A DNA stretch of 64,000 bases from Sphaerolaimus hirsutus (Eukaryota; Nematoda; Chromadorea; Monhysterida; Sphaerolaimidae): NCBI GenBank assembly GCA_964036195.1, contig OZ038450.1, forward strand, positions 10,914,701 to 10,978,700, given 5' to 3'. Positions 1 to 64,000 of this stretch are shown piece after piece (within the stretch, counting starts at the first letter, position 1; the number at the start of each line of letters is the position of its first letter). Position numbers and translations under genes: made by a program. The notes beneath the pieces are model-generated. The model was given only the letters and a program-made list of their open reading frames with translations, was not told where the DNA came from and searched no databases.

Positions 1-327
1 CAGCGTTGACTTTCACTCTCCTCTAGCGCTTCCGGCGCTTCTGTTTCAGGGTTAACCGAATCGTTCGACTCACTGTCTCCTGCTTGACTCTCAACTGCAG
101 CAAGTTGTGTGTCCACTTCTTGCCCAGCCTTTTGTTGTCGCGCGCGCCTTCGTGCTTGTTTTTGCTTCTCCAACGCAGCGTGCCAAACTTGTTCTATGGT
201 GTCCCCTTGTAAGCTTGCTGGCCCCCTCGATCTCAATTCCCTTTGGGGTGATTCGTTATCCGTGAAGCCGTTTTTTGTAGAGGCGTTGATCAGGCGCCCC
301 AGACAGAAAACTTTATGGCTTGCTTAG
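1..327 (-). CDS. partial Gag-like ORF of an LTR retrotransposon running off the left edge
   Basis: On the minus strand a frame stays open from just after a TAA near 330 to the window edge, about 105 codons. It encodes a charged, Gln/Glu/Ala/Arg-rich peptide with motifs such as EQVWHAALEKQKQARRRARQ followed by an acidic Ser/Glu-rich stretch. No ATG is seen in the open part, so the start is unknown. It begins directly downstream of a primer-binding-site-like sequence and an LTR on the same strand, the position expected for gag. No zinc knuckle or protease is in view because the rest lies outside the window. Assignment as gag is inferred from position; no family was recognised from the residues. 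Confidence 0.5.
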
Positions 328-351
328 GAAACCACTCGCTACGCTACCAGT

Positions 352-564
352 TGTCAGATATTTTACGTTTTTACTAATTTTACTAGTTTCCGTTTTTACC
401 ACAAAAATACGCCACTTGTCGAATTTTGCCGCGGCGGAGAATTGTAAATTCCGGTCCCTTTGCGCTTCTAATTGCGTGCGTAATTGAATAAATGTTTGTT
501 TTTATGGTACGGGGATTTTACACGCAAATCAGGAACGGCGCCAGTACCCCTTGGGGTCCTGACA
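352..564 (-). mobile_element. 5' LTR (about 213 bp) of the left-edge retrotransposon, followed by its primer-binding site
   Basis: Read on the minus strand the segment starts TGTCAGGACCCC and ends ATATCTGACA, so it has TG...CA ends inside a 6-bp terminal inverted repeat (TGTCAG/CTGACA). Two bases after its end comes TGGTAGCGTAGCGAGTGG (about 333-349), which begins with the TGG expected from pairing to a tRNA CCA tail. An open frame follows. The second LTR lies outside the window, so LTR identity cannot be tested here. Confidence 0.6.
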
Positions 565-1594
565 GTTCCTGAGGACGGACACGGCAACTTACCAATCCCT
601 TTCGTAACTGCAGCCAGCGGTTTACTTCGATTAATTGTTAATAAGCCGCAATTAAAATAAAGCCGTAATTAATAAAATTTCAAATTAAAATTCAAGCAGT
701 TAGTATGCTTCAGGGGGACCAAGTTGGATTCACGGGAACTTTATTTAGCAAGATAATCAGAGTCAATTTCACAATAGCTCAAGTGAGTCGTATAGCCTCT
801 AGTGGGTGAAAAAATGTAAAATCAGCGCGTTTTATAATCACCAAAAGTCTACCATAAGAGGGATGAATACTAAATCTGAGACACAACAATTAACCGTAAT
901 GAGCGAATTATAAGGCGAATTCAATGATCACTGGAAAACTGTTAACATAGCGTACAAGGCACAAGCAATTTAATTAAATGCGGGAAAAATTAAATAATTA
1001 GATAAAAAAGGGTACAAACGTAAATTAAACCAGACGTGAAGTAACTGCGTTTATCACTGACAAAAATTAAAATACAAATTATCTCAAAGGTGAGTGTCAC
1101 AAACTGGGTTTCTATTCAAAGATTACGGTACATTCTAGCGCAGGTGGTGTGACACGTGTTATCAACCTGCGCCCCTTTAGTTGAAAAAATATTTTATAGC
1201 GCGCCCGACCAAGGCCACAGAAAGAACGCTCATTTGCGGGGGTTGTTCAAGGTTATTGCCTTGCCGGGTAAGGGTTGGAACTTTGGGCCTGAACACACGC
1301 TGCAAGAACACCAGCACTTGTGAGTTTCGCCAATCACCCTGGGTGATGGGAATAATTAATTGGCACTGCTGTGCTCTTCACTGTAAACTGTGCTCTGCAT
1401 GTGTCTTGCAATCGCATGTCAACAATAATTGCCGTTAGCCACTTTTCCACCCATTACCTAGTCCTAAATAAAAATGCACTTGGTCGGGTAAATTTCTGAA
1501 TGTTATCTATCGGGGCGTCTAGGCGTTTAACAGAGTCAACACCTTTTAGCTTAACAAGAAACTTTAAAGCTTTTCTAACCCATTCCCAGACACT
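565..1594. other. AT-rich intergenic sequence without recognised gene
   Basis: No ORF with recognisable features on either strand. A short GC-rich patch at about 1139-1172 contains an inverted repeat (GCGCAGGT...ACCTGCGC) that could form a small hairpin. Nothing else is supported. Confidence 0.5.
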
Positions 1595-2158
1595 TAGGGT
1601 GTCAACAAAAACTTTTTGGCGGAAAACGGAAACGGAAACGGAAAAAAAAATGCAGTTGCCGGAAAACGGAAACGGAAACGGAAAATTTTTTGCACCTGCC
1701 GGAAAACGGAAAACGGAAAAATGAAAGGCCGGAAAACGGAAACGGAAACGGAAAAATTTGCTGAAATTATGCCGGAAACGGAAAAAATTTGCTGAAATTT
1801 TGCCGGAAACGGAAAAAAATTGTAGAAATTTATCCAGAAATCAAAAAATTTGCTGAAATCTTGCTAGAAATAGAAACAATTCACATAATTGAGAACCTGC
1901 ATGCATGTTTACCAGTTTGGCTGAAACAGAAAACAGAGAATTGAGCCAGAAAATGAAAAAAAGTTGGAAAAACAGACAATTGAGCCGGAAAACGGAAAAA
2001 AGGCGGAAAAACTGAAATTTTAGCCGGAAAACGGAAAATGAGCCGGAAAAACATAAACGGAAACGGAAAAAAAAATTTGCAGCCGGAAAACGGAAACGGA
2101 AACGGAAAAAAATTTGCCTGCGGAAAGCGGAAACGGAAAACGGAAAGTTGACACCCTA
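1595..2158. mobile_element. hAT-like non-autonomous element filled with GGAAAACGGAAAC repeats
   Basis: The ends form a 12-bp terminal inverted repeat (TAGGGTGTCAAC/GTTGACACCCTA) flanked by a perfect 8-bp duplication, CAGACACT at 1587-1594 and 2159-2166. An 8-bp duplication is the hallmark of the hAT superfamily. The 564-bp interior is almost entirely degenerate repeats of GGAAAACGGAAACGG with GCACTTGCCGG spacers and encodes no transposase. Relatives lie at 14718-14897, 37605-38275 and 41594-41855. Confidence 0.88.
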
Positions 2159-2166
2159 CAGACACT

Positions 2167-3747
2167 GCACCCTTTTGACCAAATAATGTAAACTTGATAA
2201 TAATTATAACATTCGAAAGTACATGTCGGAAAATACATTTAAAGAAAAACGAAAGTAATCACTTAATTAAATAAAAATGCGGGTAACCTAATTAGCTTAA
2301 TTAATGAAACATGACATGAAAAGATTAGCATCACACGGGAAGTAAAATACGTAATTAACGGAAAAGAAAAATACTTAATAATTTCATGGCCGCAGTAGTG
2401 TCCATTCGGGCGTACCGTCCTGGGGCTGCGGCTTCGTTGGTGGATTTGCAGTGCACAGCGAACCGCACGTTCACTGTGACTTCCCTGTGCACCGCGGGCC
2501 GTCATTCGGTCACACATGGTCGTCCTCGAGTCGTCGGAGGGTCTGCACAGAATGGTCGTTACGTTTTTACGCATGATTGGCTAGCCATATTTCCACCTAC
2601 AGATGTGAGATGTTAGTGTAGCACGTAATGTCCAGCCAATGTGCTCGCACATACCTCTACACTGTCAGTATTAACCTTATCTGATTTATATACCTGTATG
2701 AATATGTTGACTCATAACCATATTTGGGAGCTTTTAAAAACTGTTTAAAAACGTTTTTTGAGGAAAAAACAGGATCGTTAAAAAACTTTTTCCATCCCTA
2801 GTCAGAAAACAGAGTTGTTAAATATGTTTCACTAAAAATACTTATTAAAATGTTCATGGTACTTCTGTAAATACATGTCACTTTTTATGTCCCATAATAA
2901 AAATTCTGAAATACATTCTCTGTACTCAGGTACTTTTCAAAAGTATGCTTAACGGTGGAGTAAGTGTAGTTTTTTTAGAAGAAATGTAAATGTATTTACT
3001 CGGTACTCAAGTATATGCCTTTCTTTGAGTAAAGATATTTCAACAAAAATGGCAAAAAGTGCACTGCGTGGCACCTTTACTGGTGTATAATACTTTACCA
3101 CTGAGCATCAGATTCAGAGATTATCCACCGAACATCAGAGATAAACTGTTGCGCTGTGCCATAAATACTAGGTTAGTGATAGAATGCCAGAGAAAAAACT
3201 TTTTTGTTGCCATAAAAAGACCTCGACAAGTCCTCAACAAAACAATCTGTCTGTAAAACTGGTGCAACACGTGATACAGTAACCATACAAATGGCTCAAC
3301 TATTCACATGTGTCTGTATGACAAAATTACAATTTTACACTGTTATGACAATCCATTATCATGATCTCATTTGTCTTATTTATATTTTTGTGATTCTTCA
3401 ATTCATTTGGAGTTTTCAGACAACACCCGTAAAATAATTTACTGCTGAAATACAGATAATACGTGGATTTGAAATATGCTTTTTTAATGTCATGTGTATG
3501 CTTTCAATGCTAACTTATGGAAATGAAACGTTGCTGTGGGTGATTGTGGATTTGCAGGGAACACCAAAATACAAGAATGCAAAATCCAAACAGTTTTGTA
3601 GCATATAGAACACCATGGAAAAGAAATATACTTATTTCGACTTAACCTACACTTGCAGGGGAATGAATAACAAAACGGCATTGTAATTTCAGTTACAGAA
3701 AGTGCATATTCAGTGCATATATATGCATATGCATATTGTGTCCAAAG
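2167..3747. other. intergenic sequence without recognised gene
   Basis: A moderately GC-rich patch at 2390-2590 carries overlapping short ORFs on both strands with no recognisable motif. About 2690-3010 holds degenerate GTACTTTT/AAAGTAC repeats resembling the interior of the CAGAGTTGTT elements, and CCATCCCTAG at 2793-2802 resembles the end of the 49381 family. No gene is supported. Confidence 0.4.
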
Positions 3748-3797
3748 CTCATTTGCAGAGTTGTTATAAATACTGAACTTTTTTCAAAGTATATGTA

Positions 3798-4507
3798 CCG
3801 TATTTCCTCGAAATACCCCCCCTCGAAATACCCCCGTCTCGAAATACCCCCCCCCCCCCCTCAAAATGGACACTATGAAATAATTACCCACCCCCTCGAA
3901 ATACCCCCCCTAATTGTATGTGAAGGGAACATACATGACTGAAGCTGCGGTTTGTGATTCGGGCAATGCAGAACAGACGTTAAAAAGAACCACTGTGTTA
4001 CGTTAGAACCTTTTATACCATCTACATACTTATGTAAGTGTATAGACTCTATTATACTCGGCATACATGATACTCTGCCCTCACACTGATTTATGTCTCG
4101 TGTTGGAAGCGTGCCAATGATTATTAAATCATGCGATTTCCGTAAAAAGGTCAAAAAATTCATTGATGTGAATATGTTAATGAATAACATCATAACAACA
4201 ATCAACTTTGTCATCTTTTTTTGTGAAACTCGCACGCGTTAACCATCGTTGGCACACTCCCAGCGGGAACCACGCGTGCAAGGTGTAAAGTAACCGGAGT
4301 ATACATGGTGTTTATTGGTGTATTTTTCGACGTCTGCATACTTTACAAATGACAAATTTGTACCGGGATTTCAAAAAATTTCTGGCAAAATAATAAGCCC
4401 CCCTCGAAATACCCCCCCTCGTTTAACCCCCCCCCCCCAAAAAAAAAATTCTCACTCTGAAACAATCACCCCCCGGGGGGGGGGGGGGGTATTTCGAGGA
4501 AATACGG
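3798..4507. mobile_element. CCGTATTTCC...GGAAATACGG element, TA-flanked
   Basis: The ends are inverted copies of CCGTATTTCCTCGAAATACC followed by long C (left) or G (right) runs, with TA on both sides. The interior is interrupted by a TATACTCGG element. It belongs to a multicopy family in the window; a TA duplication would suit a Tc1/mariner-type origin, but no transposase is present. Confidence 0.7.
4053..4303. mobile_element. TATACTCGG terminal-inverted-repeat element, copy 1
   Basis: It starts TATACTCGGCATACATGATA and ends GTAACCGGAGTATA, so the ends are inverted. Internal GCGTGCCAATGATT and CATCGTTGGCACAC are also inverted, making it a partial fold-back. A second, oppositely oriented copy is at 4725-4973. 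Confidence 0.6.
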
Positions 4508-4724
4508 TATACCTATGTAAAATACTTTTTTTTACTCACACCCGAATGCAGAAAATGTAGAATACTTTTTTTTACCCGTACTAATGAGTACATGTGAGTA
4601 AATTACTTTTTTCCCCAGGAAAATTTAAAATTGGGTATTTTTTCCCTGGGAAAATGTAAAAGCGAGTACGTTTCATCATAGAATATGTAAAATTGGCTAC
4701 TTTTATCATGGAAAATGTAAAAGT

Positions 4725-4973
4725 TATACTCCAGTTACTTTACACCCTGCACACGTGGTTCCTGCTGGAAGCGTGCCAACGATTGTTTACGCATTCGATT
4801 TTCATAAAAAGTTGAGAAAAGTAATCGTTGTTATAATGCTAAAACGTTAACTCATTCACAACAATGATTTTTACGTCTTTTATACAAAAATCGCACGCTT
4901 TATCATCATTGGCACGCATCCAACGTGAGACATAACTGAGTGCGAGGGCAGAGTATCATGTCCGCCGAGTATA
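4725..4973. mobile_element. TATACTCGG terminal-inverted-repeat element, copy 2 (inverted relative to copy 1)
   Basis: It starts TATACTCCAGTTACTTTACA and ends CATGTCCGCCGAGTATA, about 249 bp, similar to copy 1 in inverse orientation. Both lie inside the same outer element. Confidence 0.6.
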
Positions 4974-5182
4974 GTACTTTTCACATGTGAGAGCGATTTT
5001 TACACTGGAAGACATGATCTACTTTTACTTTTGTAGATGTACTTTTTTAGTGATTATTTAGTATTTATTTAGAAAAATAATATTATTTCTTCAAGATTTT
5101 CTTATTTTATATGTATTCACAAAGTACTAGAGTAAATGTATTTTTCGAGTAAATGTAAATAGGTACCTAGGTACATTTTAAC

Positions 5183-5571
5183 GGGGCAGGCCTGATACGC
5201 ACACGTGCCCGATACGCACATATGCCCGTTTTTTTCACTTGACACTTTTTCAAGTGATTTTCAGATATGAGTAAAGTGAAAAAAAGTTGCGCAATGACAT
5301 GAGTGAACTTTTTTCACTTCACTCATATCACTTGAAAATCACTTGAAAGTGTGTCAAGTGAAAAAAACTGAAAAATAGCCATTTTTCACTGTTTTTCATT
5401 TGACACATTTTCAAGTGATTTTCAGATATGAGTGAAGTGAAAAAGTTTACTAATGTCATTGCGCAACTCTTTTTCACTTTACTCATATCTGAAAATCACT
5501 TGAAAAAGTGTCAAACGAAAAAAACGGGCATATGTGCGTATCGGACACGTGTGCGTATCAGTGCACGCCCC
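5183..5571. mobile_element. palindromic hAT-like element nested in the 3756-5586 element
   Basis: It is flanked by a perfect 8-bp duplication ATTTTAAC (5175-5182 and 5572-5579). The ends GGGGC...GATACGCACACGTG and its inverse form an imperfect terminal repeat of over 40 bp. The interior contains several TTCACTTGACAC/GTGTCAAGTGAA palindromes, so the whole element can fold on itself. Confidence 0.85.
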
Positions 5572-5594
5572 ATTTTAACAACTGTGCTCATTTG

Positions 5595-8400
5595 TTTTTT
5601 TTAATTGTGTAAATTTATACTGAAAGTTATAAATTTTAGCGCAATTTTTTTAACATGCATTATAAAATGCATTCCGTGTATGGTTAAAATGTTAAATCTT
5701 TCCCCTGTAAGTTTATTTTACGCAAATATTTTACATCATAATTTTACGGAAAGCACTTTGAGCTGTAATCGACCCTTTACAGTTATTGTCTCAGACGTGC
5801 AGACGTTTTTTTGGCGGGATCTAGTCACGGATTTTACCGCATCAGTAATAAATAGCACCACGCGCCTGCTGCGGCAGACACATGACAAGAATACCTATGT
5901 TTCTGTGAACGTCAACAGATGTCACGCACGCCGCAGCTGTTTCTTTTCCTGGCGGCGCGGCGGCGCTGCGCCTGCGCGGCGCACCGGCTGTGGCGCACAT
6001 GCCGTTTGGCATAATTTTGAAATAAAATTATTCTCAATGGTTCCGCTTAATGCGTCGCGGCTAACGATGGTAAAAAAATTCAAAAATTCGAAAAATTTAT
6101 TTCACCGCTGGTAAAAAAACTTAAAATCCATTGTTTTTAAAGAAAAACTGGAAGATCCCTCAACTATTTTATATTTTTTGTTGCAATTTGTTCTTGAAAA
6201 TGCATATTTCATGTGATGGTTACGTCAACTTCCCATGGATGTTTACAATATCCAAAACTACTTTCCGAAAAAAATTCTAAATTCAGAAAGTTATTTTGGA
6301 AAAATCAACACTTCAAACAGTTTTTTCCAGAGTGTTTGCCGGCAAGTACGCGCTGGGAAAGGTGGTGCCGCGCATGCACACGTGTTGGCCGATGGTTTGC
6401 AGGTCGGCGCCGAGCGGCCGCATGTGCTGCGCATATGCCCAGCTGGCGCGCGCCGCCGCCGCGCCGCCGCTATTATACAAAGATTTCCCAGAACGGCACA
6501 CCGCCTGCACGTTTTTCTCGATGCTGAATTTCGACCAAACTTTTTACCTGGGGTCTTTCGCACAATAGGTTTGAAAAATGTTTCCCGTTTTGGTGCTCCA
6601 ATCAAGCAGAGTGTACCTGCGAGTAACGATACTAAACAAAGTTGCAAGCAGTGCGATGAAATGCGACGACGAGAAAAATAGTGGAGTGATTGCGCAGCTG
6701 CGTCCAGACTTCCAAACATGCTATGCTTGGCTTCTGAATCAACATCGCTTCGTTTGAGCAATTCAGAACGGTATATACCTGCCTATATACTAATACTATA
6801 TATATACTAAATATGCCTGCCTACAGTCTATTCAGTATACAAATAAGGCGTCCAGTTCTAAAAGACGATAAATCCAATTTTGGCAAAATTTTGTTAGGCC
6901 CAGCCGGAATTTTTATCTGAGTGGTCCGCCCATTTTTGGCCATTTTGCTCACTACTACCCCTTTTTGAAGTGTCGGATTTTGAGACTGTGAAATATAATA
7001 ATAGTGCAAAAAAATTTCGGGCAGAAGGTCCACTCTGAATCAGGCCAAATGTCAATAAGTCCATCTCGTGGTGATTTTTGTTGAAAAAACACTGACAATG
7101 TGTTTAGTCCTTGTTGGATGTAGATTTCTAAAGGTCGATAAGTCCATAAATTGTCCTTTAAGCGAAATTAAGCGACTAAGAAGCGATTTTTTGTGACAAG
7201 TGAGACGTCAATACATCAATCCCTTTCCCACAATATTTTCGCAGACAATAATTCAACGAGTCCACCACTGATTTCAGCAAAAGTCAACGGCAAAAAGTTG
7301 ATAAGTCCAGTAAAAAAGTGAATAAATTTTTTGGACTTATTGACTTAACGAAGTAGGGTGCTCAAATACATTGACGACAGACTTAGCGATTACCAAGTGT
7401 CAGTCAGTACCGCAACCTGTAAAGTGTAAAGTAAAGTGTCAAATGTCATGTAAAATGTCATACAAGTTTTGTTCGATTATCGTAAATATGTCAAAAGTTC
7501 TGTAATAAATTCTTCTTTTTCATTTAATAGTTATTTTGCATAAAACTTGACTTGACACTTTAGTCTTTACAGAGTGTCCAAAATGACCCATATCGAGCGC
7601 ATATTACGTCCATCCCAGCCTACAAAAGCATTAATAAACATACCTAAATATCGTATGTACATATATCCCAGATGCACATATTACAGACCCTCATTTACCC
7701 CGATGTTTGCGCACCTGTTTTTGTTTTGCTGCAGCGACCTAAACATAGCAAGCAATCGGATAATTGTGAAATCGCCACCGACCATATATGAATTTTAGGC
7801 GTTCTTCGGTCTGAAAGACTGGGGCGACAGCAGTCGAATGAGCCGGTCTCCTCTGCCACATTCAGATGGTGTTTGAGGCGGGTGCAGGTGCCAGGTGCGG
7901 CGCGCCCGCAGGCAGTCTGTCACGCGCAGCTGACCACCGACGACAGCGCCAGCCGCTGCATGACGGCTCACGCATTGTGCTGCTTCTGGCGTCGCTGCCA
8001 GTCGCACTCGCTGCTTCCTGTTTTATTCAATGCCGTCTGCCTCAGCCGTGCTTATCGTCATTTGAACGTGTTGCTTTTATGCCGGTAAATTAGGTAGGAG
8101 GTAGGTACTTTTGGGAAAAGAAACATTTCTTAGTATGACACAGATTACAGACAGACGAACATTATTTTGGTGATAATTGGGAGCAAATGTCAATTAAGGG
8201 TATGACCGCATGCTTTACGGAGTATGTTACCGCATTTTCATATATGAAGCATGGCATAACGATAGCATAGCTTTTCATCTTATCTAGGTATCTAGATAAG
8301 CCATTTTGAGGCTAAGATTTGCTGATTACAATGATTTCGTTTTTGTTTCGATATACATTGGCTACAGAGTTATTTATAAACCTAAGTACCTAGATAATAG
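5595..8400. other. intergenic region with GC-rich patches and a decayed introner-like relic
   Basis: GC-rich patches at 5925-6010, 6340-6480 and 7860-8045 contain overlapping ORFs on both strands with no recognisable domains, so they are not called as genes. About 7405-7580 has AACCTGTAAAGTGTAAAG on the left and GACACTTTAGTCTTTACAG on the right, resembling the introner family at 50692 in decayed form. The rest is AT-rich and unremarkable. Confidence 0.35.
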
Positions 8401-8407
8401 TTTTTGT

Positions 8408-8674
8408 TATACTCAGCAGACCGCAAAGTATGCGCCCAAAATTATTTATGTCTTGGCCGATAACGCGCGAGCTGGATACTTATGTATGCGCTTTCACAAA
8501 AAGAAAAATATTTAAAAAAGAAAAAGGCGGAGTCGCGTACAAACGAGGAATGTTTTTCCCGGAACGTTTTTTTCTTTTTTTTGCTGGAATTATTTATATT
8601 TTATTAATGATGACGTCATGATGGAATGTTTTCTTTAGAAAAATGCATAGCATGCGGTCCGCCGAGTATACTCG
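8408..8674. mobile_element. TATACTC(G/A)GC element, longer subfamily
   Basis: It starts TATACTCAGCAGACCGCAAA and ends ATGCGGTCCGCCGAGTATA. Its interior (CCAAAATTATTTATGTCTTGG, GGCGGAGTCG, GATGACGTCAT) is matched by the copy at 57147-57440 in an ADCY9 intron. No ORF. Confidence 0.7.
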
Positions 8675-8687
8675 TATCTGTCCCTGA

Positions 8688-8958
8688 AATAATCCCCCCG
8701 TTAAACGTGTATTTATTATTTTATGTATTTGTCAGTTAGTAAGACGGGCGGAAGACAGTAGTTGTTTTTAACGTGTGTTCTGCATTGTTCGGATTACAAA
8801 CCGCTGGTTGTGTCATTTATGTTTTATTTACACTCAATTTGGGTGGTATCTCGAGGGGGGGGGGCAATAAATTCATAGTGGGCATTTTGAGGGGGGAATT
8901 TCGAGGGGGCATTTCGAGGGCGTATTTCGAGGGAGGGTTTTTTTCGATTAAATACGGT
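8688..8958. mobile_element. CCGTATTTCC-family element (degenerate left end)
   Basis: The right end reads GATTAAATACGGTA after several GAGGGGG/TTTCGAGG repeats. The left end (GAAATAATCCCCCCG) is degenerate. It abuts the preceding TATACTC element. Confidence 0.45.
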
Positions 8959-9797
8959 ATGTCTTTTCAAGCATTACTGCGAAGTTTACCGAGCCTGCCC
9001 TTGTGTTGGAAGTGCCGTTCTATTGGATGCTGCCGTTCTATTTTTCACCTGTTTTTTTTCACACATTTTTCAGTAGATCAACTATTTCTATTTGAACAAC
9101 TTGTTTATTAGCTTCGTTTTTATGAAACGTGAGCAATATTTTTATTTCAGAGCACAAGTTTGAGATTTAATGTCTATTTGTGAGCTTTCAATATTGCTCA
9201 TCATGTTTAATCATTGTTTAATGTTTTTGTGTGTTGTTACCATTCCAACGTAATTCCTGCCTGCCGTTGTATTGGAGACTGTCGTTCTATTGAAGGCTGT
9301 CGTTCTATAGTTTTGTTAGCGCAAAAACGTACTAAAACCTGCCGTTCTATTGGAGGTGCCGTTCTACTATGATGGTATGCTGTTCCACTAGATCAAATAC
9401 GGTATATTGTTTTCGATGTAACATTTAAGTATACTCGGCGAACATGATACTCTACCACCGCAAATATTTATGTACCTTTTTTATCAAAATCAAATATCTG
9501 AGTCAAATTGAAAACTTTAAGGACCGACCTTTCACAAAAAAAATTAAGAAATGAATAGATTTGCCGGTATGCCGGTCGACCCTACTATTTCAAGTAAATA
9601 TGTCGCGTTTCCGGAGCCAGAAATATTGCTGTAGCGTAAGTATCTCACCGTGGGGCGAAACGTTTAGAAAATGGCCTTTAGAATGAGGGAATATTCCGTT
9701 CCGACTACGCATGTACGGCATAAAGTAACCCGAGTATATGATGTTTAAGTGGAAGAAGTGTTTTTTTTCTGTAGAATAATTCATTGCTTGAGAATAC

Positions 9798-9913
9798 ATT
9801 ATTACCTCGAATTATCCCCCCCCCTTGAATTAACCCCCCCCTCGAATTAACCCCCCCTCAAATTTTGCTGGCGAAATAATTAACCGCCATGGGGGTATTT
9901 CGAGGTAATGCGG
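9798..9913. mobile_element. short CCGCATTACC-type element
   Basis: About 115 bp with inverted ends (ATTACCTCGAATTATCCCC and GGTATTTCGAGGTAATGCGG) separated by CCCTCGAATTAACC repeats. It is a minimal member of the CCGTATTTCC family. Confidence 0.6.
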
Positions 9914-10393
9914 TAGGTAGTTCAAGTGCTCAATACTCAAAGAGGATATACCATTTAGGATACTTAATTAGGCCAAATGTTGTGAAATTTTGACGCTAGT
10001 GAAATTTCTACCATAATTTCTGACAAATAATATCAAATCCATCGACGGCACAATGTTAGAACAGTAAAAGTCAGCTGCTGTAAAGCATTTATACAGTCAT
10101 GCTGGTCTTGTGGAATTTGGTAGAAGAATCCATAATATGGATCAAAGCCATTGGATACTTACTGTGTTTACTTGTACTTACTTACTTGTGCTTACTTTTT
10201 TGGAACAATGTGTTTTTTTATGTACTTGGTGATCTTGTTTATGAGAGAAATGTGTAGAAATGCATAGAATTGATCAAATCATTGAATGATAATGTAAAAG
10301 TGTAAATAATGGTGTTTTCCAATGCTCAACATTGCTTTCATTCGGAAACGCTCAAAATCGCTATGGTTTTATCAGAATTGCTCATATTTAAGC

Positions 10394-10911
10394 GGGAATT
10401 AGAGCTCAGCGTCGATTCGACGTGAAATGATGACGTGAAATGTTGTTGTGAAATTAATTACACGAGTGTGGATCATGCTACGGGTCTACAATTTTCTAAG
10501 GATAATATATGAATCAATACCTTAATCGTGTCCAATACTGAGTGTTATCAGCCACAACTAGAGCGAATTGAAAAATTCAATTTTTATCATTTCACGTCAT
10601 CATCATTTCACGTCACAGTGTCAGGGAACAACTTGACATTTCACGTCAGACTGCTGCTTGCAATAGTCTGACGTGAAATGTCAAGTTGTTCCCTGACGTA
10701 AAATGATGACGTGGAATGATAAAAATTGAATTTTTCAATTCGCTCTAGTTGTGGCTGATAACACCCAGTATTGGACACGATTAAGGTATTGATTCATATA
10801 TTATCCTTAGAAAATTGTAGACCCGTAGCATGATCCACACTCGTGTAATTAATTTCACGACAACATTTCACGTCATCATTTCACGTCGAATCGACGCTGA
10901 GCTCTAATTCC
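10394..10911. repeat. 0.5-kb near-perfect palindrome (fold-back element A)
   Basis: Two arms of about 250 bp (10394-10652 and 10665-10911) are inverted copies with few differences, separated by only 12 bases. The arms contain several TTTCACGTCA/TGACGTGAAA palindromes. TTAA lies just outside both ends. It shares an inner block (GGTCTGCAATTTT-like, then TCAATACCTTNATNGTGTCC) with the palindrome at 20621-21104, so both belong to one family. No ORF. Confidence 0.9.
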
Positions 10912-11326
10912 GGCCTTAATGTCAATCAGCCACTTTTTGTTTATCTTTGTCCGGAGATTTGTATCGCCGTACTGCGTGCAGTGCATGCAATGACCTACGT
11001 TACATTGGTGACACCCAGCCTAGGTAAATTGCGTTAGGTAAATATGTAAATGCACCTGCCTTTAAGCGCCCGATAAAATGTATGAAATCATTGCAGTTTC
11101 AGGTGGACGGAGCAAGTCAACTATTATTAATAAAATAGTTAATTATTAGTGCAAGTCAACCGTTCATTCGGTTTACACGCGACGGCAGGTGAAAGCAACC
11201 GACCAAATCGACACAAATGTCGACTGTAGTGCAAGCTCGAGCCGCGTCGACTGTGGCAACACACACTACTTCCGCCGCTTTGACAGGTACCCGTAATCAT
11301 GGTGACTTGAAAGTGTATTTTTATTA
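10912..11326. other. non-coding stretch upstream of a hAT insertion
   Basis: No ORF or recognisable motif. The sequence around 11230-11335 is modestly GC-rich and provides the target site of the next element. Confidence 0.4.
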
Positions 11327-11334
11327 GCGGCGAC

Positions 11335-12817
11335 TAGTGATGTAAAGGCACCGGGGCACCGGTGCCCCGGTGCTGGGCACCGAAGGGCACCAGCACCGGT
11401 GCTGGTGCGGTGCCATTGCAATCTTCAGGGGTGCCATACCGGTGCCGGTGCCATTTTTTTCAGAACAGCACCGGTGCCGGTGCGGTGCGGTGCCATTTTT
11501 TTGCCGGTGCCAAAGGTGCTAGCACCAGGGCAAAGTAAAAGGCACCGGGGAAGGCTTCATGTGCTGTGCAATTTTGTCCATAGTATGTGCATATTCATAT
11601 TTCAAAAAACAGCGATATACCGTATATCCTTGAATAAGACCCCAGGGGTGTTATTATTTCGTCAGAGGTTTTGGAGGGGGGAGTTATTCAAGGGGGGGTA
11701 CTATTCAAGGGGGGAGTTATTTTTTCCTCAGAACTTCCAGGAAAACTTTCACTTTATTCATTGTTTGTATGCATTCCGTCAACACATCTAATGCAGAAAA
11801 TGACCAGTTCAACACTAACAAAACAACGTATCCATCTAAAAATTCGTGTTCAATCATCTAAACCTAAAAATATCATAGGCTAACATTCTTTTGTATTTTT
11901 CGTTTCACACACCAAACCCCATTCGATGAATCAGCCCAGACATAGCTTTATTTTTCTGTTTGTCTCGTTTTCATTTTCGTGTGTTGCTCATCGATCGTTT
12001 TACCCAGAGGGGGGACTTATTCAAGAGGGGGGACTTATTCAAGAGGGGGGACTTATTCAAGAGGGGGGAGTTATTCAAGGGGGGGGGGGCGTTATTTTTT
12101 CCTCACCTGGCCAACAGGGGGGTGTTATTCAAGGGGGGTATTATTCAAGGGGGGGGGCTTATTCAAGGATATACGGTATTTACCCAACCGTTTTTGCCTA
12201 TTTTGTAAACCTCCCATCAAATAAATATACCTACTGTGAAATCCATTATACCCAATACGTGATCTGATGAGCGAATCTAAAATTTTGTTGAATTTGAAAT
12301 CATTTTTATATTTTTTATTTATCTTACTTTTTTGTTCAAATTTTGTTGTCAGTTTATGACAGAGATAGTTCCATTCTCTGTACAGCAACGACTCCGATCA
12401 GTAGACAATAGTGGCTATGGACATTGTAATGAATTAAATATTTTATCTTTCATTTGTAATCGTTGTAATTGCTTCATAAAAGCGATTGCCACATCATTCT
12501 GATCATTTTAAGTGCTCAACCATCAAAATCGGTTGAAAATTCATGGAAATATGCACTTCCAAACGTGAGACCATTGAGAAACTGCCCGATATTTACTTCA
12601 GAAATTCCAGCCCGGTGCGGTGCCTTTCGGTGCTAGCACCGGCAACCCGCCGGTGCCCTTCGGTGCCGGTGCCATTTTTTCCAAAAGGCACCGGTGCCGG
12701 TGCGGTGCGGTGCCATTTTCTGGCCGGTGCCCCAGGGTGCCAGGTGCCCTTTTCATCCGTTGGCAAAGGTGCCGGTGCGGTGCGGTGCCATTTTTCCCGG
12801 TGCCTTTAACATCACTA
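11335..12817. mobile_element. hAT-like element with GGTGCCGGTGC repeat arms, carrying a nested element
   Basis: The ends TAGTGATGTAAAGGCACC and GGTGCCTTTAACATCACTA are near-perfect inverted repeats flanked by a perfect 8-bp duplication GCGGCGAC (11327-11334 and 12818-12825). Both arms are runs of GGTGCCGGTGCGGTGCC-type repeats. A CCGTATATCC element at 11620-12176 sits inside. No transposase. Confidence 0.9.
11620..12176. mobile_element. CCGTATATCCTTGAATAAGACC-type element, nested
   Basis: The inverted ends are CCGTATATCCTTGAATAAG and TTATTCAAGGATATACGG, flanked by TA. The interior holds tandem copies of GGGGGACTTATTCAAGAG. It is a sister type to the CCGTATTTCC family, with CTTGAATAA instead of CTCGAAATA words. 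Short ORFs here only translate the repeat. Confidence 0.75.
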
Positions 12818-12923
12818 GCGGCGACCATTGTACGAGGCCTAGGAAACCAACCCAATGCATACTGTGTCGATGCCGTGACAAACGACCAATATTTCGCACA
12901 TTTATCATTTTAACGATCGTTTA

Positions 12924-14302
12924 GCTGCGTTTACAGCTTGGCAGGTGAAACGAAAAATAAAATGCTACCGAAAAATTAATAGGTATTTTGTTTTATATTT
13001 TAATTTTAATATTCTAGTTTGATTCGAAATTTATGTTCAAAACTCGATTTTTCTCAAAAATTTACTATATGAAAGATATTATTAGGTTGTAAACTAAATA
13101 ACCTTAATTTTTTTGCGATTTCACATTCGTGCATCCCATTCTGTTGTACATTGACGGATATTAATGCCGTTCAAGAATGTTGGGGTTTGGGGTTGGGGCT
13201 ATGATGAAATCTTTTTGTTTCCTCGAATAATCCCCCAGTCCCGAGATAAGGGGGGTCTATAAAAACGTGGTCATTTTGAATGACTGATCTGGATGTTGGA
13301 CGGATCTTTGAAGCTCCATACATCAGCTATTTCTGGGCCGATCTGGGTCGATCAACGCTTAAAATAATCAATAACCTGGAAATTCCATTGTGATCGTCGG
13401 ATCATCTGTACATATAATTAGATTTCCCATACAAGAAAATATTGCGAACTCTAGTCTGAAGTTATCATTTTGAAAATGCATAGAGCCTGATAACCTGAGC
13501 ATCACAATGGAATCTCCAGGTTATTGTGATCATTTTAAATCTTCATCGATGAAAATCGGCTGAGAAACGCTCGAGAGTAAGAGTTTTGATGTTGCACACA
13601 TGCAGTTATTTAAATATGTGGATGGGAGGCGAAAGTTTGAAGTGCTATAACTTTTGATTGGAAAGAGTTATTGAACTCATTCTTTTGACATACGACTTCT
13701 TGTGGTCTAAAGTATGATATACAATAGCATGTACATTTTTTAATGTTCAAATTTATTTTACGCGTTTGAAAACCGGGTCAAATCGGCATAAGGAATTTAG
13801 ACATTACTAATACGACCGCAAAAATAGAATCTGATGGTTGTCTCGATCATTTTAAGTGCTGAATGGTCCAAATCGGCCTAGAAATGACAGAGTTATTAAG
13901 CTTCTAACTCAATCAGCATGATCGGCAATGCAAAATGACCACGTTTTTATAGACACCCCTTCTCTCGGGACTGGGGGATTATTCGAGGAAACAAAAAGAT
14001 TTCATCATAGCCCCAACCCCAAACCTCAACATACTCGAACGGCATTAATATCCGCCAATGTACAACAGAATGGGACGCATGAATGTGAAATCGCAAAAAA
14101 TTAAGGTTATTTAGTTTACAACCTAATATTTCATAATTTGAACAAAAACAGTATGATGGCAAATGGGTAGGTTTTGGTGGGTGGGTGTTGGGTGAGGGCA
14201 AATAATTACATTTTTCTCTCAAACATCATCAAAAAATCAAAATTGTAATTTTTCGGTATCATTTTCAATAAAATGTTCCACCTGTCTAGCTGTAAACGCA
14301 GC
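12924..14302. mobile_element. 1.4-kb fold-back element ending 28 bp before a nervy splice acceptor
   Basis: The ends GCTGCGTTTACAGC and GCTGTAAACGCAGC are inverted and TA-flanked (12922-12923 and 14303-14304). Inside, about 200 bp at 13085-13285 is repeated in inverse orientation at about 13940-14132, including CCTCGAATAATCCCCCAGTC. The central 650 bp is single-copy and has no convincing ORF. The right end lies 28 bp upstream of the first recognised nervy exon. Confidence 0.75.
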
Positions 14303-14330
14303 TAAAAACCGGTGTATTTTCGCAACGCAG

Positions 14331-17300
14331 AATCGTCGTTGACAGCAGCCATGGAGAGCGAGGCGGCCTACAGCGTTCTACCAGCCGACAAACAGGTCGC
14401 CAAGCTGAAGCTCTTCATGGAGACCGTGTATCGCTGTTCACTAAGTTTGGGCACTCAACGGGCCCTAATCGTTCGCAGTCTGATCATCGACGTAGTGGTA
14501 AGTTGGACAACGGCCTAGTACACATCTAAACCCATTATACATCTAAACCCGCCATCCATATAATTCTACCCATCACACATCTAGGATTAAGAGATTAGCG
14601 TATTGTTTGTCACGCCCGCTCTACAGTGGGTGGCAAACAGAAAGGTATAGACCTCTATGCTGTTGTGTTTACCACTATCGTCGAACCAAATTCGCTCGCG
14701 CTGACGATGGGAAAAATTAGCGTGTCAATAAAAACACAAAAACAAAAATGGAAATGGAAATGGAAACGGAATCGGAAATTTTTTTGCACTTGCCGAAAAA
14801 CGGAAACTTGACAAATGAAATGACGGAAAATGGAAACAGAAAATTTGTTGAAATTCTGCCGGAAACCGGCACAGGGTCGTAAGTTGACACCCACAGCGCG
14901 GAATGGAACGTATAAAACTGAAAACAACATTCCATTTGCAAAAATGTTACAGACAGCCAAAGTGTCCGCCGATGAGTTCTTCGAGAAGCTCCAGAAGGAA
15001 ACGCAGTTCCCGCTGCGCGAATACGTGGTGCCGTTCATGCGCCACGCGCTCCCCATACTACGCGAGCTGTACAACACCAAGGTTGTCATACAGTGAATGT
15101 TTTACTGGGGCTCCAAACTCAACTTTTTACTACCTCGAGTTCGAGTCACAACCATCAAATTTTTGATGGGGGCGGCGAGTCAGTTGATTAAATTAGTGAA
15201 AATCGCGATGCGAGATGGGGAAAATATCAAGTATCGAGTTCGGTCATATTTTTTTCGGTCGAGTCGAGATTTTTGGCTACTATTTTTTATATCCAGACGC
15301 GAGTTTAATCCAGTTCAACCCCTGATGTTTTCCAGTACTTTAAACATTTTTCAATACACAGTTCCCGCTGTTGAGGGTTGGGTGGTTGTATAAAAATTTC
15401 ACTTTTAATAACATAACTAACTTAATTAACCATAACTAGTTTTATGGGAGGTAGCGGTTTCGGTGGGGAAAATGTGCTGGGAATGGGAACGTATCCCGAA
15501 CCGGTATGACAGAACTGGATAATTGAACAAAATGTCAGCCAGTTTCTGTGGCTAAGATACCCGATATCTGTGGCTAAGCTATATCCTTTAATAAGACCAG
15601 TGTTGAAAAATACCCCCATGAATAACTCCCCCTGTTGGCGAGGAGAAATAACCCACCTTGAATAACACCCCCTTGAATAACACCCCCTTGAATAACAGCC
15701 CCTTGAATAACACCCCCTTGAATATCTCCCCCTCAAAAATTATTACGAAATAAAAACTCCCCTGAGGTCGTATTCGAGGATATACGGTAAAATGACACTA
15801 AGCACAATAGTTAAAGTGCACACCACGCATGTACAGGCGTCACTGGGTGACCTGTGGGGAGAGCTATTCTCGGCACCAGAAACGCGCTCCCTGCAAGCAC
15901 AGTCATCAAACGCGCTACAAGTGGACGTGCACACTACCAGCGCGCTGTCAGTGCTGCTCGGCCGCACCGCGCCCACGTCCCACCCAGCCAAAGAGTCGCC
16001 CAGAGCACGATTGCAAAACAACGCATCCAGCAGCCAGCAAAGCAGCGAAACTCAATTGTCAGTTCCGATGACGCAGAAGCGCCCGTACAATTTTGTAGCT
16101 GCAGACACTACCGCCGGGCAGAACGACGCACGCGCGAATAAGAAATTCAGGTGCAGACTCACCGATTAATAAGATACCCAGTTTTTTAATAAACAAATTT
16201 ACATCATCGGGCCAGCTCATTTCAAGTGATTTCATGACCATCCATTGCGCAGGTACGATGCGGGCGAACAGGGGCCGTCTGTGAGCGGGCGCGCTGCTGC
16301 GGGGCCGTCGCGCCGCTCGCCCGTGCCGCGGCCGCTGGCCAGCCTGCTCGCGGTCAAGCCGCCGCTCGACCAGGTCGGCAAGGCGCGCAGCGACTTCGCG
16401 CTGCAGCGCCACGCCGAAATCAGGCAATACACAATGCCGCTGCTGAACGTGGGCGCCGGCGGGCCCAGGTGATCATCATTAATCGTCCTTGTCGCTTGCG
16501 ACAATCCAACGGCGTAAATAGCACCGCTCTGCGTAGCCAAGCGGGGGACAAGAGGCCCCACTCGCCGATGGGCCGTTCGGCGTCGACGCTGGACGCGATG
16601 AGCCGGCACATGCAGTGGTCCGTCGCGGCCGCGGCCGCCGCCGCGCTCGCCAACATGAAGGATGTGGACGGCGCGAGCACCAGCTCGGCACTCGCCGCTG
16701 GATCCTCTGCGGCAGACATCAAATCCAACAGTATCAGTACGTTTGGGTTCAACTTAAAGCACTATTGGCGCCCCCCACACTAGTTGAACCAGCAACTAGT
16801 ACATTCGTGTGTCAACTGGACATTGAGTACACACAATCGTTCAAATTTTGTGTTTGGTGGGCGGGGTTTAGGTCGTCATTTGCATTTTTTGTACAAACAT
16901 TATCAAATGTGTTTGTGTCAATTTCAAAAACTGTGATGGTCATTCAAAATGGTCATTTAAATATGAGGTGAAAAATGATATTATTTTCTGAGGTCTGCAT
17001 TTTATCTATGTGAAAGGCCATTTTGCGATTTAGTAAAAAAACACTGCTTGAATGTTTGATGTATGTGACTTGCTGAAACCACATGCACACAAATGTTTGA
17101 ATGAAAATGTGTCAACTGCACGTGCGTCGTGCATGCAGTTGGCACACGCCAAATTTTTCACTGTTAGCCAGTTTGTGGGCCACCATTAGCAAAAATGTTT
17201 GAGCTATTTGTACTGTAAAGTGGCAAATGTGTCGCAGTGGCGGGGATGATCGGAACGGACGCGCCATCAAGTGCTGCATCGGGCCTCGTCGCCTCATCAA

Positions 17301-19772
17301 TGAATAATACGAATGCTGCTGCAGTGGGCACATCAACAGTCATACCAGCCATCACCAGTCAACACAACGCCCATGCGCCATCAACCAAGCTGTGTATACA
17401 GCAGTCAGCAGGCCAATTTTGCCGCCGCTCCACAGCGCCAAGTTTATTCGTCAATAGCACAGCCATATCACTGAACGATATCGTCGGTGTGGGCGGCACT
17501 GCTGTCACCACTTCACAGGTAAACATTCGAGTAGCTTACGCTATTTTCAAATTGCAAAATACGTTTATTGATGCAACCGCACAGTCAGCGGCGCCAACAA
17601 CAATTCCACATTTGCTGGAAACACAAAGCGGCCATATCACCACGACGCCATTTTTGACACAGTCAGATTGGAACTCATTAGATTCGGTGAGCACACTGTT
17701 CGGTACGCAATACTCGAGTATGTATACGTATTTTCAGAGTAAAGGTACCTAAATACGTTTTAACAACTATGATTCAAAATACACCCAAAGCTATCAGTTT
17801 ATGCTTCTCCCCTTATCGGAGTGAGAAAGTTAGTTTGAAAAATGTCAACCTGTGCACTGTTTGAACTGAAAGTACAGCTCGACGTAAAATGCAGTTTCAC
17901 AAAAACGTAATAGGTAGGTATTTATCAAAAATTGAATTACAAAATTAAAATGGATGATGGTACCGGTACCGGTCTCAAATTTGTCATGTCCTAAGTCCTA
18001 ATTAGTGATGTAAAAAGCGCCAAGACTTTGGTGTCAAGCGCCAAAAACGCCGTGGCGTCTTGCCAACACCGAACGCCCAGCGACAAAGTCGCGATCGCGC
18101 TTTTCATCGCCATCGCGCCAAGCAATGGCGCAACGGCAAGATATCGCCAAGCGCCAACAGCAACATGGTGCTTTTTGCTTTGCTGCTAGCGCGGTGCGCC
18201 AGCGCCATATGGCGCTTTTACAAAACTAGTGGTCACAATACCTTGATCGTGCTTAAAACGGTCAAGGTATTGGTTTATTATTAGACTTATTCATCACAAA
18301 TTGGAGAAATCTGTGTCATCATGAATTTTTTTGTGACACTCCAAAACTCCATTTTACAGCGAGCTGTACATCGACCCTTAATGAGTGAATGGATGAAAAA
18401 TGAATGAATGAAGAACAGAATGAATGAATAATGAATAAAGAACACGGGTAATGAACAGAGCCGCCCGGCCAACCCAAAATGCTACCCATATCAGTGGACG
18501 CTTATTTAGCTACTCTAACTGCACACACACACCGTTCAGTGACCTGGCCACACGCAGCTGTTCCACGCCATGGGCGGGCTGGTGGACAAGCTGCGCGAAG
18601 AGATGTACGTGATGCAGCATCGAGTGCACCTGTCGCAGCTGTGGCAACAGCAGCAGCAGGAACAGCAACAGCAACAGTCCGCGACGCACGAGCGACGTCC
18701 CAGTCAGACGAATGTCGACGCGGCTATCAAGGAGGTCAAGCGCGCCGCCTTGGAGGAGCTGAACAAGGCTGTAGCGGCAGCTGAGAGCAAGGCGGCGGCC
18801 ATGGTTACCGCTGAGAGGACACATCTGGAGCGCATGCTGCTCGCTGCCAACGTGCAGCTCGACCGACCGGAGGTAAAAATACAGTATTTACCTATTTTAC
18901 ATAAGATGGCCTTCGCACAGTTTCCTATGGCGGCAGAAACTTAGTGTTTCAACCATTTCTGTGATGGAAATCGAACACTTTACATGTGCTCAGTCGGTCA
19001 TGGTTTGATTTTGATCGCGCTCGCTGCTTATGAATTTTTAAAGATGACTTTATGATGCACACAAAACAAGACGAGAACCTGATGAAAACTCTTGTAATTG
19101 TAAAAATGAAAATTCAAATTTTTACGAATTCAAGAACGATGTGACTTGATTCATCAAAACAACATTTTTATAGGCCATGCGGTCGTCTTGTCACGATAGC
19201 CACTGGCGCAACTCCATTCAAAAGTCAAAAATCGAACATTTGAAAAGGCACCTAAAAAGGCTACTTTTAAACAACAGAAATATCATTCCTCGCAGAACTG
19301 CCGGAACTGCGGGCGGCAGGCGGGTCAGGCGTGCGGCGGGTGCAACCGGGCGCGCTACTGCGGCACGTTCTGCCAGCACCGGCACTGGACCAATCACAAG
19401 GCGGAGTGCTCGCGCGACGACTCCACAGGCGGCAAGGCCGGCTGCGGCGGCACCATCGCCCCCAAGTCGACCAGCGCGTCTGCGTCCCGACCGGCCGTCA
19501 GGTGCCAATCCCAGAGCCTGTAAAATGCCCTGTAAAATGTGAAATGTCATGCAAAGTGTCAAAAGTCATGTAAAATGCCCTGCAAAATGGCTAACGTAGG
19601 TTTTTCACATGACATTTCACATTTTACAGGGCACTTTACGGAGTCTGGGACTGCTCCCAGGACGATCAAAGTGGAAAAGGATGTGGAATTGTGTGAGAAA
19701 GTTGCGGTAATCGGTAGACCGGCCAGCCCGGTCAGTTGCAGCCACCGGCGGACCGACGCAAAGAGTGTGTGA
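14331..19772 (+). CDS. nvy: nervy/CBFA2T (ETO family) transcriptional corepressor, 5' end not found
   Basis: Ten exons with matching phases: 14331-14497, 14953-15081, 15837-16150, 16253-16468, 16537-16730 (or 16736), 17238-17518, 17585-17686, 18558-18872, 19296-19501, 19661-19772; about 678 codons. Exons 1-2 encode NHR1/TAFH (KLKLFMETVYRCS, then FFEKLQKETQFPLREYVVPF). Exon 7 and the start of exon 8 form an NHR2-like segment (SDWNSLDS joined to LFHAMGGLVDKLREEM). The rest of exon 8 is NHR3 (EVKRAALEELNKAVAAAESK). Exon 9 is a MYND zinc finger with all eight ligands (CRNCGR, CGGC, YCGTFCQHRHW, H, C). ETO proteins bridge DNA-bound factors to nuclear corepressor and HDAC complexes; NHR2 oligomerises and MYND contacts corepressors. 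MYND plus TAFH excludes TAF4 and DEAF1. The last intron is an introner. ATG 14351 has a strong start context (GCAGCCATGG), but exon 1 continues upstream in frame. The middle exons are Ala/Ser-rich and poorly conserved. Confidence 0.88.
14718..14897. mobile_element. small GGAAAACGG-family element in nervy intron 1
   Basis: The degenerate left end (GTGTCAATAAAAAC) and right end (GTAAGTTGACACCC) match the GGGTGTCAAC ends of the 1595-2158 element. The interior is AAATGGAAATGGAAACGG repeats. The target duplication is no longer clear. Confidence 0.6.
15577..15787. mobile_element. CCTTGAATAA-type element in nervy intron 2
   Basis: The right end GAGGATATACGG and five tandem CCCCCTTGAATAACA words identify it as a member of the 11620-12176 family. 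The left end (TATATCCTTTAATAAGACC) is degenerate. It ends 49 bp before the exon 3 acceptor. Confidence 0.65.
16737..17237 (+). other. nervy intron 5, unresolved repeat-like content
   Basis: The intron between exons 5 and 6 (GTATCA at 16731 or GTACGT at 16737, to CAG at 17237). It contains a short inverted repeat at about 17108-17145 (TGTCAACTGCACG...CATGCAGTTGGCACA) and TTTGTGT/ACAAATGTTTGA words, but no complete element could be delimited. Confidence 0.4.
18003..18233. mobile_element. GGCGCCAAGC-repeat element in nervy intron 7
   Basis: It starts TAGTGATGTAAAAAGCGCCA, the same end as the hAT-like 42541-44516 element, and is filled with AGCGCCA/TGGCGC words. The right end (GCGCTTTTACAAAACTA) is degenerate and no clean 8-bp duplication is left. 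Confidence 0.6.
18369..18450. repeat. ATGAATGA-type microsatellite
   Basis: Imperfect tandem tetranucleotides (AATGAATGAATGAAGAAC and variants) in the nervy intron upstream of the NHR2/NHR3 exon. Confidence 0.7.
19502..19660 (+). mobile_element. introner: fold-back transposon forming the last nervy intron
   Basis: The element (19502-19657) begins GTGCCAATCCCAGAGCCTG and ends, read inward on the other strand, GGAGCAGTCCCAGACTCCG. Its arms are imperfect inverted copies rich in TGTAAAATG and TGTCATG words. CAG lies on both sides (19499-19501 and 19658-19660), giving CAG/GTGCCA at the 5' splice site and CTGCTCCCAG at the 3' splice site. Removing 19502-19660 leaves codon AG+G intact and opens 36 further codons to a TGA; retaining it ends translation 13 codons after the exon edge. 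Closely related to the STARD10 intron at 22845-23039. Confidence 0.9.
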
Positions 19773-20620
19773 TCAGTATCGGTGGGAGATAACGGGAAAC
19801 AACAATGAGCAGTTGAAAGACGGACCTAACAATTATCAAATGACTATCAAATAACTACTTTTCAAACTTTAGATTGAACAAAGGTTGATACAATTTCGCA
19901 TTAATTTGACATTGAGAATTGGCTTGAATCATTCTAGTCATCATTTAAAACCAATTTACTCGTCTCTGGTACAGGAAATTGAAGCAAATTATTCCAATTG
20001 CTGATGAGATTGCATATTTTATTACATAGGTACTTCATTTTTTAGTGAAAATTGTTGATCATGTCAATGAATGTCAGATCCATACAGAACACGTCGACTG
20101 TAGCTAATACTCTACCATTTATTCATTTATTCATAAAACTCGATATATTTTCACCCTACCCACATGTCTGCGTCGATTAGGTAGGTGAAACCACCTGCAT
20201 ACTAACGATACCCATAGAATCAAAAATATCAAAAGTCTCTACTGTGTTATAAATAGTTTATAAATAGCTACAGTGTTGTGATTACAGTTCTGGAAAAATA
20301 AATCAATTACACAGGTATGAAGCTCGCACTCAAGAACGTTGAATAAGAAAAGTATTTTTCATTCAAGCATTCAAACTTAAAACATCAATGTGAAAAAGTG
20401 CAAAAATGCATGAAAACATCCGAAGCGACACCGACCCCTTCACATGCCAATATTTGAGCACAATTTGGAATCAGAGAGTAACAAATTCTGTAGACATGTG
20501 TAAAAAATCAAATAGTAATGGGATTTATTTATGTCGGTAAACCATTCACCGGTAATGTGCACATCAGTGTGAACCAATATGTAGTACATATAATTATTTG
20601 TAAAAATATTCAGTATGGAG
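19773..20620. other. nervy 3' flank
   Basis: AT-rich sequence after the nervy stop with an AATAAA at about 20297 that could serve as a polyadenylation signal. No other gene or repeat boundary is seen. Confidence 0.4.
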
Positions 20621-21104
20621 CGATTACAGCTCGGGCGTAAAATTCGAGCGTAAAATTCCATCGCAAAATTGATTACATAAAAGTGGATGATGATACAGGT
20701 CTGCAATTTTTCATGGAGAATATGTTTATCAATACCTTCATTGTGTCCGAGAGTCATCATCCACAGTCACTGCAATTTGATTGTGGAAATTCAAAAATTT
20801 CTATTTTACGCTGGAATTTTACGCCAGCTGAAGAAAAATCAATTCTACGCTATGTCATTGCATGCAATCACCTGGCGTAGAATTGACTTTTCTTCAGCTG
20901 GCGTAAAATTCCAGCGTAAAATAGAAATTTTTGAATTTCCACAATCAAATTGCAGTGACTGTGGATGATGACTCTCGGACACAATGAAGGTATTGATAAA
21001 CATATTCTCCATGAAAAATTGCAGACCTGTATCATCATCCACTTTTATGTAATCAATTTTGCGATGGAATTTTACGCTCGAATTTTACGCCCGAGCTGTA
21101 ATCG
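20621..21104. repeat. 0.48-kb near-perfect palindrome (fold-back element B)
   Basis: Arms of about 230 bp (20621-20850 and 20875-21104) are near-identical inverted copies around a 24-base centre. The ends read CGATTACAGCTCGGGCGTAA inverted. The arms carry repeated GCGTAAAATTC words. It shares the inner ATCAATACCTTCATTGTGTCC block with the palindrome at 10394-10911. Short ORFs here simply read the arms. Confidence 0.92.
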
Positions 21105-22712
21105 TAGCAGTAATGGCACATACACCACACACTGAAATTTTGAGCTGGGGGAAGAAGGTGAATTGACATTCCTGGTTATTTAAGCAATTCACATGTAGGT
21201 TAAAATGTTTTCCTTATATAGTGTTCCGTTCAGTCGATCGTTCAATTTATTTCCACAATTTAGTTCTGCTTCCAAAAAACCTTTGAAAGCATAACTCACA
21301 ATTCCAGTGTGTGGTGCATCAATAAATATTTATGATAAATACTCAGAGTAGTTAAATGGACAGGGCTGTTTGAAGTAAATATAAATACACAGTACATTTT
21401 CCGGAAGAAACTGTCCGAGCGACATTGGCATAACGTCATTACTGTAGTGCATTTGTCATGAATCACTATTGCATTTTGTATTCTAAAAATTTGTGTGTGG
21501 GTCTTTTCTTCTCGTAAAAACCGCCTTACGCATTTTGGCCATGTGCCAAAAATTAATATATTTGGATACAGTTTGTAGTTAACGGTGTAATGTGCTCTAA
21601 TGAGACTGTTGATGTTCAATTCAGCTGGGTGAGTTTTCATCAATGGAATTAATGGTAGCCAACAATATTTCGGCTTCTGGAAATAAAATGTATAGTAGGG
21701 TGGGTATTTCATTTCTTCTTTTTTTTTGCAAAAGGTCAGTTCAAAGGTTGTCAGTTGGTGGTTTGCCAGCCGAAGACTTAAACCAGTGAGAATGCAGAGT
21801 ACCTAGTCTGCTGAGTTTTACACAAAATGCATACACGTAAATTGAGATGGAAAAAAGCACCCAGGCCTATTTTTTTCAAAAAGCACTTTTTGTTTTTTTT
21901 AAACTACTTTGAGCTATTTTTAAGCCATTTTGGAATATTTCATCCCATTTCAGTATACCTTGAAAACCCCTGATATATTATACCCCAGCATCCCCAGAAA
22001 ATCTTAAAGCTACCTGTCCTTCTGGAGGAGCTATTTACTATCTATCTGATGCCCTGCAGTGGTCCAAATCATGACCCCTGTGTCCCAGCATAGTAAAATA
22101 AATAGTTTGAGTGGTAGGGGCAGATAGATAGCTGAGATTTTAGTGGGGGTTATAGCCCACAACTGGCCAAAGTTGATAAAAATATTCAAAAACTGGAATA
22201 ATTTTTTGGCCAACACATTTAAAAAAGTGCTTTTTAAAAACGTGCTGGCCATCCCTATTGCAGCTGAGCTGCAGTAAAATAGATCTGAGAGTTTGTCCAT
22301 TTTTACACCATCATCACAGCCAGATGCTGACAAGAGATTCTATGTTAGAATTCAGCTAAGGTCCTTCTAACAGAAGGGAATAAACAGGGTGTTTGAATGA
22401 CTTGTAGTCAGGGTGATATGTGTACATAAATGTTCGACTGGCTGCCGGGGATCGGGTCACGTATGAGAACTTGTCCTTTAGTCCGACCTATCCAAGCGAT
22501 TTGACCCACGTCCAAGTCCAAGCGATGTTTCCCTAATTTTTTGCTCAAAATCGCTAAAATGTGCTCCATTTTGCCAATTTTCACATTCATAATCGCTATT
22601 TTCTATCGCTATTTATATACCTATTTTTACCCCTTTTTTTTGTAGCGATGTCAAAAAGTTGGCAAGCTGACAAGTTCTCATACGGGGACTCTTCCGCTGC
22701 CGGGAACAATGG
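21105..22712. other. spacer between the convergent nervy and STARD10 genes
   Basis: No gene. At about 21850-22255 an AAAAAGCACTTTTT...AAAGTGCTTTTTAAAA inverted repeat encloses GATAGATAGCTGAG words also present near 48300-48720 and 59380-59460, marking a dispersed repeat. About 22470-22620 carries GCGATTTTGA/TCAAAATCGC words of the same repeat group. Confidence 0.4.
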
Positions 22713-25442
22713 TCAGTCCTCATCGTTGTCAGACGCGTCCACATTGGGAACGGCAGCGGCGGGCACGGCGCTCTCGTCTTCCACCTCCTGTTGGTAGTCG
22801 ACGGGCGTGCACTTGGACAGGTCGACGCGCCGCAGCTCGCACTGCTGGGGGCAGTCACAGACCCTGTAAAATGCCCTGTAAAATGTCAAATGTCATGCAA
22901 AGTGACAAAAGTCATGTAAAATGCCCGGTAAAATGGCAAACGTACGTTTGCCATTTTACCGGGCATTTTACATGACTTTTGACACTTTGCATGACACTTG
23001 ACATTTTACAGGGCATTTTACAGGGTCTGGGACTGGCACCTGGTGCGCGTAGGTCCACGGCTTCCAATCCTTGCAGTGTTGCTGCTTCCAGTCGTCGTAG
23101 CTGATGCACGCTTTGCGCAGTGTTTTTACGGTGCGCGGCATCACGTGATGTGTCAGCTTGTTCATTAGCCAACCGGGGAGGTGACCTGAGAGGAGAATTT
23201 TTATGGTTTTTAAAAACTTTTGACGCTTAAATAGTCACTTAGAATTAATCTAGGTACATGTGCGCACTTTAACTCGACAGACGTTCTACTATACAATTTT
23301 GTTACAGTTAGTACAATTGATTATGTTTGAAATTCAAATTACATAATTGATTTTACCTAAATGCCGACATGTTCACACGAAGACAAACTGAAAACATTAT
23401 TTTAGTTAAATGTCAATGTTTCGTTACGCATTTTTATATTTCGAATTTTTGAGTGTTTTCAAATTTTTATTCTACAATGGCAAAAACCCTCAAAAATTCG
23501 TTGTTGTTTTTGTTGAAAAATCCTAAAATTCAGAAATTTAAAAAGCGTTTTTGTATTTCTGGTTGAAAATTGGTAAAAATGAAAGAACACAATATAAAGC
23601 CTCAATTTCAATCTATAGGATCTATTCATGGTGGAAAATCAAAAATGTACAAATATATAAATATATAGCGTGGGAGGAAGCAAGACAACGTGGTATTCAA
23701 AAATAACGAGAAAAGCTTGAAAATAGAATAATCTGATTGAAACAATTCAAAAATTTGAGAAGTATTCCAGAAAAATTCAAAATTTGAAAACTGAATAAAA
23801 ATTTGATAACTACCTCTGCAAAAGATTTTTAAATTCAAAAAGTCATTCTAGAAAAAATCATTTTTGACACTTTTGACGGGGGGGGGGTTGCTGTCGTTAT
23901 TAACTTGCATATAAAATAGTCCGTCGACTTTACATAATCACCATTGTTGACACGACAGGGCGAATGTCACAAATGTTTCCCCGTTAAAAAAGTGCATTTA
24001 ACCACAAATTTAAATCACCTTTCGGATCTGAATGTGTAAAATACGTCAGCGTGCATGAGCTGGGGCCGGTTGGTCGAATGTAATAGGCAGTCAGGTAGCA
24101 CACGCCTCTGATGCGGCCGCGACGCGGTGGGTAGTCCTGCAGAAAAATGTCACATTGATAGACATATTTGGCTTCAGTTTCATCAAACGCGGCAAACAAA
24201 AACAACTCACTGAATGGCACACAGAATGAGCGAGTATATACATCTCGTGGCCCAGGTCGAGCCAAGACCGCTGCAACACGAAATCCCTGTGCTTCAGGGG
24301 ACTGGGCGACCGAACTGCAATCAATGATAGCACTGTTAAACACGCCTACACTCCAGAGTTGTTAAAAGTACCAAACTTTTTTCAAGGTATACGTAAACGT
24401 AAAGTATTTATTTTTTACTCACCCCCTGAGTACAGAATACGTAAAGTATTTTTGTAGTTTTACTCGCGAGTAAACGTGAGTAAACGTACTTTTTCATCCA
24501 GAAAACGTAAACGTGAGTATTTTATGAAGATTTTCACCCAAATTGTCATTCAAAATCGTTAATTTTCAGAATTTTTTGCATATCTTCAGCAATTTTTGGC
24601 TATTTATGTGCTCATATGCCCATTTTTGACGATTTTTCCCTATTTTAAACCTATTCACTTTGTTTTATTCACTTAAAACACTATACAAAAGACTAACTGA
24701 AATACGTTTTCTGTACTCGAGTACTTTGAAACAGTATAATTAAAAGCGAGAACTGGTACTTTGTTCTGACGAAACGTAAACGTATTTACTCAGTATTCGA
24801 GTAAACGTAAATACGTATTAACAACTATGCTACACTCCATAGCAAATGACAGCCATAATTAAATCAACTCACTCGCATAATAGCAAATTTCGTTGTTCGG
24901 ATTAACCAAGCCTAAGTCGACGCTATCCAACATATATTTGTCCCAGAGTGATCGATAATCGGCATCGTGGAGGACATCGTACAATGTCGCTGCAGGCACG
25001 TCGACGAATTCGCATTGAGACTGGAAAACGATATTTGAAAATGTGATCGACATAACTTGGAAAAGAACCAATGTCCCTGCGCACACTAGTGTTCACACGA
25101 AATTTCAAAAACTCATAAATGAGCTTTGAAAGTGTTCGAGTTTTCCACAATGAGTCATTTTTAATCTCCGTCAACTGTAGTTCACGGCCACCTCATTGAA
25201 GAAAACTCAAATGCTTTCTAGGCTGATTTGTGAGTTTGCGAATTTTCGCGAGAAACCTGGTGCCGCAGGCACAATGAAGCACTCGCTTTGATCATCAAAA
25301 ACTCAGAGTCGGGCGCCGGTTTCGTCCACACCCTGCACAGTTTCTTGCGGCAGCGCAGCGACCAGCCGGCGTGCTGGTCGGCGAGCGCCTTGACGCGCGC
25401 AAAGTCCTCGTCGGCGGGCACGCCGATCACGTTCACGTGCAT
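22713..25442 (-). CDS. STARD10: STARD10-type START-domain lipid-transfer protein
   Basis: Six minus-strand exons: 25442-25287 (or 25257), 25020-24873, 24314-24211, 24136-24019, 23185-23040, 22844-22713; about 267 residues against roughly 290 in vertebrate STARD10. Diagnostic stretches in order are VPADEDFARVK, CEFVDVPAATLYDVLHDADY, SPSPLKHRDFVLQRSWL, DYPPRRGRIRGV, ACISYDDWKQQHCKDWKPW and an acidic tail DASDNDED. Splice phases agree at every junction. START10 proteins bind and move phosphatidylcholine and phosphatidylethanolamine between membranes, and the vertebrate protein is phosphorylated in its acidic tail; the Ser in ASDNDED is a plausible equivalent. No signal peptide or membrane segment. 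Exon 1 ends either at a GC donor (25287), which gives the family length, or at a GT donor (25257), which adds ten residues. The last intron is an introner. It converges with nervy. The initiator ATG is the first in frame, but an upstream exon cannot be excluded. Confidence 0.9.
22845..23039 (-). mobile_element. introner: palindromic transposon forming the last STARD10 intron
   Basis: On the minus strand the element (23039-22848) begins GTGCCAGTCCCAGACCCTG and ends CAGGGTCTGTGACTGCCCC. Its two arms are nearly perfect inverted copies meeting at CAAACGTACGTTTG. CAG flanks both sides (23042-23040 and 22847-22845), so CAG/GTGCC is the donor and CTGCCCCCAG the acceptor. Splicing joins ...YAHQ to QCELRRVDLSKC in phase 0. 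The element fills the whole intron. Retention would read through as ...QVPVPDPVKC. Confidence 0.93.
24354..24829. mobile_element. CAGAGTTGTT hAT-like element in STARD10 intron 2
   Basis: The ends CAGAGTTGTTAAAAGTAC and CGTATTAACAACTATG are flanked by a perfect 8-bp duplication CTACACTC (24346-24353 and 24830-24837). The interior is TACGTAAACGTAAAG and GAGTAAACGT repeats. It occupies 476 of the 558 bp of the intron. Confidence 0.9.
25084..25250. repeat. dispersed repeat in STARD10 intron 1
   Basis: Words such as AAACTCATAAATGAGCTTT, TCGAGTTTT and CGTCAACTGTAGTTCA recur in similar order at about 34990-35160 and 43900-44060, marking a degenerate element. CACTAGTGTTCACACGAA at its edge resembles the ends of the 42752 element. 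Confidence 0.5.
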
Positions 25443-25760
25443 CGCACGCGACGCGGAGAATCGAGAACGAGTCCGCGAGCTTTCGCCGTTGCAGCTCTGA
25501 CTAGTGCGGTCGCCAGGTGCGCGGGTGTAGGTAGAAATAGGTCAGTGTCTGTATTCAATAGGTAGTTTGGTTCGTTGGGCGTAACGGGCTAGTTGGTCGG
25601 CCGGTTTGTGCGCTCGCATGCTCGCCGCTGCCCACGCGCGGCCGCTCTGCGCGTTTGTGTGTTTGAGCGGGGTGCTTCGCGCGCGGCCCGCGAAGGCGAC
25701 GCGGCGGCCGCGGCGGCTGGTGCGCCGACGCGAACGCATGGATTACGCCAATAATCGCTG
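25443..25760 (-). promoter_or_regulatory. CpG-rich segment upstream of STARD10
   Basis: About 300 bp immediately 5' of the STARD10 start is strongly GC- and CpG-rich (for example GCGCGGCCGC and CGCGGCGGCCGCGG), unlike the AT-rich surroundings. This suits a promoter or 5' UTR. No TATA or initiator element is convincing. Confidence 0.45.
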
Positions 25761-25856
25761 TGTCAATAGCGAAGTTGCGGCAGATGGCGCGGGGGCATGG
25801 GAATATGTACGCATGTATGATTTCATTTATACACCCTTAGCCTACGCCCTACAGTG

Positions 25857-26386
25857 CAGAGTTGTTAAAAGTACTGAACTTTTTTAAAAGTAAACGTAAA
25901 CGTAAAGTATTTTTATTTTACTCACACATGATGAGTACAGAAAACGTAAAGTATTTTATTTTTACTTTTACGCTGCGTAAAAGGTGAGTAAAATACTTTT
26001 TCCCAGAGAAAACGTAAAAATGAGCATTTTTTCCAGGGAAAACGTAAAAATGGTTATTTTTTCTCACAGAAAACGTGGGGTTTTTTCTCACAAAAATAAC
26101 GTAAAAATTGGTGTTTTTTCAATTTTCACGCTAAAATACACCAAAGATGTGTGTTTTTTGTTCCTGATAAGTATTTCTTAGGAAAATGTCCTAAATTTGT
26201 CAGTTTCTGTCTGGCAAAACGACATTTTCTGTCCCCTGAAAATACGTTTTCTGTACTCGCGTACTTTCAGAAAGTACGCGAGTATGTGAGTACTGGTATT
26301 TTTTCGGGAGGAAACGTAAACGTATTTACGCATTACGCGAGTATACGTATTTATCGAGTAAACGTAAATACGTTTTAACAACTATG
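25857..26386. mobile_element. CAGAGTTGTT hAT-like element
   Basis: It starts CAGAGTTGTTAAAAGTACTG and ends TTTTAACAACTATG, with a perfect 8-bp duplication CTACAGTG (25849-25856 and 26387-26394). The 530-bp interior is repeats of AACGTAAAAATG and CGTATTTAC. Confidence 0.92.
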
Positions 26387-26642
26387 CTACAGTGATGGGA
26401 TGACAACTGAGCGTGTAAATTAGTTGGGAAATGTATAAATGTGACAGGTAGATCCACGTACGCTACCATTACATATCCTGCTGCTAGGTCTGTAGCTGTA
26501 GGTACCCATCCATGAATTATCCATTACACCATCACGCGCATAGATACTAATCCGGAAATACTGGGACACTGATCCTGGTGATGGTGACTGCCAACCAAGC
26601 ACCCATTGTGATTGATGGCCGCATTGTTATATATTTAGTATA

Positions 26643-26934
26643 CCGTATTTCCTCGAAATACCCCCCCCTCGAAATACCCCCCCTCGAAATACCCCCCCCC
26701 CTCGAAATACCCCCCTCAAAATGGGCACTATGAATTTGTGGTCCGGGAAATGCATAACAGACGTTCAAAACACTTTACTGTGTTACGTTAGAACATCGTT
26801 TATACCATCTACATCCTTATATAAGGCTGTAAAAACTTATAAATGGTGGTTATTGTTGCATTTTTCACGTTTTTCTCTCAAAATTTTCACTCTGAAAAAA
26901 TAACCCCCTCGGGGGGTAATTCGAGGAAATACGT
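26643..26934. mobile_element. CCGTATTTCC-family element
   Basis: The left end is CCGTATTTCCTCGAAATACC with four CCCCCCTCGAAATA repeats; the right end is GGGGTAATTCGAGGAAATACG. TA flanks the left end. A degenerate fragment with CTGGGGGTATTTCGAGG follows at about 27050-27118. Confidence 0.7.
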
Positions 26935-27394
26935 TATTCCCATCGCTTTCTAGTCGCGAAACATTTCAAGCATGACTCAGATGACGTCAGGCATGACCAC
27001 CTAGTGCAACGCACAAGTACTGGGAGGTGAAAAAAAATTTTTGCGAAATAATACTCCCCCACCCCGGAAAATACCCCACTCGGACATAAACTCCCTGGGG
27101 GTATTTCGAGGAAATACGGAAAGTATTTTTTATCAAAGTTTTCATGTCATGGTTACGGCTTTATCATTCTGATGCGATTGTGTTGTCTAGTGCGAATGTC
27201 AAGCAAATACACTGTACATACATACATTCAACATGCATTTGAATCGACTGTCATGAAACGTCATGGGCGCGTACTTTTTCTATCTATTTAGCTTCAAACG
27301 ATAATGCTAATGATGCCAAGTAGCCCAGGTTTTTACACGTAGCCCCGTCGGCGAACAAAACTCTGCCTCAATAGTTTCGGATCAGACCAAGTAC

Positions 27395-27913
27395 TGTTAT
27401 GACCGGGAAATTGCGGTCATTGAGTTTTGCTTGGTGGGGGTTGATTTTAGATGAAGCGGCGGCCGATCTACACTTAATTGTGTTGAGGCATATGCCGCGA
27501 ATAAATTCCAGGGCCCAAATTCCAAACCGGCGCCATTTATTAAGCGAAATCGGTTTATAATTAGTAGAAATTGGGGGGAAAATATTCGATCAAAAATAGG
27601 TAGACTTTAAGGGAAAAATAGCGAGTCGAAAATACAAAATCATTGACTGCCAGCCGATGGAAAAGGTCGGCTGGCGATGGAAAAACATGGGGAGGCCTAT
27701 GGAAAAGTGCCTCAACAAATGCATGAAAAACACACATAATAGTACAAACTGCCCTTGAGCGCGGGCACTTATTTAATGCACACGCAGTGTCGCAATCCTA
27801 CCGCGGCGCGTGTGAAACATAAGCAAGGGGGGCATGAAACAGGAAATTCAAATCTACAGTAAGAAATGAATAAAAATATACCTAAAATGAATGGCGCTTA
27901 CCGCGGCATAACA
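27395..27913 (-). repeat. 3' LTR
   Basis: 519 bp, bounded by TGTTATG/CATAACA, and visually identical along its length to the LTR at 31910-32428. Internal features include CAGCCGATGGAAAAGGTCGGCTG (a hairpin around 27652-27674). Confidence 0.95.
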
Positions 27914-27926
27914 GCCCCTCCCATGA
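27914..27926 (-). other. polypurine tract adjacent to the 3' LTR
   Basis: On the minus strand ATGGGAGGGGC lies directly against the TGTTATG start of the 3' LTR, the usual site of plus-strand priming. Confidence 0.65.
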
Positions 27927-28178
27927 CAACAGTTACACTACCTATAAAAGAAACACTAGTGGAACTGGAAGTCAGATAAAAGCTTACATAAAAGCTACAA
28001 AAATTTCAACCACATAAAATTCAGTGGAATTTTTAGTTACCCAAATGTAACAGCACTGGAATTAAAAGTATAATCCAGAATCACACACTGATCACATTGC
28101 AACGTAACTATAAAAACAGTTGGAAGGGTATATTTTCAAAGAGCACAAATCTACACCCTAAAATCATGCTAGCTCTGC

Positions 28179-30782
28179 TCAGCCCGGATTCCATTGGGTG
28201 CTGGGGCTCAGCCTGGCTTTGTGCTTGTGGCGCATGCAGGGCTCGCCCCAAGGGTTGGTCACCAGTTGACCATCGGATTTTCCAGGGTTCACCAACATGA
28301 ACTCGGCATGTGGTGAAACGCGTTTGGCAGAATTGCGAAAACATTTGGTGGCAGACTTTTTGCGTGGGGGCCTGCCGTAGACCTTGCTGCCCTTGGCGCG
28401 TGGCAGTGTAGCGGGCTTCGACGAGTGCAATTTCCAAATGCCAGTAATTGGCGCCAATTCACGATGTGATAGTTTAGTGACCACCGATTGTGTTAGCATT
28501 TCCCCCTTAGTTGGAGACCGGCAGGCGCAAATCGATTCACCCATGGCCCTGGGCGTGAAATTGGCTTCGAGTCGCTGGAGCTCAGAAATAGCTGTGCGAT
28601 TCATTTTTAGAGTGCCATAGAGTGCCTCGTGGCCGAATAAAAGCGGGCTCAATGTGCGCGGGAAGTGTGGTTTCCGTTTAACCACAGCCCAGATGTCTGC
28701 CGATTGCTGTTGTCCACCAGGTGTGGTATGCAGCAAATGCATTTTGTAGAGCGCCAGGTGATGCCCCGGAATCGGCTTGCCGGCAGTCCCCAAAGCTGAA
28801 TCAGGGTATGACCGGTACTTTGCCTTCTCCATGCTGGCATTGCACTGTGCGCGTTCCCAAACATCCTCGAGCAGGTGCTCCTCAATGATGATCCCCTCCT
28901 CACAGCCACTATCAAGTGTGCCTGTGAGCATGCAGCCCATGAAATCCACTTGAGCAAGCGGACGATCACAATGGGGGTGTCGCACGCTTGCTGGGCTCAT
29001 GGGGCAACCCATCTGCTTGTGAGCTGCATAGCCGCTAGGGAACCACGTTTCAAAATCATCGGGCTCAGGCTCGAAATCAGATGGCAGATTAGAAACATTT
29101 TTAGTCATTTTAGTAGATGGATTACCACTAGGTTCGGTGTCAGATTCAGGGGCACTATAGATGTGCTCATCCACTTTCAGATTGAGTTTGCCACACTCAA
29201 TGCGCATATTTTTCTGAGCATCGTGCTCAGTCTTGCCGGCCTTACGCAGGAAGTCTCGGGCTCGTTCCGCCCGATCCAGTCGATAGGCAGGAGAATCAGG
29301 ATTCAAATAGCATTTTGCCGGCTCATGCGGCATGGGGGCATGATGCATAAAGTAGGTGCACCATGGACCCTGATGTGTAGTTGGGTCAAATTTAGACTGC
29401 CGATCCCAGCCATTGTTTCGACCACCAGATTGGCCCGAGGCATTTCTGGATGCAGCCACAGCTGGTGGAGCATTGGTCCATCCAGCATTTCCACCGTTCG
29501 ACGGATTCAGTGCACGATTAGCATTACGCTGCTCATTTTGTTCAGCCCGATAATGCAGATTTTCCTTGCGCGTGATGTCGAGGCGTCCAACGACATCCGC
29601 CAGTTCGATCTGACCATCTTGCCATTTCTCGCGCCACGGATACCAAAGAGACATTGGCAGCATTCCTCCCATCTCGAGGAACAATTTATTGCCAATTATT
29701 TTCTCGCGCTGTGAGTCGTCAATCTGCTCACTAATATAGTGGAATGTGCTGCACAATCTGCTGTACAGGGTGGCCACAGAATCAGTTGATTTAGCAGAAA
29801 TTCGGTACCACTCGGCGACGGAATGCGCCTTGCGGTCCACCCGAAAAACACGAGCCAACTTGTCGAGAACATATAGCACAGTGTTGCGCTTGTCCAGGCG
29901 AATAGAAATGTAGTGCGCCTGCGCGCTTCCCTTCAAACATTGCTGGAAAACATTGGTCCAGAACAAATGTTGATATGGTGGGGGAACGTTCAGAGCCTGT
30001 AGCGCCACATTGTGAAGCCAAAATTTAAAGGGCCCCGATGGCGCGCTCGAATCCCCATTGAATGGTGTCTGCTTGCTAGCGACAGTGGCTACATGGCCGC
30101 CACTCATGCGATCACTGGAGGAAATTTGTGCCAGCGCATCCATGAGCGACGGAAAGCCATCGGCCGGGACCATGACATATTGGTCAATGTAGGCGGCAAT
30201 TTGACCGATCAAACCGCCAGGCGATGATGACACAGCCTGCAACCTAGCTTCAGTTGAATCAAGTGGCTGGTTAGTAGATGTAGTAGAGGGGGTCCTCAAT
30301 GGACAATGATTGTTTGCGCCAGGTGCTGGTATCGATTGCAAACCCGCGGGCGCATTTTGGACCGGTACCGTATGTGCCGGCACCACGTGTGAAGCCAATT
30401 GTTGGGCAATTGCAGCCGGGAGTTGTTGGATAGCCGACAAAAGATCGACCATTGTCAGTGCTGCAGTCGGCTGGGCAGCGGCGACACCTTGAGGCTGCGT
30501 GGGGTCGTCCCCAATGCCTCTGGGCGGTACTTGATCTTCGAGGTCAAGCACCAATTCCAATGTGGTATTTGGGTCAGTGAAATACAGGTCCATGCACCGC
30601 CATACATGCCGAACAAGTGGCACAGTTCCCAGGCGGGGCGGATCACTAATTGTAGGCCAATCATCGCCATCAATTCGAAACTGCAAGAGCACATTTAGCA
30701 AATGCAGCAATTTCTGCCGTTCGGTGTGCTCGACCCATAATTCGACAACCGGCTCCAGTTCCGCTCGCGTATATTGCGACAT
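28179..30782 (-). CDS. Gag-protease polyprotein of the LTR retrotransposon
   Basis: Single 867-codon ORF starting MSQYTRAELEPVVELW. Residues about 240-410 form a retrotransposon capsid-like region (FKFWLHNVALQAL, QCLKGSAQAHYI, ELADVVGRLDITR). Residues 475-491 hold a Cys/His cluster (WCTYFMHH...HEPAKC) like a modified zinc knuckle. Residues about 606-725 look like a retropepsin: LTGTLDSGCEEG carries the catalytic DSG and LLFGHEALYG sits where the second conserved motif is expected. The last 140 residues are basic and unrecognised. The ORF is intact, with no stop or frameshift. Pol domains are absent. A Ty3-like or BEL-like affiliation cannot be decided without reverse transcriptase. The N-terminal 240 residues are Pro/Ala/Gln-rich and unrecognised. 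Confidence 0.9.
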   Translation of the reverse strand: MSQYTRAELEPVVELWVEHTERQKLLHLLNVLLQFRIDGDDWPTISDPPRLGTVPLVRHVWRCMDLYFTDPNTTLELVLDLEDQVPPRGIGDDPTQPQGVAAAQPTAALTMVDLLSAIQQLPAAIAQQLASHVVPAHTVPVQNAPAGLQSIPAPGANNHCPLRTPSTTSTNQPLDSTEARLQAVSSSPGGLIGQIAAYIDQYVMVPADGFPSLMDALAQISSSDRMSGGHVATVASKQTPFNGDSSAPSGPFKFWLHNVALQALNVPPPYQHLFWTNVFQQCLKGSAQAHYISIRLDKRNTVLYVLDKLARVFRVDRKAHSVAEWYRISAKSTDSVATLYSRLCSTFHYISEQIDDSQREKIIGNKLFLEMGGMLPMSLWYPWREKWQDGQIELADVVGRLDITRKENLHYRAEQNEQRNANRALNPSNGGNAGWTNAPPAVAASRNASGQSGGRNNGWDRQSKFDPTTHQGPWCTYFMHHAPMPHEPAKCYLNPDSPAYRLDRAERARDFLRKAGKTEHDAQKNMRIECGKLNLKVDEHIYSAPESDTEPSGNPSTKMTKNVSNLPSDFEPEPDDFETWFPSGYAAHKQMGCPMSPASVRHPHCDRPLAQVDFMGCMLTGTLDSGCEEGIIIEEHLLEDVWERAQCNASMEKAKYRSYPDSALGTAGKPIPGHHLALYKMHLLHTTPGGQQQSADIWAVVKRKPHFPRTLSPLLFGHEALYGTLKMNRTAISELQRLEANFTPRAMGESICACRSPTKGEMLTQSVVTKLSHRELAPITGIWKLHSSKPATLPRAKGSKVYGRPPRKKSATKCFRNSAKRVSPHAEFMLVNPGKSDGQLVTNPWGEPCMRHKHKARLSPSTQWNPG

Positions 30783-31136
30783 GGCGGAAAATGTGTGAGG
30801 TCACTAAGGCTGCACAAGCACAATTCAGTGCAAAGATGGTGCAGGAGTGGCCAAGCACAACTGGAGTTGGCGTAGGACAATACTGCGCCAAAAATTGACA
30901 AAAATCCAATATTAATAAGTAGGTGCAGAAATTGGCACAATAGTGGCCAACTGCAATTGCAACCAGAAATGTGCAGAACAGGTGCACAATTGGTCTAACG
31001 CGACAGGGCACCCTGAGAAAAATGCAGCAGCCATCAGCTGCAACCACGCCGAAATTTCTGCGAAATCCAAAAAACCGGTGCGAAGCGTCGCCGCTATGAC
31101 GCTAGCCCCAATGGCAAAGCGACGCAAAAAACAATG

Positions 31137-31805
31137 TCGATCAGCCCCAGTGGCTGATCGAAGCGAAAATTTGGCCGCGCAGCCCCAGCGGCTGATAAGT
31201 GGCAGCCAAGAGCGACGCGTGCAGCCAAAATACATACGCCAGTGGCGCAGCGAAAACGGTTCCCAGGCGTGGCACTTATCAGAAAAAACCCAGCGCCCTG
31301 GCAATCCACTCTACCTGGCCCCAGTGGCCGGGTAGATCGAAACGTGTCTGTTTGCACAGCCCCAGTGGCTGGCGAGCAGTGGCAGAGATGTCGCTGGCCC
31401 CGGTGGCTCAGCGACAAAACAAAATTTTCCGGTCAGCCCCAGCGGCTGATCGGACCAAGTTGCGTCGCGGGCAGGTACGTCGACGCGTCGAGGTGCGTTG
31501 CGGCGCGTCGATAAAATGTCGCTGGCCCCAGTGGCTCAGCGACAGCAAAAACGCGGCGCGTCCAGATGCGTCGCGGCGCCTCGATCAAATGTCGCTGGCC
31601 CCAGTGGCACAGCGACAAGACGTCGATTTCCGGTCAGCCCCAGCGGCTGATCGGAACAAGTCGCGGCCAGGTGCGGCCCAGCGGCACGTCGACGCGTCAA
31701 GGTGCGTCGCGGCGCGTGGAAGTGCGTCGATAAATGGTCGCTGGCCCCAGTGGCTCAGCGACAGCGAAAATAAATGTTTTCCGATCAGCCCCAGTGGCTG
31801 ATCGG
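31137..31805 (-). repeat. array of about eleven stem-loops in the retrotransposon leader
   Basis: Between gag and the 5' LTR, hairpins share the core GCCCCAGTGGC (plus-strand reading) but have different stems. GTCGCTG/CAGCGAC stems occur at 31390-31415, 31518-31543, 31591-31616 and 31737-31762. CGATCAG/CTGATCG or GGTCAG/CTGATCGG stems occur at 31137-31162, 31429-31453, 31630-31654 and 31781-31805. Others lie at 31180-31197, 31311-31335 and 31357-31372. The stem sequence changes while pairing is kept, which points to RNA structure in the leader. Confidence 0.85.
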
Positions 31806-31891
31806 AACCAAAAAAACGTTGCAGCCGGAAACGCTGCGAAAGCCAGGCAATCAGGACCTGGGGTCGAAAAATATGGGAGCGAAATGAATCG

Positions 31892-31909
31892 CTCCCAGTA
31901 CAGTCACCA
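31892..31909 (-). other. primer-binding site
   Basis: Directly inside the 5' LTR the minus strand reads TGGTGACTGTACTGGGAG. The leading TGG and complementarity to a tRNA 3' end ...CAGTCACCA fit minus-strand priming. The tRNA species is not assigned. Confidence 0.7.
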
Positions 31910-32428
31910 TGTTATGACCGGGAAATTGCGGTCATTGAGTTTTGCTTGGTGGGGGTTGATTTTAGATGAAGCGGCGGCCGATCTACACTTAATTGTGTTG
32001 AGGCATATGCCGCGAATAAATTCCAGGGCCCAAATTCCAAACCGGCGCCATTTATTAAGCGAAATCGGTTTATAATTAGTAGAAATTGGGGGGAAAATAT
32101 TCGATCAAAAATAGGTAGACTTTAAGGGAAAAATAGCGAGTCGAAAATACAAAATCATTGACTGCCAGCCGATGGAAAAGGTCGGCTGGCGATGGAAAAA
32201 CATGGGGAGGCCTATGGAAAAGTGCCTCAACAAATGCATGAAAAACACACATAATAGTACAAACTGCCCTTGAGCGCGGGCACTTATTTAATGCACACGC
32301 AGTGTCGCAATCCTACCGCGGCGCGTGTGAAACATAAGCAAGGGGGGCATGAAACAGGAAATTCAAATCTACAGTAAGAAATGAATAAAAATATACCTAA
32401 AATGAATGGCGCTTACCGCGGCATAACA
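31910..32428 (-). repeat. 5' LTR
   Basis: 519 bp with the same ends as the copy at 27395-27913; no difference found by eye. It should contain the element's promoter. The flanking GTAC at 32429-32432 completes the target duplication. Confidence 0.95.
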
Positions 32429-32432
32429 GTAC

Positions 32433-32860
32433 GTATTTATCATGAGGGTAGGTGTATACGATCAGCAATAAAGTATTGTAAGTAAATACATTCGTTTAAA
32501 ATACATGCCTGTCTACTGAACATTTTTACACGCTTATCTGCCTACGTACATACATAAATACACATGCATGCTTGCAGAAGCACGGTTTTTGTATGTAAAC
32601 ACTAACACCTGCATATTTTAACTAAAAACATGGGTAAATATATAAATACATAAATTGTACATCCCTATGAAATTTGAGCTCAATAAGCCGTTGTCGCGGT
32701 TTTTAAATGGCACGAAGGTTGCTCAAATAACTGATATCTTAATGAGTTAGTTGATATGTAGTTAGTCACTTGGTTGTATAGCAGGAATGTGATAAGTGGC
32801 AGGGCAGATAGTCATTACCATATTACTTGCCAAAATCAATGCTCTCAGCACAGCAACGAA
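32433..32860. other. AT-rich spacer
   Basis: No ORF, repeat boundary or motif recognised. Confidence 0.4.
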
Positions 32861-32861
32861 T

Positions 32862-33134
32862 GGCCAATAGTAGCAAAAAGCACCATGGCGCTTTTGGCAC
32901 TTGGCGCGATATTGCTGTGGCGTCATTGGCGCTTGGCGCCATGCCTGTGACATGCGCCATAACGCTTTTGGCACTTGACGCTATTTTTGCCTGGCGCCAG
33001 GAACAAAATGCCTGGCGCTAACACTTGGTGCTTCTGGCGCTTGGCGCCATTTTGCTGTGGCGGCATTGGCGCTTGGCGCTAAGGGTCGGAAAAGCGCCAT
33101 GGGCTTTTGGCGCTTGGCGCTTTTCACATCACTA
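32862..33134. mobile_element. GGCGCC-repeat element, degenerate left end
   Basis: Runs of TTGGCGCTTGGCGCCA words end in CGCTTTTCACATCACTA, matching the right end (TTTACATCACTA) of the hAT-like 42541-44516 element. The left terminus is not clear and no 8-bp duplication is visible. Confidence 0.6.
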
Positions 33135-34280
33135 TGCATGATACACCTGCAAATTTGTTTCTATAACTGGACAGGTTTTCCTTGTAGAAATAGAAGTGCC
33201 GAAACAAGAAATCAACTTTGTGTTTGAAGGGTAGTAAAATTTTTCCCTGAAGAAAATTACATGAAGGTCCATTATTACATATCCCATTATTTCACAACTC
33301 ACAAGTGGCGTTTACACTCTCAAACATTCAAACATGAAAGCCAAAAAATTTTTGTCTGCACACATGACAGTGTAAATGCTGGCTGCTGCTTAATACTTTT
33401 TCCACACCTGTGGAATATACTAGCAGATCCTCTGAGGACACTCTGTCCACTATTCCTGTATTTTACACTTTCACAGATACAAAATAACATACATTTTTGT
33501 GGACTTTCACTATGGATATCAAGGCAGTTTGTATTTAGATGACAATGCATCCATTCACTGCTGTGTTATCCATTCATGATAATTCCCTCACTCTTTAGGG
33601 GTGGATGATACTCTCACACCCATTTAGGATAAAATTTCCTGATGTGGGAATCAAAATTCTCAATTTACTGTGTTAAATGTATGATCAAGAGGAAAAGCCT
33701 TGCCCAATGCACACATGATGCATTTGCACAGTATTGCTAACTATCAAGTTCTGCAATGAAGTAACTTATTAGTCAGAACTCAGGAGCAACCATCACCTAA
33801 TTGTATACTTTTATGCTATTTTTAAAAATCTAAGAATGCATTTAGTGCTCGCAAATGAATATAATGCAAAAATTATATAGTGCTTGTCACTGACCCACAT
33901 TGGAGATTAACTAACACATCTCAAATAATGTTGCACACATATTTTCTGTACTTTTAATGAACACACAAGAATACAAAAGAGGAGTGCATTCATTTTGTGT
34001 AACTAAATAATGTTTGGATCTCTCCTAACATTCCCTCAGGTGATCCTGGTTTGTGGCACAAAAACAGCTGGATTTTGCATAAGGAGTGCTTGAATGCTTT
34101 TTTAGATTACGCACGCCTGTATTTCGATTTTTCCTCGCGTAGGCGTTCAATATCTGAAGTTCACGCTCTGTAGATATTGCGGTGCTTGTTCAAGTCGAGT
34201 GCGCGGATAATGAAGCGCATCAGAATCAACAGGCGTGCATGAAGATAAATGTTGTACCCATTTTATGCGTCCATCTACAT
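33135..34280. other. spacer without recognised features
   Basis: AT-rich, short spurious ORFs only, no repeat ends seen. Confidence 0.4.
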
Positions 34281-34472
34281 TATACCCGGCGGACCGCAAG
34301 TATGCGCGGAATTCTATCATAATTTAATGAATCCAATCGTGTGATAAATTTCGTAATTGATCATTTCATAGTAAAAAATATCACGATGAAAAAATGTGTA
34401 CCTAATTTTTGGTTCATTATTCAGATGGGTTATGGTAGGTTTCCATACTAAGTGTGATCTCCGCCGAGTATA
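34281..34472. mobile_element. TATAC(C/T)CGGCGGACC element, short copy
   Basis: It starts TATACCCGGCGGACCGCAAG and ends TCTCCGCCGAGTATA, inverted ends shared with the 8408 and 57147 copies. 192 bp, no ORF. Confidence 0.65.
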
Positions 34473-34539
34473 CATAGGTACATATTTAAATACATCTAAA
34501 ATACCAGCTGTAATCTTTCGAACCACCCGCAGCGGAGTA

Positions 34540-34970
34540 AAAAGTGAAAAGGCACAAATGCGAACGGCGCAAGTGTGCTCGAGCAAGTGGATAATAAAGA
34601 GCGGACGATCATAGGTGAAAAAGTGGGGGCGTAGCGCTGGCGGCGTTCTAACCAGCCAAGCGACACGCGAAGTGCTCCATGGGGGGGCGAGGGGGGGCGG
34701 CGCCAAATGGCTGACATTTCGTTGTGCCATAACCTCGCGCGGCAGCGCCGCATGTAAATGCACGTTTCGATGGAAGTACGGCGGCCGGAATGCGCTAGGT
34801 AAGGCGGCGCGGGGAGCAGACGCAGCGTGCAAAGAGCATCCAGCCGTCCGGCTACTTGCACAGATGCATGGTGAATAAATTCTCGTGAAAAGCAGGGGAG
34901 CGCGTCCCGAGCATGCGCTAGAACAGTGGCAGACAGCCATAAGCACCCCTCGCGCTCCTAAAGGCTCTAC
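34540..34970. other. GC-rich segment of unknown function
   Basis: A CpG-rich block around 34610-34840 is open in several frames on both strands, but none shows a recognisable domain or convincing splice structure. It may be a CpG island or an unrecognised exon. Confidence 0.3.
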
Positions 34971-34984
34971 GCACGCTGGCTTTT

Positions 34985-35162
34985 TTACCGAACTTTTGTA
35001 AACTCATACATCGGCTTTGCACGAATTTCAGTTTACCGGAATGAGGTTGCCGTCAACTACAGTTGATGGGGATACAAAAACTCATTCCAGTAAACTCACA
35101 TGCACTGGAAGTGGTTTAAGGAGTTTTCAATTTTTTGTTGAAAACTAGTGTGTGTAAGTACA
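34985..35162. repeat. dispersed repeat related to STARD10 intron 1 and 43900-44060
   Basis: AAACTCATACATCGGCTTTG, CGTCAACTACAGTTGATG and CTCATTCCAGTAAACTCA words occur in the same order as in the other copies; GAAAACTAGTGTGTGTAAG closes it. Confidence 0.5.
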
Positions 35163-35648
35163 AGGAAGCACGTTTCAAAATACTCCGGTCGACGAGCTGT
35201 CTTAAAATTAGATACAAGGTCTGCTAATATCGATACAGGATTAGCTTCTATTGATCCGTAGACAAACTTTTTCAGCAGCCGTGATTAACAATGGAGATAA
35301 CCGGAAATTCTAAAACGAGATTTTCCGAGTTTTCAATTTTTTCGGTTGACAAAAAACACTCAAAATAATGTTTTGACAAGAATTCTGCAACCGTACAAAA
35401 GTGCTCAATAATGTCTGACGATCTCGATGCGTTGCGAGCAAGCACCCACAAACATTGGTTTACAATTTTTCAAACACCCGGGAACTTTTGAAACCAGCTA
35501 GGTATACATCGCATGAATGGGGCCACTAGGAATTCTAAAATGGTTCCGGCCAGCTGCAGCAACCGACACATGCAAATACATAAAATATGTACGTATATAT
35601 GTACATACACACATCAGCGCCTCTTCGTCCGCTTTCCACTGAACACCA

Positions 35649-36759
35649 CAGTTGTTAATATGTATTTACATTTACTCGAAAAATACATATACCTGAGTAC
35701 TGGGTTTTACATTTACATATACCGTATTTCTTCAAAATACCCCCAGAGGGTTTATTTTTTCAGAGAGGAAATTTGGGGGGGGGGTATTTCGAGGGGGAGG
35801 GCTTATTCGAGGGGGTTATTATTCGATGCAAACCAACATAAATAAATACATCATGTACATTGACTACATGATGTACATCATTCCAGATGGGGGTATTTCA
35901 AGGGGGGTTATTTGATCCCCAGCTCAAAAACACCTGGGGTATTTCAAGGGGGGGTTAATTCAAAGGGGTATTTTGAGGGAATACAGTAGTTTAAAAAAGT
36001 CTATCCACACAATTTGAACATTTTATGAGACTTCTAATGGACACCACCCTCTATTATATTTCTGGCCCGAAAAAGTCAAAAAATGTACCTTATGTTGGGG
36101 ACCCACAATTCAATTTGGAGAAATACCTTAATAGACATTGGCGCCCGGGCAGCTTTTGTTCAATATCGTGCAGCTACGAGACATTGCTCATTGATTGGTT
36201 CAAATATTGCCTGATCTGTCAAACGACCCCCATTCCAGGGTTCTGTCATGCTGTGTATGTACACATGCATGGAAATTTTTGCAATGTATAGTGCCCCGGG
36301 CACTATGATCAGGATGGGAACTCGGAGACATACAGTACAGAAGACATATTTCGGAAATTTCAATTGCAATTTTTGTTGCTAAAATTACGAAACCTCTAAG
36401 AAATTGTGATTATTTTCCTACAGACATACTAAATAATCATGAAAAATTGACATATGTTTTGTCTACCAGGGTAAAAATTGCTTTCACATGTAAAAAGTAG
36501 TCAGTTTTCCATTTTCAATGATTTACCCATGATTTGAAGTACCCACTTTTACATTTTCTATAAAGAACAGTACAAACTTTTAACGTTTTATGTTGAAAAA
36601 GTACTCACTTCCACATTTTGCTGAAAAAAGTAATTTATTCACATGTACTCATCAGTACGGGTAAAAGAGTATTCTACATTTTCTGTACTCAGGGGTGAGT
36701 ACAATATTATTTCACATATACCTACATATTCTTCGAAAAAGTTCAGTAATTTTACCAAC
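35649..36759. mobile_element. CAGTTGTTAA composite element with nested CCGTATTTC element
   Basis: The left end CACAGTTGTTAATATGTA and right end AATTTTACCAACTCT resemble CAGAGTTGTT-family ends, and the interior carries the same GTACTCA and GTAAAAG repeats. A CCGTATTTCTTCAAAATACC element at 35722-35986 is nested. The flanking 8-bp duplication is imperfect (CTGAACAC/ATAAACAC). Confidence 0.5.
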
Positions 36760-36966
36760 TCTAATAAACACGCTGTCATGACGGATTCAGACAAACGAAT
36801 AGTGCGAAACGAAATGAAGCATGCGGCCGTAAGGCACGTATTTTTTAGATAGGTATTTGGTTCTCATTTCTTTTTCCTTCAAATGAGAAATAAAATCAAA
36901 CAAAACAGCGACTGGATGTTATTATTATGCATGCAGCATCAAAGAGAATCAACCAGCAGATACAGA

Positions 36967-37067
36967 ACTTCATCCATTTGAAAACTATATCAGAACTTGG
37001 ATGTAACTTCATCCATTTGAAAACTTCATAAGAACTTGGAAGTAACTTCATCCATTTGAAAACCAGA
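36967..37067. repeat. tandem repeat, about 42-bp unit, three copies
   Basis: CTTCATCCATTTGAAAAC recurs three times with intervening AGAACTTGGANGTAA, forming a short direct-repeat array. Confidence 0.8.
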
Positions 37068-37115
37068 ATAACTGAACAAGTGCCAAATCAGAGTGACAAG
37101 TGAGAATCCGGTATA

Positions 37116-37495
37116 CCGTATTACCTCGAAATACCCCCATGGGGGTTTATTATTTCACCAGCAAATTTTGAGGGGGGGTTAATTCGAGGGGGGGGGGGTA
37201 TTCGAGGGGGGTCTATTATTTCGCCAGAAATTTTACAAAATTCCCCTGTACTCAGACGTAGAAAAATACAACATTTACAGAGGCGTATGAGTGTTTATAG
37301 GCATATACTACTGTATATACACATAAACCCTTCCCTAACATCACTCAGTCATCAGTTTTAACGTGTGTTCTGCATAATACAGTTCACACACTGTGTTATT
37401 TGTTATGTACATACTGTTTACACTGTATTTGGGGGGGGGGGTTAATTCGAGGGGGGGGGGTTAATTCAAGGGGGGGATAATTCGAGGTAATACGG
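37116..37495. mobile_element. CCGTATTACC-type element, TA-flanked
   Basis: The ends CCGTATTACCTCGAAATACC and TAATTCGAGGTAATACGG are inverted and flanked by TA. Several long G runs (GAGGGGGGGGG, TTGGGGGGGGGG) lie inside. Confidence 0.75.
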
Positions 37496-37604
37496 TAAGT
37501 GATAAGCGGTAAACATTTATGTAAATGACATGTAAACTTCTAACCGACACATCCTGTATGAAAATGAATGCTTCTCATTAATAAGTGCACTTTTCACTTG
37601 ACAC

Positions 37605-38275
37605 TAGGGTGTCAAATTTCCGTTTTCTGTTTCCGTTTTCCGCAGGCAATTTTTTTCTGTTTTCCGTTCCGTTTTCTGGCTGCTGAATTTTTTCCGTTTT
37701 CCGTTCCGTTTTCCGGCCACTTTTTTTCCGTTTCTGCTTTTCCGGCTCATTTTCCGTTTTCCGGCTCATTTTTCCGTTTTCCGGCTAAATTTTCAGTTTT
37801 TCCACCTTTTTCCATTTTCTGCCTCAATTTCCAGTTTTTCCCGCCTTTTTTCCATTTTCCGCCACAATTTTCCTTCGGTTCTGTCTCATTTTACCTTGTT
37901 CTGGCTCAACTTTCTGTTTTCTGTATCAGCCAAACTGGTAAACATTCATACAGATTGTCAATCATGTAAAAAAATCTGTTTCCAGCAAAATTTCTGCAAA
38001 TTTTTTCCACTTCCAGCAAAATTTCAGCAAATTTTATCCGTTTTCCGGCAAAAATTTCAGCAAATTTTTTCATTTCCATGCAAATTCCATTTTTCCGTTT
38101 CCGTTTTTCCGGCCCCTTTTTCCGTTTTCCGGCCGCTGAAATTTTTTTTCCGTTTCCGTTTCCGTTTTCCGCCAAGTGCAAATTTTTTTCCGTTTTCCGT
38201 TCCGTTTTCCGGCTGCTGAAATTTTTTTCCCGTTTCCGTTTCCGTTTTCCGTTAAAAATTTTTTTTGACACCTTA
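37605..38275. mobile_element. hAT-like element filled with CCGTTTTCCG repeats
   Basis: The ends TAGGGTGTCAAA and TTTGACACCTTA are flanked by a perfect 8-bp duplication CTTGACAC (37597-37604 and 38276-38283). The interior is TTTCCGTTTTCCGGC words in the opposite orientation to 1595-2158. The ORFs across it are translations of the repeat. Confidence 0.88.
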
Positions 38276-38438
38276 CTTGACACTACCTAATCACATGCAT
38301 TATACCCAAGTGCCCTCCAAATGACTTGTGTCACTGTGCGTGTGGATTCAATTTACGAGATTGCTACTCAACTGTCAAAATGTGCTGATAAATTATTTGT
38401 TTTGATTAGTTTGCGTCAGTCATTTTTTCGCCAGTCAT

Positions 38439-38627
38439 TAACACCTTCCCGGTCACTTCCAGCACCCTATTTTTGATTTCACTTGTGACATCGTATCTCC
38501 AGTTCTAGGGCGCGCCAGAAGCTGAGACTTGGGTGAGATATTGGCGCTACCCCCCTCTACTTCGCATGAATGGGCGGGGGGGTCGCGGCGACCCCTTACA
38601 GGGTGGGTCGCCCTAAGTGCAAAATTG
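38439..38627. mobile_element. single arm of the AACACCTTCCCGGTC element
   Basis: AACACCTTCCCGGTCACTTCC through GGCGACCC...GGGTGGGTCGCC matches one arm of the palindrome at 39843-40245; the other arm is missing. Confidence 0.6.
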
Positions 38628-39842
38628 ATGTGGGAAAATGTGTCATCCTCTACGTTCTGGACACTTTACATTCCACCCATACTATTTTACCTCAGTTTAC
38701 ATTTTACTATCTTTCATGGATTTATTTTTTTAGACACAGTACTTTAAATTCTATTGTTGATCATAAATACAAATATAGCTTTTTCATTGGGTACACCGTT
38801 TTTCTGCGAGGTTTATTTTTTCAGTGTAAACTGTGAAGGGGGAATTTAGAGGAAATACAGTATTTATTTAATGGGATGTGTGCGCAATAAGGAATATTAG
38901 TATTGCATGCTCTCATAACTTTCTCAGGGAATGTAAAGTGTTGCTTCTCATAGAATGTAATGTGTGCGGATTATAGGATAAAAATTGGAACCTTTTCACA
39001 GGATAAAAATTAGAGCAGTAAACTTAGTACCTACTTTGGAATGTTTACTGTGCATTATCAAAGAATGTAAAATGATTAGAATGTAAAGCGATGCATTTAA
39101 ACCATCCGACCGAATCAAATCGTGATGTCGACCGACTGACGATTTGCACCAGAAAACCAATATAGTTATGCACGAACGGGACGCATCCATAGATGAAACT
39201 CCCCCCAGAATAAAACACTTTATTTCAAGATGAAATGTGATACGCTTGGGATTATTACCATTATAATAAAAATATAATATTGAAAGTAGAAACAGAAGCC
39301 ACGCTGTGGTGCTACAGAACCCAAACTTCTTATTTCATATGGACATACCTAAATTACTGCAAAGTTCTGTACAAATCTGGCGCACACCCACAATCCACAT
39401 AGCAGCGTAAATTCTGAGCATTTATCAACTAGGTAATGTGCGGCCAATGTACTGCCCAAAGGTTAGGAAAGCCACTCACCGGGTTTTTACTAATAGTCGG
39501 TTGTAAAGTAATATTTACAAAACTACTGCCGCGCAGATAATGATGAAAAGGGAGCTGGAAAAGAACAAATATATGCGGACAAAAATGACACCAAGCACCG
39601 AGGGTATAGGTTCACTGGTGGGTAGCATTTTGGGGGAGGGGTTTACCACGAAGCACGGAGTTTATATACCTAACTAACGACTCAGCCAAAATTGCTGAAA
39701 TTTACATATGGCATAACTTTATGTCGGGGCTCAATTGAACTTGCAAGGCAGTATTTTAACAACAGTGACACTCTTGAATCGAGTTGGGGTAGGTCTGAAA
39801 AGTGGTAAATTTTTCGATAATTTGTGGTGAAAAAAACATATA

Positions 39843-40245
39843 AACACCTTCCCGGTCACGTCCGGCAGCCATTTTTTGATTTTACTCTTTATATCCTATG
39901 CCCAGTTCTAGGGCGCCCCCGATGCTGAAACTTGGGGGAGATATTGGCGCAACCCCCCTCTACTTAGCATGAATTGGGGGGGGGGGGGGGGTCGCGGCGA
40001 CCCCGCTCAGGGTGGGTCGCCTAAGTGCAAATTTTTTTGTGGCTTTTTTTGGTGTCCCACAGCAGGTCCGGCACCCACTTAGGGCGACCCACCCTGAGAG
40101 GGGTCGCCGCGACCCCCCCCCCAATTCATGCGAAGTAGAGGGGGGTTGCGCCAATATCTCCTTCAAGTTTCAGCCTCGGGGACGCCCTAGAACTGGGGAT
40201 AGGATATAAGAAGTAAAATCAGCCGGACGAGACCGGGAAGGTGTT
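39843..40245. repeat. fold-back element, AACACCTTCCCGGTC ends
   Basis: Two arms of nearly 190 bp are inverted copies (AACACCTTCCCGGTCACGTC and its inverse), TA-flanked, around a short centre near 40040. Each arm contains a long C or G run next to GTCGCGGCGACCCC. Confidence 0.88.
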
Positions 40246-41593
40246 TAGGTATGTACACCTATTTCACTTACAAAATTGTGCCACTAATCAGACTTCAAAA
40301 AGTAAATCTTAAAGTTGAATGTTTTGAATGTCAAACGGATCAAATGGACTGAGAAATAGCTATTATAGGTAAATGTTGAAGCTTTGTATGTGTGTAACAT
40401 TATCATAAAATGTAAAACCTTTAATATTTAAGTTGACGTTCTTATGTTCGCTTTTATATTTAGTTAATTCAATTTATTAAGATTCCATTTTAATTCACAT
40501 TCCATTTTTAACATCTTCACATTTGTCATTTAATATCTCAAGCGATCTTGTTTACAACGTGCGCTTTACGTTGCTCACATATTTAGATCTTAGTCATTGC
40601 TCACATTCCGCCACATTTCCTTGACAAGCAGCACGCAAATACGCCGACATGTTTATGTTAAGCGGCGGGCTCGCCCCAAGCGAGGGGCCGGGCCCGCGCG
40701 CCATTTCAAATGTTGTCTGGCTTGTCTCACATTTTCACTATCTTGCCAGTTTAGCTCGCTTTTCATCGGAGAAGCGAGCGGGCAAGGACTAAACTTTCAC
40801 AATTGGAAATGTTGGGTAAAAATCGGAGATTAGAGCCGACCGATTGGCGCCAAGCTAGTCGCCATCGGTCTGGCCCTTAAAAGCCGATCTCACAGCTAAA
40901 ATCGGCAGTGTTTGCAACCTCGTCAACTTCACACGAATCTCTTCCTAGGATCTAAATAAGCGCCGTTGTCACTTTATTAAGTCGCTTATTTTTGGTGCTA
41001 AGTTTAACCCTTGGTGCTTTAAGTCACCTCAGTGCTTTATTCACACCCGCGCTGTTTGAGGTGCTTTGTTCACAACCGCGCCACTTAATTATCGCCTTTT
41101 GTCGTAATTAAGTGCCTTCTTTAAATTGCCCCATTTCTCCGGTAATTAGAGCTTCTTTTACATTTCATTTAAGTAATTAATTTAGCTGTAAATTAATTCC
41201 TTTATTTACGTATATTTTATATATTTTATTTACATTTATTTCTTTGTATTTAATTGTCTAAATAAAATCGTTCGTCAAAACCTTTTGAAAACAATCTAAA
41301 TTTGCTTCACACTAACTCACGTCAATTCACTTCAACTCAACTAATCACATTTGATAAAATAACGGAACGTCAACTAAGAGACGACGCTTCACGTCAACTT
41401 TCATACGTTCACATTTGTCCTCTTCCTCGGTTAGGAATAGGAGCTCGTTCACAAGTCAATTCAACAAGTTCCGTATTATTTTACAGTATGGACCAGGTGA
41501 CACCAAAAATCCGAAAAATTTAGGGTTTTTTTTAGAAAAACCCCACCCCCCATAGAAAGATGCGTTAAAGTCAGCCCCGCCATGAGTCCATAC
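40246..41593. other. spacer with a GC-rich patch but no recognised gene
   Basis: The 40660-40720 patch (GGGCCGGGCCCGCGCG) is GC-rich; the rest is AT-rich. No ORF above background, no repeat ends identified. Confidence 0.35.
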
Positions 41594-41855
41594 TAGGGTG
41601 TCAACTAATTTTTTTACGGAAAACGGAAATGGAAAAATATTTGCACTTGCCGGAAAACGGAACGGAAAACGGCAAAATATGTGCCTGCGGAAAGCGGAAA
41701 ACGGAAAGAATTTAGCCTGCAGAAAAGCGGAAACGGAAAATTTTTTGCACTTGCCTGAAAACGGAAACGGAAAATTTTTTGCACTTGCCGGAAAACGGAA
41801 CGGTTAAAACAGAAAAAAATTGCCTGCGAAAAGCGGAAACGGAAATTTGAAGGGT
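41594..41855. mobile_element. GGAAAACGG-family element, degenerate right end
   Basis: It starts TAGGGTGTCAAC, as the 1595 element does, and is filled with GGAAAACGGAACGG and TTTGCACTTGCC words. The right end is decayed and no clean duplication remains. Confidence 0.65.
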
Positions 41856-42042
41856 GGAACTCATACACTGTCACCTAGTGCCCGAGGGAAGTTACCAGAT
41901 AGATTGTATCTTGTGGTCATCGATCTAAAACCCAAATGAACTTATAAAAAAAAATTAACTCTACAGTCGGAGATAATTGATAAACCAAGCCACCTAGAGT
42001 TAAATAGCAGGCGCAGCAAACTTCAATACTGGTTCAAACTTA

Positions 42043-42374
42043 CCGTAAATCCTCGAATAAGTCCCCCGGGAGTTATTTTGTACTCAAATTTTTTTGAGGG
42101 CGGAGTTATTCGAGGGGTGGGTGTATTTTTTCGTCGGAATATTGAGTAAAAAGCATGATCAATATATCATCCGAATGGGGTTAAGTTAGTTGCATAAACA
42201 TGAAAGCCCGAATAAAAATCCCAAAATCCATGCAATGAAATCAATGCTAAATAGTGTGCATCAACTGCAAAATAATGCACACTTTTAATGAACATAAATA
42301 TACATACATAGGTTTTTTATACGCGGACTTTTTCCGACACATAAAAGAGGGGGGACTTTTTCGAGGATTTACGG
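42043..42374. mobile_element. CCGTAAATCC-type element, TA-flanked
   Basis: The ends CCGTAAATCCTCGAATAAG and TTTTCGAGGATTTACGG are inverted and flanked by TA. A third end variant of the CCGTATTTCC group. Confidence 0.75.
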
Positions 42375-42751
42375 TAGTCTAAACTTTTACTCGAACACCG
42401 TAAGAGCGCATACATCCAACAGGCAGCAGCAAGTCTTGGCGCGAACACTTGACGCGGCGCGGCCGGCGGCAGGAATTGCTGGGGAAATCAAATTGCGTCG
42501 CATGTCGAAAGCCGGCCTCATTACCACGAGTGCACTGGACTAGTGATGTAAACAGCGCCTAGAGTTTGGCGCCAAGCGCCATGGCGCCAGGCGTCACAGG
42601 ACAATAGTGCCATGGCCCATGGTGCATTTTGCATCATGGTGCCAAGCACCAATGGCGCCAGTGGACCTTGGCGCCAGTCGCCACCACAAAATGGTGTAAA
42701 TATCCACAGATTTGCATCGTATACCCAAATTACTACAGTGTGCCTACACAC

Positions 42752-42986
42752 ACACTAGTTTTCACCGCGACTTCGTGTGAAAACTGAAATTTTTTCAAAT
42801 GCAAATCAACGAACATGGTTGAATGATTTAATTTAATTTAAATTAGAATTTAAATTAATGAAAGTTAAGCTTTGAAAATTTGAAAACTAAAACACCTATA
42901 GCATACAATAAGAGTAGGCTGGATGTCGCCATGTCGCCATTTCAGTTTTCACATCAGTCACGGTGAAAACTAGTGTGTGTAGGGCC
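42752..42986. mobile_element. CACTAGTTTTCACCG terminal-inverted-repeat element
   Basis: Left CACACACTAGTTTTCACCG and right CGGTGAAAACTAGTGTGTG are inverted; the inner TGAAAACTGAAAT is also mirrored near the right end. Isolated ends of the same family lie near 35150 and 58795. Confidence 0.65.
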
Positions 42987-43228
42987 ATTGTATCAAATCA
43001 AATCAAATCAACTTTATAGCGCTCTGGCGGCGGGCGTCAAATGGGTAAAAAGAAATAAACTGTCACCATCATGTCTCCAGTTTTAGTGTTGTAAAGTCTC
43101 AGTTGCACTTTTTGAAACCTTTCCAGCCTAATTTTTATTACAGGTTATTTTCTGGCTGAAGACGTATTCTCTATTGGAAGTCAACATTCTCTTCTGTTAC
43201 ATACTCACCCATAGATTTTTTACAAATA

Positions 43229-44298
43229 CTGTATTTCCTCAAAATACTCCCATGGGTTCATCACTTCACCAGCAAATTTTAAGGGAAAATTAAATTGAGG
43301 GGGTTATTCAAGGGGGTAATTATTTTGCCAGAAATTTAACAGTTAATATATAATAATAACAGTTGTGTAAATAGAAGCATTTATACACATATTGGTCTGT
43401 TGCATGTTTTTGCCATTTCAGGATCGTTTCGCATTGGAGCGTCCAGCCTGGACGGTCCAGAATGATCAGTGGGGTTTCAGCCGGGTTATATAACCTGGCA
43501 TTAATGAAATTGTAAAATTTTACTGTGAAATTGATTATGTAAAAGTGGATCCAGTCCTCCTAATCCATCTCTCAATAATGTCCAAAACTCAACATGCACA
43601 GCCCATTTCCAGAGTTTCGGATTTTTCAGTGAAATTCCAATGTAAAATCAGTTGGAAACATAAAGTTGGTGACATTTAAAATAATCTACTTTATGTACCT
43701 AATCAATTTCGCGCTAAACTTTTTTTCTTTAATTTTATGTCGAGCTCAATTCCACCCCGACTGAAAGTGAAACCTCACGATCCAGGAAGATTCAATGGGA
43801 GACGATACTGAAACGACAAAAACTTTTGCAACAAGTCAATACATAAGTATTTATATAGACACAAAATAAAATACCTTTTTAACGGTGCTGTGGACACTAG
43901 TTCACCTAATGCCAGTAATCACGGATTTTGGTAAACTCATAACTTGGCTTAGATAGCATTCGAGTTGATTTTGATGCGTCTGCCAACTACAGCTGAGAGA
44001 GATGTCAAATACCTCATTATGGTAAACTCAAATAAGTTCAAAGCTAATTTACGAGTCACCGAATTCCGTTAACTTCAGTTAGGCAGTTATCTTTTCTGTG
44101 CATCAACAATAAAACTCATTCATTTTTCACGTGTTCTGCTTCATATTGATCAACCAACTGCAGTTTTGTCATTCATATTATCTTAATTTAAGTGGCGATA
44201 TTTCAATCATTATTATTACGTTATTATTTCCTCAGCTCGTTCAGCCTGGGGGTATTTCGAGGGGGTCCATTCAAGGGGGGGTAATTTGAGGAATATGG
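43229..44298. mobile_element. degenerate CCGTATTTCC-family element
   Basis: The left end CTGTATTTCCTCAAAATACTCC and right end GTAATTTGAGGAATATGG are mutated family ends. A fold-back relic and dispersed repeats lie inside. Confidence 0.5.
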
Positions 44299-44680
44299 TA
44301 ACTAGAATTTTGAAGAGTTCATTGTTGAGTGTGTGAATGAAGTGAGAGTGAATTAAAACCATAGGGACTTGGCATTGAAAGTTATAAAGTTGTGAACAGT
44401 TATGGGCAGTGTTAAAAGTCTACCTATTGCACTAAATGTACCACATCATTTGCTACGCCACAGGGAAATGGCGTCAACCGCCAAAAGCGCCTGATGCCAG
44501 CGCTTTTACATCACTACACTGGACGGTGGCGGGCGGGGCGGGCGGCAATGAGCCTCTGGCACACGCTCGCAGCCGTCCCGCAGGGATATCAGTCGTGACC
44601 GGCGATCGACGCGTGACGAAAGCCGTCGCTTGGTCGGTGTTAAGTGGGTGCGCTAAGCAATGCCGCCATCAGAAACCCTG

Positions 44681-44780
44681 GGGCCAGTTCCGCAAGTGGA
44701 AAAGTAAAAGGTGAACTTAGGTACTCTTAACTTTTCACTTTTAACTTTACTCTCGAATTTGCCACTTGCGGAACTGGCTC
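44681..44780. mobile_element. 100-bp element with 3-bp CTG duplication
   Basis: GGGCCAGTTCCGCAAGTGG and CCACTTGCGGAACTGGCTC are inverted ends, with CTG at 44678-44680 and 44781-44783. The CWG duplication and GGG(G)C-CAGT start resemble the introner family, but the terminus is GGG and not GTG, so it carries no splice donor. Confidence 0.75.
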
Positions 44781-44867
44781 CTGGTCTGGCAGGAAGAACG
44801 AAGCAAAGGTTTTAACTAGGTATATTTACTATTTTCCAGCGAAAGTGTAGGTAGTTTGGGTTTCTAC

Positions 44868-45330
44868 CAGTTGTTAAAATATACCTACATTAACTCGAAA
44901 AATACGAGTATGCAAGTACGCGGTAAATAGCTACATTTACACATACGTTAAAAAAAGTTATGTACTCACTTTTACGCATATATTTTAAAAGTACACGCGT
45001 ACAGAGAAAATGTATTTTCCGTTCTAAAAAAAGACAATTTTGAAGAAATCATATCATTTTTCTTACAAATACTAAATAATCACTAAAATCCGACATCTAC
45101 TATGTCTTCCAGTGTAAAACTCACTCTCACATGTAAAAAAGTAGTAGCTTTTACATTTTCCAGCGGAAAAGTACTAGTTTTACGTTTTCCTGTGAAAAAA
45201 GTACTTTACTCACATTTACGCATGAGTATGAGTAAAAAAAGTATTTTACATGTTCTATACTTTGTGGTGAATAGAAAAAAACTTACATTTACATATACTT
45301 TAAAAAAGTTCAGTAATCATAACAACTCTG
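44868..45330. mobile_element. CAGTTGTTAAAA hAT-like element
   Basis: The ends CAGTTGTTAAAATATACC and AATCATAACAACTCTG are flanked by nearly identical octamers (GTTTCTAC and GTCTCTAC). The interior is GTACTTTACTCAC and TTTACATTTTCC repeats. Confidence 0.75.
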
Positions 45331-45338
45331 GTCTCTAC

Positions 45339-46448
45339 ACGCCAGCCTCCCCCGTTTTTAACATCAGAAATAGTATGTTTAAGTTTACCAGTTTCCAGAC
45401 TCCTCCTGAGGTACCAAGAAGTGGTGATATGAATACTCGTTACCTTTATATTTTTAGAAATACTGCCGCACTCCAGCTTCCAATGAATGGACCCGTAAAC
45501 ATTGCGGAACTGGCTGGCTGGAAAAAGCTTAATTAATGCAAATTCTAACAATAGGTATCTCAATCAAGCGCCAAGAAAGCAGAAGCAGACATAAGGCGTG
45601 AGAGAAAAATAGCCACGACCGCGACCGTCCACCCACATATTTGTGCGTTTATATTTAGTTTTATTCGTTTTGCATCGACAAAATATGCGCAAAATCAAAG
45701 AAACAGAACTCGGCAGCTACTATCATGTGACCGTTTATACTAAAATGAGAATAATTGTAGATAATTATTAAGCTGAGCGAGGCATAGCCACTAATCACCA
45801 TTGTTACCGTAGTGCAGCCGGCCGCATATTAGTATAACTATGCTCTTTGCACTAATTAATGGATTAATTGCCCAGAATATTTACACTTGCTAACACCCGG
45901 CGTGTGGCGGCAACAAATTGCTCGAAGCTGACTAAATATTCCAAAAAAACGCAACACGTATCGTATTTCCACAAATAAGTCCATCGAAGCATTTTTGAAA
46001 AGATTTTTATGACTGGGGGATATTCGACAGGCTTGTTCTGCTTTTGGGACATGATATTTTCGGTCAAAATCGATTTTTTTCAAATATACATTACGCTTGC
46101 ATCCTATTGCAATGGTCAATACATAAAAGACATCGCTGAGGTATTTTTGAATTGATGTCGATAATTTCAACGTGAACCGGCTAATCTCCCGCCTGTGCTT
46201 TTTGATTCCTCCACGCGCTTTTCTCACTCTACATTGCTACATTCACATACGCAAGCCCATCATACCACAGTATGTCTCCCAGCACACGTTGGTGTGCCCA
46301 TACCAGTCTGGCACGCACACACTTACAGACAGGTAGTGTCATGGAGACGCATAGTATTTGTATAGGAGTATTCCCCACCTAAAATACGCAGGGGAGTATC
46401 GCGAATAGTTAACACAGGAGTGAAGGGATACAAGGCCAACTACAAGGT
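45339..46448. other. spacer without recognised gene
   Basis: Short ORFs on both strands at 45340-46227 show no domain; no repeat ends seen. Confidence 0.35.
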
Positions 46449-46456
46449 GTCTTGAT

Positions 46457-48015
46457 TAGGGTTGGGAATTTCAAAATTTTCGGGTTCGGGTATCGGGTCC
46501 TAAAAATTTCGGGTCGGGTATAGGTTCCAAAAATTTGGCGGGTATCGGGTTCGGGTATTGAGGTCGGGTATCGGGTCGGGTTTTCAGGTCAAAATGTTGG
46601 CTATCGGGAATAGAATTGTCGGGTATCGGGTAACAGATTGTGGGTATCAGGTAATAAAACTATCTGGGATTGCATTGAACAACAAAAATACAGCATGGTA
46701 GTATCTAGCAATGCAGCAGTCTTTCCAAAGAAATCGTCTTGCTCAAGAAAAAAGGATGACCATTGAATTGTGATACAAAACATAGCTCCTCCAGTTATTG
46801 TGGGATACCATCAACCCATGGTGGCTGAGTCCCCTAAAATAGTGAAACATATTTTTGATGTATTCAAATTGGCCCACAGTGTTATCTCAACACACTAGGG
46901 TAAAAACTGTTGAAGCCATTGCACTGTGAACCTAAAAGAAATGTGTTTCAATGATTCTTAGTAATCATTTTCAGTTGTAGCAATTGAGCTTAATGCATCT
47001 GTGCATTTTTTGGAGAGTGAGTGATGGTTACACCTGTTGGGGCATGTTGTCATGACATGGTAACTGCTGAAGCACTAAGAATGGTGTAACATATTTTTTG
47101 CAGGTTTCATTTTGGCCAGAGTTTTTACCTCAGTATGTTTAGGTAAAAACCAGTGGCAAAATAAGATACCTTAATAGAATACTACACACTAAACCCAACA
47201 GTGCTTGAAACATCTTAGTTAATGGTGGAAGTATTCCAGTGGCCTTCACCGGATGCCAGTAAAGTTCAACTGTTGGCACACTCAACTCAGGGTATGAATT
47301 CTCATTGCCTGATGACTAACGATGGCAAACCCTCTCAAAAAAGTATTTAAACTTTTAAGTATTTTTTCCAAAAAGACTTTTCAAATTTTTCTTAAAATAG
47401 TTTTTGAATTTTCCTAAGTCCTAAAAAATTCAAAAACATTTTCAATTTTTTTTGGCCATCATTACTGATGACAAAACAGTTGCAAACTCAACTGTGTGGA
47501 CATTCAGCAGTTGAGCAAACAAGTTTTTCTAAGTCACTCTGGCACTATGCCTGACAGTGCACCCAGTCAGACTGTCTACCTCACTGAACCAGTGCAACTG
47601 AACACATTTAAAGGAGAAAACTGGAATCAAGTGCACCCAGATATCTGGCAGCCATTTTGGCCAAGGGAAAGGCAGCTATCTGAATTGTCTTCAATTGAAT
47701 CAAATGTGAATGAAAACATGCAGTACATAATAAAATCAGATCTGAGATAATTGAAACAAACCAATTAGAAGTGTCTAAATTACAACTGCATCAAACAACT
47801 GGGAGTTGTATTTATTCACAATGCTTCCAAACTGCTTGAAAGATTGAACTGTGGGAAATTTTTGTGGGTATTTTCGGGTGCGGGTTCGGGTATTGAGTGC
47901 GGGTATCGGGTTCGGGTAGTAGAGTCTAGTTCGGGTATCGGGTTTCGGTTCCAAAAAGTGTGCGGGTATCGGGTTCGGGTCGGGTCGGGTCAGGTCAGGT
48001 CGGGTTCCCAACCCT
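46457..48015. mobile_element. hAT-like element with CGGGTATCGGGT repeat arms
   Basis: The ends TAGGGTTGGGAA and TTCCCAACCCTA are inverted, flanked by GTCTTGAT (46449-46456) and GCCTTGAT (48016-48023), seven of eight bases alike. Both arms are CGGGTATCGGGTTCGGGT arrays; the middle is single-copy with no recognisable transposase. A smaller element at 47317-47464 is nested. Confidence 0.82.
47317..47464. mobile_element. 148-bp hAT-like element nested in 46457-48015
   Basis: TAACGATGGCAAACC and TTTTGGCCATCATTA ends with a perfect 8-bp duplication CTGATGAC (47309-47316 and 47465-47472). The interior is AAAAAGTATTTAAAC/TTTTTCAAAT repeats. Confidence 0.82.
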
Positions 48016-48124
48016 AGCCTTGATATCCATTATTGATGTCATATAAGTGTCTGTGAAAACTAAAGAAAGAAAAGAAACGGGGACTGGAGGACTAGCGGCT
48101 TGCAGTTGCTTTTTTTGCCAGCAC

Positions 48125-48190
48125 GCTAGTGACGCCTCACCCCTGTGGAGCGTCAGGAGACGCTCCACAGAGGTGAGGCGTCACTAGCAT
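48125..48190. repeat. short, nearly perfect hairpin
   Basis: CTAGTGACGCCTCACC...GGAGCGTC and its inverse complement are separated by four bases (AGGA), giving a stem of about 30 bp with one mismatch. It does not match any other repeat in the window. Confidence 0.85.
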
Positions 48191-48199
48191 TGTTTTCGG

Positions 48200-49380
48200 T
48201 TCAGTCAGTTTTTGCAGTGTAAATAGAATACCAAGAAACTGGACCAAAGCTATGAAGAATCATGCTAGTTTTGAATCATAGCCTGCCTTTCAGTGGTCCA
48301 AGATTTTGGACCTCGCGGGGATGGATAGATAGGAAATCGCTCTACCGGAGGGATAGATAGCTGAAAGTTTTCTGGGGGGGCTGCGGGGGAGGGGGATCGC
48401 AGGGGGAAATATATAGGCTTTTTCAAGGTATAAAAGTGGCAAAAATTGCTAAAAATATGTTAGAAATAGACAAAATGGGTTAAAATAGCAAAAAAACAGG
48501 CATATAACTATGTATTGTATATAGCCGATAATAGCGATTTTGAAGGTGAAAATTGGCAAAATGGGACAAAGTTTAGAGATTTTGGGAGAAAATTGGGGGA
48601 AAATCGCTCAAAATTTACTTCACATAGATGGATTGCTTAGCTTTTCGGGGGATAGATGGCAAATTTTTTTTTCGAGAGATCGATAGATAGCTGAGCGGCC
48701 TCCGGGATAGATAGACAGCTGGCCGATTTGGGTGGGGGGGGCAGCCTGGTAAAATATTTCAGAAAAAGTTGGTAACACTTCTCAAAATTTTCAACTTGTG
48801 TAACGCATGAAGGAATCAAAATGGTAAAAATTCGAATCACCCATGGTGACAGTCGTGCATTCACACATTACAAACCAACATAGATAATAACTTCTAAATT
48901 ATTGATCTTACCTGTAAAACATGCACATTATGCGCACTCAAGATTGCCGTAACACCACTTGCTTGTGGCATGCATGTGTAGTGCAACAAACTGTTATCTG
49001 GAAACACCGTAAGATGTGTAAGGAGACGTAAAAACTGTGGCATGGGCTTGCATGAGATACGAGGTTCACCTCATTTGATGCAGCGCGTTGGAAAAAAATA
49101 GGGGGGGGGGGTAATTCAAAGGGGGTGTACTTAGACTCAGGGAGGACTTATTAACGGAAAAAAACGCTATAAATATAAAATGAACAATGTGGACGATTCG
49201 ACAAAGCAGAACGTATCAAAATAAAGCTTTGGTGCCATTGTTAATCTTGACTGATTTATATCACGATTCGTAAGCACACTAGCACGAGAACCAAATGACA
49301 AGATTATGATAACAGACGGCAAAAGACAGGGTGGGAACATCACATACAGCCGTGCAAATACAAAAATATGTAATAAAGGT
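48200..49380. repeat. GGGATAGATAGCTGA dispersed repeat, then spacer
   Basis: About 48290-48740 holds GGTCCAAGATTTTGGACC, several GATAGATAG(A/C)TG words and GGGGGGCTGC runs, shared with 22030-22260 and 59380-59470. The remainder to 49380 has no gene. Confidence 0.45.
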
Positions 49381-49572
49381 TAGGGATGCAAAAAACGTTT
49401 TTTTTCAACGACCCAGTTATTAAAAAAATAACAACTTGCGCGCAAAAAATTGATGACCTGATGAATAAGTACTAAATTTTTTGGCTGTCGTTATTTAAAA
49501 AAATGGTTTCGATTCTACGTTTAAATGAAACTTCTTTTTTTAAACCGTCGAAAAAAACGCTGCCCATCCCTA
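49381..49572. mobile_element. 192-bp hAT-like element
   Basis: TAGGGATGCAAAAAACG and CGCTGCCCATCCCTA ends with a perfect 8-bp duplication ATAAAGGT (49373-49380 and 49573-49580). The interior is AACGTTTTTTTT/AAAAAAACG repeats. A partial relative starts near 50446. Confidence 0.85.
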
Positions 49573-49580
49573 ATAAAGGT

Positions 49581-50688
49581 TCGTGTCGCCGCGCACGCTT
49601 TCATTCTCGGTGCAAGTTCAAGATAGTAAAATTTTTCTTCTAAAAATAATATCAGTGGCCCAAAAGTTCACTCTAAAAAATGGGCCATCCCCTGCACGAT
49701 GTTGCGTCAAAAGCACGCTTACAAAAAAACGACTTTGCACACATTATCTACTTTAATCGTTTCTGATTATCGCAAAAATGCAAGCGAGCTGCGGTCACAA
49801 AATACAAGACTATCAAGACATGTCAAAGTTGAAGCAAGAATTGGGTAAATAAAAATGGAATGCCTTTGCATTCAGCCGCCATAAAAACACCTATGGACAA
49901 ATAATGAATAGAAAGATTTCAAGTTAAAAATATTTGCCCACGTCAAACGCATGTTTTGAGAATTGTTTGGGTACTTACTCTTGCTTTGCTAGAAGTTTTT
50001 AGAGAGAAATGACATGTGCATTTCACGTGAGTAAAGCGAAAAATACCACAGCGCTTACAAGTCTCACGGGCCGGCATCAGTTTCGTGGAAGCTGTTTTAG
50101 CCGCTGAGCACAAATCCGCAGAAGCCTTTTGTTACAATCGTTATTCTGGACAATTTCCAAATACCATCTTGTGATGATAACACTTAAAAGGAAAGGTATT
50201 ATGTCCCCTTAAGCGGAAGTATCTCATTAGGACAAAAGTGCATCCGCACAATAGTAGCTTTTGTACAAAAAAACGCTCATTAGGACAAAAGGTGATTTCG
50301 TATTTACAACATATGCCTCTTTCGTACAAGATGAACTTTTTTATTAGCTCATATATCAGTTGAGCGGTTTGCGAGTTGCAACAAATCACACGTAAACAGT
50401 GAAAATTCAGGTTAAAATTCATAATGAAAATTTGAGTTAAGTATAGGGACGGCCGAAAGAGGTTTTTTCCAACGACAGGGTTGTTTTTTTTAAAAGCGTT
50501 TTTTTTAAACGTTTTTTTTCTTCAAAAACCATTCGGCATTCCAGCGGATATTTGTATATTAAAGTGACGTCTGATTACATTTTCCTTTGTTTCCACGTCG
50601 CTTATTTTACCAATTGTTTATTTACTTACGACTGATAACCTTACATGTTATGTGTTTATTTTCACTTGTCCGTTTACTGAATTGGCAT
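49581..50688. other. spacer without recognised gene
   Basis: A decayed copy of the 49381 element at about 50446-50525. No other feature. Confidence 0.35.
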
Positions 50689-50691
50689 CTG

Positions 50692-50914
50692 GTGCCAATC
50701 CCAAGCCCTGTAAAGTGTAAAGTAAAGTGTCAAATGTAAAGTCAAATGCAAAGTAAAGTGTCAATCAAAACAAAAAAGAAAAGATTTTATTACTGAACTT
50801 TGCATAACAATTGACAGTTTACTTGACACTTTACTTTACATTTGACATTTGACTTGACACTTTACTTTACAGTTGACACTTTACTTTACACTTTACAGGG
50901 CTTGGGACTGCCCC
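50692..50914 (+). mobile_element. introner-family element inserted at CTG (no acceptor AG)
   Basis: It begins GTGCCAATCCCAAGCCCTG and ends CAGGGCTTGGGACTGCCCC, with TGTAAAGTGTAAAG repeats in both arms. The duplicated target is CTG (50689-50691 and 50915-50917). The donor-type GTGCC end is present, but the 3' boundary reads CCCCCTG, so the exact element could not be spliced out with an AG. No flanking coding sequence is recognised. Confidence 0.88.
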
Positions 50915-50917
50915 CTG

Positions 50918-53291
50918 ACCAGTGATCACTTTTGCCGGTAATTTGTACTTACATGCTCCACTTCGAACTCGTTCTTTTTCAAGCTGGTGCGGTAAACTTA
51001 ATCAGACCTAGGTAAACTGGTGGACAATATAAATGGAAAATTCACAAAATAACATTTTAAAAATCACACAAGCAAGCCATCAGGCTGTCACTTAGTGTGA
51101 GGGTACCCCAAAGTATATACTATATATAACCAAAGTGGCACCCCCTCAGGCCACCCTTGTTGCTGAAAATATTTTTTTCCACTTTTTTTTCTGGTCAATA
51201 TAAATGGAAAATCCATACAAATTTTTGTTCAGGCCAGAATTTGATTTATTTATAAAATGGGTTGGGGATGGTTTAGGCCACTGATTTTTTGGGACATATG
51301 AGATGGTAACTTCCTGCAACTATTCCACCCCCTCACAACCAACGCAATCCCTACACCAAAATTTTGCTGAAGATCAAACCTGAAATATTTTTTTGAACAA
51401 AACATAGGGTGGAACTAATGTGTCTTACACAGCCCCAGGCTTATGATACAGCACATGGTGGCCAGGACTGGCTTCCTAAGTGTCATGAGCAACATGTGGC
51501 TGGTCCTGCACCACATTGTTGCAGAAGATTGCATTTATGGCCATCAGTGGAAATACCACTGTTCAAAGACAGCATTTCTGTAAAACCGTGACCAGCCTCT
51601 GCAGCATCTGCATGCAAATCATTAAATGCTAGTGCCCATTGAATTCAGGCTCCAATTATCTGTTAAACATATACCAGGGGACAACTGGAAATGTGTCCTG
51701 TATTTTGTGTAAATGGGCCAGACAGATGAAGAAGTCATTCCCAGAAAGTGTAAATTTGTGGTTTTTGCAATCACAATCAAAATGTTTGCACTTATAAAGT
51801 TCTTAATATGTTTGAATGTCATGAAGTGGCTGATATCTGCAATTTAGGATGGATTTTTGTGAGGCAGCAGCAGTGTGGGGACAGCAGCAGGTAAAAATCA
51901 CCCTGCAACCTATGTGCGGCCCTGAGCGAGCCATTAGTGATTTTTTTCCATCAAAAAACTGCCAGCACAAGCGTATCCAATGCTTGTGTTGGCAGCATGC
52001 CAAAAATGGCAGCGCGCTTTCCCGCAGCAATATTCTGTGTGGGATTCCAAAATTTTCCAATTATATTGGCCAGAAAAAAAATCGGAAAAAATATATAGAA
52101 GGCTGTTACGGCTAACCAGGGGGGTGCTGGGGGGTGCCATTTGGGAACAATGTAAAGAAATGTTGGCCCCACATTCACACAAAATTTTAGCGAGATTGGG
52201 CTGATCATTTGCACATGAGAATATTTTGAAAATTTATGTAGTCAATTTTCCATTTAAATTGTCCACCAGTTTACATATCATCTTGCATGTTAAAAATGCT
52301 ATAAATCCTCCTATAGTATACTCCTACATCCTAAAATGATGAATGCATAAACATAAACGCGTGTTGTACGGATGCACCTTTTGTCCTTATGAGCGTTTTT
52401 GTTGTAAATATAAAAGCTACTGTAATACAAAAATGTATTTACTTGGCAAACAAATATTTACCCACATCTGACATGCGAATTATTTCTAACACAAATTTCA
52501 ACACAGCTGAATTAGCTGGATCGAAAATGATGCCAGTCCTCGACAAAGTTGCCAACAAAAAATGCCGAGAGTGCACTAAGTAAAATAATTTAAAAACGTT
52601 GGGTAGAAGCTGAATGTGCAAGATTGTTTGCAACATTAATGTGTTACCCGGAATACTCTCAAAACATAGTGTTAGGAAAACATTTGGCAAACGAAATATT
52701 TTTGAATATTAGAAAACAAAAGCAACGCATTGTAAGGAGTATAAAACGATGCGACGATATAAAAATAATAATAAAATTTTTGTCAGAAAATCGGCGAAAT
52801 GCTCTAAACCCGGCGCACTAAAATCAACTTATCAATCATTGAAAAGAAAAATTTACAAAAATCACATATAGCAACCAACTGGATGAAACTGATGACCCTG
52901 TACCTCTCTGCAAGTAAACTCTCTACTTTCTGAAATTATATTTAACTATATTTGCACAAAATCACCCATTTTTCAATAAAAGACATCAAACCTCACACTG
53001 TGATACATTTAAGTATACTAGATGCTGTATACTTACACTGTGAGTGCTTCGCAAAGCGGCCATAAGTACTCGCAGGCCGCCCTTGCGTTGCAGAGCGAGC
53101 TCACTTGCAGAGAGAGCTCGGGCCGGAACTGATGTCAAATGTCACCATCAGCGAACATTAAACACTCACAGAACCGATCAATCAATGACACGAAGTAAAA
53201 TATTTTATGCAGCACATCGAGCAAAAACTCGCGAGCTGCAGCTAAAATTAGCAAAATTATTACAGCCTATGTTTTGTGCCAACCAGTTCTA
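50918..53291. other. spacer without recognised gene
   Basis: Short ORFs only. CCTAGGTAAACTGGTGGACA (51007-51026) and its inverse TGTCCACCAGTTTACA (near 52260) are about 1.2 kb apart, suggesting the ends of another element about 1.3 kb long, with no coding sequence recognised between. Confidence 0.4.
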
Positions 53292-53348
53292 TAGGTACTC
53301 CAATCCAAATCAGTTCACCAGGTACTCCAATCCAAATCAGTTCACCAG
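53292..53348. repeat. 27-bp direct duplication
   Basis: AGGTACTCCAATCCAAATCA plus GTTCACC occurs twice in tandem. Confidence 0.85.
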
Positions 53349-53413
53349 ACCCGGCTGTTTGCAATTGGCGAGATTTGCCTCGTTGAAATTACTGGACTGA
53401 ATGACCTCATCAG

Positions 53414-53588
53414 GTGCCATTCTTAGAGCCTGTAAAATGTCAAATGTCATGGAAAACGTCAGAAATCATCTTGTAAAATACTCTGCAATATGTCAAATTT
53501 TCTTTGATTCCGTTTGACATTTTACATGAATTTTGACACTGCATGACAGTTGTCATTTTACAACGTATTTTACAGGGTCTGGGAGTGT
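53414..53588 (+). mobile_element. introner-family element at CAG
   Basis: It begins GTGCCATTCTTAGAGCCTG and ends ACAGGGTCTGGGAGTGT, with CAG at 53411-53413 and 53589-53591. Both splice-site halves (CAG/GTGCC and GTGTCAG) are present, although the 3' end is poorer in pyrimidines. The arms are more diverged than in the STARD10 copy. It lies on the strand opposite to ADCY9, downstream of its stop; no recognised exon flanks it. Confidence 0.85.
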
Positions 53589-53898
53589 CAGAATTTTTTA
53601 GGGCCAATGCACACAGCAATGGAAAAAATGTGGATCGTGTGTCAAAAACATGCGTCAGGAGAAGCACTTCATTATGACGCAAATGCGCCTGCACGCCCGA
53701 CAGTTTCCTGTGTCAATATTCCCGACAGCAAAGGAACGGGCACTCTGCTGAAAAGCACACCCGACCGCTAAAAATTCTTACCAAATAACAAATTCTTTCA
53801 AATAACACATTCATTTAGAATAGTACAAAGAGCGTCGGCAAATAATTGGCTCAAAATACAGGCGGGTCGGGAATTGCGACTTGTGATTTGGGCAGGAG

Positions 53899-56800
53899 TT
53901 ATGACTTGCGACCGGTTAAAAGGTAAACGTCCATGCCGCTGTCGATGCCCTTCACGTCGATGTGCGACCGAAACTCGAACTCGTAGCGGTCGCAGAGCAG
54001 CTGCCGCACCTGGTCGGACACCTGTGATTGAGAGTGCCGCCGTTAAGGGGTTTACTAGCGGCAGCGAGTTATGGGGATAGACAAAAGATTGGCGACATGG
54101 GATTTCAAAATCGATATTTCAAATGAAAGCGCAGGATACTCAATATTCTATGGTAAATATGTATTTACATAAAAAATATATCGAGACTCCCAGCAGGGCC
54201 GTATCCAGGGGGGGGGCGAGGGGGGCTGCAGCCCCCCCTTCCCGGGGTGAGACCAGAAAGTGGCCGGAAAATGTGACATTTTTTATGGCAGCTTAAAAAA
54301 TTTTGCGCGCAAGCGCGCATTTTTCACCAGACATGGGATATCATCATCAGATTAGCTGCCTGTGGCCGCAAATCGCTATCAATGCACTCAATGGTGTCCT
54401 TTTTGCTGTATTTGTATGTATTTACATACTTAAACAAGCAGCCCCCCCCGCTCAAAAATCCTGGATACGTCCCTGACTCCCAGCGACACAAGTGTAATCG
54501 GCAGATACTCGACCTGTATGCGGCGGGCCACTCCGGTGGAGTACATGCGGCTGGCGATGTTGACCGTGTCGCCCCAAATGTCGTAGTAGAGCTTGGTGGT
54601 GCCGATCACGCCGGCCGTCACGGGCCCGATGTTGTAGCCGATCTTCATGATGAAGTCGAAGTTGAGCAAGTCCTCGTTGAACGCGTCGAGCGCTTCTTGG
54701 AGCGCCAGCGCAAAGTCCATCAGCTGGTACAGGTGCTCGTAGGGGTGCAGCGCGCCGCGTCTGCGCTCCGGGTTCAAGCCGGCCGCCGCCATGTAGCATG
54801 GACCTGCGGAACGGCGCGAGCTTGCCCACACAGCCCTCAGTGATAGCCAGCAGTCGAAGCGGGTCAGGCCTATTACGCATGTAAACCCGCAACGCATTTA
54901 AACCCGGCACGCATGTAATTATGTCCAGGAAAATGGCGACATGTGCCAAAGAGCGCCAGTAAAAAATGACGCTATAGCGGCATCTGAAAATTCCGCCGCA
55001 AGGGCCAAAATCTTGGAGACCCCTGGTGGCGTGTTTACACGCATAGAGACACAGAGTCGTCGAAGCGTCACCGACCGATGGTCTTTATCTTCTCCACCTG
55101 GGAGAACTGCGGCCGCGACAGCAGGTCGTCGAAGTCGCCGATGACCTCGTTGAGCACGCGCAGAAACTCCTTGCCACCTTCGAAGGTCTCCTCGTACATG
55201 TCGCCCCAGTTGATGATGGACGCGAACAGCACGGCGACCGAGTCGTGCGACTCGCTGTACTTGCTGGACGACTTGAGCTCCTCCACCACGTGGTGCGGGA
55301 TGATGTTGTACAGCAGCCAGTCTGCCTGGTCGCGCATCGACTGCGCAGAGAGATGGCTTAGGGTGGGGTTCAATCGGGATTGACTTTCGGGATCGGGATT
55401 GGTTTTTGAGATTTCGCGATCGGGATAGGGATCGGGATTGGTTTTTGAGATTTCACGATCGGGATAGGGATCGAGATTTGGGTTTCGTGGGATCGGGATT
55501 ATGGACAAAGTTTTTTATTAAAGGGATTCCTTAATTTGCCACGAAACTGGTCTAAAGATACACTTGGATCTCAGAAAGGTGGCATAAATCCGATACCGGA
55601 GGTTTCCGTTCACATTTCTCAGTGAAAAAGTAATCTTACTTTTGTATTATTTACACTAATTTCCCCGGGATCGGAAATCCGGAGACCGTTGAACCCTAGC
55701 TTATGGCCTGGTGTTGCAATTGCAAAATGTGCACTCTGAAGTCAACAAAACAAACCAGCATGCGCTCTTGGTCTTGTTTCGCTTGCTGGCCTCCCCAGAA
55801 CGCCATGCGAAAACCTGCTTCGAATTGGTAGTTCAGGAAACCTGGGAAATGGGAAGAGGGTTGACACACGGCCACGTAGATATGTTGATACAAAAGTTCA
55901 ATCAGTAACCTGAAGATACAGCCACAATTCAGTGATAAATTTTTTTTTTCTCGAAATACCCTCAGGGGGTTTATTTTTTCAGAGTGAAATTTTGAGGAGG
56001 GGGGAGTAAACGCGGGGGGTAAACGAAGGGGGGTATTTCGGGGGGGGGGGGTATTTCGAGGAAAAACGGTATGTAAGAAGCCGCATGTTTCTATTCCCAA
56101 AGAACCGTCATTAACCACAGCTAGGCCAACCAATGAGTATGAGCGCGAGCAGCACGTCGACGAGCATCTCCCAGCGGTAGGGCGCGATGCCGGAGAACAG
56201 GGGCCACTTCCACGGCAGCGTATCATTGGCGGCCAGCGGCGACTCGCAGAAGTCCGTCTGCACCGAGGCGCACATCAAGGCGAGCGAGGCGAACACCGAG
56301 CCGAGGATGCCGCACTGGATCGTCTTGGGCCAGCAGGCCAGTTGGGAGAAGTTGCAGTGCGCGAACATGGCCACGATGAACATGAGCGCGCAGCACAGGT
56401 GCCACACGTAGGCGGAGTTGATGTCGGCGCCCGGCGCGAACCAAACCACCACCAGCGGGGCGCCGGCAGGTAAGCCGATCAGCAACAGACCTGAATGTGC
56501 GAACGACGATGCTACACTGAGTTGAGGGTAGGCTTCAAACGGGATCGACTTTTCGGGTATGGGATTGGGAGTTTTGATTTGAGGGATCGGTATTGGGATT
56601 GGGGCCACGGAATCGGGAGAGCGATTTGACAATTTTCAGGATCGGGACCGCTGAATTCCGGAAGTTATCGGGATTCGGGATCGGAATCCCGTTTGAACCT
56701 TAGTCGCAGTTATTGGTTAACAACAAAGTGATCAGAACCAACCAATTACATGTCTGAGGAGCCACGAGTTGAACCTAGCAATAGTCAGCGACGGCTTTAG

Positions 56801-59800
56801 GTGCGTCGATGTGACGCGGATAAGAGCGGCAATTGTCAGCAGCAAGCCAAACACGAAATAGAGCGCCCAGGCGAGTCCAGCGTCGCTCAACGGGAACGCA
56901 GCTGGCACAAGTATATCTGCAAGTTAGAATCACATTCGTATAAAGCATAAACACGTGTAAAAAAGTGCATAAAAGACGAAACTCACTTATTATAAGAAAA
57001 ATTAGCGCGGCAACAAAAGCGTCGACAATAGCGGCCGAGTAGCGGTAAGTCACCCGCCGTGAACCGCCGGTGGCCAACGCTCCAACAGTCAATGTACCTG
57101 GTGCCTGCAACAACACCTCGGATTAGTGAGCCAAGAGCAAGAGTGTTATACTCGGCGGACCGCAAAGTATGCGGCCAAAATTACTTATGTCTTAGTCCAT
57201 AACGCGCGAGCAGGATACTTATACGCGCACTTTCACCAAAAAAAAGACAATTTTTAGAAGAAAAAGGCGGAGTCGAGTACAACCAACGTATGTTTCGTGT
57301 CAGAAATGATGTTGTTCTTATTTGCAACGATGTTTATTTTATCAATGATGACGTCATTGATAAAATACATTCATATATAAATTCAATTATTCAATATATA
57401 AATTGATTTTCATTCAGAAAAATGCATAGCATGCGGTCCGTAAAGTACAACAAATTAAAGATGTTGTGCGACGCTAACCCTGTCGACCTTGGTACTCTGC
57501 CTATTGTGTCGATTGTCGTCCTGCATCATTGGCACGTGTTTCCTGTACTCTTGCTCGATGGCATCGTCGCGAAAGCACAGCGTGAACGGGTTCAGCGCGC
57601 CGCTCGGTATCCAGTACTGATTATTCTCCAGTGTACTTGAATTCTGCAACAGATTTGAGCCCAATTCACAATCCGCCGAGTTATACATATACTAAATACA
57701 TAGGCCCCATATTGACATAGTAAATAGTTGACAACGACACCAAATGTCAACTGGTTGCGATCCCAATTCAGAGCTTGCTGACCAGTAACACTACGCAGTA
57801 TTGTATATGTACACACACAAAAGGTACTTCATGCCAGAGTTGTGAAAGTGTATTTACACTTACCCGAACTACCCGGGTAAATGGGTATTTATATTTACAC
57901 TTACACTTAAGCATAAAATAACATAAAATACCCGTACACTTTTTTACACTTTCCTGGGCAAAATACCCAGGTACAGAAAGTGTATTTTTTTTCAGATGGC
58001 CCTGTTTTATGCTTTTGAGAAAGCATAAAACAGGTTCATGTACAAAAAACCCCTGCACAGTGCACATATGCAGTTATGCATTGAATGTAGAAAATATGGC
58101 AAATGTGCAAACTAGCACTATCTCTGACCTTTGAACGGTACTCACGGTATTCTACAGTTTCATCATACTTTTGTAAAAATGACAAGATCAATTGAAATTC
58201 ACCAGCTGGACACTAAGTCGACTGCCTTTTGCATTGATATTTGCTGCATGTACATTCTTGCATTTTAACAGTGTGTATCACATTGCTTAATCAGTAAAAT
58301 ATCAACACTGAAAAAGTGTCATTATTAGGCAACTTCATACCACTAAATTTGCTACAGTTTGAAATGTTTCATGATTGGCAGTAAAATGTGAAATAATGAA
58401 TGAAAATGATAGATAAATTGATTTAAAGGTTTTCTCATGCTCAACAGTGAGAGCTCTTTCTAAAAAAAAATTTACACTTACACTTTTTTACACTTTCCTG
58501 GGTATTTTAAAAATTCCTGGGAATTTTAAAAATACCTTACACTTTTGGTATCCATACTTAAAATTTTAAAAGTGTATTTACACTTACACTTACACTTTCC
58601 AAAAATACCAGAATTTCACAACTCTGCTTCATGCCCGCCTTGTATAATACATTTCACAAAAAGGAAGTTTTTTCAAAGTTACAGCTTCATTTGCAACATG
58701 ATTAAACTCTTTTGCATCTGAACGTCATTCGTCGGCTTGTCAGCAAGCTTTGAATTGGGATCGGACTCAATTGACATTTGGTGTCGTTGTTAACTAGTGT
58801 GTGTAAAGCCATACGCATGTACGCGCAAGGGGCAGCGGCACATTCCGTATGGGCAGCGGCACCAACCTGTATGGCGTCGCACAGGCGCCTGTCGAAGTCT
58901 CTGTGATCGGTGTCGAATCGCGTGAGGCTGGCGGCCGCGTGGTGCGCCGTGACCGTGTCCAGCGCGGCCATGCTGCCCGGCTCCGAGCCCGCCTCGGCCG
59001 CGAGTCCGCTGCTGCGACTGAGCGACCGATGGCAGCCGCTGCCGGCCGCTGCGCCGCCGCCAGCGCCGCCGGTCGACTGCACCGCGCTCAGCTGGCCCGC
59101 CTCCTGCAGGGACCCGGTGCCCGCCGACGAGCCCCCGTTGGCAATCTGCGTCGTCAAACATTGGTCTCCGATCACATTTCGGGGGCCCGGTGCTATTTCG
59201 CATGTAAACCCATCACGCATGTAGAACTGGGACACATTTAATTATACATGGCCATGCTGAAAATAAACCAAACACATGGCCTAGTGACTTTGAAGGTGAA
59301 AATCTATAAAAAGTATGAAAATTAGCGATTTTGGGTGAAAGTTAGGGTAAAATTGTTCAAAAGCGCTCCAGATAGCTAGATAGCTAAGCAATTTGAGGGG
59401 GGGGATTCAGTGGAAAGTAGCCGTAAAATTTGCCTCTGGGATGGATAGATAGCTGGGCATTTTGGGGTGGGGTTACCCGCCCCCTGTCTTACCCCTGCGG
59501 GTATAATGGGTCTACCTGCGTGATGGGTTCACATGCGTAATAGGCTTGACCGCATTTGTGGCACGCATAAGTAGGGTTCGAACGATATGACTTTTCGACA
59601 TCGATATTCGATATTTTTTTCTGAAACTCGATATTCTATATAGATACGATATGGAACCTCGATATCGATATTCGATATTGAAAAATGGTCGATATTCGAT
59701 GCAATTTGCTTTTGGTATAGCCAGGCAAATTTCAAGCAGCATATTGTATTTTCATGTGGTTGCACACATGGTTAATCATCTCTTTTCTGAAATGTGAATT

Positions 59801-61719
59801 GTACAAGGTATTTTAAAAAGGTTTAACATCCATCAAAAATAGAAAATGCAAGAAAAACATGATGAATCAAAGTGTATCAGGCGAACAGCAATTGGTAGAT
59901 ATTACAGTTCATACTGCATAACTGAATTGGTTAATGCGTTGCAAAAAAATAGCATATCAGCATTTTCAGGCTTCAAATTTAGTACTATTTAGAACAAAAA
60001 TGACATCATAAATATTGTACTTTTACTCATCAAATAAAATACTATAAGTAAATCAGATCAATCACATATATCTCAAAATGAAAATAATAACTTAAATTAG
60101 ATACACAATACTGGTTCGATATATCAAAAAAATGGTCGATATTCGATATCGATATTCGATTTTTTTTTCGTTATCGATATTCGATATTTTTTCAAAATTT
60201 TCGATATCGATATTCGATATTAAAAATGGTCGATATCCGATATTCGATATTCGATACGATATGTCGTTTGAACCCTACGCATAGGCCGAAAGGGCCAATT
60301 CTGGCTATACACTGCGGCGCGAACGAACCGGCAATGAGCCGGGCGTGGTGCCGTCGGCGCCCGGGTCGGTTTTGTTGCTGATGCGGCCGCTCAACGGCAG
60401 CTTCTTGACCTTGGCCGTGGCGGGCGGGCCGTCGCTGGTGACCACGGCCGCCGGCGAGTGCCCATTGTCCAGCGCCGCACTCAGTGGGCTGGTAGTTGCC
60501 GCGCTCAGATGAGCGCAGATCGCCTGCTCTGAGGCAGATTTGCGCTTCTCAAAACGACGCTGTCCATCCATTGTCTGTGTTGAGAAAGGCATTTCGTTGA
60601 AGGGCACCAAAATCACGCTAAACCGAATAGTAACTGACAGGGTTGGCGAGCGAATATAAAAATTTGATTTTGTTTCAAATCGTAGAATCAAATCCGATTT
60701 ATCTTGAATCGCTGGCAAACAATTTGGTATGGATGCTCAAGGGAGTATTTTAAGAAATAAAAGAACGTCTTTTTAAGAAACCGGGGTCGTTAAAAACGTT
60801 TATTTTGATCTTAGATGCACTAGTTAAAATAGGAAAATTGTGAGGGGGGCTGGGCTCACTACGTCGCTGTGTGACTAAACCCCCCCCCCCAAACATTTGC
60901 CACCATAAACACCAGATGTAAAAATAGAGTAAATAAGTCGCTTCACCTCGACAAAGTAGGCAGACTCCACATCGCGGTCGCGCACTTTGGGGCCGAGCAG
61001 CTTGACGCGCAGACTGCCCTCCTTGGAGCTGCCGCCGAACAAGCCGGCCGTGTTGCCCGGGTACGAGTTGGTCGTGACGGCGCGCAGGCGGCACGACAGT
61101 TTCTGCGCGTTGCACGCGGACACTGGAGGGCGGCTTTTTGCGCACCCAATCACACGCAGCGTTCCAAAAATTTCGGGGATTTATAGAAAAAAATTTTCGC
61201 TAAGAAAAAAAAAGAAAAACGTTTTCGCCCCCTGGCTGGGACTCGAACCCGCGACGTTTCAGTATGCAGGTGAAAGTATTCTAACCAACTGAGCTACCAG
61301 GAGGCCACATTTTGTACCGCTCTTACATTATATTTATTAAAATAAAATAATATTTAAAAATAAATTTTTATTTTATCTATATTTTCTCCGTTTTTTTTAT
61401 ATGGAGAGATTTAATTTTATAAAAGTAAAAAAATCCATCATTTATATTTTTACAGTTATTTATACTTTCTCTGCGCTTTTCAGGGAGATTTAATAATATT
61501 TTACTTTTTGAGACATTTTCTGAGATTTTATTTCCTGAAAAAATCCATGTTTGTAACTCTAATAACACACAGTGACCCTAGTAACCTTGGTGAGGGAGCG
61601 CTTGCTCTCCGACCGGTCCACAGACGCGGCCTTGTTGCTCGTGTCGGTGGCGGTGCCGCGGTCGGGCGACGTGGACGAGCGCAGGCGCGCCTTGATGTAG
61701 TAGGTCTTCATGGCCGTAC
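53899..61719 (-). CDS. ADCY9: adenylyl cyclase type 9 (3' portion; C1 tail, second membrane domain, C2)
   Basis: Minus-strand exons: 61719-61586 (approximate end), 61122-60947, 60574-60329, 59145-58867, 57643-57479, 57104-56987, 56916-56775, 56516-56131, 55841-55756, 55340-55076, 54803-54514, 54021-53899. About 803 codons; phases agree except between the first two, where the junction is unresolved. Early exons encode the end of C1a (MKTYYIKARL), C1b and the linker (DTDHRDFDRRLCDAIQ, LNPFTLCFRDDAIEQEYRKH). Several membrane helices follow (DAFVAALIFLII, WALYFVFGLLLTIAALI, LCCALMFIVAMFAHCNF). C2 runs from SMRDQADWLLYNIIPHHV through KIKTIG, YDIWGDTVNIASRM and DVKG, retaining the ATP-contacting Lys, Asp, Asn, Arg and Lys. 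The enzyme makes cAMP at the plasma membrane under G-protein control. The protein stops 13 residues after DVKG, without the long tail of vertebrate ADCY9. Most introns hold transposons. The 5' exons (first membrane domain, catalytic C1a) are outside or unrecognised. Confidence 0.9.
54194..54475. mobile_element. hAT-like element in the last ADCY9 intron
   Basis: CAGGGCCGTATCCAGG and CCTGGATACGTCCCTG ends with a perfect 8-bp duplication ACTCCCAG (54186-54193 and 54476-54483). 282 bp, no ORF. It sits near the 5' end of the intron 54513-54022. Confidence 0.9.
55360..55697. mobile_element. GGGATCGGGATT-repeat element in an ADCY9 intron
   Basis: It starts TAGGGTGGGGTTCAATCGGG and ends CCGTTGAACCCTA, with ATCGGGATAGGGATCGGGAT words between. 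It fills about 80% of the 414-bp intron and ends about 20 bp from the 3' splice site. No clear duplication. Confidence 0.65.
55938..56070. mobile_element. CCGTATTTCC-family element in an ADCY9 intron
   Basis: TCTCGAAATACCCTCAGG on the left and GGGGTATTTCGAGGAAAAACGG on the right are inverted family ends; several G runs of seven or more lie inside. Confidence 0.65.
56524..56703. mobile_element. GGGATCGG-repeat element in an ADCY9 intron
   Basis: TAGGCTTCAAACGGGATCG and GATCGGAATCCCGTTTGAACC are inverted ends around GGGATTGGG words. Same family as 55360-55697. It ends about 7 bp from the 3' splice site at 56517. Confidence 0.65.
57147..57440. mobile_element. TATACTCGGCGGACC element beside an ADCY9 exon
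   Basis: It starts TATACTCGGCGGACCGCAAA and runs to GCATAGCATGCGGTCCG, where the last nine bases of the expected end are missing. The interior matches 8408-8674. The ADCY9 exon 57479-57643 follows, and a stray TCCGCCGAGTTATA at 57672-57684 lies beyond it. Confidence 0.7.
57835..58626. mobile_element. CAGAGTTGTGAAAGTG hAT-like element in an ADCY9 intron
   Basis: The ends CAGAGTTGTGAAAGTG and AGAATTTCACAACTCTG have a perfect 8-bp duplication CTTCATGC (57827-57834 and 58627-58634). The arms are ATTTACACTTACACTT repeats. 792 bp, no transposase. Confidence 0.92.
59572..60277. mobile_element. hAT-like element with ATCGATATTCG repeats in an ADCY9 intron
   Basis: TAGGGTTCGAACGATATGAC and ATATGTCGTTTGAACCCTA are inverted ends, flanked by CGCATAAG and CGCATAGG (seven of eight alike). 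Both arms consist of TCGATATTCGATATCGATAT words; the middle is AT-rich and non-coding. Confidence 0.85.
61227..61305 (-). tRNA. tRNA-like sequence (anticodon GCA), probably pseudogene or SINE head
   Basis: On the minus strand an 8-bp acceptor pair (GCCTCCTG/CAGGGGGC) encloses an A box (TAGCTCAGTTGGTTAGA), an anticodon region with TTTCA/TGAAA stem and CTGCATA loop, and a B box (GGTTCGAGTCC). T-rich sequence follows. Pairing is poor in the D stem and in two positions of the T stem, and one anticodon-stem pair is C-C, so a functional tRNA-Cys is doubtful. It lies inside an ADCY9 intron on the same strand. Confidence 0.5.
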
Positions 61720-61885
61720 CTACGTGTTACGTGTTACGTGTTGGGACCATTTCGAGTCACGATGTAAATATAAATATTTGGTCTGTCTGGCTCTTTATGC
61801 TATGTGCTCATGCTCAGTTCAATTCATGGTATATTTATTTACATTCACATGCTACTATATAGTCCCCTGTAAATATATATATTGT

Positions 61886-62127
61886 TACTTCCCCTTCCCG
61901 CCGCACTGGCTCTCATTAATTTTTCCGAGCACCCCCATCTTTTTCATGCATGATTCGCACTTTTCTAAATCGTCCAGTTCCGCACGGCTTCTGCGCATTG
62001 CATCGGCGGCGCGCGAGCGCAGTTTTTGCATGAAACACTTCACTGATGACTGCCGCCGCGCGCGAAAATGTTCTGGGGAAATGCCGCAGCTGTCGGGGAA
62101 ATTCGAGCCGGCGCGCCGGCGGTACAC
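61886..62127 (-). other. GC-richer open frame of unknown identity
   Basis: An 80-codon frame with a Cys/Arg/Lys-rich composition (SSVKCFMQKLRSRAADAMRR, EKCESCMKKMG) stands out from its AT-rich surroundings. It lies upstream of the first recognised ADCY9 exon on the same strand but does not resemble any cyclase region. It could be an exon or a transposon remnant. Confidence 0.25.
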
Positions 62128-62205
62128 TGGAGGCGTAACTGGGCCGCAAAGCCGCTAGTCAACATCGGCTACGCGGCACGTCGCCAAAGCGTGAGTACAC
62201 GCCTG

Positions 62206-62384
62206 GGGGCAGTCCCAGACCCTGTAAAATGCCATGAAATATGTCAAATGTCATGCAAAGTGTCGAAAGTCATGTAAAATGCCCGGTAAAATGGCAAACG
62301 TTTACCGGGTATTTTACATGACTTTCGACACTTTGCATGACATTTGACATTTTTATGACATTTTATAAGGTCTGGGATTGGCAC
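62206..62384 (-). mobile_element. introner-family element, minus orientation
   Basis: Read on the minus strand it begins GTGCCAATCCCAGACCTTA and ends CAGGGTCTGGGACTGCCCC. Flanking triplets are TAG (5') and CAG (3'), one base apart from a perfect CAG duplication. Donor GTGCC and acceptor CTGCCCCCAG are both intact. It is in the same orientation as ADCY9, about 500 bp upstream of the first recognised exon, so it may be inside an ADCY9 intron or an intron itself. Confidence 0.88.
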
Positions 62385-62387
62385 CTA

Positions 62388-64000
62388 TGACAGGATTCCC
62401 AGTGTCATGATAGTCTGAATTGGATGACAATTCAGCTGTAGATGGCACTTGATTTTTTAAAGTTGATTTTTTTCAAGATAGCGGATCACTAAATCAATTT
62501 TTTTAAACGAAAACCAAAGTTGCAAATTTTCATGTTGACCTATGTGTCACATGTTCATAACTTCAACAAGTGAAACTGGACATGGAATATGTAGTGCAAA
62601 AACAAGATTAGAAAGTTCATGATTTGAGCATGATGTTTCATACTTCAGACGGACATGGCCGCACACTCGCTGGGTTTTATACACCACACTAACATATCAC
62701 AGCTTAAATAAGCATGCAGGAAGGTTAAAAATGCTTTAAAAAAACTATATAAGCAATGATCAAGTTCACACGCAACAAAATTACAAAATATATTGTGAAA
62801 ATTTTTTCTCAACTGTTTTAAATCTGTTTGACCGCTTGAGTATAAAAAAAACGAATGTGCTCCCTCACGCTTCTGAAGTATGAAACATTAATCACATCAC
62901 AAGGTAAATAACTACTTAAATATTCACCTTCTCTTCTATGCTTATTTCAGCTGTAATCCATGCTCAATTTCATTCACTGAAGTAATGAACATCCGATAAA
63001 AGCAATATAAATGTGATGGGTCCACATAAAAATAAATTTATTTGGCAGTAAGCATCACCTAAACTTTCAACAAAAAAATAATTAAAAACATAGGTACCTT
63101 CATAAAAAAATTCTTATCAGCTTTAAGAAAATTTTCTACCTCAACATTCATTCACGCATTCTCGAGAGTAGGGGCAAACACGGCGAAAAGTAGCGCCGGC
63201 GATATTATCAAAGGTGTTGAATTTATGCGGGAGCGTGTGCAACGTGAACCACCGGCGGGCCCGCCCCTTGGGCAGAGAGACTGGAGGCAGTAGGTGCGCG
63301 CCGGGCTCATTTAGCGAGCCGAGTCGCGCCGCTTCGAATGACTGCATCGGCGCCGCCGCACTGCACAGCGAAGGCGGGCCGGTCCCAGCCGCAGCTGTTC
63401 GGCCGGGCGAACGTCTCCGCCGATGCGCGCGCCGCCGCTGCCGCCCGAACGGCGACGACGCGCCGCGGCGGCCAGTCGCCCGCCGCTTTGGCTTGCATAA
63501 AGATTAGGCCGGCTTTGACAAGCCATTCTGTCGCCACTCTAAAAAAGTACTAGCATAGACAAAATCAATGCTCAAAGGCAGAAGTCGGGCCCCATTGCAG
63601 CCAGTCGGCAGCCTTTTTGGATTTGAATGAAAACAGCAAAAAAGTTTGATGCGAAATATTTCATGTTTGATCTCTTAAAATCATATCTAAATATATCGCA
63701 TTCACATCAGAATATTGTGTATACATAAAAAAATCTAAACGAACATCGAAATCAACGCGAGTTGTATCGCTGATTCACGTTCATGTAATAAAATAAGAGT
63801 AGTCAGTATCCAAAAACTACCAAAAATGGGTATAATGTTCAAATGTCTACATAAATATAATAAAATTTCTGCAGCATTTATTCTGATTTTATCTTAATCA
63901 AGAATGACAATCCACGATGGGACAGTATCCATTATATTTATTCAGCGGTGGAGCTGTTATTTAGACTGTATACAAAATGGCATGACGATAAACGGATACT
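62388..64000. other. right-edge region without recognised exon
   Basis: AT-rich apart from a CpG-rich block at about 63180-63530 (for example GGGCGGGCCCGCC and GCGCGCGCCGCC) that is open in several frames on both strands with no recognisable domain. It could be a CpG island or unrecognised ADCY9 sequence; nothing decides this. Confidence 0.3.

Follow-up and report, generated by a model that had tools for sequence, protein, structure and literature searches.

The last intron of the STARD10 gene raises the question of whether a whole transposon can make up an intron, from one splice site to the other, and of how such an intron would be formed and removed. The original prediction for this locus, which lies in a 64-kb window (the whole stretch of DNA analysed here), was that the intron is exactly one palindromic element plus a CAG duplication, and the coordinates and the reading of the strand confirm it (Table 1). 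The junctions on the minus strand read TACGCGCACCAG / GTGCCAGTCCCAGACC ... GGTCTGTGACTGCCCC CAG / CAGTGCGAGCTG. The arms of the element (22838-22943 and 22944-23049, 106 nt) are 92% complementary, and the intron RNA is predicted to fold into a single long stem (-160.4 kcal/mol, z = -25.9), a value equalled by none of 200 shuffled sequences.

Frame and homology had also been claimed to hold on both sides of the intron, and this part of the prediction stands. The joined exons match the solved human STARD10 (6ser_A; E 2e-59, query residues 6-254 of 268), and 13 orthologues, hand-picked from 39 matches, align through the join, with weak conservation downstream of it. The Pfam START domain (E 3.1e-31, residues 17-203) stops upstream of the join, and a scan of the joined peptide found no Pfam family across it. 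The nearest STARD10 protein in the collection searched is 56% identical. The STARD10 matches, like an Srx match at a sampled copy, suggested a nematode origin, which COX1 did not settle: among the 120 COX1 matches listed (of 7,999 scored), the named organisms are insects or broader groups at 64-67%, and other assemblies reach 89%. The acceptor is a CAGCAG tandem (22842-22847), so the start of the last exon could move by one glutamine codon. At the join, nine of the 13 orthologues have one residue fewer and four nematodes have an equal number; given the shorter nine, the second CAG of the tandem may be the acceptor instead.

Table 1. Positions in the window of the STARD10 intron, its flanking exons and related element copies.
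Feature	Position	Strand	Remarks
Last intron of STARD10	22845-23039	minus	195 nt, a 192-nt palindromic element plus one CAG
Palindromic element	22848-23039	minus	192 nt; end A, GTGCCAGTCCCAGACC, gives the predicted 5' splice site GT; end B is GGGGCAGTCACAGACC
CAG target duplication, 3' copy	22845-22847	minus	Predicted 3' splice site of the STARD10 intron
CAG target duplication, 5' copy	23040-23042	minus	Last codon (Gln) of the upstream exon
STARD10 exon upstream of the element	23040-23185	minus	GHLPGW...WTYAHQ
STARD10 last exon	22713-22844	minus	QCELRR...SDNDED and stop
Second element copy	19502-19657	plus	Intron of the neighbouring MYND gene, by frame
CAG duplication, 3' end of the second copy	19658-19660	plus	Predicted AG acceptor; left copy at 19499-19501
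MYND gene exon	19280-19501 (start approximate)	plus	zf-MYND; ends at the second copy
Related copy	50692-50914	plus	CTG...CTG duplication (50689-50691 and 50915-50917)
Related copy	62205-62384	minus	Flanks TAG...CAG
Diverged copy	53413-53592	plus	

The neighbouring MYND gene has the layout CAG/GTGCC.../CAG, as judged from its open frame and the CAG duplication. Its zf-MYND finger (Pfam E 1.3e-9, residues 1-37 of the joined peptide) stays on one side, and no homology crosses this join. No coding frame was recognised by eye around the other three copies in Table 1 or around a degenerate copy near 7400, and an Rfam scan of the window gave no matches at gathering scores. The region between the STARD10 and MYND genes contains a second, unrelated near-perfect palindrome (20621-21104; 242-nt arms, 98% complementary, without spacer), which is probably another fold-back or MITE family.

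A genome-wide search for the element end had been set as a check on the prediction. In the 348-Mb assembly (762 contigs), the exact 26-nt end GTGCCARTCCCAGACCCTGTAAAATG was found 1,043 times, and the reversed control pattern gave no match. The triplet before this end is CAG in 481 cases and CTG in 389 (together 870/1,043, 83%), all of these being minimum copy numbers, as diverged ends are missed. The excess of CAG over CTG (p 0.002) may indicate that CAG is somewhat better tolerated. The copies sampled (numbered with the prefix L) all come from contigs 1 to 3, and a shift of up to 2 nt was allowed in fitting their right ends. For the CAG class, 90 of the 481 places were sampled, 86 of them distinct by left flank and 79 with a recognisable right end; the right triplet was also CAG in 65 of these 79. 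The first CTG sample covered 40 of the 389 places (38 distinct, 35 with a right end), with CTG on the right in 25, CAG in six and another triplet in four. The matching triplets on both sides indicate that the target duplication is CWG. CAG and CTG copies (79 and 18) could not be told apart by the GC content of their flanks (p 0.37).

In seven copies the two target triplets differ by one base, the left being CTG and the right CAG (L101, L107, L120, L121, L130, L138 and L140). Six of these belong to the first sample, and three of the six look coding, L138 by eye and L101 and L107 from their codon scores, as though an original TG had later been improved into AG. In a later sample of seven further CTG places, which is outside the above counts, three copies could be parsed: L140 (CTG...CAG), with a Kelch repeat that reaches up to the junction; L143 (parsed with CCG as its right triplet), with no Pfam match; and L146 (CTG...TTG), where a weak GST_N match, below the cut-off (E 0.085), crosses the junction. 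In their left flanks, L141 and L142 resemble duplicates of L140. Similar pairs of loci share an insertion (L016/L017, L041/L062, L083/L084, L140/L141); they are probably gene duplications that followed intron gain, and are useful for dating. The family was also predicted to be active or recently active. The copies closest to that in STARD10 are 95-96% identical to it, and 109 sampled copies differ from their own consensus by a median of 8%, which bears out a fairly young age and leaves activity itself unproven.

The element and three bases were then removed from the sampled copies, the flanks were translated, and the peptides were compared with Pfam at E 0.01 or better. The CAG-class sense peptides were required to have 12 or more open codons to either side of the join and were trimmed to 70 residues per side, and those of the CTG class, like the antisense peptides, had at least 20 open codons within flanks of 150 nt. 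The near-duplicates L017, L062 and L084 were removed from the CAG-class sense set and from the antisense set, and the sense peptide of L028 was added by eye. The 54 CAG-class sense peptides yielded 16 families and the 22 CTG-class sense peptides nine, and a single family was obtained from 76 antisense peptides of both classes: GDT1 at L026, in a non-spanning match whose start is 26 residues away from the join. Matches spanning the join were found in 12 sampled copies, nine of them above Pfam's cut-off, and in none of the 76 antisense peptides. Individual scans for spanning covered 20 of the 54 CAG peptides and 17 CTG copies; with 34 CAG peptides outside these scans, the five spanning CAG copies are a minimum.

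In the CAG class, cadherin (L023) and GT92 (L088) spanned the join above the cut-off, and RQC (L087, E 0.0017), VWA_3 (L094, E 0.006) and RGS (L068, E 0.0068) did so below it. The spanning CTG copies were all above the cut-off: trypsin (L136), E1 dehydrogenase (L115), chondroitin GalNAc-transferase CHGN (L103), Srx GPCR (L114), permease (L116), calpain domain III (L124) and CBS (L105), the CBS match beginning three residues before the join. At another calpain locus (L031), the protease domain ends before the join and domain III begins after it. The matches at L107 and L111 were weak and below the cut-off, and individual scans gave no Pfam match for L075, L028, L022, L089, L067, L065, L042, L081, L133, L138, L119, L099 and L110. 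The cadherin gene (L023; FAT4-like match) has a pair of copies separated by about 1.3 kb, both of which the frame identifies as exact introns.

The exact fit of the element plus 3 nt was seen across unrelated genes and in each of the three phases. Similar copies occupy unrelated positions in many genes (the 12 Pfam-spanning copies, STARD10 and the MYND gene), the predicted intron ends are the element ends plus the target duplication, and exact removal restores the frame. These features sustain the original reading of the element as an introner, with splicing itself predicted from the coding frames. The orientation of the insertions points the same way: the GTGCC end was upstream in all 12 spanning copies (12 to 0; two-sided p 0.0005) and in the CTG class alone (7 to 0; p 0.016). 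Codon usage called seven of the 35 CTG-left copies sense and none antisense, with no call for 28, and two of the seven have CAG on the right. Among the 79 CAG-left copies, there were 15 sense calls, one antisense call and 63 without a call, a partly circular result, since the codon model was trained on CAG-class sense frames at hand-chosen coding loci. The antisense call (L028) is a probable error, the sense frame being RNA methyltransferase-like by eye with no Pfam match.

We consider it very probable, from these sequence comparisons, that the STARD10 intron and its family arose by insertion of a non-autonomous DNA transposon into coding sequence. A palindromic MITE would have inserted at CAG in the STARD10 coding sequence, through a transposase that, from the pattern seen, prefers CWG and duplicates three bases. 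Such an insertion would set the terminal GT directly after the upstream C(A/T)G and place another C(A/T)G behind the opposite end of the element. Once the element is transcribed, its paired arms may bring both ends near the base of the long stem, and the computed folds suggest that the stem would bury the internal sequences GTAAAA and TTTTACAG. The donor used by the spliceosome would then be the terminal GT, and the acceptor would lie in the far target copy (AG at CAG and apparently TG at CTG); splicing would restore the frame seen in the flanks, with no added bases.

The CTG class, which the original prediction did not include, bears on the last of these steps. In seven of the 12 spanning copies, the layout is CTG...CTG and exact removal would require a GT...TG intron. 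A search for GT...AG pairs at least 40 nt apart, inside the element and target copy, found no in-frame, stop-free pair in three of the seven (L105, L115 and L124), and two to four in-frame pairs in each of the other four, all leaving part of the element. Retention of the element was considered for these seven copies and ruled out by an in-frame stop in each. Either the TG acceptor is used, or the element is removed by another route, or the genes are damaged. Our assessment of these readings rests on the CTG cases, all seven of which are above Pfam's cut-off. A G follows the CTG in all seven and in 23 of the 25 perfect CTG copies, and the element carries an ACAG (lost in L119, shifted in L133) that lies 19 nt before the target copy ends. 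This ACAG could serve for recognition in the first step, the terminal TG being picked in the second. Human TG acceptors are described, in the text available, only as alternatives to AG within 28 nt (PMC2374985), a distance that the ACAG at 19 nt would fit. CTG insertions are no rarer than CAG insertions in coding sequence, which is odd if TG is a poorer acceptor. Weighing these points, we find the case for the far CTG copy as acceptor in CTG insertions evenly balanced. To the same even degree, the junctions suggest that one family makes two kinds of intron according to the orientation of CWG: GT-AG at CAG and GT-TG at CTG.

The alternative that survives best is that only CAG insertions are spliced, as GT...AG introns, and that exonic CTG insertions remain unspliced in gene copies that are damaged, duplicated or heterozygous and have yet to be purged by selection. 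Few GT-TG introns are described in the accessible literature (PMC3879977, PMC2374985), CAG exceeds CTG genome-wide, and six of the 35 CTG-left copies have a right-hand CAG, including the three taken as coding, which looks like selection in favour of AG. However, the spanning CTG copies have the orientation of the CAG class (seven sense, none antisense), which is unexpected for unspliced insertions and argues against damaged genes; in this sample, Pfam domains contain CTG copies no less often than CAG copies (7/31 vs at least 5/69); and the sampled flanking frames are open in the trypsin, E1 and CBS genes, the latter AMPK-gamma-like by eye. We regard this explanation as rather unlikely.

It is also conceivable that the hairpin is removed outside the ordinary spliceosome, by structure-directed excision of RNA or by excision at the DNA level, in which case the terminal dinucleotides would hardly matter. 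Hairpin introners with non-canonical ends have been described in Amoebophrya in the portion of that study available (PMC7789003). When six further copies were folded, stems were found in all, that is, in seven of seven with STARD10; the weakest (L136, -59 kcal/mol) was interrupted. The abundance of CTG copies in coding sequence relative to CAG copies is compatible with such removal. However, the GT end is needed upstream, which points to recognition of a 5' splice site, and we consider removal of this kind quite improbable.

GTGCCA is a weak match to the usual 5' splice site consensus, and the internal sites CCCT/GTAAAA and TTTTACAG/G, which are nearer to it, might be used instead, with part of the element kept as extra codons. 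With the CAG acceptor, the internal donor would add 18 nt and keep the frame, and some in-frame, stop-free GT...AG pair exists inside the element in four of the seven CTG copies. Nevertheless, the other three have none, and the outermost internal acceptor in CTG copies leaves 19 nt, a frameshift with either the terminal or the first internal donor. Both internal sites lie within the predicted stem in most folds. Furthermore, the GTAAAA donor is equally present whichever end is upstream, so the orientation bias, which its use would not explain, argues against it, and we judge the use of internal sites very improbable. Replacement of an old STARD10 intron by an invading element, with no new intron formed, is scarcely credible, given that no intronic bases are present beyond the element and CAG and that the identical exact fit recurs in unrelated genes in all three phases.

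If insertion into coding sequence is the origin of these introns, the family can be compared with known introners. Introners have been described as non-autonomous DNA transposons with terminal inverted repeats and target-site duplications that form introns; those of Chrysochromulina have their own 5' splice site, with the 3' splice site at the target duplication (Gozashti et al. 2022, PMC9860276). The present family shares the inverted repeats, the target duplication and the carried 5' splice site, but the available part of that paper describes neither a CWG duplication nor two acceptor types set by target orientation. The nearest GT-TG precedent found is in the accessible text on Micromonas, in which the introner classes IE-B and IE-D (25 and 6 members) have GT-TG splice sites and are repeated introns like those described here (PMC3879977). 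Micromonas, however, is a green alga, and in the present case TG or AG would follow the CTG or CAG target within one family. A 5'-CWG-3' target duplication is reported for the NuwaI transposons of the PHIS (PIF/Harbinger-ISL2EU-Spy) superfamily, found mainly in animals (PMC4482050). The likeness rests on the CWG duplication (870/1,043 ends), and the part of that article available does not describe NuwaI as introns. In Amoebophrya, a dinoflagellate, the hairpin inverted repeats are bordered by direct repeats of 3-5 nt at non-canonical, widely variable ends, in the section available (PMC7789003), whereas the terminal GT is fixed in the present family.

Non-canonical introns in tunicates are reportedly the subject of work by Henriet in 2019. 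For the tunicate Fritillaria, the text available attributes such introns to a genome-wide change in the splicing machinery (PMC13326754), unlike the single element family seen here. Splicing without a strict AG requirement has been described in C. elegans (Aroian 1993, as cited in the available text of PMC4991786). Among the matches listed in our literature search, which had most subscription papers outside its range, no family like the present one was recognised among introners, and the combination of introner and Harbinger was fungal only; the novelty of the family is unproven. We suggest, from the element and target ends, that in these introners the acceptor comes from the target duplication, as AG or, apparently, as TG.

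How animals gain new introns has long been asked. According to the available text of Gozashti et al. (PMC9860276), which names copepods, only two groups within animals and land plants are known to have introners, and both are animals. The element is present in hundreds of places and the mechanism would be readable from the sequence, the target preference matching the exon side of the donor as well as the acceptor. The contrast between CAG and CTG, with similar intron bodies, would be a natural genome-wide experiment on relaxing the AG rule in an animal, and would also probe whether hairpins decide the use of splice sites. If GT-TG splicing is true, about 70 such introns would be expected from exact-end copies (seven of 40 fetched CTG places, 389 in total), and more once diverged copies are added; they would be tolerated because the hairpin presents mainly the terminal sites and host acceptor recognition does not insist on A.

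Several further repeats were observed. One longer copy of the element (L145) contains the element's unit repeated in internal tandem arrays, and its inner AT-rich stretch resembles an inverted repeat by eye. In the window, two direct repeats of at least 300 nt, 100% identical and 4,515 nt apart (27395-32209), enclose an open frame of 873 aa on the minus strand (28179-30800), in which Pfam found nothing at E 0.01; the arrangement resembles an LTR-type element of recent insertion. C-rich or G-rich runs around CCGTATTTCCTCGAAATACCCCC mark a dispersed repeat that is present in both orientations, at 3793, 9792, 11615, 26638, 35717, 37111, 43224 and other sites.
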